This document shows, in pieces, positions 1-64,000 of a stretch of DNA of 64,000 nt. A model generated the notes under the pieces. It worked only from the letters and a program-made list of their open reading frames with translations. It was not told the DNA's origin and searched no databases. A program made the translations under genes and the position numbers. The DNA is from Terriglobia bacterium (GTDB lineage Bacteria > Acidobacteriota > Terriglobia > Terriglobales > Acidobacteriaceae): contig JAIQGK010000003.1 of the NCBI GenBank assembly GCA_020072645.1, forward strand, positions 186,001 through 250,000. Direction: 5' to 3'. The stretch's first letter is position 1. The number at the start of each line of letters is the position of its first letter.

Positions 1-733
1 GCTCCGGTAGCAATGGTGGTACTACATCCGCACGATTCCGCAATCGCAAGAAAATCATCGTGCAGGGAATAGCAATGAGCCAGACCGCGGCAGTAATGAT
101 CCAGGTTTCCTTGGTCGCGAAAAGCATCGCGGCGGAAGCGGAAGCCAGCATCAGGTAACGCGGTTTGCCTGTATCGCGATACCAGAGCCACGCCACGATC
201 ACTCCCAGAGAGAAGAACACAAACAAGATTTCATGGATGAAATAGCGCGAGAAGAAAACAAAACCGGGTGAAACGGTGGCAAGGGCAGCGGCTGCAAATG
301 CAGCTGCAGAGCCCAGGTATCGGCGCAGGCAGAGCATGAGCCATATCACACCCACGCCGAAGACGGCAGTCACTAGCCGGATGGCAACTGTGCTGAGTCC
401 ATGTCCCCAGTGAAATACATTGTTGATGGCCGTGGGGATCACGGCCAGGTAATAAAGCGATGGGCCGTGATAATTGCTGGGATCGTAATGGTAATAGCCG
501 GTGCGGAACAGGTTGACCAGAAACAGCCCGTTGACGCCTTCATCGTGATGCAACGGTTTTTGCGTGAGAAAAATCAGCCGCAGCAAAGCAGCAGCAAGAA
601 GAACAACCATGCTGCCCCACCACCAGCCATCACGTTCGCCTGCCAGTTCTTGCGACACAATCGGAATATTCGATCGCGTGCGTGACCTGCGTTTGCGGGT
701 CTTGGCGGAAAGCTGTGTCATCCGTGCGGCCAT
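1..733 (-). CDS. Polytopic membrane glycosyltransferase, Agl23/GT39-like (3' part outside window)
   Basis: The reading frame starts at ATG 733 (another in-frame ATG lies at 721) and stays open to the window edge, so the C-terminus is missing. After a basic, arginine-rich N-terminus come a first membrane segment and a luminal loop with HHDEGVNGLF, followed by several hydrophobic segments and RYFIHE. An acidic DE in the first loop and this layout are typical of GT-C fold membrane glycosyltransferases. The combination resembles the family annotated as flippase activity-associated protein Agl23. A role in lipid-linked sugar transfer to cell-envelope glycans is inference. It lies 23 nt downstream of the phosphofructokinase gene on the same strand, probably in one transcript. 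Family placement is from memory of motifs only. Confidence 0.6.
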   Translation of the reverse strand, partial: MAARMTQLSAKTRKRRSRTRSNIPIVSQELAGERDGWWWGSMVVLLAAALLRLIFLTQKPLHHDEGVNGLFLVNLFRTGYYHYDPSNYHGPSLYYLAVIPTAINNVFHWGHGLSTVAIRLVTAVFGVGVIWLMLCLRRYLGSAAAFAAAALATVSPGFVFFSRYFIHEILFVFFSLGVIVAWLWYRDTGKPRYLMLASASAAMLFATKETWIITAAVWLIAIPCTMIFLRLRNRADVVPPLLPE

Positions 734-756
734 CCCTAAAGGAAGATCACTTGATT

Positions 757-1812
757 TCAGGAACTGGAAACCTCTTCAGAATGCTTTTCGCGCAGGCCTT
801 CCGCAATATCAATGAACTCCTGGCTCACATAGCGCGTCTTGGCCACGGCGTCAGCGATGGGAACAGAACTGATGTCATTCCCCTTGAGCGCCACCATGCG
901 GCCGAACTTGCCTTGATGCACCAGGTCAATGGCGCCAATGCCGTAGCGAGTGGCCAGCATCCGATCGAAAGCCGTGGGCGAACCGCCACGCTGGATGTGA
1001 CCAAGCACTACAGCGCGCGTCTCAAAGCCGGTGCGGGCCTCAATTTCAGCCGCCAGCGTATTGCCGATGCCGCCAAGACGCACGTGTCCAAACTCGTCTG
1101 TCTTTCTGCGCTCAGTTTCCGGAATCCGGTTGGCAAGCTTCGCGCCTTCCGCCACCACAATGATGCTGAAGTAGCGTCCGCGATCGTGGCGCTGTTTGAT
1201 GGTGTCGGCAATCTCCTGGATGTCAAACGGCTGCTCAGGAATCAGGATTACATCGGCCCCGCCCGCCACGCCGCTATAAAGAGCGATCCAGCCGGCTTCG
1301 CGCCCCATGACTTCCACCACGATCACGCGATTGTGCGCTTCCGCCGTGGTGTGAACGCGGTCAATGGCCTCCGTGGCGATGCTCACAGCGGTGTCAAAGC
1401 CAAAACAGAGGTCGGTGCCGGTAAGGTCATTGTCAATGGTCTTGGGGACGGCCACCACTTTCACGCCGCGATCAAAAAGCTTCAATGAAACGGACTGCGT
1501 GTCGTCGCCGCCCAGCGCGATCAACGCTTCAACTCCATTCTTCCTCAGGTTTTCAATGCAGCGCTCCATGCCATTTTCTTTTTTGGATGGATTGGTGCGC
1601 GAGGTGCGCAATATCGTGCCGCCCTGTGGCAGTATCCCTTTTACCGCTTCCAGGTCGAGCGGGCGCGTGATATTTTCCAGCACTCCGCGCCAGCCTTCCA
1701 TAAAACCAACGAACTGGTCCTGATGATGAAAAATGCCCTTGCGAACAATAGCGCGAATTACCGCGTTCAGCCCCGGACAATCGCCGCCTCCGGTAAGAAT
1801 GCCAATCTTCAT
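757..1812 (-). CDS. pfp: 6-phosphofructokinase, predicted PPi-dependent
   Basis: 351 residues, normal PfkA-family length. The N-terminus MKIGILTGGGDCPGLNAVIR is the nucleotide/phosphate-binding loop. Position 104 is Asp (GGDD, residues 101-104) and position 124 is Lys (PKTIDND, 123-129). ATP-dependent enzymes have Gly at both places (GGDG, PGTIDND). Asp104 plus Lys124 is the known signature of pyrophosphate-dependent phosphofructokinases, so the enzyme is predicted to interconvert fructose 6-phosphate and fructose 1,6-bisphosphate using PPi. ATG 1812 is preceded by GAGG at good spacing. The upstream membrane-protein gene stops 8 nt before it, so the two are likely co-transcribed. Phosphoryl donor is inferred from residues, not measured. 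Confidence 0.93.
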   Translation of the reverse strand: MKIGILTGGGDCPGLNAVIRAIVRKGIFHHQDQFVGFMEGWRGVLENITRPLDLEAVKGILPQGGTILRTSRTNPSKKENGMERCIENLRKNGVEALIALGGDDTQSVSLKLFDRGVKVVAVPKTIDNDLTGTDLCFGFDTAVSIATEAIDRVHTTAEAHNRVIVVEVMGREAGWIALYSGVAGGADVILIPEQPFDIQEIADTIKQRHDRGRYFSIIVVAEGAKLANRIPETERRKTDEFGHVRLGGIGNTLAAEIEARTGFETRAVVLGHIQRGGSPTAFDRMLATRYGIGAIDLVHQGKFGRMVALKGNDISSVPIADAVAKTRYVSQEFIDIAEGLREKHSEEVSSS

Positions 1813-1820
1813 TTTTTACC

Positions 1821-3866
1821 TCACTTACGTTGATCCCTGATTTGATACACGCGATACGCGCCTGCCCGCGCCAGCGTTTTGTACTTTGACCAGAATTGCT
1901 CATTTACCTTGAACGATGCAAGTTCCATGGGTCCAATAAGAACGTAATCCACGTTGTACTTGCGCAACAGCGTTTCCGTTTCGGGCGCTCCTAGATAGAT
2001 GCGTTCAATATCAGCGCTGCGTTCAGAATAATCCAGTCCGCGCGACCACATCCAACCCGGGTGGCCCAGCAGGGAACGCCTGCCAGTCAAGAATACCGGA
2101 GAATTGTAGGTTGGTGCGTGCAGGACCAGTGCGCGTGGAGCGGTTTGGGCGGAAATTGTGCTGGCGATACTGATCCCCTGGGCGTCAAATTCCTGGTATT
2201 CCGATGCCTCAGAGACGACCCGCAACACGTCCAGAGCGCCGGCCAGAAGCAGAGTAGCCAGCACGGCGGGAGCGAGCCAGCGGATAAACGATCTTTGCTG
2301 CCACCATCGCGCCAGCAGCCACGCAACCAGCGGCGCGGATGCCACATACCATAGGAAGAGAATCTTGATATTGTCCCATACCCACGGCGCCGCTTTAAAC
2401 AGGTTAAGGACAGCGAAGCACAAGATAAATGGAAGATAAAAGTTGACCACGCGTTGCGGCAGCTTGAATGTGCCGCGTCGCCATGCAAGAGAAATGACCA
2501 GCAGAGGAATGAATAATCCGGTGTTCACAAACCAGAACCAGATCACGTTATGCGTGCCATGGTCCCATCCAGGCTGCCAGCCCAGATAACTGCGGGTGTT
2601 CACGCCGCCGGTGTTCGCAAGCCACAGGACTTCTGGCGCGCAGACGATCAGAGCGACGCCAAAGAAATAAAGCCAGCTTCGCCATGCTGAGCGGAAAATG
2701 ATAGCCAGACAAGCTGCCGCTGCCATTACCGTCAGGAACGTGTGTGCATGGATAAGGGGCAGCAATCCGGCGCAGAGCCCGGCAGCCAGCATGCGTCGAA
2801 GATAGAAATTGGGCGGCTCAGGTAGCAGAACAGCGGGTGAGGCCTTCCGGGAACGTTTGCTTCGGGATTTTGAAACCTTTGCACTAACAGCGTTTCTTTG
2901 TTCAAGCGCCGATGTAGCAGTCGGTTCATTGGAAGGAGGAACGTCTTCCTGCTGCGATATCGCGAGCCACCACTGGCAGAAAATAGTGATCGCCAGCGGC
3001 ATGCCAAAGAGAATGCTGCGCTGGGGCACAAACAAAGTGGTCAGGGAGTTTCCCCAGCGCAGAATGCTGCTGGGGACAATGGTGTAATCGTGCTGGAGGT
3101 TGCCCAGCAGGGCAAAAAAGCCGTCGCTGCTGCTTTCAGAGAAGAGCAGCCACCATCCCAGGCCGCCGCTGAAGAGGACCAGAAGCGGCGCGATCACTCC
3201 AGCCAGCCTGTTGCGTGTGAGTAGGATCGTCCAGTAATGCAGCAAGCCCACTAAGGCCAGTGCCATGACCATGTTTTGCAGCCACATGGCAAAGATCACT
3301 CCCGCGCCGGCGCGTACCAGCATGGCGGCAAAAAAATCGACCAGGAAAGGATAGGCAAAGCGCACGCCCGCAAAGGTGGGGTCTTCCGGCGGCAAGTTGT
3401 GGCCTTGGGAGAAGCTGTTAATGACCTGAAGATGTAGCGGCAGGTCGCCCAGATTGTTCATCACGCCGGTATAAATGCCGTCAGCGCGCTCAAAAACCGC
3501 TCGGTTGAAAACCATGGCCAGCAAAATGGCGATGGCAAGATAAAAAGCCAGATAGCCAATGCCAGCAACGCTGGATGTCCGTGCGGCTGGGGCCGGGGAA
3601 CGCAGAGCGTTCAAAATGATGGCACGGCGCTCCCGATTCAGCAGCAAGAAGAGTGGCAAAAGGAGCAGGATGGCGCTAAGAATGATCGTCGGCACGCCTA
3701 GGCCTAGAACCAAGGCCAGCAGAAAGCCAACCGTCGCCATGAGCGCCATGCCAATGGATGCGCCCATGCAGAGTCGCGCACCGCGAGGCGCGGTGCGGTC
3801 AAAAAGAAATGTGAGCAGCGTACCGCCCAAAATTGCGATGAGAAGTAGAAGACAGGCAGCAAACAT
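1821..3866 (-). CDS. Large polytopic membrane protein, GT-C-like, unknown substrate
   Basis: 681 residues with about 12-14 hydrophobic segments. A soluble insertion around residues 320-360 is rich in Ser, Lys and Arg, and a C-terminal soluble domain contains YLGAPETETLLRKYNVDYVL. A luminal loop after the fourth or fifth segment holds NNLGDLPLHL and PPEDPTFAG. The architecture (membrane domain plus a C-terminal domain with a RKYNVDYVLIG motif) resembles bacterial membrane proteins of the DUF2298/YfhO type and GT-C glycosyltransferases, but I cannot name the family. It is first in a minus-strand unit followed by phosphofructokinase and the Agl23-like protein, which supports an envelope-glycan role (inference). 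Confidence 0.65.
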   Translation of the reverse strand: MFAACLLLLIAILGGTLLTFLFDRTAPRGARLCMGASIGMALMATVGFLLALVLGLGVPTIILSAILLLLPLFLLLNRERRAIILNALRSPAPAARTSSVAGIGYLAFYLAIAILLAMVFNRAVFERADGIYTGVMNNLGDLPLHLQVINSFSQGHNLPPEDPTFAGVRFAYPFLVDFFAAMLVRAGAGVIFAMWLQNMVMALALVGLLHYWTILLTRNRLAGVIAPLLVLFSGGLGWWLLFSESSSDGFFALLGNLQHDYTIVPSSILRWGNSLTTLFVPQRSILFGMPLAITIFCQWWLAISQQEDVPPSNEPTATSALEQRNAVSAKVSKSRSKRSRKASPAVLLPEPPNFYLRRMLAAGLCAGLLPLIHAHTFLTVMAAAACLAIIFRSAWRSWLYFFGVALIVCAPEVLWLANTGGVNTRSYLGWQPGWDHGTHNVIWFWFVNTGLFIPLLVISLAWRRGTFKLPQRVVNFYLPFILCFAVLNLFKAAPWVWDNIKILFLWYVASAPLVAWLLARWWQQRSFIRWLAPAVLATLLLAGALDVLRVVSEASEYQEFDAQGISIASTISAQTAPRALVLHAPTYNSPVFLTGRRSLLGHPGWMWSRGLDYSERSADIERIYLGAPETETLLRKYNVDYVLIGPMELASFKVNEQFWSKYKTLARAGAYRVYQIRDQRK

Positions 3867-4030
3867 CGTCAGGAGCGGCTTTCGTCGCGCGAAAATTGGA
3901 CAACATGCTGCAAAGAGAAGCTGCCTCCGGTTTGAATCCGGTTTGAACTATTTCCGGTTTGAACTATTAAAGATAGATTCTAAATTATGCCTGAGAGAGT
4001 GGCGCACAGTCCGTGTTATATATAGGCGTG

Positions 4031-4606
4031 ATGCCGAAGGCCCAGACCATTGCGATAGTGCTTGTGTTGTTCGTCGCTGCGCTCATGAGCGCACAGCAAG
4101 CCACAAGCCCCCAACAGACCACGAACCCACAACAAGCTGCGCCCAGCCTTAAGCTGCATGACCTGAAAGGCACGCCGCACTCATTGGACGACTATCGCGG
4201 GAAGCCCGTGCTGCTGAACTTCTGGGCCACATGGTGCGTACCTTGCGCCGCTGAAATGCCGTTGCTGAGCGAGATGCAGAAGCAATACCAGGGTAAGGTC
4301 CTGTTCATCGCTGCGTCAATCGATGATGAAGACATGAAGCCCCAGATTGAAGCCTTCATCAAGAAGCACCAGGGCGAAGCGCTGACCGTGATGATGGGCG
4401 CAACGCTCGACAGCCTGGATGACTTTGGCGTGAACCAGGGAATGCCGGCGACGGTCCTTATCGATGCCGATGGAAAAATCGTTGACAGGATGACGGGCGC
4501 GCTGAAGCGGCCGGATCTTGAACAACGATTGCGGAAGCTGGCTGGGGAGCCAGAATCAGGCCCAACGCCAAAGGCAAGAAAGCCAGTTAGTTCTGTCAAA
4601 AAATAA
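4031..4606 (+). CDS. TlpA-like thiol-disulfide oxidoreductase
   Basis: A hydrophobic signal/anchor (about residues 3-22) is followed by a Gln/Thr-rich linker and a thioredoxin-fold domain with FWATWCVPCAAEMP, the CxxC active site of the TlpA/ResA subgroup. It also has the family's cis-Pro region (MPATVLIDADGKI) and a Lys-rich tail. It should act on the periplasmic face reducing or isomerising thiols, for example apocytochrome c thiols. That would fit a window rich in c-type cytochromes, but no cytochrome gene is adjacent. ATG 4031 was chosen because the predicted signal peptide starts there. An in-frame GTG at 4013 would add six residues. Confidence 0.85.
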   Translation: MPKAQTIAIVLVLFVAALMSAQQATSPQQTTNPQQAAPSLKLHDLKGTPHSLDDYRGKPVLLNFWATWCVPCAAEMPLLSEMQKQYQGKVLFIAASIDDEDMKPQIEAFIKKHQGEALTVMMGATLDSLDDFGVNQGMPATVLIDADGKIVDRMTGALKRPDLEQRLRKLAGEPESGPTPKARKPVSSVKK

Positions 4607-4668
4607 ATACGCAGGGAATTCGCGAATAAGATTTTGGAATAGATACCTGCCCGCAGGAAGGAATAGTA

Positions 4669-4962
4669 ATGTTCAAGAAGACCGTTCTCTTGCTGTGTTG
4701 TATCGCTGGTGTTTTGCTCCTTGCCGCGTTTGTTCAAGTTGATCGCAATAGCATTGATACCGCTCGAGATACAGGTGTGTCCGGATTGTGGGTCCTGGCC
4801 AACATTTCATTTGCCGGCATGCGAGCGCAAAATCACCAGAGTATTTTCTGGCGGACCGTTGCAGCGATTTTCGGGTTTCCGGGGACAATTCTATCTTTCA
4901 TATGTGTCGCGGAAGGCAGTGAGCGTGCCTATGGGATCGAGATTCCAGGGCGGCTGCCTTAA
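4669..4962 (+). CDS. Small hypothetical membrane protein
   Basis: 97 residues. A strong AGGAAGG ribosome site lies at proper spacing before ATG 4669. Residues 4-21 form a hydrophobic signal anchor, and a second hydrophobic stretch lies near residues 65-82. No recognised family. It sits 62 nt after the TlpA-like gene on the same strand, so co-transcription is possible. Confidence 0.5.
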   Translation: MFKKTVLLLCCIAGVLLLAAFVQVDRNSIDTARDTGVSGLWVLANISFAGMRAQNHQSIFWRTVAAIFGFPGTILSFICVAEGSERAYGIEIPGRLP

Positions 4963-5051
4963 AATTTCTCAGCTCCTGCAAGAAACGCGGACATCGCCAT
5001 TCTATTTGATGACGCGGACCACTGGCGTGACGGGAAGCACGCTCCAATCGA

Positions 5052-5654
5052 ATGAAGAAATTTTTAATTCCGATCTTTCTGTTGGGATTTGTCGCAAGCG
5101 GAATTTTTATTTGGTATCAAATTGTCGCGCCCGCCCGCGCCGCGGCACACGATCTTGAAGCCATCAATGGAATCACCGTGGGAAAGACGACTGAAGGAGA
5201 ATTGCTTGGTCGCGCACCGTTCCAGAAGATGGGCGTACAGTGCTCTATGGGTTATTGCTTTTATTACACTGTCAGGGCGAACCACTTCCTGAGAAAGCTG
5301 GGCCTTGCGCCTCCCGTTTTTTTTGGCACAAGAGTCGTGGTGCGTGACGGCTTGGTGACGGAGGTTTCAGTTTACATAAGCAACGGCACGCGGCCGCCGC
5401 TCTCTTTTTCGCAAAAAATGCCGTTGCCGGCTGGGTGCGCTTCCAGTCCGTGCGTGAAGCCGATGATACCGCCAACAAAAGTTTTGGCCAGCATCATGGT
5501 TGCGTTCAACAATGAATCTGATTTCAGGAACCGCATGCCGGAAGCCGTCGAAACGTCATGCCTTTCTCGCCTGCACGGATGCCGTACATACGAAGAATTC
5601 GCGCCGCTCGCGCGAGGCCTGAACCTTGACGCACTTGCTGCCTCAAGTAAATAG
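5052..5654 (+). CDS. Hypothetical membrane-anchored protein
   Basis: 200 residues with a single N-terminal hydrophobic segment (residues 3-22, signal or anchor) and a soluble remainder carrying seven cysteines (for example [26 protein letters not shown]). This suggests disulfides in an exported domain. The ribosome site is weak. Its stop codon overlaps the 3' end of convergent uvrB by 12 nt. Family not recognised. The cysteine content and the nearby TlpA-like gene make an oxidative-folding substrate conceivable, but that is speculation. Confidence 0.55.
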
Positions 5655-7631
5655 AAACTCTTTTGTGCGCAAATCACGCACCGTGTCCCGCAGCTTGGCG
5701 GCTTTTTCAAACTCAAATTTCTTGGCCGCCTCGCGCATATCGGCTTCCATGCCGGCGATGTAGGCGTCCAGTTCTTCCTGCGACTTGAAGTCCGGCAGCC
5801 CTTCGGAGGCTTGCGTCACATCGACATAATCTGATTCGGCAATTCCGGCCAGCGACATGGAGAGCGGACGGATGATCGACTCCGGCGTGATGCCGTGTTC
5901 CTGGTTATAGGCCACCTGAATTGCCCGGCGGCGGTCGGTTTCATCCATGGCGCGCTTCATGGAGTCCGTCATCTTGTCGGCATAGAGAATGGCGCGGCCT
6001 TCCAAGTTGCGGGCGCAGCGGCCAATTGTCTGAATCAGAGATCCGGACGAGCGGAGGAAGCCTTCTTTATCGGCGTCGAGAATTGCCACCAGCGAGACCT
6101 CAGGCAGATCCAAGCCTTCGCGCAAGAGGTTGATGCCGATCAGCACGTCATACTCGCCCTTGCGCAGGTCGCGCAGCAGCTTGATGCGCTCCAGCGTTTC
6201 GATTTCAGAGTGCATGTAGCGGCAGCGCACGCCAACCTCGGCGTAATACTCCGCCAGATCTTCAGACATGCGCTTGGTGAGCGTGGTCACCAGCACGCGC
6301 TCGCCCTTGCTCACGCGGTCGCGAATTTCATGCAGAAGATCGTCAATCTGGCCTTTGACGGGGCGGATTTCCACCGGGGGGTCCACGAGGCCGGTGGGAC
6401 GAATAATTTGTTCTACAACAACGCCGGCGGATTTCGTCAGCTCATACGGGCCGGGCGTGGCGGAGACATAGATGATCTGGTTGGTGCGCTCTTCAAATTC
6501 CTCAAACTTGAGCGGACGGTTATCGAGCGCCGAGGGCAGGCGGAAACCATACTGCACCAGGTTTTCTTTACGTGAGCGGTCACCGTGCCACATGCCATGC
6601 AGCTGCGGGACGGTCTGGTGCGATTCGTCGATGAACATGATGAAATCGCGAGGAACGTAATCGAGCAGCGTTGGCGGCGGCTCGCCGGGCTTGCGTCCGC
6701 TGAAGTGGCGAGAATAATTCTCAATGCCGTGGCAGTAGCCCACGGACTTCATCATCTCCAGGTCAAAGCGCGTGCGCTGGTGTATGCGCTGCGACTCCAC
6801 CAGACGGCCTTCTTTCAGCAGCACATCTTCCCACCACGCCAGCTCTTCCAGAATGGTGCCGATGGCCTGGTTCTTGGTGGTATTTGACATCACGTAATGG
6901 CTCTTGGGATAAATTGGAAGCCGCGTGTATTTCTGCTTTACCGTGCCGAAGAGCGGATCAATCTGCGAGAGCGAATCCACTTCGTCGCCAAAGAGCTCGA
7001 TGCGGTAAGCGTTGTCGTCGTAAGTGGGGAAGACCTCGATCACATCGCCGCGCACGCGGAACGTGCCGCGCTTAAAGTCCACATCATTGCGCTCGTAGAG
7101 AATTTCCACCAGCTTGCTGAAAATGTCCTGCCGCTTGATCTTCTGGCCTTTTTCCAGAAAGAGCAGCATGCCGTAGTACGCTTCCGGCGATCCCAGACCG
7201 TAAATGCAACTCACAGACGCTACGATGACGCAGTCTCGGCGTTCAAAGAGAGATCGCGTCGCGGAAAGGCGCAGCTTGTCCAGTTCGTCATTGATGGTCG
7301 CTTCTTTTTCGATATAGACATCGCCCGCGGGAATGTAGGCTTCCGGCTGGTAGTAGTCATAGTAGGAGACGAAATACTCAACGGCATTCGAGGGGAAGAA
7401 TTGCTTGAACTCATGATAGAGCTGCGCCGCTAGCGTTTTGTTGTGGGCCAGCACGAGCGCCGGACGATTGAGCTGCTCAATCACCTTGGCCATGGTGTAT
7501 GTCTTGCCCGAGCCGGTTACGCCCAGCAGCACCTGGTGCTTTTCTCCGGCGTAAATGCCGCGCGTAAGCTCTTCAATGGCGTTGGGCTGGTCGCCTTTGG
7601 GCTTGTAGTCTGATGCTAAGCGAAAATCCAT
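5643..7631 (-). CDS. uvrB: Excinuclease ABC subunit B
   Basis: About 662 residues from ATG 7631, starting [19 protein letters not shown], the canonical UvrB N-terminus. It has Walker [13 protein letters not shown], the beta-hairpin region ([13 protein letters not shown]), FIDESH Walker B, helicase motifs ending in QTIGRCARN, and a C-terminal UVR motif (EKAAKLRD) that binds UvrA/UvrC. It loads damaged DNA for UvrC incision in nucleotide excision repair. An upstream in-frame TTG at 7691 would add 20 residues. ATG 7631 is preferred for family length and the preceding AAGGGA. No other uvr gene is adjacent. Confidence 0.97.
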
Positions 7632-7787
7632 GAGTCCCTTAAAAGCAATCTCATCGCGGAGAAATTGCGCCGGATACCTCTCTAGTTGCAATTTTGATGA
7701 GAGGAAATCTCTTTAGTGTGACATGAGGGAGCAGAAGGGCGCAAGGAGCATTGCAGGGGTGAAGATGCTCCAAAATAATGTCACCCC

Positions 7788-7813
7788 TTAACTGCAACGA
7801 AAAAATGTCACCC
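7788..7813. repeat. Left inverted repeat of the ISNCY-like element
   Basis: A 26-nt sequence, TTAACTGCAACG followed by AAAAAATGTCACCC. The reverse complement of 8215-8240 matches it at about 25 of 26 positions, the only difference being A versus T in the central A-run. Confidence 0.85.
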
Positions 7814-7820
7814 TTAAAGG

Positions 7821-8205
7821 ATGGTGACCTTGAGCCAGAAGGAGTTGCAGAGAATGCGAGTGATTGAAAAAGCAGTGGACGGGCGGCTGAGCGTACGCGA
7901 AGCCGCCGGTCTACTGCAGCGCAGTGAACGCCAGGTGCAGCGCCTCAAGCGCCGTTACCGGCCCGACTCCGCCGACTGGGTGCGGCATGGCAATCGTGGT
8001 AAACCCAGGACCTGGGCCCTGGATCAATCCCTGCGTCAGCGCGTGTTGGAATTAGCTACGGGCAAGTATGCCGGCTTCAATGACTCTCATTTGCGGCAAA
8101 AGTTGGTCGACAACGGCCATTCTTTCTTCGGCCTTGAAACGCAAAACCAAACCGCCCCGCATTTATAACCTCGGCGGACGACCGGCCTTATCCGCCGCCA
8201 CTTAA
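7821..8205 (+). pseudogene. ISNCY-type transposase remnant
   Basis: Residues 1-95 carry a helix-turn-helix (SVREAAGLLQRSERQVQRLK) and the start of the next domain, as in ISNCY family transposases. The frame then runs into 17 unrelated residues and stops at 8168. In the +1-shifted frame the DNA reads KRKTKPPRIYNLGGRPAL and stops at 8205, which looks like the genuine C-terminal tail. One internal deletion therefore joined the two ends out of frame. The DDE catalytic core is absent, so this cannot be an active transposase. Confidence 0.75.
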
Positions 8206-8214
8206 ACTCTCAGG

Positions 8215-8240
8215 GGGTGACATTTTATCGTTGCAGTTAA
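8215..8240. repeat. Right inverted repeat of the ISNCY-like element
   Basis: Reads GGGTGACATTTTATCGTTGC plus AGTTAA, the near-perfect reverse complement of 7788-7813. A second partial copy of the same unit follows at about 8248-8262. Confidence 0.85.
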
Positions 8241-8265
8241 TACCACATTTTTTCGTTGCAACTAC

Positions 8266-8557
8266 AGTGGCAAAAGCAAAAAGCGCGAAATTTAGACGTT
8301 GGCTCCGGCGGCGCTGAAAGACGGGGCCGGAGACATCTCGGGCAAACTGAAGCACTCATGGCTGACTGCTTCGCGTTGGCAGGCGGAAATGATACCCTAT
8401 CTGAGTCCCATCACTGTGCGCCCGTAGCTCAGCTGGATAGAGCGGTTGCCTCCGAAGCAACAGGCCGGGAGTTCGAATCTCTCCGGGCGCACCAGAGTCT
8501 TACAAATCAATCCCTTGCAAACATTTCCAGATTTCTCCGAAGGAACTTGAGCTTATG
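8266..8557 (+). repeat. Copy 1 of a ~292-bp inverted duplication containing tRNA-Arg
   Basis: From AGTGGCAAAAGC at 8266 through the tRNA the sequence matches the reverse complement of 42264-42036 with only a few differences upstream of the tRNA. It continues with clearly weaker similarity for about 60 nt beyond the tRNA to a shared AGGAACTTGAGCTTATG. The homology starts one base after the insertion element ends. Copy 2 lies 33 kb away in opposite orientation. Confidence 0.9.
8418..8494 (+). tRNA. tRNA-Arg (anticodon CCG), CCA encoded
   Basis: 77 nt folding as a standard cloverleaf. Acceptor GCGCCCG pairs with CGGGCGC. The D arm is GCTC/GAGC. The anticodon stem GTTGC/GCAAC holds the loop CTCCGAA (anticodon CCG, reads CGG). 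The T arm is GGGAG-TTCGAAT-CTCTC, and the 3' end is ACCA. It is identical to the minus-strand copy at 42036-42112. The gene-like reading frames through it are tRNA artefacts. Confidence 0.97.
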
Positions 8558-8852
8558 TGAGTACGTAGCTTATCGCATCTGGCTTGGCCTTAAAAACTCA
8601 AATTTCCCTTGCTTTCGCTTCATCCGGTGTAAACATCCACGCAGCCACTTGCAAGAGGTCTGGAATCTGCCCAGGGGTGACCCGAAATTTATTTGAAAAT
8701 AAACACGAGAGAAGGAAGCATGGGCTCTTGATCGTTCCGCCTGTGAGCAGCTGCGCAAATCGAGTCATTTGAAAGTTTGCCTCCGATGAAAAAACATTCC
8801 CCGACTCGTTCACATCAAACTACGAGAAGGACATTCATCATGGAGAACTCAA
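8495..8852. other. Gene-poor spacer after tRNA-Arg copy 1
   Basis: 358 nt. The first 60 nt continue the duplicated segment. The ATG at the end of the shared part (8555) is followed directly by a stop codon, so the gene that follows the other tRNA copy is not present here. The rest shows no convincing frame, only short open stretches without ribosome sites. Confidence 0.6.
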
Positions 8853-9404
8853 ATGACAATAAGTAATAGAGAAGCAGTGTCACGCAACAGGAGCAGTGAA
8901 TCCAGACTGTACGACCAGTCCAATGATCGTAGCAGCCTGAGGGACAAAATCAACGACGGAGTAACAACCCTCAGGAATTCCGGCATTGATGAAACTACTA
9001 TTCCAGACACCTTTGCCAATATTCCCAAGCTGATTTCGCCCAGAGTTCATGCATGGCTCGACGTGGCAGTCACGGGATATTTCCTTACGCTGGGCGCCAT
9101 TTTTGCTGCCCGCCGCAAGGGCGGACCCGCTACCGCAGCGTTTATAAATGCCGGCATGGTTGCAGGAGTCTCTCTATTTACCGATTATCAGGGTACCGGC
9201 GAGAAGCCAATCAGTTTCAAACTACATGGCACCCTGGACGCTCTCCAGGCCACCGCGGCAGCACTGGGCCCGGTGCTGCATGGCTTTGCCGGTGAACCAG
9301 AATCTGCATTCTTCTACGGACAGGCCGCAAATGAAGTGGCCGTGATTGCTTTCACAGATTGGGACGAGGGAATGCCCTACACAATGGAACGCAAAGCAGC
9401 TTAA
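8853..9404 (+). CDS. Hypothetical membrane protein, SPW-type hydrophobic core
   Basis: 183 residues. A GGAG site lies 9 nt before ATG 8853. The N-terminal 50 residues are polar and Ser/Arg-rich. The core has ISPRVHAWLDVAVTGYFLTLG, AAFINAGMVAGVSLFTDYQG and further hydrophobic stretches, giving about four membrane segments. The SP..HAWLD start and the GVSLFTDY motif resemble small SPW-repeat-like membrane proteins common in soil bacteria. Function unknown. Confidence 0.65.
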   Translation: MTISNREAVSRNRSSESRLYDQSNDRSSLRDKINDGVTTLRNSGIDETTIPDTFANIPKLISPRVHAWLDVAVTGYFLTLGAIFAARRKGGPATAAFINAGMVAGVSLFTDYQGTGEKPISFKLHGTLDALQATAAALGPVLHGFAGEPESAFFYGQAANEVAVIAFTDWDEGMPYTMERKAA

Positions 9405-9700
9405 TCCCTTTTTTTGACGGTTGCATGTTGACCCGGCAATGCGCTCTCGAAAGCGCAGGGCGCCAATGCTCGATCACTTAGGTTATAGTTCTGCCTGTGA
9501 TGCCGTTTGGCAGCGATCTGGTATCAATGTCAACATGCGCCGTCTTGCTCAGAGAGCATCGCTTGGTCAGCAAGAGCTTTGGAATCGATCGCCTTCAATA
9601 AGGCATTCTCCTCCCAGGAAGCAGAACGGAAATCACAGTCCCCAGGCAATTAAGCTATTCACTGAGAAGTCGAAACAAGGAGAGTATCGGCCTTATTATG
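9405..9700. other. Intergenic region without a gene
   Basis: 296 nt between the stop at 9404 and the 3' end of the convergent regulator. A frame on the plus strand runs through it into the antisense of the regulator, but it has no ribosome site and no recognisable protein. A weak stem (GCGCT/AGCGC near 9440-9455) is the only structure seen. Confidence 0.4.
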
Positions 9701-10279
9701 TTAGGTTCTCGGACCAGGAGAGCTTCTGTCAAAACCACTTAGCGCTGAATTGCAGTTCATCCACAAATCTAACCGATACAAGATTGTATGTGCGGCCTCC
9801 ACCAGTTTTCCGCTTTCAGGGCGGATCTGGGATTCTGCTCCTGCAAATAGCTGCAAAGCAAGTTCCTGCATTTCGTGCGCAATTGCGCGCAGAGCGTCGC
9901 TCCTCTGCTTGTTGTCGCACGCCAGCGGCGTACGTGAAAGCCACTGATCAAGCTCCTCACGGAAAGCTATCACGGCGCTGCGGTTCTTTCCTCTGGGACG
10001 ATGAACGGGTAGTTGTAATTCCGCTTCCCACCGTTGAACCGTCCTTACCCCACGCCCCAAATATGTGGCAATCTCTTTCCATGAATTGAGAACACCTGAA
10101 TGTACTGGGACGGCGCGCAGCAGCTGCGGCGCTCGAACAATGCCATTGGGATTCTCTGCAGAATTTTTGTCGTCGTAGGTCGCGCGGTGATCACCGCCGT
10201 TCGGAATTACGCTGAGAGCATTTGAAGATTTATTGAATGAATGAGAATGGATATTGTTCTGAAAATATCGAGAGTTCAT
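9701..10279 (-). CDS. Helix-turn-helix transcriptional regulator (acidobacterial NSWKEIA type)
   Basis: About 192 residues. Residues 65-112 contain NSWKEIATYLGRGVRTVQRWE followed by LPVHRPRGKNRSAVIAFREELDQWL. This is the HTH block used as N-terminal DNA-binding module in many Acidobacteriota proteins, usually fused to TPR or WD40-like sensor repeats. Here it has a short, helical C-terminus instead of the usual sensor. ATG 10279 is preferred over the GTG at 10288. Targets are unknown. It faces away from the respiratory operon at 10.6-21.3 kb but lies just beyond its 3' end. Confidence 0.75.
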   Translation of the reverse strand: MNSRYFQNNIHSHSFNKSSNALSVIPNGGDHRATYDDKNSAENPNGIVRAPQLLRAVPVHSGVLNSWKEIATYLGRGVRTVQRWEAELQLPVHRPRGKNRSAVIAFREELDQWLSRTPLACDNKQRSDALRAIAHEMQELALQLFAGAESQIRPESGKLVEAAHTILYRLDLWMNCNSALSGFDRSSPGPRT

Positions 10280-10574
10280 CAGTGGCACACCCTGCTATTG
10301 CATTAAGAATATTCGTTACCGACAACCGCTGTCAGTCTGGTATCAGACCTTGAGCCTCAAAGATTCGTATTACGATGTATCCAAAGGTTGTCTGCCAAGA
10401 AACCCGCCTTAGCTCTTAACACTTACTAGGCCGCTCGCCAACTGATCGCGGTCGTCGTGGACAGAATTCCTCTGGCCTTCCATGATCATTAATGCGCCTT
10501 CACTTCAGTATGTCGTCCTGCAGGGAATTTTGCCGCTGGAGAGAATGTTCGAATTGCTACAACTGAAACTTGTT
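10280..10574. other. Intergenic region between the regulator and the TonB receptor
   Basis: 295 nt. It must hold the promoter of the minus-strand regulator and the 3' end of the long respiratory operon. I saw no clear T-tailed hairpin and no gene. Confidence 0.4.
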
Positions 10575-12842
10575 CTATTGCTTTTTGGCGAATCGTACAC
10601 CGCCTGAAATGATCCGAGGCAAAGCGTAGTTCGGCACTGGAGTTGCTGCCACCTGGATTTTTGTGTCGAAGATGTTTGTTGCGCTCGCAAACCAAGTCCA
10701 TCTGCCAATCTGTTTGGAAATTGAAACGCCTGTCACGGAATAGGGCTGAAGAGGAAATTGGTTTAGGTCATCGTCGAATTGCCGGCCGGCTGTGCGAACT
10801 AACGCAACCAAAGTCCATGCCCGTGCCGTGAACGTTCCGGAAAACGTAGCAGTCTGTCCGGGCACCTGAGGTATTTTTTTGCCAACCAACGTTGGGTTCG
10901 CACTAAAACTGCTCACCACAGAATGAACATATTCATAGCCTGTGCGCAGCTGGATATGAGGAAGAATCAACAGGAGATCCAAATCCGATCCTCGGGCGCG
11001 CAAACTGCCCAGGTTCTCCCGCTGGCGCGTTATCAAGGCCGCGGTGATTGCTTGCGTGATATTTGCAACGGGATTTTCGACATTCTGCTGAAAAAACGAG
11101 CCGCTCACCATGACCCGCCGGTGAAGATATCGAATTCCAGTTTCACCGCCATAAAGGTGCTCTGCCCTCAATTGATCATTCGCCAATGTAAGAATGTTGC
11201 CCAGCCTAAAACTCCGGTACAGCTCATTCAAAATTGGAGCTCGAAAGCTCTCATACGCCGACGCAGTAAGCTGCCATTGCGGAGCGAGGTCATAAATCGC
11301 ACCGAGCCGAGGGCTCCAGACTGTTTCGTTATGCGGGTCCAGCAGTGTTTGTGCTGTACTAACATCTGAGATTTTGGCAGTTCGATTAAATCCATCAGTG
11401 TTCAACCACCAGTCGAAACGAAGGCCCGCGGACAGGCGCAGCCGCTTCTTGAACGTCTGCGAAACCTGAGCAAAGACACCCATAAGATTGCTTCGCCCAC
11501 CCGCGGAGACAAGGCTTGTGGGTAAGTTGGCGACAAAGACCGTTTCATCGGATTGTCCATGAATGAAGCGCCCATCGGCGCCAATCAGGAGATTCGCTGA
11601 AGAAATTGGCCTGCTCCAGTTCATGGAAAAGCCAATCTGGTCTGACGAAACGGTCTGCCAGCGCGTCAAAGCCTCGCTGTTTCGGTCGGCGGAAATTGCG
11701 GAAAAACTCTGGTGATAATGTTCTCCTGAACCATAGATTCGCGCGGAAAATATATTATGGCCGACCGTACGATCTATCCCTCCACTGATTTCGCCCAGAT
11801 GCGTACTGTTGATCTGGAGTGCGGTGCCGTTATTGCGCTGTTCTGAAAACAGCGAGCCGCTGATGAATGCATTATCTGCCCCGGCAAGGCTGCGCTGCAC
11901 CAGAACGCGGCCATTACTGAATTGGAGCGTGGCTGGAGTATCGATTATTCCGCGGTCTTCAGCCGCGACCACAAATGCACCATCATTACCGAAATTCTCG
12001 CCGTCGGCGGTAATCGTCCATTTGGTGAACTGGCGTGATATTTGTCCTTGTACATCGTGCCCATTCAAAGAATCGCCTGCCGACTCAAAGCTGCCAAGAC
12101 TGTTGGGAGTCCGCGTCACAAGATCTACTACACCGCTGAAGGCATCGCTGCCAAAAAGAGCCGATCCTCCACCTCGTAACACCTCCGCGCGATCCAGTGT
12201 GATGCGCGGTACTCGGTCCCAGAACACCCATCCGCCAAAAGGGTCATTCAACGGAACCCCATCTTCAAGCACCAGCAGCCTGCTTGCGCCGCTGCCGCCT
12301 ACTCCCCTTGCCGATGCACCCTGAGTCGTAGGATTCGCGGTGAGGCTGTTGTTGCGGCGGAAAAGTGTAAAGCCCGGTACCTGGCGCAATGCATCGTCCA
12401 GGGTTACAGCCGAGCGACTATTGAGTTCCGCGGATGTGAGCACAGCAACATTCGCGGCGGTTTGGTCCAGGCGTGTGGCAGCGCGCTCAGCCGTGACCAC
12501 GATTTGCTCAGCAACAGGCGCTGGCTTGAGCGTAACCAATAGTGGTGAAGCTGAGTCGCTCCATTCCACGGTAGAAGGCGAGAACCCAGGCGCTGAAATG
12601 CGGAGTGTTCCCGAACCAGCGGGCGACTGAATAAAAAAGTTTCCGGCGCTATCAGCCATCGTGTGGTAATTCTGGTTTTGCGATAAAAGCTGCACTTGCG
12701 CGCCGGCGATTACCGCTCCAGATTCATCCAGCACTCGCCCGCGCAGTTCAGCAGCATGGGCGACAGTGCAGTACAAACAGAATGCGATGAGCACTTTAAT
12801 GGAGCGTGTAAAGATAAGCGGCGACGTCTTTGCTGTCTTCAT
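10575..12842 (-). CDS. TonB-dependent outer-membrane receptor with N-terminal carboxypeptidase-regulatory-like domain
   Basis: 755 residues: signal peptide (1-30, ending AHA), a beta-sandwich CarboxypepD_reg-like domain (about 32-105), a TonB-box-like EQIVVTAE (112-119), a plug domain (LDDALRQVPGFTLFRRN, LEDGVPLNDPFGGWV, EVLRGGGSALFGSDAFSGVVD), then a beta-barrel ending in a terminal Gly/Val/Arg-Phe strand. It imports a ligand across the outer membrane using TonB energy. Its start codon lies 47 nt inside the preceding cytochrome c gene, so it is almost certainly the last gene of the PQQ-dehydrogenase/oxidase operon. That context suggests the ligand is PQQ, a lanthanide chelate or copper chelate (inference). 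Ligand cannot be read from sequence. Confidence 0.9.
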   Translation of the reverse strand: MKTAKTSPLIFTRSIKVLIAFCLYCTVAHAAELRGRVLDESGAVIAGAQVQLLSQNQNYHTMADSAGNFFIQSPAGSGTLRISAPGFSPSTVEWSDSASPLLVTLKPAPVAEQIVVTAERAATRLDQTAANVAVLTSAELNSRSAVTLDDALRQVPGFTLFRRNNSLTANPTTQGASARGVGGSGASRLLVLEDGVPLNDPFGGWVFWDRVPRITLDRAEVLRGGGSALFGSDAFSGVVDLVTRTPNSLGSFESAGDSLNGHDVQGQISRQFTKWTITADGENFGNDGAFVVAAEDRGIIDTPATLQFSNGRVLVQRSLAGADNAFISGSLFSEQRNNGTALQINSTHLGEISGGIDRTVGHNIFSARIYGSGEHYHQSFSAISADRNSEALTRWQTVSSDQIGFSMNWSRPISSANLLIGADGRFIHGQSDETVFVANLPTSLVSAGGRSNLMGVFAQVSQTFKKRLRLSAGLRFDWWLNTDGFNRTAKISDVSTAQTLLDPHNETVWSPRLGAIYDLAPQWQLTASAYESFRAPILNELYRSFRLGNILTLANDQLRAEHLYGGETGIRYLHRRVMVSGSFFQQNVENPVANITQAITAALITRQRENLGSLRARGSDLDLLLILPHIQLRTGYEYVHSVVSSFSANPTLVGKKIPQVPGQTATFSGTFTARAWTLVALVRTAGRQFDDDLNQFPLQPYSVTGVSISKQIGRWTWFASATNIFDTKIQVAATPVPNYALPRIISGGVRFAKKQ

Positions 12843-13203
12843 CAGTCACCCCCATTTCCGGCATCGCCGTGTGCGGCTCAATTTCATGCGGTTGCTTGAT
12901 CCAGTGACGGAGATTTTCCGGCGTGTTAGGTGCCTCCCCGGCGATATAGACCCGCAGAGCGAAAGCGTTCAGCGGCGGTCCCACTTTTCCGTTAGCTTCT
13001 GCAATACCGGGGATGGTGTGGCAGGTGGTGCAACCATAAAACCGGATCTTGTCTTTTCCTCGATGAGGATCGCCTCCAGTCGCGCGTATAGCTGCCTTGA
13101 TATCGCTGGCTCGCTGGACTTCATTGCGGCTGTATCCAACCAGCAGAACAGCCACAATGACAACAAAGACAATCAGGGACAAAGTTGCCCAGGGCTTATG
13201 CAT
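12796..13203 (-). CDS. Small membrane-anchored monohaem cytochrome c
   Basis: 135 residues: an N-terminal hydrophobic anchor (about 7-23), then one haem-binding CTTCH (57-61) in FYGCTTCHTIPG, and a C-terminal MPEMGVTDEDSKDVAAYLYTLH containing the distal Met ligand. It overlaps ctaG by 8 nt (ATGCATAA) upstream and the TonB receptor by 47 nt downstream. In context it could donate electrons to, or be an extra subunit of, the caa3 oxidase encoded just upstream. Confidence 0.88.
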   Translation of the reverse strand: MHKPWATLSLIVFVVIVAVLLVGYSRNEVQRASDIKAAIRATGGDPHRGKDKIRFYGCTTCHTIPGIAEANGKVGPPLNAFALRVYIAGEAPNTPENLRHWIKQPHEIEPHTAMPEMGVTDEDSKDVAAYLYTLH

Positions 13204-14140
13204 CCGGCCCTCCCTGGCGCAGTGGCACCCTCAGGAGATCGCTGGTCCGTGTGTAGAGAAGCCTCTGATCAGATTCCCGCAGCCATCCGGCAAAAAGCCA
13301 CAATGCAATTACGATGTACACCACGCCGGCAGGCACCCACATAATCAGACCGCCCAGTTGCTGGTCCTGCAGCGCACTCAATCCCCATGCAGCGGTGTGC
13401 CCGACGTAAGCCGGATACCACAATTTTGAAGTACAGGTGAGCAACGCACCCAGCACGCTGGTGTGAACTGCCGTAGTAAAGACATAGACAACCGCCGCTC
13501 CGTATGTCATCCGCTCGCCACGGCCATGCAAGAGAGTCCACCAGAACAACAGCGCCGTTCCCAAAAAAGTAATGTGTTGCGCCGCATGCACCAGCTCATT
13601 CTCAAGAGTCGCCTGGTACAGAAAAGGAATGTGCCAGAGCCAGACGCTGATGCCGTGAATGATCCATGCAGAGAACGGGCTGGAAACAGTTTTCCATGTT
13701 CGCTCAATCACGGGCTGCTTCAATGCTTTTCCCAGCTTGATGCGGAACGAAACGGGAAAGGCCCACAGCATCGGAGTTCCCGGCTGTCCCATGACCAACA
13801 GCGGAGCTGCAACAAGCATAAGCAGCTCATGTTGCGTCATATGCGCGGAAAATAACTCCGATCCCAATCTGTGAAGAGGTGAAAGCAACGTCAAAGCCAG
13901 TGCGGCTATTCCAGCGATAAAGCCGGTAATCTGCCATTTTGGTACGCTGGTTCGAATTCGCCGCAATCCCATTAGATAAAGAGTTAACGTGAGCAGCAGG
14001 CTGGCGATCACCCACGGCTCCCAGCTCCAAGCCCGCCATAAATTAGCGCGAGTAACCGGACTTTGGTTCTCATGAGCAAAAGCCAGCGTCGGAACCAGCA
14101 GAAGGCTCGTCGCAAGCCGGCATGTATAGCGAAGCTTCAT
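13196..14140 (-). CDS. ctaG: Cytochrome c oxidase assembly factor CtaG (caa3 type)
   Basis: About 314 residues: signal-like N-terminus, then about seven membrane segments with the family markers HMTQHELLMLVAAPLLVMG, HGISVWLWHIPFLYQ and HAAQHITFLGTALLFWW. The conserved histidines are thought to serve copper delivery to the CuB or CuA site. ATG 14140 overlaps the stop of the previous gene in an ATGA arrangement. An in-frame ATG at 14164 is less likely. It is embedded in a caa3 oxidase operon, as in Bacillus-type caa3 loci. Confidence 0.9.
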   Translation of the reverse strand: MKLRYTCRLATSLLLVPTLAFAHENQSPVTRANLWRAWSWEPWVIASLLLTLTLYLMGLRRIRTSVPKWQITGFIAGIAALALTLLSPLHRLGSELFSAHMTQHELLMLVAAPLLVMGQPGTPMLWAFPVSFRIKLGKALKQPVIERTWKTVSSPFSAWIIHGISVWLWHIPFLYQATLENELVHAAQHITFLGTALLFWWTLLHGRGERMTYGAAVVYVFTTAVHTSVLGALLTCTSKLWYPAYVGHTAAWGLSALQDQQLGGLIMWVPAGVVYIVIALWLFAGWLRESDQRLLYTRTSDLLRVPLRQGGPDA

Positions 14141-14532
14141 TGATCGCACGGGCTCATGGCCCATTTTGGAATTGAAAGCGCAATGATCACTAACGTGAAC
14201 GCGATGCTGGCCGCCATTCCGTAAATGGCCATGAAGCGGCTGCGTGATTCCACCATAACGCCGCTAATAATGGCATTTTCCGGTAGCCGACGATAACACC
14301 AGAACGCCGCCGCAAACCCGGTGAGAGCCAGCACAATAGCCAGCACGGTATAAAAATGCAGGAGCCAGTGGTATCCGGTGGAACAGGTGTGCTGCACGAT
14401 GGCATAGCTCAGCACCTCATCCAGCGCGAACCCAATTGGCCCGGCAAAAATTCCCCACCAGAGCGCAAGGGCTCCCGCACCGCTGCGGAACTCCTCCGCT
14501 GGTCCAGCCGTCACTGATTTTTTTATAACCAT
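14137..14532 (-). CDS. Unknown membrane protein inside the oxidase operon
   Basis: 131 residues with four predicted membrane segments (about 22-42, 52-78, 100-124 and adjacent), plus HTCSTGYHWLLHFYT, which contains two His and one Cys near a membrane edge. It overlaps coxIII by 10 nt upstream and ctaG by 4 nt downstream, so it is translationally coupled. Position between subunit III and CtaG is where a small subunit IV or an assembly protein would be expected, but it does not look like the usual CtaF/CoxD. Function not assigned. Confidence 0.7.
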   Translation of the reverse strand: MVIKKSVTAGPAEEFRSGAGALALWWGIFAGPIGFALDEVLSYAIVQHTCSTGYHWLLHFYTVLAIVLALTGFAAAFWCYRRLPENAIISGVMVESRSRFMAIYGMAASIAFTLVIIALSIPKWAMSPCDQ

Positions 14533-15137
14533 CGCGGCGCCCAATAGATCACCAGATACGTGGCGATAAAAGTAATGATGATGAAGTACCAATACAGCGC
14601 ATTTACGCTAACGTCCTCAAATCTGCGCCCCTCAATGGGCGTAAAAAACATGATCACCGTCAATACCAGCGTGTCCAAGGTATCGGTTACAAGATGAAAC
14701 GTGTGGAAGCCCAGCAGCGTCCATGTAACCGAGCCATAGGCGTTTCCGTCCCAGACACAGTTGAGTGACGGAAACTCCAAGGCGCGGATGGCGCAATTCA
14801 CAATGCCAATCAGGGACATGGCTATCAACCCAATGCGCACAGCCCTAAGCTCGCCTTGCTCGGATTTTTTCTTCAGCCACTGGTTGGGGAGCGCGCTGAG
14901 CACCAGGAGCGCGAGGTTAATGCTTCCCCACTTCAGCGCAGGGAGATCAAACCCAGGCGGCCAGTCGGTTTCGCGGGTGCGCAGGAAAAAGTAAGTGGCG
15001 ATGAAGATAGCGAACATGGTGCCTTCAATCGCCATTAATCCCGATTGTCCCCACCAGATAATGGAGCGATGACCGAATACGACGGTCGGAGTGCGGGAGA
15101 CGTCAAGCACGGGACGCGGCTGGTTCAGTGTTCCCAT
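14523..15137 (-). CDS. ctaE: Cytochrome c oxidase subunit III
   Basis: 204 residues, five membrane segments: GLMAIEGTMFAIFIATYFFLR, NLALLVLSALPNQWL, IGLIAMSLIGIVNCAI, LLGFHTFHLVTDTLDTLVL and YWYFIIITFIATYLVIYW. The GxHxxHxxTD motif and the E in the first helix are subunit III hallmarks. It overlaps coxI by 13 nt. Subunit III stabilises the catalytic core and the proton-uptake pathway. Confidence 0.9.
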   Translation of the reverse strand: MGTLNQPRPVLDVSRTPTVVFGHRSIIWWGQSGLMAIEGTMFAIFIATYFFLRTRETDWPPGFDLPALKWGSINLALLVLSALPNQWLKKKSEQGELRAVRIGLIAMSLIGIVNCAIRALEFPSLNCVWDGNAYGSVTWTLLGFHTFHLVTDTLDTLVLTVIMFFTPIEGRRFEDVSVNALYWYFIIITFIATYLVIYWAPRWL

Positions 15138-17056
15138 ATCTCCCTTTCTCTACGGCGCAGGCTCGGTTGCCGCCTGGGCCAATACCAAATCAGAAAGACG
15201 ATGCCGACAACGATAATGGTCGGAAAAAAAGCTTTTGCGGTGAAAATGGTGCTGATAAAAAATCCGCTGGTGGCAATGGCGGCAATGAAAGGCACGGGCG
15301 TGGCTTCAGGAAACTCGTCCCGGTGATCGGGATCAGCATCCATGACCCTGGTCATAAGCACTTGCCGGCAATCTTCGTCCAGTCCTTCCACAATGGGCTG
15401 GTTGGGCAGCGCGTCCCAGAGCGCATCACGGCCATTGACGGTGGGAAGTTCAGCAAAGTTATATACCGGAGGCGGAGAACTGGTGGCCCATTCCAGCGTA
15501 GCCGCGCCCCATGGATTATTTCCGGCAAGCTCACCCTTTTTCTGGTGCCAGAAAAAGTTGGCGATAAAGATCAGAACGGCAGCCGTCATAAAGACCACGC
15601 CGGTGCTTGCCAGCATGTTGAGGCTCCCCCAATGCATGCTGGATGAATACGTATAGACACGGCGTGGCATTCCCCGCAACCCCAGGATGTGCATGGGGAA
15701 GAATGTCATGTTGAAGCCGATAAAGAATAGCCAGAAGTGCCACTTCCCTGCTGCCTCATTAAGCATGCGCCCCGTAATCTTCGGCATCCAGTAGTAGAGC
15801 GCGCCAAACAGCGGAAACACCGCGCCACCGATCAGCACGTAGTGAAAATGCGCCACAATGAAAAAGGTGTCGTGAATCTGCAGATCGACCGGCACTGAGG
15901 CCATGAGCACACCGGTAAGCCCGCCCATTACAAATACAAAGAAAAATGCCAGCGCAAACAGCATGGGCGTCTTCAACACCACTTTGCCAGTCCACATTGT
16001 TACCAGCCAGCAGAACACCTGCGTCCCGCTGGCGATCACCACCATCAGGCTGGCCGCGGTGAAGAAGCTTTCCCCCATCTGCGGCAGCCCGGTGGCAAAC
16101 ATATGATGCACCCAGAGACCGAAGCCAACAAACGCGGTGCCGACCATCGAAAGCAGGATTGCGGTATAGCCGAAGATGCGTCGCCGAGAAAACGTGGAGA
16201 TGATGGTGGAGACAATCCCTGTCCCGGGAATAAAAATGATGTAGACCTCCGGGTGACCAAAAAACCAGAAGAGGTGCTGGTAAAGAATTGCGTCGCCACC
16301 TTCCGCGGGATTGAAAAAATGCGTGTTCACCGTGCGGTCCATCAGCAACATCGTGCTGGAGAGCATTACGGCGGGCATGGCGAAGATCACCATAAAAGCA
16401 ACGATGGCCTGCGCCCACACAAACAGCGGAATCCGGTTCAAGGACATTCCCGGCGCCCGCAATTTGAAAGTCGTGATGATCACTTCTACCGCGACCGCCA
16501 GGGCTGAAAGTTCCGTAAACGTAATCATCTGCGCCCAGATATCAGAGCGTTTTCCCGGAGTGAAGTCCGGGCCTGAAAGTGGAACGTAGGCGAACCAGCC
16601 CGCATCCGGGCCTGTATTGACGAACAGACCGGCGTAAAGCAGTAAGCCGCCCGCAAGATACACGTAATAGCTATAAGCGTTCAGCCGCGGGAAACAAATG
16701 TTCCGGTTTCCTACCATGAGTGGCACCAGGTAAACTGAGAGCGCTTCAAACATCATGGGGACGGCAAACAGGAACATCATGGTGCTGCCGTGCGTGGTGA
16801 ATATCTGGTTGTAAAGATCCGGCCCCAGGAAATGGTTCTCCGGTCGCGACAGTTGGATACGCATCAGCGCGGCCAACACACCGCCCGCAAGAAAAAAGGC
16901 AAATGCCGTAACCATGTAGCGCTTGCCGATGGAGCGATGGTTTACGTGAGTGAACCAACCCCAAAAGCCTGAAGGATCTTTCCAGACTCGCTCCAGGTTC
17001 GCCAGCCGGTTCATATCCGGCGCACTTGCGACCGCTGATTGCTCTGATGGTGTCAC
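15125..17056 (-). CDS. ctaD: Cytochrome c oxidase subunit I (haem-copper catalytic subunit)
   Basis: 643 residues with 12 core membrane segments. Ligands are clear: HGSTMMF (low-spin haem His), GHPEVY at 267-272 (CuB His268, Glu270 and the cross-linking Tyr272), HHMF at 317-318 (CuB pair), and AHFHYV (haem ligands). Glu in the HPEVY helix marks an A-type enzyme with a D-channel glutamate. A short extra N-terminus and a C-terminal soluble tail after the last helix are present. The subunit reduces O2 to water and pumps protons. It lies 10 nt after the subunit II gene. Confidence 0.97.
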   Translation of the reverse strand: MTPSEQSAVASAPDMNRLANLERVWKDPSGFWGWFTHVNHRSIGKRYMVTAFAFFLAGGVLAALMRIQLSRPENHFLGPDLYNQIFTTHGSTMMFLFAVPMMFEALSVYLVPLMVGNRNICFPRLNAYSYYVYLAGGLLLYAGLFVNTGPDAGWFAYVPLSGPDFTPGKRSDIWAQMITFTELSALAVAVEVIITTFKLRAPGMSLNRIPLFVWAQAIVAFMVIFAMPAVMLSSTMLLMDRTVNTHFFNPAEGGDAILYQHLFWFFGHPEVYIIFIPGTGIVSTIISTFSRRRIFGYTAILLSMVGTAFVGFGLWVHHMFATGLPQMGESFFTAASLMVVIASGTQVFCWLVTMWTGKVVLKTPMLFALAFFFVFVMGGLTGVLMASVPVDLQIHDTFFIVAHFHYVLIGGAVFPLFGALYYWMPKITGRMLNEAAGKWHFWLFFIGFNMTFFPMHILGLRGMPRRVYTYSSSMHWGSLNMLASTGVVFMTAAVLIFIANFFWHQKKGELAGNNPWGAATLEWATSSPPPVYNFAELPTVNGRDALWDALPNQPIVEGLDEDCRQVLMTRVMDADPDHRDEFPEATPVPFIAAIATSGFFISTIFTAKAFFPTIIVVGIVFLIWYWPRRQPSLRRREREIWEH

Positions 17057-17066
17057 TACGTTCTCC

Positions 17067-18095
17067 TCATTTCAGTGTCTCCAAATATTCGAGCAGAGCA
17101 TTCAGGTCGTCAGGCTTCAGTGGATTGGGAGGCATCTTGTTGCCCGGTTTGATCGACTGCGAATCCAGTATCCATCCGGCAAGATTGCCGCGATTGTTCG
17201 GCAGAGTGCCAGCTGCAATGGTCATACGGCTGGCGATATGGGTAAGGTCCGGCCCAAGCTTCCCACCCGATCCGTTGCCGCGAACGGTGTGACACATAAC
17301 GCATGTGTGCGTAAGAAACACCTGCTCTCCTTGTTTGGCGACCTGGTCAGATGGCGATGCTGGGGTGCTCACCTGTTGTGCCAGCCACGCGTTGAACTTC
17401 TCCAATGGTTCTGCGACTACAAAGAAAGCCATATGCGCGTGCTGGTGGCCGCAGAATTCAGCGCACTGCCCGCGATATGTACCAGGCTGGTCGGCCTGGA
17501 GCCACACCGCATTCTGATATCCAGGAATCAGATCGCGCTTGCCATGAAGATTCGGGGCCCAAAAGCTGTGAATCACGTCTACAGAAGATGTCTTGATCAC
17601 CACGGGCTGCCCTACGGGAACATGAATCTCATTCGCCGTGACAACTGTTTGGTCAGCTTGTGTTGCTTCATAGCGAACCTCCCACCACCACTGGTGGCCA
17701 ATAACGTCAATGGTGACCGGATTTTTCGAGCTAAGGTTCGCGATGGCGTGTCCGGTGCGTACACTTGCCGTGAGCATTACAAACAGCAGCACAACGGTTA
17801 GACCAATGGCCCACGCGACGACCACGGTCATGCGGCGGTCAGCCTCCATATTTACCTGTGGCGGAATTTCCTGCACGGATTGCTTTGTGCGAGAGCGGAG
17901 AACCGCTGTGCCAAACCACCCCAGTACCACCAGGTAAACCGCGACTATGATCGAAAACATCAGCCACCACAGCCGCTCAATGCGTGCTGCCTGCAGGCCC
18001 TTGGAATCCAGCGCGCTCTGGTTTCCGTGGCAGGAAACCAGACACGCCAGCCCGCAGCAAAGCGCAACCAGCCAGAATGAAGATCGGCGCTTCAT
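17067..18095 (-). CDS. ctaC: Cytochrome c oxidase subunit II fused to cytochrome c (caa3 type)
   Basis: 342 residues: lipobox-like LACLVSC (Cys22), two membrane helices (about 42-66 and 92-112), then the cupredoxin domain with CuA ligands His176, Cys211, Cys215, His219 and Met222 (CAEFCGHQHAHM). A C-terminal cytochrome c domain carries CVMCH (265-269) and a distal Met in NKMPPNPLK. The covalently attached cytochrome defines a caa3 oxidase, which takes electrons from soluble or lipoprotein cytochrome c. It starts within the ATGA stop of the upstream cytochrome gene. Confidence 0.96.
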   Translation of the reverse strand: MKRRSSFWLVALCCGLACLVSCHGNQSALDSKGLQAARIERLWWLMFSIIVAVYLVVLGWFGTAVLRSRTKQSVQEIPPQVNMEADRRMTVVVAWAIGLTVVLLFVMLTASVRTGHAIANLSSKNPVTIDVIGHQWWWEVRYEATQADQTVVTANEIHVPVGQPVVIKTSSVDVIHSFWAPNLHGKRDLIPGYQNAVWLQADQPGTYRGQCAEFCGHQHAHMAFFVVAEPLEKFNAWLAQQVSTPASPSDQVAKQGEQVFLTHTCVMCHTVRGNGSGGKLGPDLTHIASRMTIAAGTLPNNRGNLAGWILDSQSIKPGNKMPPNPLKPDDLNALLEYLETLK

Positions 18096-18640
18096 TTTTC
18101 TTTTTGCCCTGGTGGCACGTTAGTTTGCGGCTGATGTTCTTTCGGCGTTGAAGCTTCCGGCCGCTTGGTGTACATGTGATCTTCCCGCCCGGGAGAAACA
18201 TCCTTAGGCAACTGGCCGCTTATGGCTCGCACGTAGGCCACAATCTCCCAAATTTGTGATTCCGGAATCTTGCCGCGGAAAGACGGCATCCCATTCGGGC
18301 GTCCTTCCACAATCGTTTCGTAGATGTTCTGCGGCTCGCTTCCGTAGATCCACTTGGCATCGAGCAAAGGCGGTCCTATCCCGCCACCACCATGCGCGTG
18401 GCAACCAACGCAGTTGTACATCTCATAAAGCTGCTTCCCCTGGCTCACGGAATAGGCGCTGTCTTCATAAGGATTGGCGTTAGGCTTGCGATCAGCGGAG
18501 TGTCCCGGAGCAATGTCACTCATCTGCACGCCTTCGCCTGTCTCATTCGAAGGTGTAGCTTCGCGGAAGTTGCGCTGCTCTCGCGCGCATCCGGCCAGCA
18601 GCAGCGCGGCTAATGCCAAAATGTGCCGCACCTTGTTCAT
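18092..18640 (-). CDS. Lipoprotein monohaem cytochrome c, XoxG-like by position
   Basis: 182 residues: lipobox LLAGC (Cys18), a flexible polar region, one haem site CVGCH (77-81) followed by AHGGGGIGPPLLD, distal Met in GRPNGMPSFRG, and a Pro/Lys-rich tail. It overlaps the substrate-binding-protein gene and ctaC by 4 nt each. Its position next to the PQQ dehydrogenase and the XoxJ-like gene matches the electron acceptor XoxG/cytochrome cL of methanol dehydrogenases, here between the dehydrogenase and the oxidase. Specificity is inferred. Confidence 0.85.
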   Translation of the reverse strand: MNKVRHILALAALLLAGCAREQRNFREATPSNETGEGVQMSDIAPGHSADRKPNANPYEDSAYSVSQGKQLYEMYNCVGCHAHGGGGIGPPLLDAKWIYGSEPQNIYETIVEGRPNGMPSFRGKIPESQIWEIVAYVRAISGQLPKDVSPGREDHMYTKRPEASTPKEHQPQTNVPPGQKEK

Positions 18641-19437
18641 TTCAGCCTCGCCTGCGTCGTGGCAGTCTGAAATTCTGGCACGGAGTACGTGCGAAGAATT
18701 CGCTCAATCTGTGCATGCTTCTTCAGCAGAGCGCGATCCAATTGGTCTTTAAGTTCGCGATCTGACTTGCGTACAGCGACGGCCATTGCGAAGCGAAATG
18801 GAAGCGCTGGTGGATCGAGTTCAGGGTTTACGGGACGCAGATCAAGAGCAACTCGCTGCCGGGCCGCATAGTAACCGGCAAGAGGACCCCATACGATAGC
18901 GACGTCGATTTTGCCCCGAGCCACAGCGCGAATAATTTCCTGGCTCTCGTCGCCGGCAACATCGAATCCCACGATATTCTGCGTGAGCTGGCGGCGGGAA
19001 AGCGCGCGAGCCGGCGGCGCGTAATCATCTTCGAGCACCTGGACACCAATTTTCATTTTGCGCAGGCGTGGATCGTCGAATGAATTCAGGTTGAGATGGC
19101 GATCTTTCCGCGTGACAAAAACGTAGCTGGAGCTGTAGTAAGGGCTTGTGGTAAGCACCGGACGAAACCGTACCGGCACACCTACCAGCACGTCGCAAAC
19201 GCCTTTATTCAGGTTTTCCCGTACAAATCCGCGGCCCGCGCGCTGCCACACAAATTCAAGCTTGCGTCCCAGATCACGGGCCAGCAATTCAGCGATCCTG
19301 TTATCAAACCCTTGCCCCTGTCGATTCGAGAAAGGCAAATTGTCCGGATCAGCACACACCTTCAGCGCCGGCGAAGCTGCGGCAAGCGATGAAGCTGCAA
19401 GTATCACGCAGCACAATTTAAGGAAGCGCAAAAACAT
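18637..19437 (-). CDS. Quinoprotein-dehydrogenase-associated periplasmic binding protein (XoxJ/MxaJ-like)
   Basis: 266 residues: signal peptide (1-22) and a type 2 periplasmic-binding fold starting LKVCADPDNLPFSNRQGQGF. Other markers are GVCDVLVGVP, SSYVFVTRK, KIGVQVLEDDYAPPARAL and VDVAIVWGPLAGYYA. This is the pattern of the TIGR03871 family found beside PQQ dehydrogenases, where XoxJ/MxaJ is thought to help activate or mature the dehydrogenase rather than feed an ABC transporter. No ABC genes are nearby, consistent with that. Overlaps the dehydrogenase gene by 20 nt. Confidence 0.9.
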   Translation of the reverse strand: MFLRFLKLCCVILAASSLAAASPALKVCADPDNLPFSNRQGQGFDNRIAELLARDLGRKLEFVWQRAGRGFVRENLNKGVCDVLVGVPVRFRPVLTTSPYYSSSYVFVTRKDRHLNLNSFDDPRLRKMKIGVQVLEDDYAPPARALSRRQLTQNIVGFDVAGDESQEIIRAVARGKIDVAIVWGPLAGYYAARQRVALDLRPVNPELDPPALPFRFAMAVAVRKSDRELKDQLDRALLKKHAQIERILRTYSVPEFQTATTQARLK

Positions 19438-21295
19438 ACAACTGGCCTCCTTTGCTGGTGTATTTAGGAAGCTCTTTCATAGCGCTCACGAATCCCAGCG
19501 CAGCTGTAGGATCGCGTGCATCCAATCCCCCGGAAACAATTGCTCCTGCCCAACCTCCTACCCCGGAGAGAACGGCTACATATTGCTTGCCATCGGGACC
19601 TTTATACGTAACCGGCTGGCCGATGATTCCCGATCCGGTCTTGAATTGCCAGAGTTCATCGCCTGTCTTGGCATTAACGGCTTTAAAGTAGCCGTCCATG
19701 GTGCCAAAGAAAACCACATCGCCAGCTGTAGCCAGCGCGCCGCTCCAGACCGGGAAACGGTCTTTGATTTTCCAAACCGCTTTGCCATTGACCGGATCCC
19801 ATGCCGTGAACTCGCCGCCGTGTCCTCCCGGCCCGGCAAACATTTTTACATTCGCTCCTACGTATGGAGTTCCCGCGATGTAACTGACGGAAACATCCTC
19901 CTCGTCCTCACAGAGATTGTTGTGCGGCAGGTACAGCAGGCCTGTTCTGGGAGAAAATGCGGATGGTTGCCAATCCTTGGCGCCGGGTGCGCTTGGACAT
20001 ATTTCACGCGTTACTGATCCAAACCGGGGCTTCTTTTCATCGTTGTATTGCAGCAGCCCGGATTTCAAGTCCACGCCTTTGCTGGTGTTTACGTAAGCAA
20101 AAGGGCTGGCGGAAAGCGGCTGCCCGGTAGCACGGTCAAGCACGTAGATATAACCGTTTCGGTCCGGGTGAACGATAACCTTGCGCTGCTGCCCGTTGAT
20201 GGGCAGTTCCAGCAGCAGGTTTTCATTCACGCCATCGTAGTCATAAAGGTCGTGCCGGCTGTACTGGTAATACCAGATTGCTTCACCGGTATCCGCATCG
20301 CGTGCAAAAATGCCTGCGGTCCATTTGTTGTCGCCAGGACGCTCATCGGAATTCCACGGACCCGGGTTGGCAGTGCCGTAAAATACCAAATTCGTTTCAG
20401 GATCATAGGAGATCCATCCCCACACCGTGCCACCGCCGATTTTCCATGCATCTGGCGGCCAGGTCTTCACTCCCAGGTCTTGTCCTTTATCGGAACTGTA
20501 GAAAGGTTTAAATCGCGGACCGATGAGCACATCTTTGTCCGGACCCGTGCTGTAAGCGCGCCATGCAATCTTTCCGCTGTGTGCGTCCACCGCCGTGAGC
20601 CAGCCTCGAACTCCGAATTCCCCGCCGCTGTTGCCCACCAGCACTTTGTCTTTCACCACGAGCGGAGCCATCGTGATGGTCTCGCCCTTGGTAATGTCGC
20701 CCAGCTTCGTCTTGTAAACTTCCTTGCCGGTTGTCGCATTCACGGCAACGGTGAAACCATCGAGCGTGTTGTAGTAGATATTTCCGAATGCGTAAGATCC
20801 GCCGCGATTGACCCAATCACAACAAGCTACGCCCTTGGCGGAAGGCGAGGGATCGGGGTTGTACTGCCATTTGATAGCGCCGGTTTTCGCATCGAGCGCG
20901 AATAAAGTATTTGGCCAAGGAGTGATGATATAGAGCGTCCCGTTTACATAGAGCGGCGCTGCTTCATGGCCGCGATCCATACCGGTCGAAAATGTCCAGG
21001 CTACTTTTAGTTGCTTTGCATTGTTGACATTGATTTGATCCAACGAACTATAGCGAGTGGAAGCATAGTCCTTTGCCGGACGGACCCATTGGCCGTCATC
21101 AGGCTCCATTTTTCCTGCATACACCGGGGCCGAGTAGCTGGACTCCGTTGCAGGAGGTTGCGTTCCGGCAGCACGGCTCTTGGAGTTTCCGCATCCGGAT
21201 AAAACACACGCCACCACCGCCGTGGCTGCGATTAACCAGCAACGTGGGGTCCCGGATGTTCCTGCTTTTCTATCTTTGTAAAACAACTCTTGCAT
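19418..21295 (-). CDS. PQQ-dependent alcohol dehydrogenase, lipoprotein, with lanthanide-type Asp pair (XoxF-like)
   Basis: 625 residues from ATG 21295 (TTG 21322 would add nine). A lipobox VLSGC makes Cys35 the lipid anchor, unusual for soluble MxaF/XoxF. The eight-bladed propeller has repeated W-motifs, the adjacent-cysteine ring GVACCDW (158-159), the metal-site Glu in GGEFGVRG (226) and Asn in TANPGPWN (310), and HDLYDYDGVNE with Asp352 and Asp354. Ca-dependent enzymes have Ala at the second position of the DxD pair; Asp there is the established mark of lanthanide-dependent enzymes. It oxidises primary alcohols in the periplasm. First gene of the ten-gene respiratory operon. Confidence 0.93.
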   Translation of the reverse strand: MQELFYKDRKAGTSGTPRCWLIAATAVVACVLSGCGNSKSRAAGTQPPATESSYSAPVYAGKMEPDDGQWVRPAKDYASTRYSSLDQINVNNAKQLKVAWTFSTGMDRGHEAAPLYVNGTLYIITPWPNTLFALDAKTGAIKWQYNPDPSPSAKGVACCDWVNRGGSYAFGNIYYNTLDGFTVAVNATTGKEVYKTKLGDITKGETITMAPLVVKDKVLVGNSGGEFGVRGWLTAVDAHSGKIAWRAYSTGPDKDVLIGPRFKPFYSSDKGQDLGVKTWPPDAWKIGGGTVWGWISYDPETNLVFYGTANPGPWNSDERPGDNKWTAGIFARDADTGEAIWYYQYSRHDLYDYDGVNENLLLELPINGQQRKVIVHPDRNGYIYVLDRATGQPLSASPFAYVNTSKGVDLKSGLLQYNDEKKPRFGSVTREICPSAPGAKDWQPSAFSPRTGLLYLPHNNLCEDEEDVSVSYIAGTPYVGANVKMFAGPGGHGGEFTAWDPVNGKAVWKIKDRFPVWSGALATAGDVVFFGTMDGYFKAVNAKTGDELWQFKTGSGIIGQPVTYKGPDGKQYVAVLSGVGGWAGAIVSGGLDARDPTAALGFVSAMKELPKYTSKGGQLYVFALP

Positions 21296-21408
21296 GGGCA
21301 ACGAGTAAAACCTTTCAGCCAATTTATGTTGCTCTGCAGATTCGAGGGCATGCGGCCGGAGAACCGGGCAATTAATTCACAATGATGCTTTGAGGTTTAT
21401 TCAAGTTG

Positions 21409-22311
21409 TCAGGCGCTGTGCAGTTCAGGGCGGAAGTGGTCTTCTGCAAATCTATGCATTAGCCTCATATCGTCAGGCTCATTTTTCATATTAAGAAACC
21501 ATGCGCCAAGAAGCGCCAACAGGTCGTGAATGGCCCCTTGCAGCACAATGCCGGCAACCCTTACGTGTGCTTCGGATTCCTGGCGGTTTGCCCGATACGC
21601 TATGTCCATAGCAAGTGGAAGTACGCCGGCGAATGCGGATTGTGGATCATCTTCGTGAAAGTAATAAGTAATGGGAAATTGTGCCAGGTCATTGCGAATC
21701 TTTGTGATGTCTATGGCCAGCGCAATCACCAGCTGCTCGGTTTCCTGCTCAGGGATTGAGCTGATGCCAATCCGTTCCGAGCGATGGGCGTGATAAAGCA
21801 GGCTCAAGCGATGGGCCGCCGAACGACGATACTCAAGGATGGGGTAAATTGACAAAGCCCATGACAGACTCGCGGTAAGAAGAATAAAACCCATCACTGC
21901 CTCGCTTCCCATGGCAAAGCGCAGCCAGCGTGAATTTGTGTTGAAATCGCCGCCCACGGTAATCAGAGATCCCAGTGAGACGTTAACTGCGTCAAGAAAC
22001 GATTGGTGTTGGCGTATGTCCAATCCCGGAGCCATAACAAAGGCAAGCTGCAGGAACGGCCGATAAACAATACCGAAGCCGCCTACGATCAATATGCCCC
22101 ACACGAACACCGTGGCCACAAATGCTAAAGGGCCAGCCAAGCTCAGCCGCGAATGGTTAGCAGGAAACAGGCGACGGAATATATGCCACATTCGGAATGA
22201 AATAAATTCGGCAAGCACCCCACGACCGGAAGGATGAAACAACGTGTGAAACATGTCATGCAGCGCCAAGCTGACGATGAACAAACCGATCACAACTTGT
22301 AAAACAATCAC
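21409..22311 (-). CDS. Ion-channel-like membrane protein with degenerate filter
   Basis: About 300 residues: an N-terminal helix with HDMFHTLFHP, a second around 48-75, a re-entrant-loop-like segment NVSLGSLITVGGDFNT and a further helix, then a long soluble helical C-terminus. The layout (helix, pore loop, helix, cytosolic domain) is that of two-helix K+ channels, but the filter reads TVGGD instead of TVGYGD. GTG 22311 is chosen because AAGGA precedes it by 8 nt; TTG 22317 is the alternative. Not clearly linked to its neighbours. Confidence 0.7.
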   Translation of the reverse strand: MIVLQVVIGLFIVSLALHDMFHTLFHPSGRGVLAEFISFRMWHIFRRLFPANHSRLSLAGPLAFVATVFVWGILIVGGFGIVYRPFLQLAFVMAPGLDIRQHQSFLDAVNVSLGSLITVGGDFNTNSRWLRFAMGSEAVMGFILLTASLSWALSIYPILEYRRSAAHRLSLLYHAHRSERIGISSIPEQETEQLVIALAIDITKIRNDLAQFPITYYFHEDDPQSAFAGVLPLAMDIAYRANRQESEAHVRVAGIVLQGAIHDLLALLGAWFLNMKNEPDDMRLMHRFAEDHFRPELHSA

Positions 22312-22396
22312 AGGCAATTTTCCTTGCGAATTTATGCAACCTGGGCAAGATGGAGAGCAGAGCTGCCTAGATATTGCAAGCCAGGATTATCGGGCG

Positions 22397-23191
22397 TTAT
22401 TTTCCGCTGGTCTTAAATTTCTCAGGCAGTTGCTTGATGATATCGTCGGGTGGCTTGCCGCCCTTGCAAGTGGGATGTCCAAATCCGCTGGCGCTTGCGC
22501 CGTTCTGTATGTCCAGAATCATATTGTCATTCTGGCCCGGCGCCACACCGTAGGGCACATGATCGAACCCAAGTTCATGGCGGACTTTCCACGCCACAAT
22601 GTGGTCAGCGCAGGATGTGTCACCGCTTACTCCTAATCCTCCAACAACTTTTCCTTTTGCGTCATACAGTGCCAGGCCGCCGCCAAACACAACAATGCCG
22701 CCGATCGCCTTGCCGACCATAGGATCATTTGTTTGGCCAAATGCTTCCGGCGGACCCGCAAATGCCGCGAGTTGATTTGCCGAAGCGCTGGTTGTAAGGC
22801 TATAAAGGCTCTGGCCCGGCTGCGAAGGGGTGAATAGATTGGCCGTTGAGAATGCAAAGTTCGGCCCGCTGAGAGCGTTTGCGGTATTGGCCTTTTCGGC
22901 TGCAATCAGCCTGCTTCCCGGCCATTCGGCGGACCGATCAGGTCCGGAAAACACCACTGCACACACAATTCCATCGCGGTTTACCAGTGCCGCCCATCCC
23001 TGGTTTCCCATTCCGCTGTTGGATTCCTTGCCCTGTTTGACCACTGAGGTCAATGCGGTTTTCAATTTCTGATAGTCGGGTACGTTGGAGCATTTGTCAT
23101 TGGTCTTCTGGGCCGCGACACTACACGCAAGCGCGCTAATCACCACAACGTTGAATGCGAATTGGCGAATGAAATGAAGCAACACTCTCAT
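22397..23191 (-). CDS. Secreted haem-binding GlcG/HbpS-family protein
   Basis: 264 residues from ATG 23191, which has AGAGG at -7 and starts a clear signal peptide (MRVLLHFIRQFAFNVVV to CSVAAQ). The rest is a GlcG/HbpS (PF03928-type) domain: GWAALVNRDGIVCAVVFSG, SRLIAAEKANTANAL, GGIVVFGGGLALYDAKGKVVGGLGVSGDTSCADH. Such domains bind haem or corrinoids, or act as chaperone-like accessory proteins. Two neighbouring Cys (DTSC, HPTC) may form a disulfide. An upstream GTG/ATG-extended frame is less likely because it would bury the signal peptide. Confidence 0.85.
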   Translation of the reverse strand: MRVLLHFIRQFAFNVVVISALACSVAAQKTNDKCSNVPDYQKLKTALTSVVKQGKESNSGMGNQGWAALVNRDGIVCAVVFSGPDRSAEWPGSRLIAAEKANTANALSGPNFAFSTANLFTPSQPGQSLYSLTTSASANQLAAFAGPPEAFGQTNDPMVGKAIGGIVVFGGGLALYDAKGKVVGGLGVSGDTSCADHIVAWKVRHELGFDHVPYGVAPGQNDNMILDIQNGASASGFGHPTCKGGKPPDDIIKQLPEKFKTSGK

Positions 23192-23571
23192 CGCAACCTC
23201 TGTTCCCATCACTTCAGTCAGTATGGATTCGCAGCAACGCAGCAGGGTTGACTCGGCATTCCATTCTTGGATTGGCTGCGAATAAAGGAGCGTTTCGGCT
23301 GAAATTCCAGCCGGCATATCCACTCACTCGATATCTTGGCTCGGCCGTTGCCCTGGCGATTGCCTCAACGAGAGGTTACGCAATGCCGTGAATGGATGGA
23401 ACCAGGTGATCCGCAATCTTGCGGAGATGCCGGTCTTCATTTCTGAGTAAATTGCGATCACGGGCAGATGGCATCTGACTCTTTCAGTTCACGCGCCAGA
23501 TTTGCCCTGAGCTGCACGGGGATAGGCTGCACAGAACAGAGAGACTGAGCAGTTCACGAAAACCGCTTTTG
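23192..23571. other. Intergenic region without a gene
   Basis: 380 nt between the GlcG-like gene start and the monooxygenase stop, both on the minus strand. It should hold the GlcG promoter and the monooxygenase terminator. A short stem ATCCGCAA/TTGCGGA lies near 23410-23430. No coding frame is convincing. Confidence 0.4.
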
Positions 23572-25158
23572 CTAATCGCCAACCGCTACTTGTTTCTTGT
23601 CAGCTATTGATAGAGGTTCTGGTTGCTTCGCACCCACGGGATTCGAAAACTCCAATCCTGCATCGTCAACGCGGGTCCATTTCAGGCTGATGCTGTCGCG
23701 GAAATAATTCTGATAGACGCGCCACGGTTTTTTGTGTCCCTGCTTGGGCCAACCGGCCAACGCGCGCTGAATATAGCCGGAGCTGAAATTCTCAACAAAA
23801 GGCGCAGCAGCGCTTTCGTCCACGGGCCGGGGGGTAACCTGGCGCACGCCTTTGCTGTCCATAAAATTCAAGAGCCGACAGACATAGTTGCAGATCAGGT
23901 CAGCCTTAAGAGTCCATGACGCATTAATGTAGCCGAAGACGGAAGCAAAGTTCGGCACGCCGGACATCATCACGCCTTTGTACGCCAGAACCTGGCCCGG
24001 GTCCACGCGCTCTTTGTCCACAGTGAGCTCCATCCCACCAAAGGCCTGCATGGCCAGGCCGGTGGCGGCAACGATGATATCGGCCTCAAGCTCTTTGCCC
24101 GATTTAAGCCGGATGCCATGTTCCGTGAAGGTCTCAATCTGGTCTGTGATCACGCTGGCGCGGCCCGATTTGATGGCTTCAAACATGTCCGCATCAGGAA
24201 TCAGGCACATGCGCTGTTCCCATGGGCGGTAGCGCGGAGTGAAATGCGTGTCCACGTCAAAACCAGTGCCTAGCTGCTTGCTCGCCTTCTTGATGATGCC
24301 GCGTTTCACAAAGTTGGGAAAGCGCTGCGAGAGCTGATAGACGTACGTCATGAAGCCGACGTTTTTCCATCGGCTGAGCCTGTAAGCCCACATTGCCGGC
24401 ATGATGTGGCGCAAAAAGTTGGCGATGCGGTCTTTTTCCGGCGCGGAAATCACGTAAGTAGGCGAGCGCTGCAGCATCGTCACATGGGCGGCGGTCTTGG
24501 CCATGGCCGGAACGAGCGTTACCGCCGTTGCGCCACTACCGATGATGACCACGCGTTTTCCGGCGTAATCAAGATCTTCAGGCCAGGCTTGTGGATGAAA
24601 CATGCGTCCCTTGAAGCTGCTGCTGTTGGGAAACTCCGGCAGGTATCCGGCGGAATAGCGGTAGTAGCCGGCGCAACAGAACAGGAAGTTGCAGGTGAGG
24701 GTGACAGCTTCTTCTTTTATTTCAACCCCGCCCAAGGTTGTAGCGCCCGCAATGTTCTTGCCTGCACCCGAGGACGATGACTGCTTTACCGCTTCCACAG
24801 TCCACTTTGCATCTTCCGATGACCATGACGCCCGCTTGATCTGGTGGCGGAAGCGGATGTTGCGGTCAATGCCTTCGTCGCGGGCCGTTGCCGTAATGTA
24901 TTCGCGAATGTCTGCGCCCGGCGAGATGGCTTTGGGGTGCGTCCACGGCCGGAACGAATAGCCCATGGTCAGCATGTCAGAGTCCGACCGGATTCCGGGA
25001 TAGCGGAACAGGTCCCATGTGCCGCCAATGCGCTCACGCTGCTCCAGGATCACGTAGCTCTTTTTGGAGCAGAATTTCTGGAGGTGATGAGCCGCATCAA
25101 TGCCAGAGAGGCCCGCGCCGACGATCAGGACGTCAAAATGTTCCGGGGTGGTTGCCAA
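23572..25158 (-). CDS. Flavin monooxygenase, Baeyer-Villiger type
   Basis: About 528 residues. FAD site VGAGLSGIDAAHHL, GGTWDLFRYPGIRSDSDM, the Baeyer-Villiger fingerprint FKGRMFHPQAWP (FxGxxxHxxxWP), the NADPH site VVIIGSGATAVTLVP, and ATGLAMQAFGG near the C-terminal third. These enzymes insert oxygen next to ketones or oxidise heteroatoms with NADPH. No ATG exists near the N-terminus. TTG 25158 is chosen because GGGAG precedes it and it begins just before the FAD fold. A GTG at 25293 would translate a dispersed repeat. Substrate unknown. Confidence 0.9.
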   Translation of the reverse strand: MATTPEHFDVLIVGAGLSGIDAAHHLQKFCSKKSYVILEQRERIGGTWDLFRYPGIRSDSDMLTMGYSFRPWTHPKAISPGADIREYITATARDEGIDRNIRFRHQIKRASWSSEDAKWTVEAVKQSSSSGAGKNIAGATTLGGVEIKEEAVTLTCNFLFCCAGYYRYSAGYLPEFPNSSSFKGRMFHPQAWPEDLDYAGKRVVIIGSGATAVTLVPAMAKTAAHVTMLQRSPTYVISAPEKDRIANFLRHIMPAMWAYRLSRWKNVGFMTYVYQLSQRFPNFVKRGIIKKASKQLGTGFDVDTHFTPRYRPWEQRMCLIPDADMFEAIKSGRASVITDQIETFTEHGIRLKSGKELEADIIVAATGLAMQAFGGMELTVDKERVDPGQVLAYKGVMMSGVPNFASVFGYINASWTLKADLICNYVCRLLNFMDSKGVRQVTPRPVDESAAAPFVENFSSGYIQRALAGWPKQGHKKPWRVYQNYFRDSISLKWTRVDDAGLEFSNPVGAKQPEPLSIADKKQVAVGD

Positions 25159-25261
25159 GGGCTGCTCCCAAAAAAGCTCGTGGATAGGATGAACATACCA
25201 CAGAGAGGAAGTGCGATTGCCAGACAGGATTGCCAAACAGCGCCGAAATTGAAAAACCTGA

Positions 25262-25300
25262 CCGTTGATTTCACGGATGACACGGATCAGCACGGATTAG
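25262..25300. repeat. Dispersed TTTCACGGATGACACGGAT-type repeat
   Basis: A short low-diversity sequence built from CACGGAT units, of the kind scattered in intergenic DNA of many soil-bacterial genomes. Related fragments occur here at about 25930-25965 (GATCAACACCGATGACACTG) and 52091-52120 (CCGCGTTCATCCGCGTTGAT). It is intergenic and probably not translated. Function unknown. Confidence 0.5.
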
Positions 25301-25498
25301 AGGCGATTAGTCCCGAGACGCTCTGGGAATCTTGTCGGCAGCTTCCGCTTTATATTCCGTCGGTCGCGACTGGCAAAATTCACGTAAATGACTTTAAAAA
25401 ATTAAAAGAAATACAAGACTCACCGATGCGTTATCGAAAATATTTTCGTTTTTGCTATTGCTTTCGCCTCTTATTTGCGCGTATAAGCTTAAAAAGCA

Positions 25499-25531
25499 GG
25501 CTGCGCCGGTGCGTTAACACCGAACGCAGCC
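25499..25531 (+). other. Two-step stem-loop in the leader of the 25571 gene
   Basis: GGCTGCG (25499-25505) pairs with CGCAGCC (25525-25531). Inside, CGGTG (25507-25511) pairs with CACCG (25518-25522) around a CGTTAA loop. It ends 25 nt before the AGGAG of the next gene and lacks a T tail, so a leader structure is as likely as a terminator. Confidence 0.5.
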
Positions 25532-25570
25532 CTGACCAAATCGCCTTTACCCAATAGGAGAACAGGCAAC

Positions 25571-25918
25571 ATGGCTACATTTGACGTTACCAAAAAACTT
25601 GAGATTTATCACACCATCTACCGGCTGAACCGCTCGTTTGCCGCCATTGTGGCGCATTGCCAAACGCTGGAAGAAACGAGGTTTTTCCCGTCCAAATCCC
25701 TGCGCAATTTCCAGGGATTTACGCAGGAGCTGCAGGCGGAAATGAACCAGGAGTTTTTGGAAATTCTGCACGGTACAGAACTGGAAGACTGGAACCGCTA
25801 TGGCAAGATCCGCCAGGCGCGGGAAAAGGAACTAGCCGATCCGGATGACGTGTTTATAAAAGCTGAAGAGCGGAGAAAAGAGTTGGCCAAACAGAAGAAG
25901 AAAACGAGACGTTCGTGA
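25571..25918 (+). CDS. Hypothetical helical protein
   Basis: 115 residues; AGGAG lies 10 nt before ATG 25571. Predicted almost wholly helical, with LNRSFAAIVAHCQTLEE and a highly charged C-terminus (KAEERRKELAKQKKKTRRS) that suggests nucleic-acid or protein contact. No family recognised. Stands alone between the monooxygenase (divergent) and the micro-peptide (convergent). Confidence 0.6.
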   Translation: MATFDVTKKLEIYHTIYRLNRSFAAIVAHCQTLEETRFFPSKSLRNFQGFTQELQAEMNQEFLEILHGTELEDWNRYGKIRQAREKELADPDDVFIKAEERRKELAKQKKKTRRS

Positions 25919-26085
25919 GGGAAGGCGCAAAACCTCACCACTGATCAACACCGATGACACTGATAGTTCAAAGGCGGGGGTGGCTCACGATTTCTTCCTT
26001 GTTACAGTGATGTTCAGGCGGGTTTCATGGGGTGAAAACTCCCAAATCCTGAAACCCGCGTTAAGCTGTTCCGCCAACCTGGTTT

Positions 26086-26238
26086 TTAGTCACGCGTTGT
26101 ATCTGGGCTGATGATGTGGGTGAAGGCGAAGGTCTGATTCTGCGAACCTCTGACTTGTGCGGCCTCTTCAGGTGTGAGGATGCGAGCGCCAATGCGACTA
26201 AGCACTCTTTGACTCGGCTGCTGGTTTGGATTTGACAT
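26086..26238 (-). CDS. 50-residue peptide with LTPEEA leader-like motif
   Basis: ATG 26238 is preceded by AAAGGAG at ideal spacing, which decides the start and argues for real translation. The peptide has a polar N-terminus (MSNPNQQPSQRVLSRIGAR), the motif ILTPEEAAQVRGS, and a short C-terminus. Many Acidobacteriota encode peptides of this size with a LTPEE-x-x-V-x-G element. The motif resembles leader sequences of ribosomal natural-product precursors (LTPEEL/V..V.GG), but no modification or export gene is adjacent. Function unknown. Confidence 0.65.
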   Translation of the reverse strand: MSNPNQQPSQRVLSRIGARILTPEEAAQVRGSQNQTFAFTHIISPDTTRD

Positions 26239-26373
26239 GGTGTTACTCCTTTCCCTTCGGCCAGTGGGCAACAGGTTAGCGAGTGACGGCGGGAAAATGC
26301 AACGCTATTGAGCACTATACAAGGGAAGGAGGTTCCCATTTTGGGAGCGAGACGATTCAAGCCTCCAGGCAGC

Positions 26374-27123
26374 TCACTCTGGGACGCGCTCAAAGGTGAG
26401 ACGGCACTGCTCGCGATTTCCCAGCACGTCAGCTAGTTCGCGGGGGTGATCGATCAGCACATCGGGCGGCGCTTCTTGCAGGGTATGGGGTGCCAGGCCA
26501 TAAGTCACGCCGACGGAATAAATCCCAGAGTTGCGGGCTGTAAGCATATCAATGTCTGAGTCGCCGATGATCACTGTCTCTTCTACGGCTGCGCCAGCTT
26601 CTTCCAGAAGAGCTAGCACGCCGGTGGGATCGGGCTTTTTGGTATGGAAGCTGTTACCGCCGTAAACCTGAAAGAAATACTGGCCAAGGCCGAGCGCTTC
26701 AACGATCGCGCGTGAAGGGCCGACGGGCTTATTGCTAAGGACGGCCATCTTCAGGGCCTGCGTTCCCTGGGCAGAGTTCGCGTCACGGCTTTTCTGGATA
26801 GCGTCAAGCGCTTCCTTTACGCCGTCATAAACATAAGTGTTATCGAGCTTGTGCTCACGATACCAGCTCATGAAATAAAGCACGGCGTCCTGGACAAAGC
26901 TTTCGTCGTCAGGATCGCCCAGGGAGCGGCGGACCAGCATGGGAGCGCCATCGCCAATATAGCTGGCGATGACTTCATGAGGCAGCTCCTTCTTGCCAAA
27001 GTGAATCAACATGGCATTGATGGAGTTGGCCAGGTCTTCGCGGGAATCGATCAGGGTTCCGTCGAGGTCAAAAATAAGCAGTTTGGCGGTGTGGCCCGGG
27101 ATGGGGCGATTTTTGCGAATCAT
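26374..27123 (-). CDS. HAD-family phosphatase, phosphoglycolate-phosphatase-like
   Basis: 249 residues. Motif I LIFDLDGTLIDSRED (nucleophile Asp and the +2 acid), a helical cap, motif II VLSNKP, motif III Lys in KKPDPTG and motif IV IIGDSDIDMLTARN. These match Gph/PpaX-type HAD hydrolases, which remove phosphate from 2-phosphoglycolate or pyrophosphate-like small substrates. ATG 27123 faces away from the E1 gene, so the 100-nt gap between them holds divergent promoters. Exact substrate not readable. Confidence 0.88.
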   Translation of the reverse strand: MIRKNRPIPGHTAKLLIFDLDGTLIDSREDLANSINAMLIHFGKKELPHEVIASYIGDGAPMLVRRSLGDPDDESFVQDAVLYFMSWYREHKLDNTYVYDGVKEALDAIQKSRDANSAQGTQALKMAVLSNKPVGPSRAIVEALGLGQYFFQVYGGNSFHTKKPDPTGVLALLEEAGAAVEETVIIGDSDIDMLTARNSGIYSVGVTYGLAPHTLQEAPPDVLIDHPRELADVLGNREQCRLTFERVPE

Positions 27124-27222
27124 CCGTTTTCAGTATATCCCGGTAAACACCTTAGGATTTAAAATGTAAGGTACTCCTGAGTACGCCCCAAAACCCCACC
27201 CGTAGTCTTTTAGAGGAGAGCC

Positions 27223-29412
27223 ATGGCTGTAACCAAGATTGAGTCCAAGAAGAATGCTTCTGCAGTGGCCGAGATGCCGGCGAAATCCGACAAGAATTAT
27301 GAAGGGCTCAGCCGCCAGCAACTGGTGGAGATTTACCGGCTTATGTACCTTTCCCGCCGGCTTGACGACCGGGAGAAGGTGCTGAAAAATCAGCAGAAGA
27401 TTTTCTTTCAGATTTCAGGCGCGGGACATGAAGCGTTGACCGTGGCGGCGGCGTTGAATCTTAAACCGAGTTATGACTGGTTTTATCCGTACTATCGTGA
27501 CCGCACGCTCTGTCTGGCTTTGGGCATGACGCCTTATGAGCAACTGCTGGAGGGCGTAGGCGCGGCCGATGACCCGAACTCTGGCGGCCGGCAGATGCCT
27601 TCACACTGGGGACACAAGAAGCTCAACATTGTTTCGCAGTCTTCACCCACGGGCACGCAGTTTCTGCAAGCGGTGGGTTGCGCTGAGGCGGGTCGATATT
27701 TTGGCCGGCATCCGGAAGCGGCAAAGAAGCATGATGGCGATTACCGCCAATACAAGAATGTAACGTTCCAGGGCGACGAAGTTGTGTACGTTTCCGCAGG
27801 CGACGGCACCACCAGCGAAGGCGAGTTCTGGGAAGCCATGAACTCAGCCTGCAATCTCAAGCTGCCTGTCTTCTTCTTGATTGAAGATAACGGTTACGCG
27901 ATCTCAGTCCCGGTGGAAGTGCAAACGGCGGGCGGAAGCGTTTCTAAACTGGTCAGCAATTTTCCGAATCTGCATTTGGAAGAATGTGATGGAACTGACG
28001 TAGTTGCTTCATACGCCGCATGCAAACGCGCGGTGGATTACATTCGCTCCGGCAAGGGGCCGGCAATGGTCCACGGGCATGTTACGCGCCCGTATTCGCA
28101 TTCACTTTCAGATGACGAGAGGCTCTACCGTCCTGATACCGAGCGCGAGAAAGACGCAAAGCGCGATCCTGTGACGCGGCTGCAAATGTTTTTGATTCGC
28201 GAAAACATTCTGGATGAAGCCGGCGTAAACAAACTGGAGAAATCAGTAGACCAGGAAGTGGAAGCCGCGGCTGACCAGGCTTTGAAGGCCGCGTTTCCCA
28301 CTACCGACTCGATTTACAACCACGTATATTCCCATGACCTAGATCCGCGCAAAATGGCCACTGAACCGCAGTCACAAGGCGGCGACAAGACCATGGCTGA
28401 CCTGATCAATGCCTGCCTGAAAGACGAGATGCGCCGCGATGATCGCATTGTGGTATTTGGGGAAGATGTCGCAGACTGCAGCCGCGAAGAATATCTCAAA
28501 GAAAAACAGATCAAGGGCAAGGGAGGCGTATTCAAGCTGACGTCCGGCCTGCAGATGGAGTTTGGCGGCGAACGCGTGTTCAATTCTCCGCTGGCGGAAG
28601 CCAACATTGTGGGCCGCGCCATTGGCATGGCCACGCGCGGTTTAAAGCCGGTGGTGGAAATCCAATTCTTTGATTACATCTGGCCTGCGTATCATCAAAT
28701 ACGCAATGAACTCTCTGTAATGCGGTGGCGCTCGAATGGAAACTTCTCCTGTCCGGCGGTGATCCGCGTGGCCATTGGTGGCTACCTGACCGGTGGCGCC
28801 GTGTATCACTCACAGTGCGGAGAAAGCCTCTTCACGCACAATCCGGGACTGCGAGTGTGTTTCCCGTCGAATGCGCTTGACGCGAACGGGCTGCTGCGAA
28901 CTGCGATTCGCTGCGACGATCCTGTCATCTTTCTGGAACACAAGCGTCTCTACCGTGAAACTTTTGGCCGCGCACCATATCCCGGCGCCGATTATATGAT
29001 TCCGTTTGGCAAAGCGAGAATCGTGAAAGAAGGCAACGATCTGACGGTAATTACGTATGGTGCAACTGTTCCCCGCGCGTTGCAAGCGGCGCAGAAAATT
29101 GAACGCGAGCAGAACGTAAGCGTGGAACTGATCGATTTGCGCACGCTGAACCCATATGACTGGGAAGCGATCGCGACGTCTGTCAGCAAGACCAGCCGCG
29201 CTCTGGTAGTGCATGAAGACACGCGCAGTTGGGGATACGGAGCCGAGATTGCAGCACGCATTGCCGACGAGCTTTTTGAAGACCTTGACGCTCCAGTAAG
29301 GCGGGTGGCCGCGACTGATACGTTTGTCGCGTATCAGCCGATTCTGGAAGACGTGATCCTACCGCAGTCAGAGGATTTGTTTAGAGCCATGGAGAGTCTG
29401 GCGAAATTTTAA
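27223..29412 (+). CDS. 2-oxo acid dehydrogenase E1, fused alpha-beta (branched-chain/pyruvate type)
   Basis: 729 residues, AGAGGAGAG before ATG 27223. Residues 20-375 are an E1 alpha chain (thiamine-diphosphate motif [17 protein letters not shown], then EDNGYAIS). Residues about 385-729 are an E1 beta chain ([47 protein letters not shown]). The two chains are normally separate genes; here a single frame joins them. It decarboxylates a 2-oxo acid and passes the acyl group to lipoyl-E2. No E2 or E3 is adjacent. The [14 protein letters not shown]-type alpha region favours branched-chain substrates, but pyruvate cannot be excluded. Confidence 0.92.
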
Positions 29413-29422
29413 AAAAGCTTTT

Positions 29423-29497
29423 ACCACAAAGGGCACGAAGGAACACGAAGATCATAGGAAAAATACGGCCTTCGTGATCCTTTGTGCTCTTTGTGGT
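29423..29497. repeat. Long imperfect palindrome between convergent genes
   Basis: ACCACAAAGGGCACGAAGGA (29423 on) pairs with the mirror TCCTTTGTGCTCTTTGTGGT (ending 29497), with ACACGAAG/CTTCGTG extending the arms to about 28 nt and a 19-nt loop. This CTTCGTG..CCTTTGTG-type sequence is a dispersed intergenic repeat seen in many environmental genomes. Here it sits between the E1 stop and the Rieske stop, whose last base it includes. It may act as a bidirectional terminator. Confidence 0.7.
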
Positions 29498-30627
29498 TAA
29501 GTTTTGTTCCCAACCCGCTCCAGCACAAATCGGTCCAGCGCGAGCAGCAGTTCTTCGCGATTGGAATACGGTCCCGGTTGATAACCCTTGGAACTGATTC
29601 CTTGCTGCGCCAGATCAGAGAGTGCCCAGTCCTGTTTGTTGGTTATGTCCCAGAATTCAATTGCATCTTGCGGATTGAAGCCAGATTTGCGGATTTCGTC
29701 AGGATGAAAGTGCCACTCGCAGATGACCTCCGTCTGGTCTGCCGCGCGCGGCCACATGGTGAATGTAAGCATGTAGTCGGGATGCAGATTTAAGAAGAAG
29801 TTGGGGAGCAGGCAGTAATAGTAAACGTGGCGTTGGTCGTCGACGCTCAGGCCGGGCAATGAGCAGCGATTCGTTGTGCCGTCCATAGTTAAGGTTTGCA
29901 CGCCATCACGCAGGTCCATGCGACCGCCTAAATATGTTGGCTGCGGTGGTTCGTTGTCGCCGCTCATGTAGTGCGATTGCTTCTGCAACAGCGGATGCAC
30001 GATAGGACAGTGCAGGCACTCAGAATAATTCTGGATGATCAGTTTCCAGTTTGCCTTGAGATGATAGACGCGTCGCTCGACCATCTGAAGCTCCGCCATG
30101 CGCCACGGCGCGAACTTTTTGTCGAGCCCGGCCAGATGCTGCTCGAACGGAATGGGCCGCGCTGAAAGATTGATGAAGATATGCCCATCCCAGACCCCGG
30201 TTGCGACGGCGTTCAGCGGATAATCGGCTTCGCAGAAGCCCTGCACTTTTTCCATGTGCGGCGCGTTCGCCAGCGTGCCGTCGAGTTTGTAAGTCCAAGC
30301 GTGATATTGGCATTGAATGCGTCCGGCAAATTTGCCTTCTTCCTGCTGGCATAGCATGGTGCCGCGATGGCGACAGACATTGTGGAACGCGCGTATGTTG
30401 CCCTGTTCGTCGCGCGCGATGATCACGCTGGCATTGGCAAACTGACGCAGAAAATAATCGCCAGCGGCCGGAATCTGGTTGATGCGGCCAGCGCAGAGCC
30501 ACATGTCAAAATGAATTGCCTCCATCTCGCGCTGGAACCATGCTGGATCAGTGTAATAACTCTGCGGCAGCGTCATGGCTTCAGAGACAGCGACTGCGGG
30601 CCGGGTATTTGAATAGGGCGTGGACAT
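29497..30627 (-). CDS. Rieske-type oxygenase, large subunit
   Basis: 376 residues. The Rieske [2Fe-2S] ligands are Cys85, His87, Cys106 and His109 (CRHRG...CQYHAW). The mononuclear-iron site follows in the catalytic domain (NYSECLHCPIVHP gives two His, with an acidic ligand later). This is the architecture of ring-hydroxylating dioxygenases and of N- or O-demethylating Rieske oxygenases such as those for glycine betaine or carnitine. No ferredoxin or reductase gene is adjacent. It follows two flavoprotein genes on the same strand (20-nt gap), with a GcvT-like gene divergent from them, a context that points to a demethylation pathway (inference). Confidence 0.88.
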   Translation of the reverse strand: MSTPYSNTRPAVAVSEAMTLPQSYYTDPAWFQREMEAIHFDMWLCAGRINQIPAAGDYFLRQFANASVIIARDEQGNIRAFHNVCRHRGTMLCQQEEGKFAGRIQCQYHAWTYKLDGTLANAPHMEKVQGFCEADYPLNAVATGVWDGHIFINLSARPIPFEQHLAGLDKKFAPWRMAELQMVERRVYHLKANWKLIIQNYSECLHCPIVHPLLQKQSHYMSGDNEPPQPTYLGGRMDLRDGVQTLTMDGTTNRCSLPGLSVDDQRHVYYYCLLPNFFLNLHPDYMLTFTMWPRAADQTEVICEWHFHPDEIRKSGFNPQDAIEFWDITNKQDWALSDLAQQGISSKGYQPGPYSNREELLLALDRFVLERVGNKT

Positions 30628-30647
30628 CTGTTTTGCTCAGCTTAGCT

Positions 30648-32231
30648 CTATTGACGCAACTGTTTCAATATTTCCCGTGCTGCGTTGGCACCCGAGCCAC
30701 CAGTTAATCCCGCACCGGGATGTGTGCCGGAGCCGCATAAATAAAGGTTTCGTATCGGCGTGTTGTAGCGCGCCCAGTCGAGCAGAGGGCGCATGGTGAA
30801 AAACTGGTCGAGCGCGAGTTCGCCATGGAAGATGTGACCACCGGTCAGGCCATAGGTGGTTTCCAGGTCTTTCGGCGTGATGATCTGGCCGTCTTCCACC
30901 AGCGAAGGCAAATTCGGCGCGTATTCAGCCAGCGTCTTTACAACGGTTTCGCCAAGAGCGCTGCGCTGGCTGTCCCAGTCGGTAGTCTTGAGCTTGAACG
31001 GCGCGTATTGCATGTAAACGGACATCACATGCTTGCCGCTGGGCGCGAGCGTCGGATCCGTGAGTGAAGGAATCGTGACTTCAAGATACGGATGTGGTGA
31101 GAAGTTGCCGTATTTTGATTCATCAAACGCGCGCTCAAGGTAATCGATCTCGGAGCCAATGTGGATGCGGCCGCGCAGCGAAGCATCATTGCCGTCGAGC
31201 GCCATGAATCTGGGCAAAGCAGATAAAGCCAGATTTACTTTCGCCACCGTGCCCGGCATGCGGATGTTTTGCAATTTCATCACGAAATCTGGCGTGAGAT
31301 GTGTGGGATCGACCAGAGTAAGCATCGTGCGACGAGGATCGGCGTTGGAGATGACAATTTTGGCAGAAACCTCTTCGCCAGCGGCAAGAACCACTCCCGT
31401 CGCGATGCCATCTTTCACGCGGACTTCTTTCACTTCTGCTGACGTGCGAATCTCCGCGCCTGCTTCCTTGGCCGCCGCCGTCATGGCCTGTGTAATTGCA
31501 CCTATACCGCCGACCGCAAAGAATGACGAACCTGCCGGATGCGAATCACCCGCGGCGCGAATGAGCAGCACCAGGCTGCTACCCGCCGACCACGGGCCCA
31601 TGGCTGTTCCAAAGATTCCTCTGGCTGCAATGGTGGCGCGCAAAAGTTCGGTCTCAAAAAATTCAGCCACGAGATCGGCCACCGCCATCGGTCCCCAGCG
31701 CAGCAGCCGGTACATATCTTTCTTGCCCAGCTTGCGCAGAGCGCGTCCGGTCTGGAGCATGGCCCAGAGATCGCCACGACTCGGATCATCAATGTTGGGC
31801 GGCGCGAGCTTCAGTGCGTCGCTGATCACGCGGCCAATCTTTTCCAGCGACTGCTGAAACACTGGATAGTGTTCTGCGTCTTTCGCTGAGAACTTTGCGA
31901 TCTCCTGTGCCGCTCGCGCGGCATCGTTATAGAGAACCAAGGCGCGGGCATCGGGCGTGAGCGCTGTGACTGCCACTTCCGGAGTGATCAGCTTCAAACC
32001 GTGCCGTGCCAGTTGCATGTCGCTCACGATTTCCGGCAGCAATGGGCCGGCAGAGTGCGCGAGCGTGGCGCAGCGGAAGCCGGGAGAGAATTCTTCAGTG
32101 ATAGCCGCGCCGCCGGTTTGCGCACGGCGTTCCAGCATCAGCGGCTTGAAGCCTGCTTTCGCCAGATAGAAGGCAGTTACCAGCCCATTGTGGCCGCCGC
32201 CGATGATGATTACGTCGCGAGTCTCAGCCAT
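30648..32231 (-). CDS. NAD(P)/FAD-dependent oxidoreductase, phytoene-desaturase/PYROXD2-like
   Basis: 527 residues. FAD-binding DVIIIGGGHNGLVTAFYLAKAG, LERRAQTGGAAITEEFSPGF, a substrate domain, and the C-terminal FAD signature LYLCGSGTHPGAGLTGGSGANAA. This is the CrtI-like fold, but no carotenoid gene is near. Members resembling PYROXD2 are widespread and poorly characterised. It starts 3 nt after the stop of a homologous gene (about 45% alike by eye), so the pair arose by tandem duplication. Confidence 0.88.
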   Translation of the reverse strand: MAETRDVIIIGGGHNGLVTAFYLAKAGFKPLMLERRAQTGGAAITEEFSPGFRCATLAHSAGPLLPEIVSDMQLARHGLKLITPEVAVTALTPDARALVLYNDAARAAQEIAKFSAKDAEHYPVFQQSLEKIGRVISDALKLAPPNIDDPSRGDLWAMLQTGRALRKLGKKDMYRLLRWGPMAVADLVAEFFETELLRATIAARGIFGTAMGPWSAGSSLVLLIRAAGDSHPAGSSFFAVGGIGAITQAMTAAAKEAGAEIRTSAEVKEVRVKDGIATGVVLAAGEEVSAKIVISNADPRRTMLTLVDPTHLTPDFVMKLQNIRMPGTVAKVNLALSALPRFMALDGNDASLRGRIHIGSEIDYLERAFDESKYGNFSPHPYLEVTIPSLTDPTLAPSGKHVMSVYMQYAPFKLKTTDWDSQRSALGETVVKTLAEYAPNLPSLVEDGQIITPKDLETTYGLTGGHIFHGELALDQFFTMRPLLDWARYNTPIRNLYLCGSGTHPGAGLTGGSGANAAREILKQLRQ

Positions 32232-32234
32232 TGG

Positions 32235-33824
32235 CTAGCTGGCTCCGTCTTTCAGGATTTCCAGCGCCGCCAGCCGTCCGGGTGCGCCCATAATGCCGCC
32301 GCCGGGATGCGTGGCTGAGCCGCACATGTAAAGGTTCTTGATGGGCGTGCGGAACTGCGCGTAGCCTGGAACAGGCCGCAGGAAGAAAAGCTGTTCCAGC
32401 GAAAGCTCGCCCTGAAAGATATTTCCTTCGCTCAATCCGAAGTCGCGCTCCAGGTCCAGCGGAGTCAGCACCTGCTTGTTCAGGATGATGCTCTTCAAAT
32501 TCGGCGCGTACTCAGAGATGGTGTCGATCACCGTATTGCCAAATGCTTCGCGCTGGTCGTCCCAGTTCAATCCCGGGCGCAGCTTGTAGGGCGCGTACTG
32601 CACAAAGCACGACATTACATGCTTTCCCGGTGGAGCTACAGAAGGATCAGTCAGCGATGGAATTACCATGTCGATATACGGCCTGCGCGAGAAGTTGCCG
32701 TACTTGGCATCGTCATACGCGCGTTCCATGTATTCCACGCTGGGCGAAATGGAAATCGCGCCGCGCAGATGCGCCCCGGAACCGGGCAGGCATTTAAAGT
32801 CTGGCAGTGCGTCCAGCGCGATGTTTACCTTGCCCGACGAACCACGAAATTTATACCGCCGCACGTCTTCCAGAAATTCTCCCGGCAGTTGGTTCTCTTC
32901 TATGAACTTGATGAACGTAAGCCGCGGATCAACGCTGGATGAGATCACATCGCCGTGGATTTCATCACCATTTTGCAGCACCACGCCCTGCGCACGATTA
33001 TTCTTTACGATGATCTTCGCAATCGGCGCTTCTGTGCGGATCTCTGCGCCCAGTTCACGCGCAGCGTCGGCAATAGCGTTGGAGATAGCCCCGGTCCCAC
33101 CGCGCGAAAATCCCCAGGAGCGGAAAGCGCCGTCAATCTCTCCCATGTAATGGTGCAGCAGTACATAGGCGGTCCCGGGCGAGCGTACGCCAAGAAATGT
33201 TCCGATGATGCCCGAAGCCGACATTGTCGCCTTGAGCACGTCGGTTTCAAACCACTGGTCCAGAAAATCGATGGCGCTCATGGTCATCAGTTGGACCTGG
33301 TTGTATTTGTCCTCGCTGCTCATGCCCTGAAAGCGCTTCCCGATAAACAGCATCTTCATGAGTTCACGCGGATTCAGAGTCGAAGGATCGGGCGGCACCA
33401 TGCTCAGGATCGGCTTAACAAAGCGGCACATGGCCTGCATAGCCTTGCCGAACTCTTCGTAAGCTTCGGCATCAACTTTTGAGTGGCGCGCGATCTCACG
33501 GCGCGACTTACCGTGGTCGTTCACGCGCCACAGGTAATCACCATTGGGCATCGGCGTAAACGTGCCATCCAGCGGCAGGATTTCGAGACCATGGCGCGGC
33601 AAATCGAGGTCGCGAATGATCTCGGGCCTCAAGAGTGAGACCACATATGAGCAGACGGAAAACTTAAAGCCAGGAAAAACTTCTTCTGTCACCGCGGCAC
33701 CGCCGAGCACGTGGCGGCGCTCCAGCACCAGCACTTTCTTTCCGGCGCGAGCAAGGTAGGCGGCATTGGTAAGGCCGTTGTGGCCACCGCCGATCACGAT
33801 TACGTCGTATTTGTTTGAAGCCAC
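32235..33824 (-). CDS. NAD(P)/FAD-dependent oxidoreductase, phytoene-desaturase/PYROXD2-like (paralogue)
   Basis: About 529 residues. It begins VASNKYDVIVIGGGHNGLTNAAYL and ends with LYMCGSATHPGGGIMGAPGR, the same domain plan as its downstream neighbour. GTG 33824 with AGGAG about 10 nt upstream is the best start. A GTG at 33938 would add 38 residues without similarity to the fold. It is the first gene of a three-gene unit with the second flavoprotein and the Rieske oxygenase, and is divergent from the GcvT-like gene. Confidence 0.88.
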   Translation of the reverse strand: MASNKYDVIVIGGGHNGLTNAAYLARAGKKVLVLERRHVLGGAAVTEEVFPGFKFSVCSYVVSLLRPEIIRDLDLPRHGLEILPLDGTFTPMPNGDYLWRVNDHGKSRREIARHSKVDAEAYEEFGKAMQAMCRFVKPILSMVPPDPSTLNPRELMKMLFIGKRFQGMSSEDKYNQVQLMTMSAIDFLDQWFETDVLKATMSASGIIGTFLGVRSPGTAYVLLHHYMGEIDGAFRSWGFSRGGTGAISNAIADAARELGAEIRTEAPIAKIIVKNNRAQGVVLQNGDEIHGDVISSSVDPRLTFIKFIEENQLPGEFLEDVRRYKFRGSSGKVNIALDALPDFKCLPGSGAHLRGAISISPSVEYMERAYDDAKYGNFSRRPYIDMVIPSLTDPSVAPPGKHVMSCFVQYAPYKLRPGLNWDDQREAFGNTVIDTISEYAPNLKSIILNKQVLTPLDLERDFGLSEGNIFQGELSLEQLFFLRPVPGYAQFRTPIKNLYMCGSATHPGGGIMGAPGRLAALEILKDGAS

Positions 33825-34102
33825 TAGCTTCGAGCTCCTGGCTTCTGGCTCAATCAGAACAGAAGCAGTTTCATCGCAAAAGAGTGTAACTCGTAGGGAA
33901 AGCTGTGTGCGTGCTACGCCGAGTGGCTCAGAGGCCACTAAAGAGGACGCTCCATTGGATCAAGCGACGCATATAGACAAATGATTTTAACATCCCGCAT
34001 CGGCAAATAGTTGAGATATCCCACATGGTGTTATCTGTGTCATTCGCGGTGTGGTTTCGTATAATCAAAAAGTTCCGCAGCTTAAATTCTGAGGTTTTTC
34101 CT

Positions 34103-35311
34103 TTGCCCGTCGGTACCGCATTTCATGATCGCACGTTTGCCTTGTGCCATAGCCTGAATTATCGGGAGTGGTCAGGCTTTTACACGGTCAGCAGCTATGA
34201 AGTGCACCATGAGCATGAGTACAACGCCATCCGCAACGCCGCTGCGCTGATCGATATCACGCCGCTGTACAAGTACATCGTGGAAGGCCGTGACGCAACC
34301 AAACTGGTGAACCGCGTGATCACGCGCGACATCAACAAGGTGAAGCCGGGCCAGGTGATTTATTGCTGCTGGTGTGACGAGCAGGGAAAAGTCATTGACG
34401 ATGGTACGATTACGCGGCTGGCGGAAAATAAATATCGCTGGACGGCCGCAGATCCTAGCCTGCGCTGGTTTCGCCAGAACGGGCTGAACATGGATGTCCA
34501 GATTGAGGACGTCTCAGAAAAAGTTGCCGCGCTCGCGCTGCAAGGTCCGACCTCAGGTAAGCTGCTCAAGAGCGTTGCTGAAGCGGATCTCGCGAACCTT
34601 AGATATTTCCGCATGACCAGTGGGAAGATCGCTGGCGTGCGGGTGGACATTTCTCGCACAGGATACACGGGCGATCTGGGCTATGAAATTTGGGTGCCGC
34701 TCAACGATAGCCGCGATGCCGTGAAAGTCTGGGACGCACTTATGGATGCGGGCCGCCGCTTTGATATTCATCCCGCCGGCATGCTGGCGCTCGATGTTGC
34801 ACGCGTTGAAGCAGGATTGTTACTGATTGAAGTGGATTACATCAGCAGCAAGAAAGCGCTGATACCGGAGCAGAAGTATTCTCCGTATGAACTCGGCTTT
34901 GGCAAGATGGTCCATCTGGATAAAGAGAACTTTGTAGGCAAAGCCGCGCTAGCCCAACAAAACAGAAGTGGCGTCGCGCGGCAGCTTGTCGGGCTGGAAA
35001 TGGATTGGGTGGAGATTGAAGAGCGCTATGAAAAATTTGGACTTACCCCCGCGGCTCCAGCGCAGGCTTCCCGCGTCCATGTGCCGGTGTATCTGGGCGG
35101 CAGGCAGGTAGGCAAAGCCACTTCTACCACGTGGTCGCCCCTGCTCAAAAAAATGATTGCGCTCGGCAGTGTGGAAACGGCCCATTCACAGCCGGGAACG
35201 AAATTGCAAATGGAAATTACGATTGAAGCGGTCCGGCAGAAAGTTACGGCCAAAGTGGCGAAGCTGCCGTTTTTCAATCCAGAGCGGAAAACCAAAACGC
35301 CGATCGAATAG
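34103..35311 (+). CDS. GcvT-like aminomethyltransferase/demethylase
   Basis: About 402 residues with the tetrahydrofolate-dependent GcvT fold: YEVHHEHEYNAIRNAAALIDITPLYKY, CDEQGKVIDDGTITRL, ALQGPTSGKLL, RTGYTGDLGYEIWV, AGMLALDVARVEAGLLL and a C-terminal barrel domain (KATSTTWSPLLKKMIALGSV). Family members move a methyl or methylene group from an amine or sulfur compound to tetrahydrofolate. The N-terminus PVGTAFHDRT is conserved in this subgroup. TTG 34103 has GAGG at -8. ATG 34025 is an alternative giving a 26-residue extension. Not a glycine-cleavage operon: gcvH and gcvP are absent. Divergent from the flavoprotein/Rieske unit. Confidence 0.85.
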   Translation: MPVGTAFHDRTFALCHSLNYREWSGFYTVSSYEVHHEHEYNAIRNAAALIDITPLYKYIVEGRDATKLVNRVITRDINKVKPGQVIYCCWCDEQGKVIDDGTITRLAENKYRWTAADPSLRWFRQNGLNMDVQIEDVSEKVAALALQGPTSGKLLKSVAEADLANLRYFRMTSGKIAGVRVDISRTGYTGDLGYEIWVPLNDSRDAVKVWDALMDAGRRFDIHPAGMLALDVARVEAGLLLIEVDYISSKKALIPEQKYSPYELGFGKMVHLDKENFVGKAALAQQNRSGVARQLVGLEMDWVEIEERYEKFGLTPAAPAQASRVHVPVYLGGRQVGKATSTTWSPLLKKMIALGSVETAHSQPGTKLQMEITIEAVRQKVTAKVAKLPFFNPERKTKTPIE

Positions 35312-35384
35312 AGACGTGGCATGCTACGTCTTTGGCTAAGATAACCGACGACCGGTCAAAAAATGATGTCATTCAAATCGATTT

Positions 35385-35714
35385 CTACCACTTCTTAAAA
35401 ATAAAGAATGCCGCCACCACGATAAAGAAAAATCCCACCGCATAGTTCCACTTGATGTCCTGCTTCAAATACCAGATTGAAAATCCTGAAAACACCACAA
35501 GAGTGATGATTTCCTGGATCGTCTTGAGCTGCGCGGCGTTGAAGGTATGGCTGCCAATACGGTTGGCCGGCACTTGAAAGCAGTATTCAAAGAAAGCGAT
35601 TCCCCAGCTGATGAGCGTGACCTTCCACAGCGGCACGTTCTGGTATTTCAAATGGCCGTACCACGCGAAAGTCATAAAAATATTGGAGAAAATTAACAAG
35701 ATGATTGTGGCCAT
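35385..35714 (-). CDS. DUF486 small DMT-family membrane protein
   Basis: 109 residues, four membrane helices, with FSNIFMTFAWYGHLKYQN, SWGIAFFEYCFQVPANR and AAQLKTIQEIITLVVF, the well-conserved DUF486 signature. AAGGA precedes ATG 35714. These proteins resemble half-size drug/metabolite transporters; substrate unknown. It lies 8 nt after a tiny zinc-ribbon gene whose stop overlaps its ribosome site. Confidence 0.9.
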   Translation of the reverse strand: MATIILLIFSNIFMTFAWYGHLKYQNVPLWKVTLISWGIAFFEYCFQVPANRIGSHTFNAAQLKTIQEIITLVVFSGFSIWYLKQDIKWNYAVGFFFIVVAAFFIFKKW

Positions 35715-35722
35715 GCGTGTCC

Positions 35723-35890
35723 TTATCCCATTCCAAGGTCCGCTGACGATTCCAGAGGCGTGCCGCAGACGCGGCAGATCACGGCAGAGCAGTCGCCACA
35801 GGTGAGCGGGTCGGTAATTTCTCGGGCGCAGTTAGGGCAATAAAGCGCGTCATGCGACTGCGTTGCGTGATTTTCAGGCGGCTCTGCCAT
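35723..35890 (-). CDS. 55-residue zinc-ribbon protein
   Basis: ATG 35890 to TAA 35725-35723. The sequence has six cysteines as CPNC (18-21), CGDC (31-34) and CRVC (39-42), a zinc-ribbon or double-ribbon pattern, with polar ends. It is short but has dense Cys-x-x-Cys spacing and a stop 8 nt before the DUF486 start, which supports translation as part of a two-gene unit. Function unknown. Confidence 0.65.
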   Translation of the reverse strand: MAEPPENHATQSHDALYCPNCAREITDPLTCGDCSAVICRVCGTPLESSADLGMG

Positions 35891-35954
35891 GGTTCGATGT
35901 CAGACAGTTCGAGTCCAATTGAGTGAGTGAAACATTTCAATGTAGCATAGCAAC

Positions 35955-36668
35955 ATGGACTCTAAAGTCGACAATCTCCCCTCCGTGGCCGATCAAAAAC
36001 TGCAACAGGAATTTAACCAGTGGGCTGCCGCTGGCCGTGGCGATGAAATGGAAAGCCACCACTCAGACATTACAGAACAAACGCTCGCGCTGATGGATAT
36101 CCATTCCGGTGACCGCATCCTGGATTTGGGCTGCGGCACGGGATGGGCCTCACGCCGTATGGCCCGCATTGCGACCACCGGTGAAGTTGTTGGTCTGGAC
36201 GTGGCGGATGAAATGTTGCGACGCGCTGAGCAGTTATCGTCCGCATTCAGGAATGTCCGCTATGCCTGGGGATCGGCGGAAAACATTCCTGAGGCCGACA
36301 ATACTTTCAACAAAGTGCTTTCCGTGGAATCTTTTTATTACTATGCCGATCAAGATAAAGCGCTGGACGAGCTGCGCCGTGTGATGGCGTCCGGAGCAAA
36401 GCTGTTCATCCTGATTAATCTATATAAGGACAATCATTACTCACTTCGCTGGGTTACAGAGCTGAAAGTCCCGGTGCAGGCGCTCTCAGAGTCGGAATAC
36501 AAAACGCTGCTGGAAAAACATGGCTTCACCAACGTTGAAGCCCGGCGCATCCCGGACCGCAGCCCCACGCCTGAGACATATTCCGGCAAGTGGTTCAAAA
36601 ATGCCGAAGAATTACGTGACTTCAAGAAAATTGGAGCGCTGTTGCTGATCGCAGAAAAGCCGCATTGA
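35955..36668 (+). CDS. Class I SAM-dependent methyltransferase
   Basis: 237 residues. Motif I ILDLGCGTGWASRRMA, acidic motif II GEVVGLDVADEML, a motif near VRYAWGSAENIPEADNTFNKVLSVESFYYY, and RRVMASGAKLFILINLY. It is a UbiE/Methyltransf_11-type fold that methylates an unknown small molecule. The MFS transporter follows 86 nt downstream on the same strand. Confidence 0.9.
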   Translation: MDSKVDNLPSVADQKLQQEFNQWAAAGRGDEMESHHSDITEQTLALMDIHSGDRILDLGCGTGWASRRMARIATTGEVVGLDVADEMLRRAEQLSSAFRNVRYAWGSAENIPEADNTFNKVLSVESFYYYADQDKALDELRRVMASGAKLFILINLYKDNHYSLRWVTELKVPVQALSESEYKTLLEKHGFTNVEARRIPDRSPTPETYSGKWFKNAEELRDFKKIGALLLIAEKPH

Positions 36669-36754
36669 AAAATAATTGAGCTCAAGGGTGTGGTACGCTC
36701 AAACTCTGCATGATTTTTTGAGCGAAACATTTCTTGCGTAAAACCAGGACACCT

Positions 36755-38026
36755 TTGGACAGCCCCGCACAAACCAAACCGGCTTCCGTAGCAACGGCTG
36801 CAACCTCGACCGGTGCAAACGCCGTCCGCCGCACTCTGGCGGCGTTCCATTACCGTGATTTCCGCATTCTCTGGCTCGGATCGTGTACCTCCAGCATCGG
36901 CACGTGGATGCAGAACGTGGCCGAGAACTGGCTTGTCCTCTCTTTGAGCGGTTCAGCGTTTTATCTTGGGCTGGACGCGTTTCTGCAGCAGTTACCGATC
37001 ATGCTCTTTTCTCTCATCGGGGGAGTGTTGGCGGACCGGTTCGATCGCCGCAAGACGCTGCTGGTATCGCAATACATTCAAATGACGACGGCCTTTACGC
37101 TGGCCACACTGGTTTTCTTTGGCTTGAGCCACGTCTGGCCGATCATGGTGCTGTCATTTATTACCGGCTCGGCCCAGGCCTTTGGCGGACCTGCGTCCCA
37201 GGCGCTGGTTCCTACGTTGGTGGAGAAGAACGATCTTCCTAACGCGATTGCGCTCAACTCGATCCAATTCAACCTGGCCCGCGTTGTAGGACCGCTGCTG
37301 GCCGGTGGCGCGCTGGCAATGTTTGGAATGACCTCCTGCTTCTCCCTCAACGGATTCTCGTTTGTAGTTGTGATCGTGGCATTGATGATGCTGCACGTAA
37401 AACATACGCCGCCAGCGGCGCCACGGCGGATTCACGAAGAGTTGCGCGGCGGCCTGTCTTACGTCCGGCACCAGGGCAGCTTGCTGGCACTTACTGTCCT
37501 GGCGTTCACCACAACATTTCTTGCCTTCGCCGTGCTGACCTTTCTGCCGCTCTTTGCAAAACAGGTGTTTCATCAGGGCGTGGGCGAATATACACGGCTG
37601 ATGGCATTCTCAGGTTCTGGTTCGGTCGTGGGGGCCATTGTTGTGGCCTGGCTGGGAAGCTACAGGCGAATGGGGCGCACCGCCCTCGTTGTCCAGGCGC
37701 TGTGCGGTCTGTTGATCGCCATGTTCGCGCTCTCCCGCGCCTTGTGGCTGAGCGATGTTCTTCTCTTCTTTACCGGCGCCGCGCTGATCATCGTTTTTGC
37801 CACCGTCACGTCGCTGGTGCAGTTGGTTGTGCCCAATGAACTGCGCGGGCGCGTGATGAGCATTTATATGGTGGCGTTCCGGGGCGGCATGCCTCTGGGA
37901 AGCCTGGTGAGCGGCTATTTCGCCAGCAAGTTCAGCGCTCCGGCAGTGCTTGTGTGTAACGGCATCCTACTGGTCGCGGTGGCAACATATTTTCTGGTTC
38001 GCAGCCACGGCGTAAGAGAGCTGTAG
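36755..38026 (+). CDS. MFS transporter, EntS/MFS_3 type
   Basis: About 423 residues with 12 membrane helices. FRILWLGSCTSSIGTWMQNVAENWLV, the motif-A loop GGVLADRFDRRKTLL, and QALVPTLVEKNDLPNAIALNS are typical of the MFS_3 group (enterobactin exporter-like). Start is uncertain: TTG 36755 has AGGA at -9 and TTG 36734 is upstream in frame. Likely an efflux pump of unknown substrate. Confidence 0.88.
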   Translation: MDSPAQTKPASVATAATSTGANAVRRTLAAFHYRDFRILWLGSCTSSIGTWMQNVAENWLVLSLSGSAFYLGLDAFLQQLPIMLFSLIGGVLADRFDRRKTLLVSQYIQMTTAFTLATLVFFGLSHVWPIMVLSFITGSAQAFGGPASQALVPTLVEKNDLPNAIALNSIQFNLARVVGPLLAGGALAMFGMTSCFSLNGFSFVVVIVALMMLHVKHTPPAAPRRIHEELRGGLSYVRHQGSLLALTVLAFTTTFLAFAVLTFLPLFAKQVFHQGVGEYTRLMAFSGSGSVVGAIVVAWLGSYRRMGRTALVVQALCGLLIAMFALSRALWLSDVLLFFTGAALIIVFATVTSLVQLVVPNELRGRVMSIYMVAFRGGMPLGSLVSGYFASKFSAPAVLVCNGILLVAVATYFLVRSHGVREL

Positions 38027-38075
38027 GTGTTGCGGCCTTTCTGTTTTACGGCGTAGCTCCACTAAACTGATAAGA

Positions 38076-39368
38076 ATGGCCACAAGCGCAATCGGCATTG
38101 ATTTTGGGACTACCAATAGCTCAATCGCCCACGCTTTCAGTTCAGGCGAAGTAGAGCTTGCGCACTTCCCGCAAATGGGCGGCCTGACCGATGCCTATCG
38201 CTCGCTCCTGTACCTTGAGCAGGAGCGGGATAGGGGAGTCAAGGTCACCAAATCCTGGACCGGGCCTGAAGGTATTGAGCGATATCTGGCGGCTGAAACC
38301 AAGGGGCGTCTGATTCAGTCGCTTAAGTCTTTCCTCAGCAGCCGCACGCTCCAGGGAACTGAAGTCTTTGGGCGTCGCGTTACGCTTGAAGATCTTATCG
38401 CCCGCATCTTGCGCGATCTCCGCGAAAAAGCTGAACTCCAGTTTGGGACCACGATTCGGTCCGCCGTGGTCGGCCGGCCCGTACATTTTGTTGGGGCGGA
38501 AAAAGAAGCGGATGACGTCTACGCCGAGGCCCGTCTTAAGTCGGCGTTTCAGCTAGCGGGATATGAATCAGTAGAGTTTGAACTGGAGCCTGTTGCCGCC
38601 GCTCACTATTACGAATCCACGCTTGACCACGATGAGCTTATTCTCATTGGCGACTTCGGAGGCGGCACCAGCGATTTTTCTCTGGTCCGCGTTGTTCCCT
38701 CGATTCGCAAGAAGGGCAGAAGCCCGGCGGACCTGCTGGGCAATGCAGGCCTGGGGTTGGCGGGTGACGCATTTGACGCAAAGATCATTAAGCATCTGGT
38801 CTCGCCCGCTCTGGGCGCTGGAAGCAGCATACGGTCCATGTACAAGATTTTGCCTGTTCCAGGCTGGGTATATGCAAAGCTGGAACGCTGGCATCACCTG
38901 TCTCTACTAAGAACCAAGGATGTAATGGACATGCTGAAAAGCACGCATGCGCAGGCGCTTGAGCCGGAAAAGATCGCCGCCTTGATGCATTTAATACGGG
39001 AAGACCTTGGATACCAATTGCATCGGTCGGTGCAAAAGACCAAGTCTGATTTGTCGGCGAACGAGGTGTCCACATTCCGCTTTTCAGACGGATTCATTGA
39101 CCTTGACGCAACCGTAAAGCGTGCTTCGTTTGAAAAATGGATTTCTGAAGAGCTTGAGCAGATTGCCGGCTGCGTGGACTCTCTCCTTGATTCGTCTGGG
39201 GTGAAACCTAAAGACGTAGATATGGTTTTTCTTACGGGAGGCTCGTCGTTTGTTCCGGCCGTCAGGAGAATTTTTGAAACACGTTTTGGCGCAGAGAGCA
39301 TTCGAGCAGGGAACGAGTTCACTTCAGTCGCCCGGGGATTGGCGTTGAAGGCGTTGGATAGCGGGTGA
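38076..39368 (+). CDS. Hsp70-family ATPase, YegD-like (short)
   Basis: 430 residues covering an actin/Hsp70 ATPase fold only: phosphate-1 loop GIDFGTTNSS, phosphate-2 ILIGDFGGGTSDFSLV, adenosine motif VFLTGGSSFVPAVRR. It has no DnaK substrate-binding domain or lid (full DnaK is about 640 residues), as in E. coli YegD. Such proteins are putative chaperone-like ATPases without known clients. It ends 2 nt before the decayed primase. Confidence 0.88.
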   Translation: MATSAIGIDFGTTNSSIAHAFSSGEVELAHFPQMGGLTDAYRSLLYLEQERDRGVKVTKSWTGPEGIERYLAAETKGRLIQSLKSFLSSRTLQGTEVFGRRVTLEDLIARILRDLREKAELQFGTTIRSAVVGRPVHFVGAEKEADDVYAEARLKSAFQLAGYESVEFELEPVAAAHYYESTLDHDELILIGDFGGGTSDFSLVRVVPSIRKKGRSPADLLGNAGLGLAGDAFDAKIIKHLVSPALGAGSSIRSMYKILPVPGWVYAKLERWHHLSLLRTKDVMDMLKSTHAQALEPEKIAALMHLIREDLGYQLHRSVQKTKSDLSANEVSTFRFSDGFIDLDATVKRASFEKWISEELEQIAGCVDSLLDSSGVKPKDVDMVFLTGGSSFVPAVRRIFETRFGAESIRAGNEFTSVARGLALKALDSG

Positions 39369-39369
39369 G

Positions 39370-39881
39370 TTGTGGTCCTTGAAACCTCGAATGGGAAAGA
39401 GAATCTTGCTGTATAAATGCTCTTGCCGGAGGGGTTGAAAACTGCCCGATACCAAAGAGCTTGAGCGTTTTTTCTGTTAGGCCGCGCGTCTTTAACCAAT
39501 CACTTTTCACATAAAGCTTTTCATGTGTTCTAGCGAATGGCTTATTTTCGAAAGTTTCTTTTGATTCACTTGCCGGAGTAGCTTTTGAGACGACTTCCAG
39601 AAAGGGTGATTGCTTGGCTCCTAATCGGCTGACCGCATTCTAAGAGCCAATCTTCTTGAGTTTCGTTACTAGGTCAGTCGCACCACTTCCATGCTCCACA
39701 AGATAAGCAGTTGAACTTTTCATCTGTGAAGGAAAAGGATGTTGTTGTTTTTCTTGGGTTGATGGAACGGGCATTTCCCGAAGTGTTCTTTCTTTCCACG
39801 CCGCTTTTTAAAGCCTGCGATGCCCAATTGGGCAAGCACAGACCCGAGCTGGATGCTGCGGACATCCCGATATTTCTCCAT
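39370..39881 (-). pseudogene. Decayed CHC2 zinc-finger primase of mobile-element type
   Basis: GGAGGGCCA precedes ATG 39881, and the frame opens MEKYRDVRSIQLGSVLAQLG and then KCPFHQPKKNNN. After a frameshift comes SFSFTDEKFNCLSCGAWKW, together the CPFH...CxxC zinc finger of DnaG-type primases. A second shift gives LVTKLKKIGS, an in-frame TAG, then a stretch ending WLKTRGLTEKTLKLFGIGQF, the primase-core N-terminal motif. A further shift gives YSKILFPIRGF. At least three frameshifts and one stop are needed, so it is dead. Such short primases are encoded by phages and integrative elements. The reverse-strand frame over the same DNA is an artefact. Confidence 0.72.
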
Positions 39882-40074
39882 TGGCCCTCCTATTCAGTTG
39901 TAATGGCAATGAAAATGCTGGCGCGAGTGGATGGTTGCACCATTGAGGGTAGCTGCTGCATCCAATACAGCAGCGGAAGAAATTCAGCGTTCCGAACAAT
40001 TTATTTGGACGGCATTGTAAATTCAGGCCTGAATTGGCCTAGGGAAAGGTGTGCCCTATAAACAGGTGCTAATC

Positions 40075-40215
40075 ATGACGCAGATAGACCTAACTCTTTG
40101 CGAAGAAATCGTGGTCAAAGCGATTCTGGTAATTTCGGCCTCATTGTTACTCATTCGCATCGTTGTCATCGGCGTCCGGGATATTCGCGACGAAATTAAT
40201 AAGAAAGATAAGTAA
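40075..40215 (+). CDS. 46-residue single-helix membrane protein
   Basis: ATG 40075 with AGGTG about 11 nt upstream. The N-terminus is polar (MTQIDLTLCEEI), a helix follows (VVKAILVISASLLLIRIVVIG), then a charged tail (RDIRDEINKKDK). The arrangement fits a small bitopic protein. No known family. Inside the accessory island. Confidence 0.45.
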   Translation: MTQIDLTLCEEIVVKAILVISASLLLIRIVVIGVRDIRDEINKKDK

Positions 40216-40342
40216 TAGATGAGTAATTCAATGTTTGGATTCATTTTCTGAACTAGTTGCTGGCGGCGCATTGCCGTAATCCAATCGGCTCCCGGCTTAT
40301 TGGGTATTCAGCCGAACACCACCAGCGACCAGCACAAAAGGC

Positions 40343-40462
40343 TTATTTCTGAGAGAGCACAAATTGGATATATCGAACCGCATGAATCAGTTCGACGATT
40401 AACAACATTGTCAGTGAGATAACAGCAGACAGAACGCCTGCTGTTTGAAACAATTTACGCAT
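40343..40462 (-). CDS. 39-residue single-helix membrane protein
   Basis: ATG 40462 with GAAGG 6 nt upstream. The sequence is a basic N-terminus (MRKLFQ), one hydrophobic helix (VLSAVISLTMLLIVELIHAV) and a short tail. An upstream in-frame extension to 40543 looks untranslated. No known family; accessory-island gene. Confidence 0.45.
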   Translation of the reverse strand: MRKLFQTAGVLSAVISLTMLLIVELIHAVRYIQFVLSQK

Positions 40463-40662
40463 AGAGCCTTCGCTCCGGGCTGTCCCTAGGGGACACGGTG
40501 ACCTGTGGTCCCGAGGACCAGTTTCTTCTCTTGGGTTTGCCACTCTTTTTGGGAAGGGGACCTGGCTCTACCGGGTGTTCATTTCTGGCCAGTGCGTCAG
40601 GTCTCGTTATACCCGTAACTTTGACTTTGCAGGAATCGTACTCTCTCATTCTTAGAAATCAA

Positions 40663-40893
40663 ATGACATTTAACACATGGATCCAGCCTCTTCTTGATTA
40701 TTACAAGGACGAGTCCATAATTTTCACGGATTACATCCGCCCGAACAAACGCGGTACTTTCAGCGTGAGGAATGCGCCAGAGGCCCAGGCGAGGCTTGGA
40801 GTGTCAGCAAGGTATCTGTATAACATTCGGAATCGGATAGAGGCCGTGGCAGTGCTTTATGAAGCATTAGTGCAGAGCGGAATTATTACTTGA
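40663..40893 (+). CDS. Small soluble hypothetical protein
   Basis: 76 residues from ATG 40663, beginning MTFNTWIQPLLDYYKDES. The C-terminal 45 residues (RNAPEAQARLGVSARYLYNIRNRIE) look helical with a helix-turn-helix flavour. No ribosome site is strong. An in-frame extension upstream is low-quality sequence. It is convergent with, and overlaps by 8 nt, the next gene. No family recognised. Confidence 0.42.
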   Translation: MTFNTWIQPLLDYYKDESIIFTDYIRPNKRGTFSVRNAPEAQARLGVSARYLYNIRNRIEAVAVLYEALVQSGIIT

Positions 40894-41332
40894 ATAATTT
40901 AGTTTTGTCTAGGAGTTTCAGGTCTAAGCAAATTAGGAATTCTCTCTTTAGTCGGTCAGCTCCTTCTGCATCACTAATTTGATGTTGGTCCACCTGCTCT
41001 TTGGTTAAATGGAATACATCATAAATTTTCTTTATTCCGACCCACGTTGGAATGCTAAATAAGGCTTCTTTGTGTTCGGCATAATAATAGTCAAATCGTT
41101 CTGCAGTGAATTCAGGACCGACATAGACGTATGTAGTATTACCAATTTTTTTATGTTCTTCAAAAAACCGGACGTACATGCCAGAAAGTTCCCAATAAAT
41201 CTCTTTCTCCGCTCGCCATGTAATATATTTCGCTCCCGCCCATTTTTTCAGTGGTTCTGAGATAACGCCGACGATAAGACCGACGCTAATACCACTAATA
41301 AAGCCGATTAATGTTTTTCCCCATTCTGCCAT
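40886..41332 (-). CDS. Hypothetical membrane-anchored protein
   Basis: 148 residues from ATG 41332 (TTG 41386 would add 18). One glycine-zipper-like membrane segment near the N-terminus (TLIGFISGISVGLIVGVIS), then a soluble helical domain rich in aromatic and charged residues (YYYAEHKEALFSIPTWVG). The AT-rich third positions differ from the housekeeping genes around, supporting recent acquisition. No family recognised. Confidence 0.55.
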   Translation of the reverse strand: MAEWGKTLIGFISGISVGLIVGVISEPLKKWAGAKYITWRAEKEIYWELSGMYVRFFEEHKKIGNTTYVYVGPEFTAERFDYYYAEHKEALFSIPTWVGIKKIYDVFHLTKEQVDQHQISDAEGADRLKREFLICLDLKLLDKTKLFK

Positions 41333-41586
41333 GCCGTGATTGTCGGGCAACTCTGAAAGGCTCGTCAAGACTCCGTTATGTATCAAATAAATTCGGTTAA
41401 TCAGGGAAGACTATTTTCGACCTGTTTGCTGGGGCTGGATGAATTATTGTGAGCTTAGTACGAATAAGTGCTTTGTTTTCAGCGATGAGAACTGCGCTAT
41501 TTTGCGGCATTGACCGATTTTCTATTTTTGGGCCATAAGTGATTAGGAAATAAATCCTCTAAAGGGTTTCTGGCTGTTCTTTATCT
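41333..41586. other. AT-rich intergenic stretch in the island
   Basis: About 250 nt with no persuasive gene. It should hold the promoter of the minus-strand 148-residue gene. One run, CCTCTAAAGGG near 41557, precedes the next small frame, but too far upstream to be its ribosome site. Confidence 0.35.
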
Positions 41587-41751
41587 GTGAGGAGAACTGA
41601 GAATGACGCCAATGCAATTACAAGGGATTTTGAGTGGTTCACGACAATTGAACTCGTACTCGCTCGGTTAGTGATATTTGCCTTATTTCTTATTGGGCTG
41701 TGGACTGTTTTTCAGTTGGGGAGGAAAGCCCATGCTCAACCAGGTAAATAA
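41587..41751 (+). CDS. 54-residue single-helix membrane protein (tentative)
   Basis: GTG 41587 to TAA 41749-41751. Polar N-terminus (MRRTENDANAITRDFEW), a helix (IELVLARLVIFALFLIGLW) and a basic tail. No clear ribosome site, and the last 62 nt are antisense to the 3' end of the next gene. The clean polar-helix-basic layout resembles the two other micro-membrane proteins of this island, which is the main support. Confidence 0.32.
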   Translation: MRRTENDANAITRDFEWFTTIELVLARLVIFALFLIGLWTVFQLGRKAHAQPGK

Positions 41752-41974
41752 GCATTTTGGCGCGAGCATCGGCTTCGGTCTTCTCTGTGCCATCCTCTGA
41801 CATCACCGACCAGAACCAAACACCATTTCCGTGCCATGGCAAATCACGGTCTTCTGACAACATCTCTCCCAGCTCGGCAACTGTGAAAGCAGAATATGAT
41901 TCCCAACTTGCTTGAGATGGCGCGTTCGTAATATACCGACGCTCTTTTACAAATTGCTCAAAAGTACGAAGCAT
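41690..41974 (-). CDS. Hypothetical protein directly downstream of tRNA-Arg
   Basis: 94 residues from ATG 41974, with AAGGA 10 nt upstream. The start lies at the exact end of the duplicated tRNA segment. Residues 1-30 (MLRTFEQFVKERRYITNAPS) look like the first helix of a tyrosine-integrase core-binding domain. The rest (FTVAELGEMLSEDRDLPW, TEKTEADARAKMLIYLVEHG) resembles small phage or Bacteroides-type hypotheticals. It may be a fusion of an integrase 5' end to another gene. No integrase catalytic residues are present. Confidence 0.5.
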   Translation of the reverse strand: MLRTFEQFVKERRYITNAPSQASWESYSAFTVAELGEMLSEDRDLPWHGNGVWFWSVMSEDGTEKTEADARAKMLIYLVEHGLSSPTEKQSTAQ

Positions 41975-42264
41975 AAGCTCAAGTTCCTTGTGAAGAAATT
42001 TGGAAATGCCTGTAACCGATCGATTTTCAGGATTCTGGTGCGCCCGGAGAGATTCGAACTCCCGGCCTGTTGCTTCGGAGGCAACCGCTCTATCCAGCTG
42101 AGCTACGGGCGCACAGTGATGGGAGTCAGATAGGGTATCCTTTCCGTCTGCCAACGCGAAGCAGTCAGCCATGAGTGCTTCAGTTTGCCCGAGATGTCTC
42201 CGGCCCCGTCTTTCAGCGCCGCCGGAGCCAACGTCTAAATTTCGCGCTTTTTGCTTTTGCCACT
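41972..42264 (-). repeat. Copy 2 of the inverted ~292-bp duplication containing tRNA-Arg
   Basis: The reverse complement reads AGTGGCAAAAGC from 42264 and follows copy 1 (8266-8557) through the tRNA with few changes. Its extra 60 nt past the tRNA are more diverged but end in the same AGGAACTTGAGCTTATG. Before 42264 the two loci are unrelated. This copy lies immediately upstream of formate-THF ligase, whose start at 42306 is outside it. Confidence 0.9.
42036..42112 (-). tRNA. tRNA-Arg (anticodon CCG), CCA encoded
   Basis: Reverse complement gives the same 77-nt cloverleaf as 8418-8494: acceptor GCGCCCG/CGGGCGC, anticodon loop CTCCGAA, T loop TTCGAAT, 3' ACCA. Two identical tRNA-Arg(CCG) genes within one window, in opposite orientation, result from the segment duplication. 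Confidence 0.97.
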
Positions 42265-42305
42265 TGCCTCTTTTGCAGCAGAGTTCTAGACTCGCCTGTT
42301 TGCCA

Positions 42306-43934
42306 ATGAGCCAATCTTTGTCCATTCAAACCATGCTGCCAATTCAAACCATTGCTGCCAAGCTCAATCTCCCCGAAGAATATTTTGAACCCATTGGACG
42401 CCACGGCGCCAAGCTAAAACTGGACATCCTTGCTGATCCGGCGTTTCCGCGCCGAGGCAAACTCATCCTGGTGACCGCGACCACGCCCACGGCTTCCGGT
42501 GAAGGGAAAACCGTGACCTCCATTGGGCTCACGCAGGGGCTGGAGCGCATTGGCCGCCGGACGATCATCACGTCGCGCGAGCCGTCGCTAGGGCCAGTGT
42601 TCGGTATGAAAGGCGGCGCTGCAGGGGGAGGAAAGTCGCAGATTGAGCCCAGCCAGAAAATCAATCTGCATTTTCACGGCGACTTCCATGCCATTACTAC
42701 GGCGCACAACCTGCTCGCTGCGCTGATCGATGCGCACGTATTCCACGGTAATGCGCTTGACCTGGATATCAACCAGATCACATGGCCACGCAGCATGGAC
42801 ATGAACGATCGCGCTCTGCGCCGCATCACCATCGATATCGGCGAGAAAAAGGGAGCGCTCACCCGTAACAGTGGTTTTGTGATCACCGCTGCTTCAGAGG
42901 TTATGGCCATCATGGCGCTGGCCAGCGGCTTTGAAGACTTGCGCCGGCGGCTGGATGCGATTGTTGTGGGAGTAACACGGGCCGGCAAGCCGGTGCGCGC
43001 AGCCGATCTGGGAGCTACGGGCGCGATGATGGCATTGCTGAGCGAAGCGATCATGCCCAACCTGGTGCAGACCACGGAAGGCACTCCGGCCATGGTGCAC
43101 ACTGGGCCGTTCGGCAATATCGCGCACGGAACCAGCAGCGTGATCTCGCACAATATGGGAATTCGCCTGGCCGACTACGTGGTGAATGAAGCGGGTTTCG
43201 CGGCTGATCTGGGCGCGGAAAAATATTTTGACATTGTGATGCGGTCGTCGGGGATTGCTCCCGCTTGCGCCGTACTGGTCACGACCGTGCAGAGCTTGCG
43301 CAATCAAGGCGAGGGAGACCTGGATCGTGGCGCACCGAATCTCGTCCGCCACATTCAGAATCTCAAGCAGTTTGGCGTGCCGACCGTTGTAGCCATCAAT
43401 CGCTTCCCCACGGATACCGAAGCTGATCTAAATCGGCTGGCCGCCTACTGCGCGCAGCAAGGTGCGGTTAGCGCTTTGAGTGAGGCATTTACCAAAGGCG
43501 GCGACGGCGCTGCCGCCTTGGCGGAAAAAGTGGTGGAAACCATTGAGAAAAATCCCAAGTCGAACGTGCAGCCAATTTATCCGCTTGAGGATTCTTTGGA
43601 AAACAAGATTGCGAGCGTTGCCACCAAAATTTACGGCGCGGCAGGAGTCGCATTGAGCGACAAGGCTCGCGCCAAGCTGCAGCAATTCAGCGACTGGGGA
43701 TTTGCCGGGCTGCCAGTGTGCATTGCCAAAACCCAATATTCGTTCTCTGATAATCCCAAGCTACTGGGCGCGCCCACAGGATGGACGCTGAACATCACAG
43801 ACGCATCGCTTTCCGCTGGGGCGGGTTTTGTTGTGGCGATTGCCGGCAACATGATGCTGATGCCTGGATTGCCGAAAATCTCGCGCGCCGCAAGCATTGA
43901 TGTGAACGCGAAGGGCGAGATCCTGGGAGTCTAG
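42306..43934 (+). CDS. fhs: Formate-tetrahydrofolate ligase
   Basis: About 542 residues. ATP-binding loop TPTASGEGKTVTSIGL, EPSLGPVFGMKGGAAGGG, FHGDFHAITTAHNLLAA, VVAINRFPTDTEADL and a C-terminal GFAGLPVCIAKTQYSF. It makes 10-formyl-tetrahydrofolate from formate and ATP, entry to folate one-carbon metabolism. ATG 42306 is chosen (alternative 42333). Frames extending upstream translate the duplicated tRNA-flanking DNA and are not real. It could recover formate from the alcohol-oxidation and demethylation systems elsewhere in the window (inference). Confidence 0.95.
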   Translation: MSQSLSIQTMLPIQTIAAKLNLPEEYFEPIGRHGAKLKLDILADPAFPRRGKLILVTATTPTASGEGKTVTSIGLTQGLERIGRRTIITSREPSLGPVFGMKGGAAGGGKSQIEPSQKINLHFHGDFHAITTAHNLLAALIDAHVFHGNALDLDINQITWPRSMDMNDRALRRITIDIGEKKGALTRNSGFVITAASEVMAIMALASGFEDLRRRLDAIVVGVTRAGKPVRAADLGATGAMMALLSEAIMPNLVQTTEGTPAMVHTGPFGNIAHGTSSVISHNMGIRLADYVVNEAGFAADLGAEKYFDIVMRSSGIAPACAVLVTTVQSLRNQGEGDLDRGAPNLVRHIQNLKQFGVPTVVAINRFPTDTEADLNRLAAYCAQQGAVSALSEAFTKGGDGAAALAEKVVETIEKNPKSNVQPIYPLEDSLENKIASVATKIYGAAGVALSDKARAKLQQFSDWGFAGLPVCIAKTQYSFSDNPKLLGAPTGWTLNITDASLSAGAGFVVAIAGNMMLMPGLPKISRAASIDVNAKGEILGV

Positions 43935-44021
43935 GCGCGTCAGATCCAAGCCGTTTTGGACGTAGCCGATAATGGTGGAACGGGCGCCTGAGCAGTTTCG
44001 TACTAATTGTTAGAGGCGCTT

Positions 44022-44222
44022 ATGTTCAGCTTTTTGCTTTGGTGCATCCTGTTGGCAATGTGCTGGCCGCTGGCCTTGCTGGCGCTGGTGCTTTATCCGT
44101 TGGTTTGGCTGGTGCTGCTGCCATTCCGGATTGTGGGCATTGCCGTGGGCGGAGTGCTGGAACTGGTGAAGGCGATTATTTTGCTGCCGGCAAGGGTATT
44201 GCGAGGACGTGTTCGCGCTTAG
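44022..44222 (+). CDS. Small hydrophobic membrane protein
   Basis: 66 residues from ATG 44022, with AGAGG at -9. Two closely spaced hydrophobic helices (FSFLLWCILLAMCWPLALLALVL and a second) and a basic C-terminus (RVLRGRVRA). Common as uncharacterised small membrane proteins in proteobacteria and acidobacteria. Between fhs and the convergent pilin operon. Confidence 0.6.
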   Translation: MFSFLLWCILLAMCWPLALLALVLYPLVWLVLLPFRIVGIAVGGVLELVKAIILLPARVLRGRVRA

Positions 44223-44241
44223 CGGGGAATCGACCCGGAAC

Positions 44242-46149
44242 TTAGTAGGATGTTTCGGTGTGCGAAACCACCTTTAAAGGCGGATTGCCCATAGCAGCGT
44301 CAATGGCCTCACAACTGTAGGAGATTGTGAAATTGCCGGCCCCGCTGCTGCTGGTGGTCAGAAAAAACTGGTCCCCAGCCTGAAGCATCAACGCTCCATT
44401 GATCATCCCTGTAGCTCCAGTATTGACGAAGAACTGTCCTGATGGGGATGTTGATGAAGAACGTACCATCACGATTCCAGTCCATTGCAAGTTGGAGCTC
44501 TGTATTTCGAAATCACTAGGCACCTGCAGGATACCGACGCCAGTGAGGCTGGTATTGAGCAGTTTCAGGCTGCTATCGGTGATAACCACCACCGCGGGCT
44601 GGGTCAATGAGCCATACGTAGCGGCAAGACTTGTTGATGCAACCTCGAAGTAATTTTTGCCAGACGCCCTACGGGCGGCGATATAGTCAAGGACCGCCTG
44701 GTTCTCATCAGCCACGATATTGGGTGTTTGAGATTGATAGACAGCCGGATCGACTGAATTTCCTGGATTGCCCCCAAACAGCGGCGACGGAGAGAGGTGG
44801 TTATCTGACAGGTCAAGGTTTGTGTAGCAACTCTGAGTTGCCGTGCTGCAGTCGGCTGTTGCTACCGGCGTTGGTGTGGGAGTTGGAATAGGAGTCGGGG
44901 TCGGGGTCGGGTTGTGATTGTCGTGCCCGTCGTGTCCGCTGCTGCCACTGCCGCTATTGCTGGTGCTTGTGACAGGAGTTGGGCTAGGAGTTGGACTAGG
45001 CGCTGGGGTGGGCGTTGGTGTTGGTGAAGCGCTGGATGTGGTGAATCTAGGAAGCGCGCCAGTCCCACGTACCCAGGCCAAAGGCGCCGTGCACGGGTTG
45101 CTGGCTGAAATGCTGCTGCCATCGGCGTTACAGAGATTATTGGCTGCCTGGACTAAAGCGGACCGCAGGCTATTCAAGCCTGTTTGCAATGAAGCTGTGC
45201 CCTGAGGGGTGTTTGCGGCGACCGGAGCCACGTTAGAGCAGGAGAGAGTGGTAGCGAGTGAGCCGTCGGCGTGGTGAACCCGGCCATCGATACTGGTTAA
45301 CGGGAACACCGTCGCGCTAGAAAGGGTGGGGACATTAAAAGTCGCGGGAATGGGGGTCGTGCTGGCGGAACCGCCAACTTCAACAGTGATTGCGCCGGGC
45401 GGCCGGATCGATGAGCCCACCACCTCAGCGCGCAACAGGTTCCGCGTGCCTTGTGCCGTAGCCAGGGAAGTAAGCATGTAAACCGGCAGCATTCCATTGG
45501 CATCGCAAGCCGGTGTGGCGCCGCCGGGAGAGAGTTGTTCGGTTTTGCCGTCCCAGCAAACGCGCGTATCCAGTGTTGTGGGATCGCCTTGCTGGTCGAC
45601 AAAATAAGGCGCGGCGATCCGGTTCGTCTTCATGTTCACGCGCACCCATTTATAGCCCAAAGAAACAGCGGCGGGAGCGGTGCTGGGTGCGGCATAGAGC
45701 GAGGCCATCATCCAGTTTGGCGTACCGGGAACTGCCGTGCATTTGGAGTCGCGAACGGTCACGCCTGAGTTGTAGTCATGGCAGAGTTGGACGTCGAAGT
45801 ACGGGCTGGCCGGGTCAGTAGGATCAACCGTCTCGCCGGCATCCGGATTCAGCACATACAGTACACCGTTGGCATTACCGGCAATATCGGTGGGAAGTTT
45901 GTCAGCAAGGCCGCTCGATGTTGTTGTGGAAAGATAACTGATCCTGTCCCGCATTTCTTCCAGGCCGGAGTGGGCTGCGTAATAGGAGCGCAGGCTGCCT
46001 CCATAGTTGGCGTCAATGCGTGTTTCAGTGGTGGAAGCCAGGACCATGCAAAGACTTATGCCAGAGAGCAGCAAGAGCGCGAACAAGGCCATCATCAGGG
46101 CCATTCCCCGTTCGTCCCGCTGCGTCAATTTGGACATAATCTTTGCCAT
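44242..46149 (-). CDS. PilX-type minor pilin, large, with Pro-Thr linker
   Basis: 635 residues. A prepilin-like N-terminus (RGMALMMALFALLLLSGISLCMVLASTTETRIDANY) fits PilX. A soluble region includes Cys-rich segments. A low-complexity linker (about residues 375-435) alternates PTPTPTP with SGSGSSGHDGHDNHN. A C-terminal beta-rich domain follows. The PilX class seeds or modulates type IV pili and carries adhesive tips; it is about 170 residues in model species, so this is three to four times longer. Last of four overlapping minor-pilin genes. Confidence 0.8.
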   Translation of the reverse strand: MAKIMSKLTQRDERGMALMMALFALLLLSGISLCMVLASTTETRIDANYGGSLRSYYAAHSGLEEMRDRISYLSTTTSSGLADKLPTDIAGNANGVLYVLNPDAGETVDPTDPASPYFDVQLCHDYNSGVTVRDSKCTAVPGTPNWMMASLYAAPSTAPAAVSLGYKWVRVNMKTNRIAAPYFVDQQGDPTTLDTRVCWDGKTEQLSPGGATPACDANGMLPVYMLTSLATAQGTRNLLRAEVVGSSIRPPGAITVEVGGSASTTPIPATFNVPTLSSATVFPLTSIDGRVHHADGSLATTLSCSNVAPVAANTPQGTASLQTGLNSLRSALVQAANNLCNADGSSISASNPCTAPLAWVRGTGALPRFTTSSASPTPTPTPAPSPTPSPTPVTSTSNSGSGSSGHDGHDNHNPTPTPTPIPTPTPTPVATADCSTATQSCYTNLDLSDNHLSPSPLFGGNPGNSVDPAVYQSQTPNIVADENQAVLDYIAARRASGKNYFEVASTSLAATYGSLTQPAVVVITDSSLKLLNTSLTGVGILQVPSDFEIQSSNLQWTGIVMVRSSSTSPSGQFFVNTGATGMINGALMLQAGDQFFLTTSSSGAGNFTISYSCEAIDAAMGNPPLKVVSHTETSY

Positions 46150-46892
46150 TAGTAATTCAACCTCGAGATTGCCGACATTGACGTGCGCACAAAATTGCCT
46201 GTTGCAGGATCGCGCTGATTAGTAAGCAGACTGAGATTGATTTTTATTGTTTTGATTGAAGCTAAATTTGCAATGCCCTGGGGCGTGGATCTGTCACTAC
46301 CGGTACTGAGATCCACTGGATTTCCGTTCTGGTCGAAATACGCAAACAGGTCTTCACCGGATTGGCCTGCCCCGGTACCAGGAGGAAATACCTGCTGCGT
46401 CTCCGTAAAGAAAAGATTCGTCGGCTGGCTGAATGAGTCCGCGTCTATTTTTGGCTGCGCGCTTCTGCGGATACATGGGCAATTGGGATCGCTGGGATCG
46501 TTTGCCACATAGGTAATATCTACGCTTTCAACAGCGCCGTCATTGTTAACATCGCCTTCCATCAGAATTTCGGTCGGCGAAACCCGTATCAGCCCATAAG
46601 CCACCAGTGAAGGATGCGCCAGAGCATTTGAGTACATACCGGGCCCGGGATATCCTGCCATGTGCAAATCGCGTACTGTCTGGCTTACAAAATCCCGTGA
46701 CTGCTGAGTCAAATCCACATTCACGGTTTCTGAAGCTGATTTTTTCTGCATCGAGTTAATCTGTTCAAATACTGCGCCGGTGACTGTAATCAGAATCGCC
46801 AGGCTGACCAGCAGTTCTATAAGGGAAAAACCTGCTATTGCGCTGCTTTTCGCGCTAGTCCTGACAATTGAACGGGGGGAGCGCGATATCAT
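46149..46892 (-). CDS. PilW-type minor pilin
   Basis: 247 residues with prepilin cleavage site and helix AGFSLIELLVSLAILITVTGAVFEQI, then soluble domain with DPSDPNCPCIRRS. It overlaps the PilX-like gene by one base and the PilV-like gene by one base, so the three are translationally coupled. Part of the priming complex of type IV pili or a type II-like secretion pseudopilus. Confidence 0.87.
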   Translation of the reverse strand: MISRSPRSIVRTSAKSSAIAGFSLIELLVSLAILITVTGAVFEQINSMQKKSASETVNVDLTQQSRDFVSQTVRDLHMAGYPGPGMYSNALAHPSLVAYGLIRVSPTEILMEGDVNNDGAVESVDITYVANDPSDPNCPCIRRSAQPKIDADSFSQPTNLFFTETQQVFPPGTGAGQSGEDLFAYFDQNGNPVDLSTGSDRSTPQGIANLASIKTIKINLSLLTNQRDPATGNFVRTSMSAISRLNY

Positions 46893-47410
46893 CAGAAGTT
46901 CCCCCTTAACTGATGAAGCGTATAAGGCAGAATGAACTGAGTTGCTCCGGCTCTGACGAGCGGTTTGGCGCTCACCGTTACCAATTGCGTAGCGGGGGTC
47001 GGGCCGCGATCAATTCGCCAGCGGACGTCATATCCAACGTTCCCGCCGCTCGAGCACGTGACATAAACCATTGAGTAATTGGCGACAGTTGGCTGCGAGA
47101 AATCGATGGTTCCCGAAAAAGCTCCGCTAGTAATCATGGCAGGACTGCCACCAGGAGCTGGCACGGCCGTCTCAATGGTGTGAGGTGTCCCTGTGCAGTC
47201 CGTGAGCGACGTTTGAGTATTTCCAGCGGCTGCTGGAATGGCCGCAATCTTTTCCATGGTGCTTTGTGCCAGAAGAATAGCCGTGGAATGCAACTTGGAT
47301 CGCCCGTCATTTGCGGTCGCCACTGCGATTACAGTTATGCCGCCCAACAGCCCTACCACCAGAACAGCCATGGCGATCATTACTTCAATAAGGCTGAATC
47401 CGCGCGACAT
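46892..47410 (-). CDS. PilV-type minor pilin
   Basis: About 172 residues from ATG 47410: MSRGFSLIEVMIAMAVLVVGLLGG is a short leader, Gly, Phe(+1) and Glu(+5) prepilin signature. AGGGG at -7 decides this start over upstream ATG 47452. Contains a Ser/Thr-rich soluble domain. Second gene of the minor-pilin unit. Confidence 0.87.
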   Translation of the reverse strand: MSRGFSLIEVMIAMAVLVVGLLGGITVIAVATANDGRSKLHSTAILLAQSTMEKIAAIPAAAGNTQTSLTDCTGTPHTIETAVPAPGGSPAMITSGAFSGTIDFSQPTVANYSMVYVTCSSGGNVGYDVRWRIDRGPTPATQLVTVSAKPLVRAGATQFILPYTLHQLRGNF

Positions 47411-47460
47411 CTTTGCCCCTTTGGCCCCATGAATTTTGCAGTCTGCATTCATATAGTGTC

Positions 47461-48087
47461 TTAGAGCCACTTACCGTTTCCGTTTCCCGATGGAATAAAT
47501 GTCCAGGTCTTGACCCGTCCTGTGGGGCTTACGGTGACGGCGGCATACATTACTTCTCCGTTGGCGCGCTGAAATTGCAGGTGCTGTATCCAACCAACGG
47601 CAGTACAAGGCGACGTAGGCGAAGTGCGTTGGCAAGGCAAACCCACGCCGTTCCATGTTAAATTGCCCGGAGCGCTCGCCTGTTCCGTTGTAACGGCGGC
47701 AAAATGCACCTGGACGGAACTCAGCGGAACCGGCACACCAAGATTGCTCACGCGAACTTGCGCGGGGAATGCCGTCACAGGATCTCCTGCACCGCAGCTT
47801 CCGTCTCCATCCAGATCTATGCAGACCTGTGCCGGCGAAATTCCGGGCGGAGATACGAGCACCTGAAATAACGTGTCTTTCTGGGTAGCGCGAATGCGCG
47901 CATCCTGGTACGCCGCTGCCAGTGCCTGGGTCGATCCATTAATTCGGGAAGCATCGATGGCGCGGGTGAGGGATGGAATGGACATGCCGCCAACGGCCAG
48001 AATGATTGTGACCACAACAACCATTTCTGTCAGCGTGAAGCCCGACTGTAAGGCGAGACTTCCCCTTGATTTGGCCATCGACTTCAT
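47461..48087 (-). CDS. GspH/FimT-type minor pilin
   Basis: About 208 residues: SGFTLTEMVVVVTIILAVGGMSIPSL prepilin site (Glu in the LTEM position), then a GspH-like soluble domain (AAAYQDARIRATQKDTLFQV, ending in GEVMYAAVTVSPTGRVK). Four cysteines suggest a disulfide-stabilised fold. First gene of the four-gene pilin operon. The start at ATG 48087 avoids a 92-residue upstream extension with no similarity. Confidence 0.85.
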   Translation of the reverse strand: MKSMAKSRGSLALQSGFTLTEMVVVVTIILAVGGMSIPSLTRAIDASRINGSTQALAAAYQDARIRATQKDTLFQVLVSPPGISPAQVCIDLDGDGSCGAGDPVTAFPAQVRVSNLGVPVPLSSVQVHFAAVTTEQASAPGNLTWNGVGLPCQRTSPTSPCTAVGWIQHLQFQRANGEVMYAAVTVSPTGRVKTWTFIPSGNGNGKWL

Positions 48088-48743
48088 GATCCCGTAACCT
48101 TCCCCTTCGCAGCCGTTACGCAAAAACTTCACTTCACATCGTTGATGGTTGATGGATCCCTCGACACATGGAAACTTCGGCAACTTTAGCGTGGCGCGCC
48201 CAAAATTGCTGTCTGGCCAGGTGACTTGTGTGAGTGAACTTTTGTACCGCAATATAGTATCCCAGTCAGGAACACTGCTTATTAAAAATCCTGGTATAGC
48301 ACTGAAAATAAAAGAATTATTTTTATTTTGGTGGAACCAGACAGATGCTTCAATTTTGCGCATTTGGACACGGGCCGAACGTCACATGGGGGCTGCGACC
48401 TAATGGCCATTGTCCTTCTGGGCAATGGCCTTGGCTGGGAGCCTAAGCGAAGAATATACGATTTTTTGCACCATTGATAGTTTTTGAAGCTTTCGCCTTC
48501 TCTTTTTAAAAGGTTTTGAATTTTATTGCGCGAATGAAGTCGGCGAGTTCCATTTTGGAACTGTTTTTCCCAAATTGGTACTGTCCCCGGCTTTTTCGGA
48601 AGCTAATGTCCAGTAGATCTGCTGAATGATCCAGTGGTGACGAAATGCCTTATGACCTGTCTACAAGACAATGCTTATGGCCGGGCAGAAATGCCTTGTT
48701 ATAATCAGCGCGACCTAATCCTCGAAATCTCCTGGGAGTATTC
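48088..48743. other. 656-nt intergenic region between pilin operon and VWFA-related gene
   Basis: It must contain the divergent promoters. Notable structure: a perfect hairpin GGCCATTG-N10-CAATGGCC at 48405-48430, and two near-identical direct repeats, TTCCATTTTGGAACTG (48548) and TTCCCAAATTGGTACTG (48567). A variant of these repeats recurs elsewhere in the window. An AT-rich patch (48296-48330) could hold the pilin promoter. No coding frame is convincing. Confidence 0.5.
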
Positions 48744-49745
48744 ATGTTTTCTCGTATCCTTAGCGCACTTAGCGCGGCTTTTCTTCTCTCTAATATCGGC
48801 GTTGCTCAGCAATCCGCCTGCAAAGCTTCCGATGTTCCGGTTGGAGTGATCAGCGTAAGCGGCAATGTTTTTCGTGGTCTGGCCGCCGAAGATTTCATTG
48901 GGCAGATACAGAAAAAGCCAGTGGCTGTAAAAGGTCTCGCCTTTGATGACGGCCCGCGCCGCGTATTGATTGTGGCAGATCTAAGCAAAAAGCTATCTGC
49001 CGATTCGCGCAAAGCCGAAGATGAAATCATCAAGACGCTGCTTGCAAATGCCGGTCCGCATGACACCTTCGCCATCATGCCTGCTCGCGGCCCTGGAGAG
49101 GACGTTAAGTTTACTGAGGACCGTTCCGCCATCAGCCAGGCATTGGGACAACCCGGAGACGGCAAGCGCGGCAAGGAACCAGGAGTGCTTGATACCGTGA
49201 TGGCTGGAATTGAATGGTTCGGAACACCGCAATCAGGCGATGCCATTGTTGTGATTGCCTCTGAACTTGAAGGCAACCGCAAGGCCAATGCAAAAATGGT
49301 GGCAAAGGCACTGCACGACAATCACATTCGCATGTTTGGTTTGGCTTTGGGGCCAGTAGAAACAAAGAACAGCGTTGCCAGTCATTTTGTAACCTCAACC
49401 ACTTCGCAGGGACTGGCCGAGGCCCAGCCGCTGGTGGGCACCGTTCTTTACAACACCGGCGATGAACATTTTTTCCCTTTGACCACGAATAGCGGCGGGC
49501 TGGTGTTAAGCGTAATGAACGCCGATCCGCGACGCACCTATAGCATGGCCGACTCTCGCCTGGCCGAGTCCGTGCGGCAAAAAGCCCGCTCGGTTTCAAA
49601 CATGATTGCTTCTTACTACCGGATGCAGGTGGAGCCTCCTGTCATCACCAAGCCCACGGATTGGGACTTGACGATCAGTGACCAAATCCAGAAGCATTCG
49701 ACGCCGATGTTTGTTCTTTATCCCCATGAATTGGGGCCATGCTAA
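48744..49745 (+). CDS. Secreted VWFA-related protein
   Basis: 333 residues: signal peptide ending GVAQQ (about residue 23), then a domain with RRVLIVADLSKKLSADSRKAEDEI, HDTFAIMPARG and GDAIVVIASELEGN. This layout of a beta strand with DxS-like loop and a later acidic loop is that of the VWFA-related family expanded in Acidobacteriota. The MIDAS is imperfect (DLSKK rather than DxSxS). Role unknown, possibly adhesion or surface sensing. Confidence 0.7.
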   Translation: MFSRILSALSAAFLLSNIGVAQQSACKASDVPVGVISVSGNVFRGLAAEDFIGQIQKKPVAVKGLAFDDGPRRVLIVADLSKKLSADSRKAEDEIIKTLLANAGPHDTFAIMPARGPGEDVKFTEDRSAISQALGQPGDGKRGKEPGVLDTVMAGIEWFGTPQSGDAIVVIASELEGNRKANAKMVAKALHDNHIRMFGLALGPVETKNSVASHFVTSTTSQGLAEAQPLVGTVLYNTGDEHFFPLTTNSGGLVLSVMNADPRRTYSMADSRLAESVRQKARSVSNMIASYYRMQVEPPVITKPTDWDLTISDQIQKHSTPMFVLYPHELGPC

Positions 49746-49783
49746 GGGATGGGCGCAAAGATTTCCGGGCGCGACAGATAAAA

Positions 49784-50413
49784 CTAGCGGTCCATCTCAT
49801 ATGCTGTCGTGAGCCACTTTTTCACTTCGGCATCAATATCTTTCACTGACGCGATCTCGATCCGGTGCGTGATGCGGTCCTTTTTCGCGAACCCTCCGGT
49901 ATCAATCAGCCGTTTTGGAACCTTGGTGTCCTTGAGCGCCAGTCCCAGATCGATGCGCGTGCGCGTGGTGGGTTTGATCTGCGCGAAAACGTGATTGCGG
50001 TAAAGAGGCACGATTGTCTTGCAAGGACAAACTTTCACGTCCTTGCCCAGGCTGCGTCCCAGCTTTAGAAGTTCGTTAAAGACCGGCCGCAGAGCTTCCT
50101 TCGTGCCCGCATACATGTTCTCTACAAATTCCTCAGCCTGTTTGAGGTAAGTCTCAGGATTCCCGTCGTCGCCCTTTCCCACGGAATGTTCAGCGATCCA
50201 CCCTGCGTAGTTCATTCCCAGGCCGTGCTCTGCCTTGAGCCATGCGCGACGTTCTTTCTCCGTCGCCGGACCGCTCTTTTGCACCAGCTTGATCCATTCT
50301 TCCAGCGTGAGGCCGGTTTTCTGCTGCAAGGCCGTGAGCGAGCTCTGGTACATGCCCAGGCTGGGGTGGACGTCATAGGTGGAAGTCGCGGGCTGTTTCC
50401 TTGTGGCGGGCAT
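49784..50413 (-). CDS. DUF4287 plus DUF5655 domain protein
   Basis: 209 residues. The N-terminal part (GMYQSSLTALQQKTGLTLEEWIKLVQKSG, WLKAEHGLGMNYAGWIAEHS) is the DUF4287 helix pair. The C-terminal part (VKVCPCKTIVPLYRNHVFAQIKPTTRTRIDLGLAL) matches the DUF5655-type domain. Found as a stand-alone soluble protein in many bacteria; function unknown. GGAG lies 10 nt before ATG 50413. Confidence 0.85.
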   Translation of the reverse strand: MPATRKQPATSTYDVHPSLGMYQSSLTALQQKTGLTLEEWIKLVQKSGPATEKERRAWLKAEHGLGMNYAGWIAEHSVGKGDDGNPETYLKQAEEFVENMYAGTKEALRPVFNELLKLGRSLGKDVKVCPCKTIVPLYRNHVFAQIKPTTRTRIDLGLALKDTKVPKRLIDTGGFAKKDRITHRIEIASVKDIDAEVKKWLTTAYEMDR

Positions 50414-50605
50414 AATCTTCTCCGGCGCAGCAGTTTACTACTGTTCGGTGATTGAAAGCCGATGACCGAATATTTTCAAAGATTTACATCGCATTACGAA
50501 ACAATTTGCGATTTTTGTGTCACCAAATGCCATCTTGCGACTCAATGCCATCTGAAGAGCTTTTCCGGAAGCCTTTCAAACCCCCGATAGCTGAGGCCCA
50601 AATCC

Positions 50606-51913
50606 GTGAAAAAGATCAGACTCCCCCTCATGATTGCCGTTGCGCTTATTGGCGCTTTTACTCTTTACTCTGAACAAAAGCATCAGTCACTTGCCGAGCA
50701 AGGCAAAAACATTTTCCGCAATGATACCTTTGGTGACCAGGACTTCTGGGGTGGCACGCTCCAGTTGCACACGGCCATTGAAGGCGCGCAGCACGGCGGC
50801 GTTGGACCGGGCGTATCTCCGGCAACAGCGCTGGCCGTTGGACTCAAAGTCGATCAGGACGCACTTCCCGCCGCGTTGGTCCAGCAGATAAAAGCGGGAA
50901 AGGTTGACCTGAATGATCCAGCAGTCACGCTGGCGTTACTGAAGTTGAATGCCGTTGTGGGCGTCACCGGATTTTTCAATCCTGACGGCACGCTGAAATC
51001 CATGGGCATACAGTGCGCGCTCTGCCACTCCACGGTGGACAACGCATTTGCACCCGGCATTGGCCATCGACTGGATGGCTGGGCCAACCGCGATTTGAAC
51101 GTCGGCGCAATTGTCGGTCTTTCTCCCAATCTCCAGCCGGTTGCCGATGTGCTAGGCGTGGACGTTGCAACCGTCAAGACCGTTCTTGCCAGTTGGGGTC
51201 CAGGCAAATTTGACGCGGAGCTGTTCATGGACGGAAAAGCGTTTCGTCCGGACGGCAAAACTGCCGCAACGCTCATTCCTCCGGCCTTCGGACTTGCCGG
51301 CGTGAACCTGCATACCTATACCGGATGGGGCTCTGTGCCTTACTGGAATGCGTTCGTCGCCAATCTTGAGATGCATGGCAAAGGCAACTTTTATGATCCA
51401 CGCCTGGACGATGCCGCGAAATTTCCAGTGGCCGCCAAGAACGGCTTTGGGCATGTAACCAATGCCGACGACCAGATCACTTCCAAGCTGGCAGCACTTC
51501 AGTTTTATCAGCTCTCTCTTCCTGCTCCGGCAGCGCCCAGGGGTAGTTTCGATCGCGCGGCAGCAGCGCGAGGCAAGGCGGTGTTCAACGGCAAAGGGCA
51601 GTGCAGCAGCTGCCATGTCCAGCCGCTGATGACCGAGCCGGGATGGAACATGCATCTGGCTTCCGATGTCTGCGTTGACGATTTTCAGGCAAGCCGTGCG
51701 CCTGACGACCGCTATCGCACCACGCCTCTCAACGGCCTGTGGACACATACCAAAGGCGGCTTCTATCACGATGGACGCTTTGCCACGTTGCTGGATGTTG
51801 TGGACCACTATGACTCCTGCAAGGGGCTGGGACTCAGCGTGGCTGAAAAGAGCGATCTTGTTGAATACCTGAAGTCCTTGCCTGATCGCGATCACGACGG
51901 AGATCGAGATTAG
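50606..51913 (+). CDS. Periplasmic di-haem cytochrome c
   Basis: 435 residues. N-terminal signal/anchor (MKKIRLPLMIAVALIGAFTLYS). First haem site CALCH (137-141), second CSSCH (333-337), with HDGRFATLLDVVDHYDS near the end. The two-domain layout and the trailing domain with FYHDGRF resemble bacterial di-haem cytochrome c peroxidases and MauG-like proteins, but the first domain is unusual in length. Starts with GTG 50606 (internal ATG eight codons later). A clean terminator follows. Confidence 0.8.
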   Translation: MKKIRLPLMIAVALIGAFTLYSEQKHQSLAEQGKNIFRNDTFGDQDFWGGTLQLHTAIEGAQHGGVGPGVSPATALAVGLKVDQDALPAALVQQIKAGKVDLNDPAVTLALLKLNAVVGVTGFFNPDGTLKSMGIQCALCHSTVDNAFAPGIGHRLDGWANRDLNVGAIVGLSPNLQPVADVLGVDVATVKTVLASWGPGKFDAELFMDGKAFRPDGKTAATLIPPAFGLAGVNLHTYTGWGSVPYWNAFVANLEMHGKGNFYDPRLDDAAKFPVAAKNGFGHVTNADDQITSKLAALQFYQLSLPAPAAPRGSFDRAAAARGKAVFNGKGQCSSCHVQPLMTEPGWNMHLASDVCVDDFQASRAPDDRYRTTPLNGLWTHTKGGFYHDGRFATLLDVVDHYDSCKGLGLSVAEKSDLVEYLKSLPDRDHDGDRD

Positions 51914-51930
51914 GGGATTGTTCGAATCGG

Positions 51931-51959
51931 GGAGCGGAGCAAATCCGCTCCTCTTTTTT
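51931..51959 (+). terminator. Rho-independent terminator after the di-haem cytochrome
   Basis: Stem GGAGCGGA (51931-51938) and TCCGCTCC (51944-51951), loop GCAAA, followed by TCTTTTTT. Confidence 0.92.
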
Positions 51960-52136
51960 CCTATTAGCGCACTTTTATTGGCGCACGCCATCCCCGCGCA
52001 GGTTGTTTTCTTGAGCAGAGAGGCGTCTGCCCGACAAATATATTGAGGTGCTGGAAGAATTTTTGAATGGCAATGACACAGCCATCTTCCTGATCCGCGT
52101 TCATCCGCGTTGATCCGCAGTAAGATGTCGTCTTAC

Positions 52137-53744
52137 TTAGACCACCACGGTTTCCTGATACTCACCGAAAACGCGGCGCAGCGTGTCAGAGATTTCGCCG
52201 ACGGTGCAGTAACTTTCAACGGCATGAATGATGTGCGGCATCAGGTTTTGATTGCCGCGGGCGGCCTCTTCAACGGAGCGTAGCGCGGACTCCCACTTCG
52301 TCTTGTCGCGACGCTGCCGCAAAGCGCGAACGCGCTCCACCTGTCGGCCTTCCAGCGCTTCATCAATGCGCAGCACCGGCACTGACTTGTCGCCTTCCGT
52401 CTGAAAACGGTTCACGCCCACCACGACATTTTCCAGCCGGTCAACGCCCTGCTGGAAATCGTATGCGGCGTTCTGTATTTCCTGCTGGATATATCCCTGT
52501 TCGATCGATCGCAGCGTTCCCCCCAACGATTCAATCTTGTCGATATAGAGCTGGGCGCGGCGCTCAATCTCACTGGTGAGCGATTCGATGTAATAAGACC
52601 CGGCCAGAGGATCAATAGTGTTGGCGACGCCTGTTTCATGCCCCACAATCTGCTGCGTGCGCAACGCGATGCGCGCAGCTTCTTCCGTCGGCAAGCCAAG
52701 AGCTTCGTCAAAGCCATTGGTGTGCAGTGACTGCGTTCCACCCAGTACAGCGGCCATCGCCTGCAAAGCGGTGCGGACAATATTGTTCTCCGGTTGCTGC
52801 GCCGTGAGCGTTGATCCTGCGGTCTGGGTATGGAAGCGCAGCATCAGCGACTTGGGATTTCTCGCCTGGAAACGGTCTTTCATGATGCGCGCCCACATGC
52901 GGCGGGCCGCGCGGAACTTGGCCACTTCTTCAAGAAAATTATTGTGCGCGTTAAAGAAGAACGAAAGGCGCGGCGCGAACTTGTCCACGTCCAGCCCGGC
53001 GTGCAGCGCCGCATCCACATAAGCGATGGCGTTGGCCAAGGTGAACGCCACTTCCTGCACGGCGGTGCAGCCCGCTTCACGCATGTGATAGCCGGAAATA
53101 GAAATGGGGTTCCACTCCGGCACGTGCTCATTGGCATAAGCAAACATGTCGGTGATGATCCGCAGGGCCTGGCGCGGCGGATATATATATGTCCCGCGCG
53201 CAATGTATTCCTTGAGGATGTCATTCTGCACGGTGCCGCTGAGCTTGCGCGTGTCCGAGCCATTGCGCCGCGCCACGGCGATATATAACGCCAGCAGAAT
53301 GGCGGCGCTGGCATTGATGGTCATGGAGGTTGAAATCTTTTCCAGATTGATGCCCGCGAAGAGGCGCTCCATGTCCTCAATGGAATCAATGGCCACGCCC
53401 ACTTTGCCGACTTCGCCGGCAGCCATGGCGTGATCTGAATCCATGCCGATCTGCGTCGGCAGGTCAAAAGCGACGGAAAGGCCGGTCGTCCCGTGAGAAA
53501 GAAGATATTTGTAGCGCTTGTTGGATTCTTCGGCGTCGCCCATGCCGGCATATTGGCGCATCGTCCAGAGGCGGCCGCGATACATGGTGGCCTGCACGCC
53601 GCGCGTAAACGGGAACTCACCGGGATAGCCCGCGTCAGCGTCGTAGTCCCAGCCTTCAAGATCGGCGGGAGTATAAAGAGGCTGGGGCGTGATGTCTTTG
53701 AGCTGCTGCTCGGCATCGCGTTCGAGTTTGGTGTCCTGAGGCAT
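52137..53744 (-). CDS. Methylmalonyl-CoA mutase, catalytic chain without B12 domain
   Basis: 535 residues. The substrate-barrel part is complete: [65 protein letters not shown] and [18 protein letters not shown]. The C-terminal cobalamin-binding domain (DxHxxG) of full-length mutases is absent, as in two-chain archaeal/acidobacterial mutases whose B12 subunit is separate. It isomerises (R)-methylmalonyl-CoA and succinyl-CoA. No mutB-type small subunit or epimerase is adjacent. Starts at ATG 53744. Confidence 0.93.
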
Positions 53745-54007
53745 GGGCAGGCGATCTGCTGATTATGATACTCCGACCCGAGCGGCAAGAGCCTCTGGCA
53801 TTCACGAGCGCCAGAACAAATGCCGCGATCGCTGGACCGGTTAACGATGAACTTATCCCAACGCGACTTGCTACTTCGCGCCCGAGTCGCAATGTAAGGT
53901 GCGCCGATTTGCGCCAACGTGGGGAAATGGAGGCCGAATAGTGGCAAAACCCGAATCGGCAGGTTTTGGACAGAAATCTAGCTAAACACTTTCAAGATCG
54001 GCAGAAG
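53745..54007. other. Intergenic region upstream of the mutase
   Basis: 263 nt that should hold the mutase promoter and the 3' end of the convergent small membrane-protein gene. No gene and no strong hairpin seen. Confidence 0.4.
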
Positions 54008-54325
54008 CTATTTTCGTTTGAGAGTGCGGCTGGCCTTGATGAAAGAGTGCACTGTAAAGTACAAGCAGACGACGGTAAATATCGCTTCAATCGTGGCGCG
54101 CTGGTGGTCGGCAAAGTGGTCTTTGTGGTATTGGCGCACCAAGGATGAGGCGCCAAGTACGGTGAAAAGGACAAACATGAGCCCGGTGGTCTGGAGCCAG
54201 AAAGCGTAGAAGGTCCGGCTTACGGACGTGACAAACGATTTTCCGCCGGCAAAGACCGCATTGAGCAGGCGGTCTTTCTTTACAACGGTTTGCAAAGCGT
54301 TTTTTACCGCGGAAATTTGTGCCAT
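54008..54325 (-). CDS. Small membrane protein, unknown
   Basis: 105 residues from ATG 54325: a basic N-terminus (MAQISAVKNALQTVVKK), two hydrophobic segments (TFYAFWLQTTGLMFVLFTVLGASSLV; ATIEAIFTVVCLYFTVHSFI) and a basic end (RTLKRK). Divergent from the 54425 gene across 99 nt. No family recognised. Confidence 0.6.
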   Translation of the reverse strand: MAQISAVKNALQTVVKKDRLLNAVFAGGKSFVTSVSRTFYAFWLQTTGLMFVLFTVLGASSLVRQYHKDHFADHQRATIEAIFTVVCLYFTVHSFIKASRTLKRK

Positions 54326-54424
54326 TTTGGGTATTGTAGCGCGAAAATTGCCGCAATCGAGCGGAAAGAATAAAACGCAGGTAACCCGACGAGCATCTAA
54401 TTTAAGCAGTCCCAAGGAGTTTGC

Positions 54425-54712
54425 GTGAATCCACGACTAAAGCAGCTGATGAAAGAGCTGGGAGAGGCCATTAACGTGTCTCTTTCTGAATCCGAGCAGA
54501 TTGCGCAGGTGATTGCCAGAATAAAAGACGAAGGGTTTGATGTCTTCCTGGTACTTGAAGCCACTATTGGCTTCAACAAGCATGAAGAGGAAGCCTCCGC
54601 GCCTCAGCTGGTGAGCTCGCGCAAAAAGCACGCTGAACCTGAGTTCAGCATCAATGCCCACGATGTGCGCTTCCTGAAGTCTCTGCGCATCTCCACGGAC
54701 GACGCTGCTTAG
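54425..54712 (+). CDS. Small hypothetical protein with helical N-terminus
   Basis: 95 residues. GTG 54425 follows AAGGAG. MNPRLKQLMKELGEAINVSLSESEQIAQVIARIKDEGFD is a helix-turn-helix-like or coiled region. The C-terminal half is disordered and ends in a short helix. Followed by a terminator. Unknown function; conserved in Acidobacteriota from memory (not verified). Confidence 0.65.
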   Translation: MNPRLKQLMKELGEAINVSLSESEQIAQVIARIKDEGFDVFLVLEATIGFNKHEEEASAPQLVSSRKKHAEPEFSINAHDVRFLKSLRISTDDAA

Positions 54713-54736
54713 CTGAAAAAAATTTCTGTATCTGTT

Positions 54737-54777
54737 CCGGCGATCAGGCGGGCTGCTGCGCCGGTTTTTCTTTTTTC
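54737..54777 (+). terminator. Rho-independent terminator
   Basis: CCGGCG (54737-54742) pairs with CGCCGG (54759-54764), followed by TTTTTCTTTTTT. Ends the 54425 gene and insulates glgC. Confidence 0.85.
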
Positions 54778-54861
54778 TGCTAGCATAAAATTTTGGCGTC
54801 TTAAGATTGAGTTGTCACAGAGTTCCCCGGCAGTCCCGCAAGAAATGGTCCGCAAAAAATT

Positions 54862-56115
54862 ATGAAGGATACACTTGGAGTATTACTCGCCGGCGGCGCT
54901 GGAGAACGCCTCTATCCACTTACGCGCGACCGCGCCAAGCCGGCAGTAACTTTCGGCGGCAACTATCGCATTATTGACATCACACTCTCCAACTGCATCA
55001 ATTCAGACCTGCGCAAGGTCTATATCCTTACGCAATACAAAGCCTTGAGCCTGAACCGGCATATCCGCGAAGGCTGGGGCTCAGTGGTGGCGCGCGAGCT
55101 GGGTGAGTTCATTGAAGTGCTTCCGCCGATGAAGCGCGTGAGTGATAGCTGGTACCTGGGCACCGCCGACGCCGTTTACCAGAACATTTATTCCATTGGC
55201 TCTGAGCAGTCAAAGCATGTGCTGATCCTCTCCGGGGACCACATTTACAAAATGAATTATCAGCTGATGCTTGATCACCACAAGTCCACCGGCGCGGACG
55301 TGACTTTGGCCACGATCCTGATCGATCCCAGCGAGTGCCGCCACTTCGGCATTGTTGATATTGACCGCGCGGGACGCATCACCGGCTTTGAAGAGAAACC
55401 CAAAGAAACCAAGCTGCGCTCGCCCTATAACCCGGAGATGGTTTCCGGTTCCATGGGCGTTTACATCTTTAACACTGACGTGCTTTTGCCCGTGCTGCTG
55501 AAGGACGCTGAAGATCCAAACTCGTCGCATGACTTTGGCAAAGACATCCTGCCCAAGATCCTTGAGCAGTACAAGCTTTATTCCTTCAACTTTATTGACG
55601 AGAACATGAAGGAAGCGCAGTACTGGCGCGACGTGGGCACCATTGAAGCCTACTATGAAGCCAACATGGACCTGGTCTCTGTCTCTCCGGTCTTCAATTT
55701 GTATGACAAGCACTGGCCCATCCGCACGCATCAGCGACAGTATCCGCCGGCCAAGTTCGTCTTTGGCGAGCCCGGACGCACCGGCATGGCGATTGATTCC
55801 ATTGTGTGCCCCGGCAGCATTCTTTCCGGCGGCTACGTGCGCAATTGCGTGCTCTCTCCGGACGTGCGCGTGAACTCTTACACTGAAGTGGATACCAGCA
55901 TCATCTTTTCTCACGTCAACATTGGGCGGCACTGCAAGATCCGCCGCGCGATCATTGACCGCGACGTGCATCTGCCTGAAGGTACGGTGATCGGCTTTGA
56001 TCCTGAAGAGGACGCAAAGAACTACATCGTGACCGAAACCGGCATCACGATTGTGACGCGCGATTACTCGCTGTTTGAAAGTCCCGTAGCGGTGGATTAC
56101 TTTACGTCTGAATAG
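54862..56115 (+). CDS. glgC: Glucose-1-phosphate adenylyltransferase
   Basis: 417 residues. N-terminal GVLLAGGAGERLYPLTRDRAKPAVTF with the PPi loop and Lys, GNYRIIDITLSNCINSDLRKVYILTQY, GTADAVYQN, LILSGDHIYKMNY, and a C-terminal left-handed beta-helix domain. It makes ADP-glucose for glycogen synthesis and is the regulated step. Stands alone; glgA and glgB are not in the window. The 3' end overlaps the convergent amidase stop by 19 nt. Confidence 0.95.
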   Translation: MKDTLGVLLAGGAGERLYPLTRDRAKPAVTFGGNYRIIDITLSNCINSDLRKVYILTQYKALSLNRHIREGWGSVVARELGEFIEVLPPMKRVSDSWYLGTADAVYQNIYSIGSEQSKHVLILSGDHIYKMNYQLMLDHHKSTGADVTLATILIDPSECRHFGIVDIDRAGRITGFEEKPKETKLRSPYNPEMVSGSMGVYIFNTDVLLPVLLKDAEDPNSSHDFGKDILPKILEQYKLYSFNFIDENMKEAQYWRDVGTIEAYYEANMDLVSVSPVFNLYDKHWPIRTHQRQYPPAKFVFGEPGRTGMAIDSIVCPGSILSGGYVRNCVLSPDVRVNSYTEVDTSIIFSHVNIGRHCKIRRAIIDRDVHLPEGTVIGFDPEEDAKNYIVTETGITIVTRDYSLFESPVAVDYFTSE

Positions 56116-57683
56116 CCCGGTGGCGGCGCAAAGCCGCCAATTTCCTTCGCCAGCAGATCGGCAAAGGTAATCGGAGTGGCATCTTCCCAGAACGGCCCCA
56201 TAATCTGAATGCCCACCGGAAGTGCCTGCGGTGTGCGACCCACCGGAGCCACGGTCGCGGGACAGCCGGTAAGTGTTGCCGGAGCAATCCAGTTGAGCAT
56301 ATCCGTATAGTGGCGAGGGCCCGCTGAAGTGGCGATGGTGCGCTTGTCCTGCGGTTCGCTGTGGTCGTGCGGGAATGCCGCGGTGAAAGCCACAGGTGAG
56401 AGAAAGACATCCATGTGATCGAAATATGCCTGCCACTGCACGCGGTATGCCAGCCGGCGAAAGTTTTGCTGTTGCCAGTCCGCAAATGAGCTGAGCGCGC
56501 CTGAGTTCTTTGCCGCCAGCGTATCCGGAAATGCTTTTCGCTCGCGCTCCTGTTCTTCCGGAGGCGCGGTGCTATACAAGAAAGCTTCCAGCAAGAACCT
56601 GTAATTGGCCAGTAGCTCTGCCGGCTTCAGCCCTTCGGGCCATCCCGGCTTCAAGTTGGCCCCGGCGCGGCCAAGCCGATCAATCACGTTTTCCAGCACA
56701 GCTTTTACTTCCGGAGTGGGCGGAGCCATGGGATCGTCAATCACATAACCTACGCGGAAATCTTTCAAACTGCGCGCACGAGGCTCGGGCATCTGCCACT
56801 TCCATGCTCTGGCGTCCCAATCGGTGGGCCCGCCAACAACTTTAAGCGCGTCAAGCAGATCGCCTGCGCTGCGGGCCAGCGGTCCGGCCACCGCCAGAAG
56901 CGTGGAGAAATCGGGCGGCGCAGGATTGCCGCCGGGAAGGTGGCCTTGCAGGCTCACCAGATCGAGCGTCGGCTTATGCGCAAAGAGTCCGCAGAAATGT
57001 GCGGGAATGCGAATGGATCCACCGATATCGCTGCCCACGCTCAGATACCCCAGACCGGCTGCGAGCCCTGCCGCGCTTCCACCTGACGATCCTCCGGGAG
57101 TTCTCTTCAGGTCCCATGGATTGTTGGTCTGACCGTAAATCGGGTTGTAAGTTTGCCAGTCCTCCAGCGCCACAGGCACATTGGTTGCGCCCAGCAGCAC
57201 CGCGCCGGCGTCACCCAATAAACGGCTCACCACGTCAGAATTTTTTGGCGCTTTGGAATCACGCAGTGGAGGAAAACCCCATGTGCATGGATGTCCCGCA
57301 ACGGCAAAACTTTCCTTCACCGTGACAGGAACGCCGTGGAAAACGCCAAGTGACTTGCCTTGCGTCAATGCCGCATCAGCCCTTTTCGCCTGCGCCAGCG
57401 CGTCTTCACGCAACTGATAAGCAAAGACGTTCAGCTGCGGATTGTAATGATCAATGCGGGCAAACATGCGCCCGGTAAGTTCCACCGACGAAACTTTTTT
57501 TGTGCGAATGGCTTCCGCTGCCTGCAAGGCCGTGGCGAAGTCGAGTTCATGCGGCGCGGATGGCGCAGAGTTTTGAGCGGCAGCGTCGTGTTTTGTGGCG
57601 GTCGCGGCAAACGTTTCAGAAGTGGGCAGGGTGGTTGCCGCAAGAGCCAGCGGCACAGTAGCCAGGAAGTCGCGTCGATTCAT
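56097..57683 (-). CDS. Exported amidase, Tat signal
   Basis: 528 residues from ATG 57683. MNRRDFLATVPLALAATTLP is a twin-arginine signal (RRDFL). The amidase signature region follows: VTVKES (catalytic Lys) and TPGGSSGGSAAGLAAGLG (cis-Ser and nucleophile Ser). Family includes indoleacetamide, peptide and acylamide hydrolases and GatA. Export in folded form marks it as a periplasmic amidase of unknown substrate. An upstream ATG 57722 would put 13 residues before the Tat motif. Confidence 0.88.
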   Translation of the reverse strand: MNRRDFLATVPLALAATTLPTSETFAATATKHDAAAQNSAPSAPHELDFATALQAAEAIRTKKVSSVELTGRMFARIDHYNPQLNVFAYQLREDALAQAKRADAALTQGKSLGVFHGVPVTVKESFAVAGHPCTWGFPPLRDSKAPKNSDVVSRLLGDAGAVLLGATNVPVALEDWQTYNPIYGQTNNPWDLKRTPGGSSGGSAAGLAAGLGYLSVGSDIGGSIRIPAHFCGLFAHKPTLDLVSLQGHLPGGNPAPPDFSTLLAVAGPLARSAGDLLDALKVVGGPTDWDARAWKWQMPEPRARSLKDFRVGYVIDDPMAPPTPEVKAVLENVIDRLGRAGANLKPGWPEGLKPAELLANYRFLLEAFLYSTAPPEEQERERKAFPDTLAAKNSGALSSFADWQQQNFRRLAYRVQWQAYFDHMDVFLSPVAFTAAFPHDHSEPQDKRTIATSAGPRHYTDMLNWIAPATLTGCPATVAPVGRTPQALPVGIQIMGPFWEDATPITFADLLAKEIGGFAPPPGYSDVK

Positions 57684-57907
57684 CTGCGAAATGGTAAAGG
57701 GAGCAAGAGGAACGCGCAACATGGCGAGATCGCATGTTCGCTGACGCGCCGGAATATTTGACCGGTTCGTTAACGCATCTATTGCTCCTCAGGGAAACGC
57801 GGCAAAGAAGCTCCATTTCGAGACTTATATTTTTCTTATTTACAGTACTTTTACCCTGGCCGCCCTCCCAAGCGTCTACGATTGGCGATTGCAAGGAGAG
57901 TAAGACC

Positions 57908-58765
57908 ATGAAAGCACGCAGAATTTATCCGGCAATTTTTGCTGTGGCCCTCACACTCAGCGGGACTTCTGCCATCGCACAGACTACCTTCACCTTTACG
58001 CAACTCGATCCTCCGGGAAGTATCTCGACCGAGGCTGACGACATCAATTCTCAGGGACAGATCATTGGCTTCTTTTTTGACGCGGCTGGCCGGCAGCACG
58101 GCTGGCTCTTTGAGAACGGTTCGTTCACACAAATTGATTTTCCCGGCGCCAGCGCAACGCGCACCGTCAACATCAACAACTCCGGCGTGATTACCGGCTC
58201 ATTCTTCGATGCGTCCGGCGTGCAGCATGGACTGGTCGGGCGGTCTGATGAACTCACGCAGTTTGACGTCCCCGGCAGCACGTCCACAAACGGTGAAGGC
58301 ATCAACGATCCGGGAACGCTGGTGGGTTCATTTACTGACGCAGCCGGGCAGGTACACGCTTTTGTGAAACGCCGCGATACTTTCACCACATTTGATTTCC
58401 CCGGCGGGCACAACACCATTCCTGTCGCAATCAATAACCGTGATGAGATTGTGGGACTGTTTACCAATGCCGCCGGCGTGACGCATGCCTTCACGTTGCG
58501 CCGGGGTATCTTCACGCAGCTTGATCCTCCGGGTTCGACCAGTTCAGAAGCCTTCGGCGTGAACGCGCTGGGTTTTATTGTGGGCAGCTTTACGGATGCA
58601 GCGGGAAACGGCCACGGCTTCTTCGATCAGCACGGCGTCTTCTCTCAGCTGGATTTTCCCGGGGCTTCCTCGACCGATGGCAACGGCATTAATGCGGTGG
58701 GAGTGATCGTCGGCGACTATTTCGATCCTGCAGGCGTCGAGCACGGATACATAGCCGTGCATTGA
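57908..58765 (+). CDS. Secreted HAF-repeat protein
   Basis: 285 residues from ATG 57908 (AAGGAG about 9 nt upstream), with a signal peptide ending AIAQ. The rest consists of about six repeats of 40-44 residues with the pattern F-x-Q/T-x-D-F/P-P-G, then G-I-N/V, then G-x-I-V-G-S-F-x-D-x-A-G-x-x-H-x-F. This is the HAF repeat, found in extracellular acidobacterial and proteobacterial proteins that probably form a beta-propeller-like fold. Function unknown. Confidence 0.82.
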   Translation: MKARRIYPAIFAVALTLSGTSAIAQTTFTFTQLDPPGSISTEADDINSQGQIIGFFFDAAGRQHGWLFENGSFTQIDFPGASATRTVNINNSGVITGSFFDASGVQHGLVGRSDELTQFDVPGSTSTNGEGINDPGTLVGSFTDAAGQVHAFVKRRDTFTTFDFPGGHNTIPVAINNRDEIVGLFTNAAGVTHAFTLRRGIFTQLDPPGSTSSEAFGVNALGFIVGSFTDAAGNGHGFFDQHGVFSQLDFPGASSTDGNGINAVGVIVGDYFDPAGVEHGYIAVH

Positions 58766-58849
58766 GGCGATTAGCATTTAGCACGGAGCTAAAGCAGACC
58801 ATGGCAGAGGGCATGGGACCCAAGAAGGAAATTTTTGGGACATGACTTC

Positions 58850-59341
58850 CTAGGCGTGCACCATGTCAACAGCCATAGTGCGGGCAAAACATCTGCTCAC
58901 GATTTTTGCACACGCGTCCAGAAACTCGCGCTCCTGATTGGCTTTGAAGGCGGCCATGAAGTAGCTTTCCACGTTAAAGATGGCGAAAATCTTGTTGCCG
59001 GCCAGTATAGGGACCGAGATCTGCGATTTCACCAGGTCTGAGGCCTGAATATAGCGCGGGTCTTCGGCAACGTTATCGGCCACAACAACCCGGCGGGTTG
59101 CAGCGGCAGCGCCGCATAAACCTTCATTCCAGGAAATCTTTGCCTTGGGAGTAAAGCTGCCCGTATGGGGGCCGAGGACCAGTGTGGAAGAATCGTTCTT
59201 GTCGATCAGGTAGAACCCGACCCAATTGTAGCGCGGAATATGCAGGTGAACGCGCTGCGAAATCCGCTGCATCATTGCGTCAGGCTCGGCCGCCGATCGG
59301 GCGAACTCCTCAAACTCTTTCAAGAGGTACTTATGCGGCAT
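58850..59341 (-). CDS. GAF-domain protein, fRMsr-like
   Basis: 163 residues from ATG 59341 (GTG 59347 or 59371 are alternatives). A single GAF domain with YNWVGFYLIDKNDSSTLVLGP, NEGLCGAAAATRRVVVADNV and VKSQISVPILAGNKIFAIFNVES. The NWVGFYL and GLCGAAAA motifs resemble free-methionine-(R)-sulfoxide reductase, but the Cys in the loop before IVVP-type strand is missing (here ASDLVKSQISVP). A reductase role is therefore uncertain; ligand sensing is the alternative. Confidence 0.8.
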   Translation of the reverse strand: MPHKYLLKEFEEFARSAAEPDAMMQRISQRVHLHIPRYNWVGFYLIDKNDSSTLVLGPHTGSFTPKAKISWNEGLCGAAAATRRVVVADNVAEDPRYIQASDLVKSQISVPILAGNKIFAIFNVESYFMAAFKANQEREFLDACAKIVSRCFARTMAVDMVHA

Positions 59342-59742
59342 GGGCACAATGTATAACCTCTCCCGGCTCACAATCTAGAACATTGTTGAAGTTAGAAGTA
59401 CGAAGGTAATCATTCCCAAAATGGAACTGGCATCTCCGGGCGCAAATCTTGTTATTTTCCATTACTTTTCCGGGCATGTGACCCCCGTCACAGAATCGCT
59501 CCCCGCTTGCGGAGTTCAATGTTTCATGTATTTCCCGCGGTCTTGAAAGGGATCGTTAGGGAGATTCACCAAGGCCGACGCCCGCAGGCCTTTAGGTCTC
59601 ATTCAATCCTCGGCTTCCGCGTGGAAGACCCACCGCCGGGGCACATTCTTCACTTTATCTAACGCTATCCAATCAACTTCTTGGGGAAGGGTAGCAAGGT
59701 TCACATCGTACAAAACCAGGAAATATGCAAGGAGACGTCCTC
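59342..59742. other. 401-nt intergenic region upstream of the multicopper oxidase
   Basis: It must hold divergent promoters for the GAF-domain gene and the oxidase. It contains a TTCCCAAAATGGAACTGG motif at 59413 related to repeats at 48548-48583 and 26333, and a palindrome of CRP/FNR type at 59477-59492. No coding frame is convincing. Confidence 0.5.
59477..59492. promoter_or_regulatory. CRP/FNR-family-like palindromic operator
   Basis: Perfect palindrome TGTGA-N6-TCACA (N6 = CCCCCG), identical to the half-sites recognised by CRP-family regulators. It lies 251 nt upstream of the multicopper oxidase start and 136 nt upstream of the GAF-domain gene start, so either or both may be controlled. 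No CRP-family gene is in the window. Confidence 0.55.
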
Positions 59743-61809
59743 ATGTCAAATCGTCGAGATTTTTTAAAGTACGCAGCAATAACCGGCGCAGGAGTTGCTC
59801 TGCCATTCAAGTGGAGCCTCCCCGCATTAGCTTCCGTGACCACGCCACAAACACCGTTGTCGGGTGGACTAGTTCCCCGGTATGTGGATCCCTTACCGAC
59901 ATTTCTAGGCAAACGAGTGACCGCGACCAGCATCAACGCCGCAATGCAGGAGTTCAAGCAGCAGATCCTGCCGGCAACCTTCCCCAAGACCACGGTTTGG
60001 GGCTACAACCTGAACAACAAAGGGCCAAGTTTTCCCGGAATCACGGTGGAAGCGAAGAAAGGCACGCCCACAACCATCACATATGTGAATAACCTGGTGT
60101 CGCCGTTCCTGCAGCAATTCCTCACGGTGGACCAGACTGTGCATTGGGCGGATCCGCTGAACCAGATGGATACGCTACCCTTTCCGCCTCCGCCTTATAC
60201 CGGGCCCATTCCGCTGGTCACGCACCTGCACGGCGCGGAGGTCCCGTCAGAATTCGATGGCAATCCTGAAGCATGGTTCACCGCGACCGGACTGCACGGC
60301 AGCGCTTACCGCACTTTCAGCAAAGCAGCCAGTAACGCAACTGTTTATCAATATCCAAATAAGCAGGAGGCGACTACCCTGTGGTTCCATGACCATGCCC
60401 TTGGCATGACGCGCTTGAACGTCTTAAGCGGCCTGGCGGCGTTTTATCTGCTGCGCGACGATCGCGACACCGGCCTGGCCAACAACCCGATCGGCTTGCC
60501 GGCCGGCGCGTACGAAACTGAGCTCCTGATCCAGGACCGGCAATTCGACGTCAACGGGCAGTTGTACTTCCCGGATGGCTCCGGCACCGGCCTAAACGGC
60601 ACACCACCGAACCCGGAAATCCATCCCTTCTGGATTCCCGAGTTCTTCGGCGATGTGGTTGTTGTGAATGGGAAATCGTGGCCGTTCCTCAACGTTGAGC
60701 CGCGCCGCTATCGCTTGCGTTTGCTGAATGGCTCCAACGCGCGTTTCTATGAGTTGCGGTTGCAGAACCGCGACACGAAGAAAGCCGGTCCAGCATTCTT
60801 TGTCATCGGCACGGATGGCGGACTGCTTGATGTTCCGGTCAAGCTGAACGACCCGAACCTTCCAGACAGCAGCGCGCCACGGTTGCTCATGGCGCCTTCC
60901 GAGCGCTATGACGTGATCATCGACTTCTCCGGCTTCGCGGGACAGACGCTCACGCTGGTCAACAGCGCCAAAGCGCCATTCCCCAACGGCACGTCGCCCG
61001 ATCCGCAGACGTTTGGCGAGGTGATGCAGTTCCGCGTCGTCTCTCCTCTGCAAGGCACGGACAAAAGTTACAACCCAGCCACGGGCGCGCCTCTGCGTAC
61101 TCCCATGGTGCGGCTGGCCGATCCCGTTGCGGGAACGCTCGCCGCGGGTGTAGTGCCCAACGTCAAACGGCAACTGATTCTGGTGGAAGTTGAGGGAGGC
61201 GGCGGACCGGTGGAAGTGCTGGTTAACAACAGCAAATGGGACGGCCTGGAGGAAGGAACGACTACTCCGATTCCCGGCGCCGCGCCCGTTAACGGCAATT
61301 TCGTGACGGAACTGCCGCAAGTGGGCTCCACGGAAGTGTGGGAGATCATTAACACAACCGCGGACGCGCACCCGATCCATATCCACTTGATACAGTTCCA
61401 GCTCATCAACCGGCAGATGTTCAATGTGACTCAATACCGGCAGACTTATGATTCGTTGTTCCCGGGTGGTTTGTTCATGCCGGGATTTGGCCCGCCTAAC
61501 TCCTATAACACTCCGAACGGCGCAGGTGCGGTAGGCGGCAATCCAGACGTAACTCCCTTCTTGCAAAATGGCATCAATCCACCTCTGCCTGAGGAAGCAG
61601 GTTGGAAAGATGTCTTCAAAATGTTCCCCGGACAAGTGACTCGCGTGGTGGTGCGGTTCACCCCGCAGGCCAATCCCGTGGGAACAACAGTTGCAGGTAC
61701 GAATTACTTCTCCTTCGATCCCACAACGGGCCCAGGCTACGTGCTGCATTGCCACATTCTCGATCATGAGGACAATGAAATGATGCGGCCGTACATCCCC
61801 AAAAAATAG
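59743..61809 (+). CDS. Tat-exported multicopper oxidase (CotA/bilirubin-oxidase-like)
   Basis: 688 residues from ATG 59743, chosen because AAGGAGA lies 7 nt upstream. MSNRRDFLKYAAITGAGVAL is a Tat signal. The copper ligands are in HLHG, FHDHALGM, HPIHIHL and LHCHILDHEDNEMM, giving three type 2/3 centres and a type 1 Met ligand. Length and the wide HPIHIHLIQFQ segment match bacterial laccase/CotA or bilirubin-oxidase-like enzymes. Likely periplasmic or surface oxidase of phenols, metals or copper. Preceded by a CRP-like site. Confidence 0.92.
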   Translation: MSNRRDFLKYAAITGAGVALPFKWSLPALASVTTPQTPLSGGLVPRYVDPLPTFLGKRVTATSINAAMQEFKQQILPATFPKTTVWGYNLNNKGPSFPGITVEAKKGTPTTITYVNNLVSPFLQQFLTVDQTVHWADPLNQMDTLPFPPPPYTGPIPLVTHLHGAEVPSEFDGNPEAWFTATGLHGSAYRTFSKAASNATVYQYPNKQEATTLWFHDHALGMTRLNVLSGLAAFYLLRDDRDTGLANNPIGLPAGAYETELLIQDRQFDVNGQLYFPDGSGTGLNGTPPNPEIHPFWIPEFFGDVVVVNGKSWPFLNVEPRRYRLRLLNGSNARFYELRLQNRDTKKAGPAFFVIGTDGGLLDVPVKLNDPNLPDSSAPRLLMAPSERYDVIIDFSGFAGQTLTLVNSAKAPFPNGTSPDPQTFGEVMQFRVVSPLQGTDKSYNPATGAPLRTPMVRLADPVAGTLAAGVVPNVKRQLILVEVEGGGGPVEVLVNNSKWDGLEEGTTTPIPGAAPVNGNFVTELPQVGSTEVWEIINTTADAHPIHIHLIQFQLINRQMFNVTQYRQTYDSLFPGGLFMPGFGPPNSYNTPNGAGAVGGNPDVTPFLQNGINPPLPEEAGWKDVFKMFPGQVTRVVVRFTPQANPVGTTVAGTNYFSFDPTTGPGYVLHCHILDHEDNEMMRPYIPKK

Positions 61810-61822
61810 AACGATGGCATAC

Positions 61823-61850
61823 CAGAGGACGGCGCTTGCGCCGTCCTCTG
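61823..61850. terminator. Strong hairpin after the multicopper oxidase
   Basis: CAGAGGACGGCGC (61823-61835) is an exact complement of GCGCCGTCCTCTG (61838-61850). No T run follows, so it may act as an RNA-stability or factor-dependent terminator for the oxidase transcript. Confidence 0.65.
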
Positions 61851-61919
61851 TACTTGCTAAGTCAGATCGGGTAGTCCTCACCGTCGTATTCCTGGGCCTT
61901 TTGATGTAACCTCGCGGCC

Positions 61920-62837
61920 ATGAGTATTCGGCGTCTTGATTCGATTTGTTTTGTCCGGCGGGAGGATGATCGGGCTCCCGGGCCCGGAGATCCCGAAACT
62001 CCGCAAGCCAAAAAGACAGTCAATGGCGCTTTGGCGCAGCCGGATTTTGCAAACAGTACATTACCTGCGGCCATGTTGGCCGTGGCGCATGAGGACTCGT
62101 CGCAAAACCGCCAGACGCTTTATCAAAGCATGTTGAATACCTGGTTCGTGGTGCCCACAAGGGAAGCGCCACCTGACAATCCTGGATTCTCCGCCGTTCC
62201 GGAGAATGTGGCTGACTCTTTCTCACTGGAGCATGATTCCGCCGGCCTCTTGGTTGCCGTGGCATTTACTGATGAAGAAGCGCTCCGCAATTGGAACAAG
62301 ACCATTCCATGGATCGCGCTGCAGGGAACTGCGTTCTTTCAGGCAGTGGCAAGCACACAGGCGAAGGAGATTGTCATCAATCCTTATGAACCTGAAAATC
62401 CTGCCTCAAAGATGATCCGCCCCGGAGGAAGGATAAAGCTCTGGGAATTTGAAGAGCTTGCAGAAAGCCGTATTCCGGAAAAAAATTCGAATGAGCAAGG
62501 AGTGCAATCGCAAAGTGTGCTGGTGACGATGCCCAGTCAGATGCCGACGCCGGAAATGTTTAATGCGATTAGCGAAGCTGCCGGCGCTTTTCCTGAAATT
62601 GCGGGCATGTATTTCGGCCAGGTCACCTATCCAGATGGAGAACCGCACTGGACGATTGCCGTCGAGTTCGCAGGAGGGGAATCGGCGAAGCAGATCAAAC
62701 ACATGATGACCGCTCTGGTGAAAGCAGCCCGACGTGTTTTCCCCCAAAGCGTTACGGCAGACCTGCTTCTTGCATCAACGGCTCTGGGGCCATCAATCAA
62801 GACATCGGGAAAGAAGTTCTACAGCGCGGCCAAGTAA
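61920..62837 (+). CDS. SseB-family protein
   Basis: 305 residues. The N-terminal half (STLPAAMLAVAHEDSSQNRQTLYQSMLNTWFVVPT, then AGLLVAVAFTDEEALRNW, KEIVINPYEPENPASKM) is the SseB N-terminal domain. The C-terminal half (MPTPEMFNAISEAAGAFPEIAGMYFGQ, WTIAVEFAGG) is the usual second domain. Known members (enhanced serine sensitivity protein B, T7SS-associated SseB) lack a clear biochemical function. No type VII genes are nearby. ATG 61920 opens the frame; polar residues 10-35 look disordered. Confidence 0.8.
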   Translation: MSIRRLDSICFVRREDDRAPGPGDPETPQAKKTVNGALAQPDFANSTLPAAMLAVAHEDSSQNRQTLYQSMLNTWFVVPTREAPPDNPGFSAVPENVADSFSLEHDSAGLLVAVAFTDEEALRNWNKTIPWIALQGTAFFQAVASTQAKEIVINPYEPENPASKMIRPGGRIKLWEFEELAESRIPEKNSNEQGVQSQSVLVTMPSQMPTPEMFNAISEAAGAFPEIAGMYFGQVTYPDGEPHWTIAVEFAGGESAKQIKHMMTALVKAARRVFPQSVTADLLLASTALGPSIKTSGKKFYSAAK

Positions 62838-62873
62838 AACGCCGCCTCTCTTCAGGTGGCGTCTCTACGACAG

Positions 62874-62933
62874 CGATTATCTTTAAGACGGTTATCTTTA
62901 AGACGATTATCTTTAAGACGATTATCTTTGAAA
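62874..62933. repeat. Four-copy 15-bp tandem repeat at the htpX 3' end
   Basis: Unit CGATTATCTTTAAGA repeated from 62874: copies 1 and 3 identical, copy 2 has G for A, the last has TTGAAA in place of TTAAGA. The last copy overlaps the stop codon and final codons of htpX (minus strand), so the repeat grew out of the gene end. Confidence 0.85.
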
Positions 62934-63761
62934 CTCTTCCGGCTGTCCCGTGAGCCTCTCAATCCTTTTGGCAATCGGAGGATGCGTGGAGAAAAGGTTG
63001 CCGATACTCGCCGACGTGAGCGGCTGAATAATAAAAAGATGCGCTGTGGAAGCCGATGCTATCAGCGGGACCCTCTTTGCATACGCATCAATTTTTTGCA
63101 GGGCCCGAGCCAGCGCATAAGGATTGTGGGTGATGCCCGCGCCTGTGGCGTCAGCTTCATATTCGCGCGTGCGTGAGACCCATAATTGAATGAGCATGGC
63201 CGCCACAGGGGCCAGGAGCAGCATAAGAATTCCGCCGCCACGGTCGCGATCGTTCCGGTCACCGCCGAGGCCGAACCAGAAGCCCATACGGGCCAGCATG
63301 GTGATGGCCCCGGCCAGAGTCGCGGCGATTGAGCTGGTGAGAATATCGCGATTGCGCACATGGCCCAGCTCGTGCGCCAGAACGCCTTCCAGTTCGTCAT
63401 CATCCAGAAGCTGAAGAATTCCCTGCGTCACCGCAACGGACGCATGCGCCGGGTTTCGTCCGGTGGCAAAGGCGTTGGGTGAGTCCGTGGGAATCACATA
63501 AAGCTTGGGCATGGGCAGGCTGGCCTTCTGCGTGAGCCGCTCCACCACAGCATAGATACGCGGCAGCTGTTCCCGGCTGACGGGTTGCGCCCGGTACATG
63601 GCCAGAGCAATCTTGTCAGAGAAAAAATACGAAATAAAATTTGTGATCCCGGCAATGGCGAATCCGAGGACCATCCCGTTTTGTCCGCCGAAGTAATCTC
63701 CCACCCCAATGGCCAGCAGGGTAAGCAGCGTCAGCAGAAAAACTGTTTTCAAGTTGTTCAT
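62922..63761 (-). CDS. htpX: HtpX-type membrane zinc metalloprotease
   Basis: 279 residues from ATG 63761. Two N-terminal membrane helices, zinc site HELGH (with glutamate) in LEGVLAHELGHVRNRD, a third membrane helix (LAGAITMLARMGFWFGLGG) and a third zinc ligand, likely Glu in ANMKL/REYEADATGA. HtpX degrades damaged membrane proteins under envelope stress. Length is normal; an upstream extension to 63884 has no family support. The 3' end merges with the tandem repeat. Confidence 0.92.
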   Translation of the reverse strand: MNNLKTVFLLTLLTLLAIGVGDYFGGQNGMVLGFAIAGITNFISYFFSDKIALAMYRAQPVSREQLPRIYAVVERLTQKASLPMPKLYVIPTDSPNAFATGRNPAHASVAVTQGILQLLDDDELEGVLAHELGHVRNRDILTSSIAATLAGAITMLARMGFWFGLGGDRNDRDRGGGILMLLLAPVAAMLIQLWVSRTREYEADATGAGITHNPYALARALQKIDAYAKRVPLIASASTAHLFIIQPLTSASIGNLFSTHPPIAKRIERLTGQPEEFQR

Positions 63762-64000
63762 ATCTAAGTAGATGATAAATACCACCGCAGGATTCCAAAA
63801 GCGTTTCGGTCGGAGAGCAAGGCTTCGCTGCAGAAATGTTCCCGAAACCCGCCAATTGTTAAGAGTAGTAAAGTTGCATATCAAATTTTCAAGTGATTGA
63901 AAGCAAAGGATGATATTCGAGAATTATTAAGGATTCTAATGATTTTCTAATGGATTGCTAACCGAGGATTCGGTACTCTCTGACAGGCCAATATCGTGAT
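63762..64000. other. Window end, no gene seen
   Basis: 239 nt including the promoter region of htpX. The last 100 nt are AT-rich (TTATTAAGGATTCTAATGA) with no open frame long enough to support a call. Confidence 0.4.

What the first reader, a model, noticed from the sequence alone, without database searches (positions are those of the whole stretch)
10575..21295. A ten-gene overlapping operon coupling a PQQ alcohol dehydrogenase to its own caa3 oxidase
Seen: dehydrogenase, XoxJ-like protein, cytochrome c, CoxII-cytochrome, CoxI, CoxIII, unknown membrane protein, CtaG, cytochrome c and TonB receptor all run on one strand. Eight of nine junctions overlap (4 to 47 nt) and the other gap is 10 nt. 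Known: xoxFGJ sets and caa3 sets normally occur separately. Inference: this is a dedicated periplasmic alcohol-to-oxygen chain with its own terminal oxidase and uptake receptor. The tight coupling suggests fixed stoichiometry and a common purpose that I have not seen described as one unit.
Basis: partly seen in the sequence, partly recalled or inferred. Interest (0 to 1): 0.78.

Follow-up and report, generated by a model that had tools for sequence, protein, structure and literature searches.

The report
Methanol-to-oxygen operon with odd oxidase
A bacterium of the Acidobacteriota carries, in one tightly packed operon, a lanthanide-type methanol dehydrogenase together with its own oxygen-reducing enzyme; the gene set is already published and widespread, but its oxidase lacks key amino acids that normally carry protons through such enzymes, which is unexpected and testable.

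Summary
In detail: ten same-strand genes at 10575-21322, eight of nine junctions overlapping. It is a XoxF3-type system: dehydrogenase with all four lanthanide ligands, XoxJ, cytochrome, CoxII-cytochrome, CoxI, CoxIII, a 131-aa membrane protein, CtaG, cytochrome, TonB receptor. The novelty claim fails: this XoxF3+Cox set (PMC10875860) and PQQ dehydrogenases in 'COX operon type a-II' (PMC4013037) are in print. The neighbourhood is not chance: 62 of 69 XoxF3 loci classified have a caa3 set beside xoxF; six of the other seven lie at or near a contig end. The TonB receptor is not core.

New here: the linked CoxI form one lineage without canonical proton-channel residues. The window's arrangement ('type A') has Gln for the K-channel Lys in 46 of 46 and no Asp at the D-channel entry in 45 of 46, with an invariant new helix-IV Glu. 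The other ('type B') keeps the Asp but has Trp for the D-channel Glu in 13 of 13 and no K-channel Lys. Linked CoxII lack the K-channel entry Glu motif in 63 of 63 rows. Redox ligands are intact. I infer a dedicated methanol-to-O2 chain whose oxidase has rerouted, perhaps non-pumping, proton uptake; the proton step is untested.

The parts
19418..21322 (-). xoxF3-type lanthanide-dependent PQQ alcohol (methanol) dehydrogenase, 634 aa from TTG (625 from ATG 21295); N-terminal lipobox LSGC (read by eye)
   Evidence: TIGR03075 656.2 bits; best solved relative XoxF 4mae, E 3.8e-197; ligands E172, N256, D299, D301 of 4mae align with E235, N319, D361, D363 (ligand roles recalled)
18637..19437 (-). XoxJ / MoxJ-like periplasmic protein
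   Evidence: TIGR03871 271.4 bits over cut-off; solved XoxJ 6onp E 5.6e-46
18092..18640 (-). monohaem cytochrome c (XoxG role inferred), lipobox LAGC (by eye)
   Evidence: Cytochrome_CBB3 3.3e-15; MoxG model only 41.8 of 147.8 bits
17067..18095 (-). CoxII fused to cytochrome c (caa3 type), lipobox LVSC (by eye); CuA motif CAEFCGHQHAHM; lacks the ExxWT motif
   Evidence: CoxB over cut-off, COX2 + Cytochrom_C; motifs
15125..17056 (-). CoxI, family A, with a C-terminal extension (COX4-like fusion); V113, N124, E187, E196, E275, Q351
   Evidence: CtaD_CoxA 696.1 bits over cut-off; columns by CyoB numbering; extension; trees
14523..15137 (-). CoxIII, short form, 204 aa
   Evidence: PF00510 26.3 bits (cut 23.8)
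14137..14532 (-). 131-aa membrane protein, three long helices, C50 and C129 invariant in 27 aligned sequences; unnamed family
   Evidence: alignment; AlphaFold2 pLDDT 89.3; no Pfam, NCBIfam or PDB match at threshold; one relative, L116, lacks both Cys
13196..14164 (-). CtaG of the caa3_CtaG kind, CuB assembly factor (start may be 14140)
   Evidence: PF09678 211 bits
12796..13203 (-). small cytochrome c with an N-terminal hydrophobic stretch
   Evidence: PF00034 1.4e-06, 30 bits over cut-off
10575..12842 (-). TonB-dependent receptor; not conserved in related operons, substrate unknown
   Evidence: PF00593, PF07715; PqqU residues not met; widespread
22397..23323 (-). HbpS-like gene upstream on the same strand; relatives lie downstream of the XoxF3 operon in seven other loci
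   Evidence: PF03928 39.9 bits; flank clustering
21409..22317 (-). ion-channel-like membrane protein (by eye) upstream; relatives flank three other XoxF3 loci, there on the opposite strand
   Evidence: no Pfam match; flank clustering

Best explanation
The operon encodes a self-contained periplasmic chain from methanol (or a similar alcohol) to oxygen. XoxF3 (lanthanide + PQQ) oxidises the alcohol and passes electrons to the cytochrome c, then to the cytochrome domain and CuA of CoxII, then haem a and the haem a3-CuB site of CoxI, bypassing the quinone pool and bc1. XoxJ helps XoxF; CtaG loads CuB; the three-helix protein with two conserved cysteines on one side of the membrane probably helps assembly or is a subunit. 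The oxidase is not a standard A-type pump: its lineage lacks the K-channel lysine and the subunit II glutamate motif, and either the D-channel entry aspartate (type A, this window) or the D-channel end glutamate (type B). Protons for water formation must enter by another route, in type A probably via the invariant helix-IV Glu (window E187), and pumping is probably reduced or absent. Shown: genes, order, lineage, residues. Inferred: electron route, substrate, proton route, pumping.
For: Gene identities. Order: of 69 XoxF3 loci, 48 have the set downstream, 1 inverted, 13 upstream; 4 cut by a contig end downstream; 3 none, two of them at or near a contig start. CoxI lineage: type A 48 rows (98% SH-aLRT) and type B 13 rows (99%) each one side of a branch; together with the G060 row 99%. 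In the family, 26 of 300 genomes have this CoxI (E <= 1e-190) and 24 of the 26 have XoxF; the other two lie on contigs too short to reach XoxF. Residues by E. coli CyoB numbering: K362 is Gln in 46 of 46 type A; D135 is N/S/Q in 45 of 46; N124 is replaced in 46 of 46; E198 in 46 of 46; type B has W286 in 13 of 13 and no K362 in 13 of 13. Among 29 other CoxI of these hosts K362 is kept in 23, D135 in 25, and none has E198. ExxWT is absent in 63 of 63 linked CoxII rows and present in the CoxII beside the two other oxidases of this genome. His, Tyr and Arg of the redox sites are intact. D132, E286, K362 and subunit II E101 are described as essential ionizable channel residues whose mutation leads to loss of activity (PMC8239185 passages).
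Against: Residue loss does not prove loss of pumping: B- and C-type oxidases lack the D-channel (PMC8239185); channel variants in archaeal family A are described, and one hypothesis discussed there would need seven K-channel losses (PMC8239418 passages); an H-pathway is proposed to be the pump in all families (PMC12901375, start of abstract only). Losses also occur among the 29 other CoxI: four lack D135 (this genome's own third oxidase has Asn), six lack K362, two (L151 with Glu at 135, L154) lack both, and 14 have Ala at 286 as in A2 types. One CoxII control (L038's second, 28% identity) also lacks ExxWT. Linkage is not absolute: G151 has a type A oxidase with an XoxG-like cytochrome but no XoxF3 beside it, G060 a deep relative without XoxF3, G176 has both on different contigs, G011 and G036 have XoxF3 without this oxidase. 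The host lacks PqqC and PqqE above cut-off, so activity may depend on imported PQQ. No transcript or biochemical data.
Confidence: 0.66

Rival explanations
1. Same dedicated chain, but the oxidase pumps normally: the lost residues are replaced by a rewired D-pathway (T186/E187, often E196, then E275), so only details differ.
For: T197-E198 (CyoB numbering) is invariant in 46 of 46 type A CoxI and Glu there is absent from the 29 other CoxI; E286 is kept in 45 of 46; position 207 is Glu in 19 of 46. G060 shows E198 with D135 still present, as if the new acid came before the loss; its place in the tree is unsure (long branch).
Against: Does not explain type B, which lacks E286 and E198 in 13 of 13, nor the K-channel losses in both.
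Confidence: 0.4
2. The oxidase serves the general respiratory chain and merely sits beside xoxF.
For: G151 has the oxidase without XoxF3 beside it and G176 has them on separate contigs.
Against: 24 of 26 family genomes with this CoxI have XoxF, the other two being on truncated contigs; linkage across phyla in two arrangements; the genome has two other haem-copper oxidases.
Confidence: 0.12
3. The system includes PQQ scavenging: the host cannot make PQQ, and the TonB receptor in the operon imports PQQ (or a lanthanide chelate) by a route unlike PqqU.
For: No PqqC (best 41.5 of 240 bits) or PqqE (best 80.9 of 381.35) over cut-off in a 99% complete genome; 8 of 11 XoxF3 hosts of the phylum sample lack PqqC at E <= 1e-30. 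PMC12124388 found PqqU among Acidobacteria only in Vicinamibacteria (passage).
Against: PqqU signature residues are not met: a gap, Glu and Glu at Y99, R304 and R365, on an uncertain alignment. The receptor family is not XoxF3-specific and is seldom near XoxF3. PqqB and PqqD were not searched.
Confidence: 0.12
4. The CoxI is not an O2 reductase but a NO reductase-like enzyme, which would explain the missing channels.
For: NO reductases lack these channels (recalled).
Against: CuB histidines and the cross-link Tyr are conserved in 46 of 46 type A rows, and CuA ligands in the linked CoxII rows that reach that stretch; it falls among family A oxidases with a CtaG gene.
Confidence: 0.04

Closest known systems
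XoxF3 systems of Acidobacteria and Gemmatimonadetes (Voutsinos et al. 2024, PMC10875860; passages read)
   Same: [quoted passage not shown] TonB, NRAMP and YncE among the genes of its Fig. 5 legend; PQQ synthesis in only 16 of 38 XoxF genomes
   Different: The passages I saw do not discuss proton channels. They liken the small protein to vesicle-mediated transport proteins; my model search gave no PDB match at E <= 0.001. Here the TonB receptor overlaps the last cytochrome gene.
COX operon type a-II (Degli Esposti et al. 2014, PMC4013037; passages read)
   Same: COX1 fused with a COX4-like part, five-helix COX3, often a PQQ dehydrogenase related to MxaF
   Different: Set up on proteobacterial clusters; Acidobacteriota members and channel losses are not in the passages I saw
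A-type (A1) caa3 oxygen reductases
   Same: Active-site and CuA ligands, GHPEVY, CoxII-cytochrome c fusion, CtaG
   Different: Lacks D-channel Asp and two Asn, the K-channel Lys and the subunit II Glu motif
xoxFGJ of methylotrophs
   Same: XoxF, XoxJ, small cytochrome c
   Different: No oxidase in the cluster (recalled in general; xoxF3 of Methylocella tundrae T4 is given as a separate xoxFGJ cluster in a PMC11102522 passage)

Membership tests
Lanthanide-dependent XoxF methanol dehydrogenase | Four metal ligands including the extra Asp (DxD) | tested here: met
   E235, N319, D361, D363 align with E172, N256, D299, D301 of 4mae (ligand roles recalled)
Lanthanide-dependent XoxF methanol dehydrogenase | Activity with lanthanide and methanol | not testable with these tools
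   no biochemistry
XoxF clade 3 system | Conserved cluster XoxF-J-G, CoxII, CoxI, CoxIII, 110-130-aa protein, CtaG, CytC | tested here: met
   against the gene list in PMC10875860
XoxF clade 3 system | Placement of XoxF in clade 3 of a reference tree | not tested
   no named XoxF3 reference sequence was at hand and no XoxF tree was built
COX operon type a-II | COX1 with C-terminal COX4-like extension | tested here: met
   columns W629, W631, P632 filled in 44-46 of 46 type A and 8 of 8 type B, gaps in 27-29 of 29 other CoxI; likeness to COX4 itself not tested
COX operon type a-II | PQQ dehydrogenase in the operon | tested here: met
A1-type haem-copper oxygen reductase | CuB, haem a, haem a3 ligands and cross-link Tyr | tested here: met
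   H106, H284, H333, H334, H419, H421, Y288 in 46 of 46
A1-type haem-copper oxygen reductase | D-channel residues (list in PMC3084760) | tested here: not met
   window: Asp entry and two Asn replaced; Glu, one Asn and Ser kept; the Tyr of the list was not checked
A1-type haem-copper oxygen reductase | K-channel residues (Lys, Thr, Ser, Tyr; same source) | tested here: not met
   window: Lys is Gln, Thr is Ser; Ser and Tyr kept
PqqU PQQ importer (for the TonB receptor) | Y99 (or F/W), R304, R365 | tested here: not met
   gap, Glu, Glu in the alignment with E. coli PqqU, distant and uncertain

The most novel reading that the evidence does not exclude
XoxF3-linked caa3 oxidases are a cross-phylum lineage that gave up both canonical proton channels, in two different ways, while tied to a periplasmic alcohol dehydrogenase: a natural O2-reducing A-family enzyme with little or no pumping, or with protons taken by a new route (even from the periplasmic side), acting as a dedicated electron sink for lanthanide methanol oxidation.
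Probability: 0.4. Interest if true: 0.78.

Novelty: new variant of a known kind. Interest (0 to 1): 0.52.

Why it matters
XoxF3 was the commonest XoxF type in one weathered-granite and soil profile (340 of 411 sequences, PMC10875860 passage), and that paper states that XoxF3 systems had not been studied experimentally. If the private oxidase lacks the standard proton channels, lanthanide methanol oxidation in such soils yields less energy than assumed, and nature has made viable versions of changes described as loss-of-activity mutations in model oxidases. That gives bioenergetics two ready comparisons (type A keeps the Glu and loses the Asp; type B the reverse) for asking how protons reach the O2 site without the D- and K-channels.

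Tried and rejected
TonB receptor as a PQQ importer of the PqqU kind: signature not met and family widespread; kept only as a weak rival. Conserved lipid-anchoring of XoxF: lipoboxes are visible by eye in the window's XoxF, first cytochrome and CoxII, but a crude pattern called 12 of 46 XoxF, 25 of 46 cytochromes and 5 of 46 CoxII in the type A loci, and missed the window's own cytochrome, so no claim is made. Weak CopD hit (E 0.031, 15.1 of 32.1 bits) not used. Sigma-70 promoters and terminators: not above shuffles. PqqB and PqqD were not searched; no XoxF tree was built; CoxI coordinates were not modelled, so the place of E187 rests on alignment with CyoB and on recalled channel geometry.

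Rows left out: ten distant Gemmatimonadetes hits of 54 (L051-L060, 27-31% identity) were not used as XoxF3; L110, L114 and L115 were dropped as the same contigs as L046, L014 and L049; L012 and L020 (cut) and L034 (CoxI in two pieces) had no CoxI of 400 aa and were left out of the tree and counts. L118's downstream CoxI was first labelled type B but groups with the canonical ones and was counted there (29 = 28 + L118). The column first called D-entry was off by one; counts come. Of 37 XoxF places, 16 were not fetched: eight look by coordinates like contigs already held (G314, G341, G331, G375, G360, G392, G376, G439) and eight were left unread (G422:C59, G494, G419, G456, G414, G542, G476, G423). 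In one search, G261 (47% identity) and the 38-46% hits were not counted as XoxF3. Four of the 69 loci are cut downstream (L009, which still shows xoxJ, cytochrome and cox2; L010; L037; L108). L108 (G036) is a sister of L107 (G011), which is a clear absence, so it may be another.

Print searches behind 'not found in print': in an open-licence library only. Degli Esposti 2020 (cited in PMC8239418) was looked up by a recalled DOI and is not held. The mini-review that PMC10875860 cites for cox and ctaG in xoxF3 operons was not looked up.


Full report
What is there. Families and best solved relatives identify them as XoxF (TIGR03075 over cut-off; best solved match XoxF 4mae), XoxJ/MoxJ_2, a monohaem cytochrome c, CoxII with a cytochrome domain, CoxI, CoxIII, an unnamed membrane protein, caa3_CtaG, a small cytochrome c and a TonB receptor. 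The dehydrogenase has all four lanthanide-site residues of 4mae, including the extra Asp (ligand roles recalled). The N-termini of XoxF, the first cytochrome and CoxII carry lipoboxes (LSGC, LAGC, LVSC; read by eye), so in this organism the chain may be membrane-tethered; a crude pattern did not show this to be general.

Is the neighbourhood chance? No. The search for related loci gave 54 loci, 44 of them relatives at 56-77% identity, from Acidobacteriota, Gemmatimonadota and several proteobacterial groups. Of 69 loci classified, window included, 48 have the oxidase set downstream on the same strand (type A; 43 of them with xoxJ, cytochrome, cox2, cox1, cox3 and ctaG all recognised), 1 has it inverted, 13 have an oxidase upstream (type B), 4 are cut by a contig end downstream and 3 show none; of those three, L050 and L106 lie at or near a contig start, and L107 (G011) is a clear absence. 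A hydrophobic ORF in the place of the 131-aa protein was listed in 45 of 45 loci where cox3 and ctaG were both recognised close together. In 27 of these aligned, the only two invariant columns are Cys; L116, not in that alignment, lacks both.

Is the oxidase tied to XoxF? In 300 genomes of the window's family, 26 have this CoxI at E <= 1e-190 and 24 of these also have XoxF at E <= 1e-150; the two others, G351 and G388, hold it on contigs that end 1290 and 1682 bases upstream of coxI, nearer than the 2362 bases to xoxF in the window. In 297 genomes of the phylum, 11 have XoxF3 (55% identity or more) and 11 have CoxI at E <= 1e-165, with 9 in common. Exceptions: G151 has a type A oxidase with an XoxG-like cytochrome but no XoxF3 next to it; G060 has a 44% relative; G011 and G036 have XoxF3 without it; G176 has both, on different contigs.

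Lineage. In a tree of 83 CoxI, all 46 type A rows form one group (100% SH-aLRT), with eight type B rows as its sister (54 rows, 99%), apart from 28 other CoxI of the hosts and L118's canonical one. With nine more rows the type A group (48, 98%), type B group (13, 99%) and the G060 row together have 99% (quick method, no bootstrap; the G060 branch is long and its place unsure; type A there includes G151 and G176). CoxI of both types carries a C-terminal extension that the other CoxI lack, the mark of COX operon type a-II.

Proton channels. Columns were numbered by E. coli CyoB, whose own residues fall as expected, and recounted. Type A (46): K362 is Gln in 46; D135 is Asn 37, Ser 6, Gln 2, Asp 1; N124 is never Asn; N207 is Glu in 19 and Asn in 1; N142 is kept in 40; E286 in 45 (Asp in one); H106, H284, Y288, H333, H334, H419, H421, R481, R482 in 46. 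Position 198 is Glu in 46 of 46 and in none of the 29 others; 197 is Thr in 46 and in one of the 29. Type B (8 in the first tree, 5 fetched later): D135 in 13, E286 is Trp in 13, K362 is Gln 8, Ala 3, Thr 2, and E198 in none. Among the 29 other CoxI: K362 kept in 23, D135 in 25, E286 in 14 (Ala in 14, the A2 kind); two lack both D135 and K362 (L151, with Glu at 135, and L154). The XoxF-free relatives from G151 and G060 also show Gln at 362 and Glu at 198; G060 still has D135, so the change belongs to the oxidase lineage and may have begun apart from the XoxF link. In CoxII the ExxWT motif holding the K-channel entry Glu is absent in 63 of 63 linked rows; it is present in the CoxII beside the two other oxidases of this genome and in the canonical CoxII of L118, but also absent from a second, 28% identical CoxII near L038.

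Reading of this. [quoted passage not shown] Type A here lacks three of the four and type B another three. The redox sites are intact and the lineage is conserved across phyla, so I take these as working enzymes with another proton path. For type A the invariant helix-IV Glu, at the position of CyoB G198, is the obvious candidate (inference). Whether pumping survives cannot be told from sequence: B- and C-type oxidases lack the D-channel (same paper), channel variants of archaeal family A are described in PMC8239418 (passages), and an H-pathway pump is proposed in PMC12901375 (start of abstract only).

What is known. [quoted passage not shown] PMC4013037 (passages) ties PQQ dehydrogenases to COX operon type a-II. 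So the unit is not new. Searches for a link between XoxF or methanol dehydrogenase and missing proton channels listed no paper on it (listings and a few passages seen), within the limits of the open library.

PQQ and the receptor. The genome (99.14% complete) has no PqqC or PqqE above cut-off; in the phylum sample 14 of 297 genomes have PqqC at E <= 1e-30, including 3 of the 11 XoxF3 hosts. The cell probably imports PQQ. The operon's TonB receptor lacks the PqqU residues named in PMC12124388, and its relatives occur in at least 82 of 297 genomes, so its cargo is open.

Verdict. Observation confirmed; interpretation partly right; unit already published; the channel-deficient oxidase lineage is the part worth following.

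Noticed in passing
window 22397-23323 and 21409-22317 (-): An HbpS-like gene and an ion-channel-like gene lie just upstream of xoxF on the same strand. Relatives of the first follow the XoxF3 operon in seven other loci; relatives of the second flank three others on the opposite strand. The working unit may be larger than ten genes.
   Followed up: partly
G000 whole genome; L061: No PqqC or PqqE above cut-off; the only PqqC-like hit is a lone protein beside what looks by eye like hslU. The host looks like a PQQ scavenger.
   Followed up: partly
L099, L100 and others, downstream of ctaG: Genes that look by eye like YncE and NRAMP (no family call made) follow the XoxF3 operon in some loci, as in print; in L100 a TonB receptor follows the YncE-like gene, recalling the neighbouring pqqU and yncE of E. 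coli.
   Followed up: no
G462, G486: These genomes carry both arrangements: a type A XoxF3 operon and a second XoxF (54-55% identity) with a type B oxidase upstream.
   Followed up: partly
G000:C7:170950-172533 (L150): A third haem-copper oxidase of this genome also has Asn at the D-channel entry but keeps the K-channel Lys.
   Followed up: no
window 14137-14532 (-): The three-helix protein between coxIII and ctaG has two Cys invariant in 27 relatives, which the predicted helices put on the same side of the membrane (outward side assumed); possible copper or disulphide role in oxidase assembly. L116 lacks both.
   Followed up: partly
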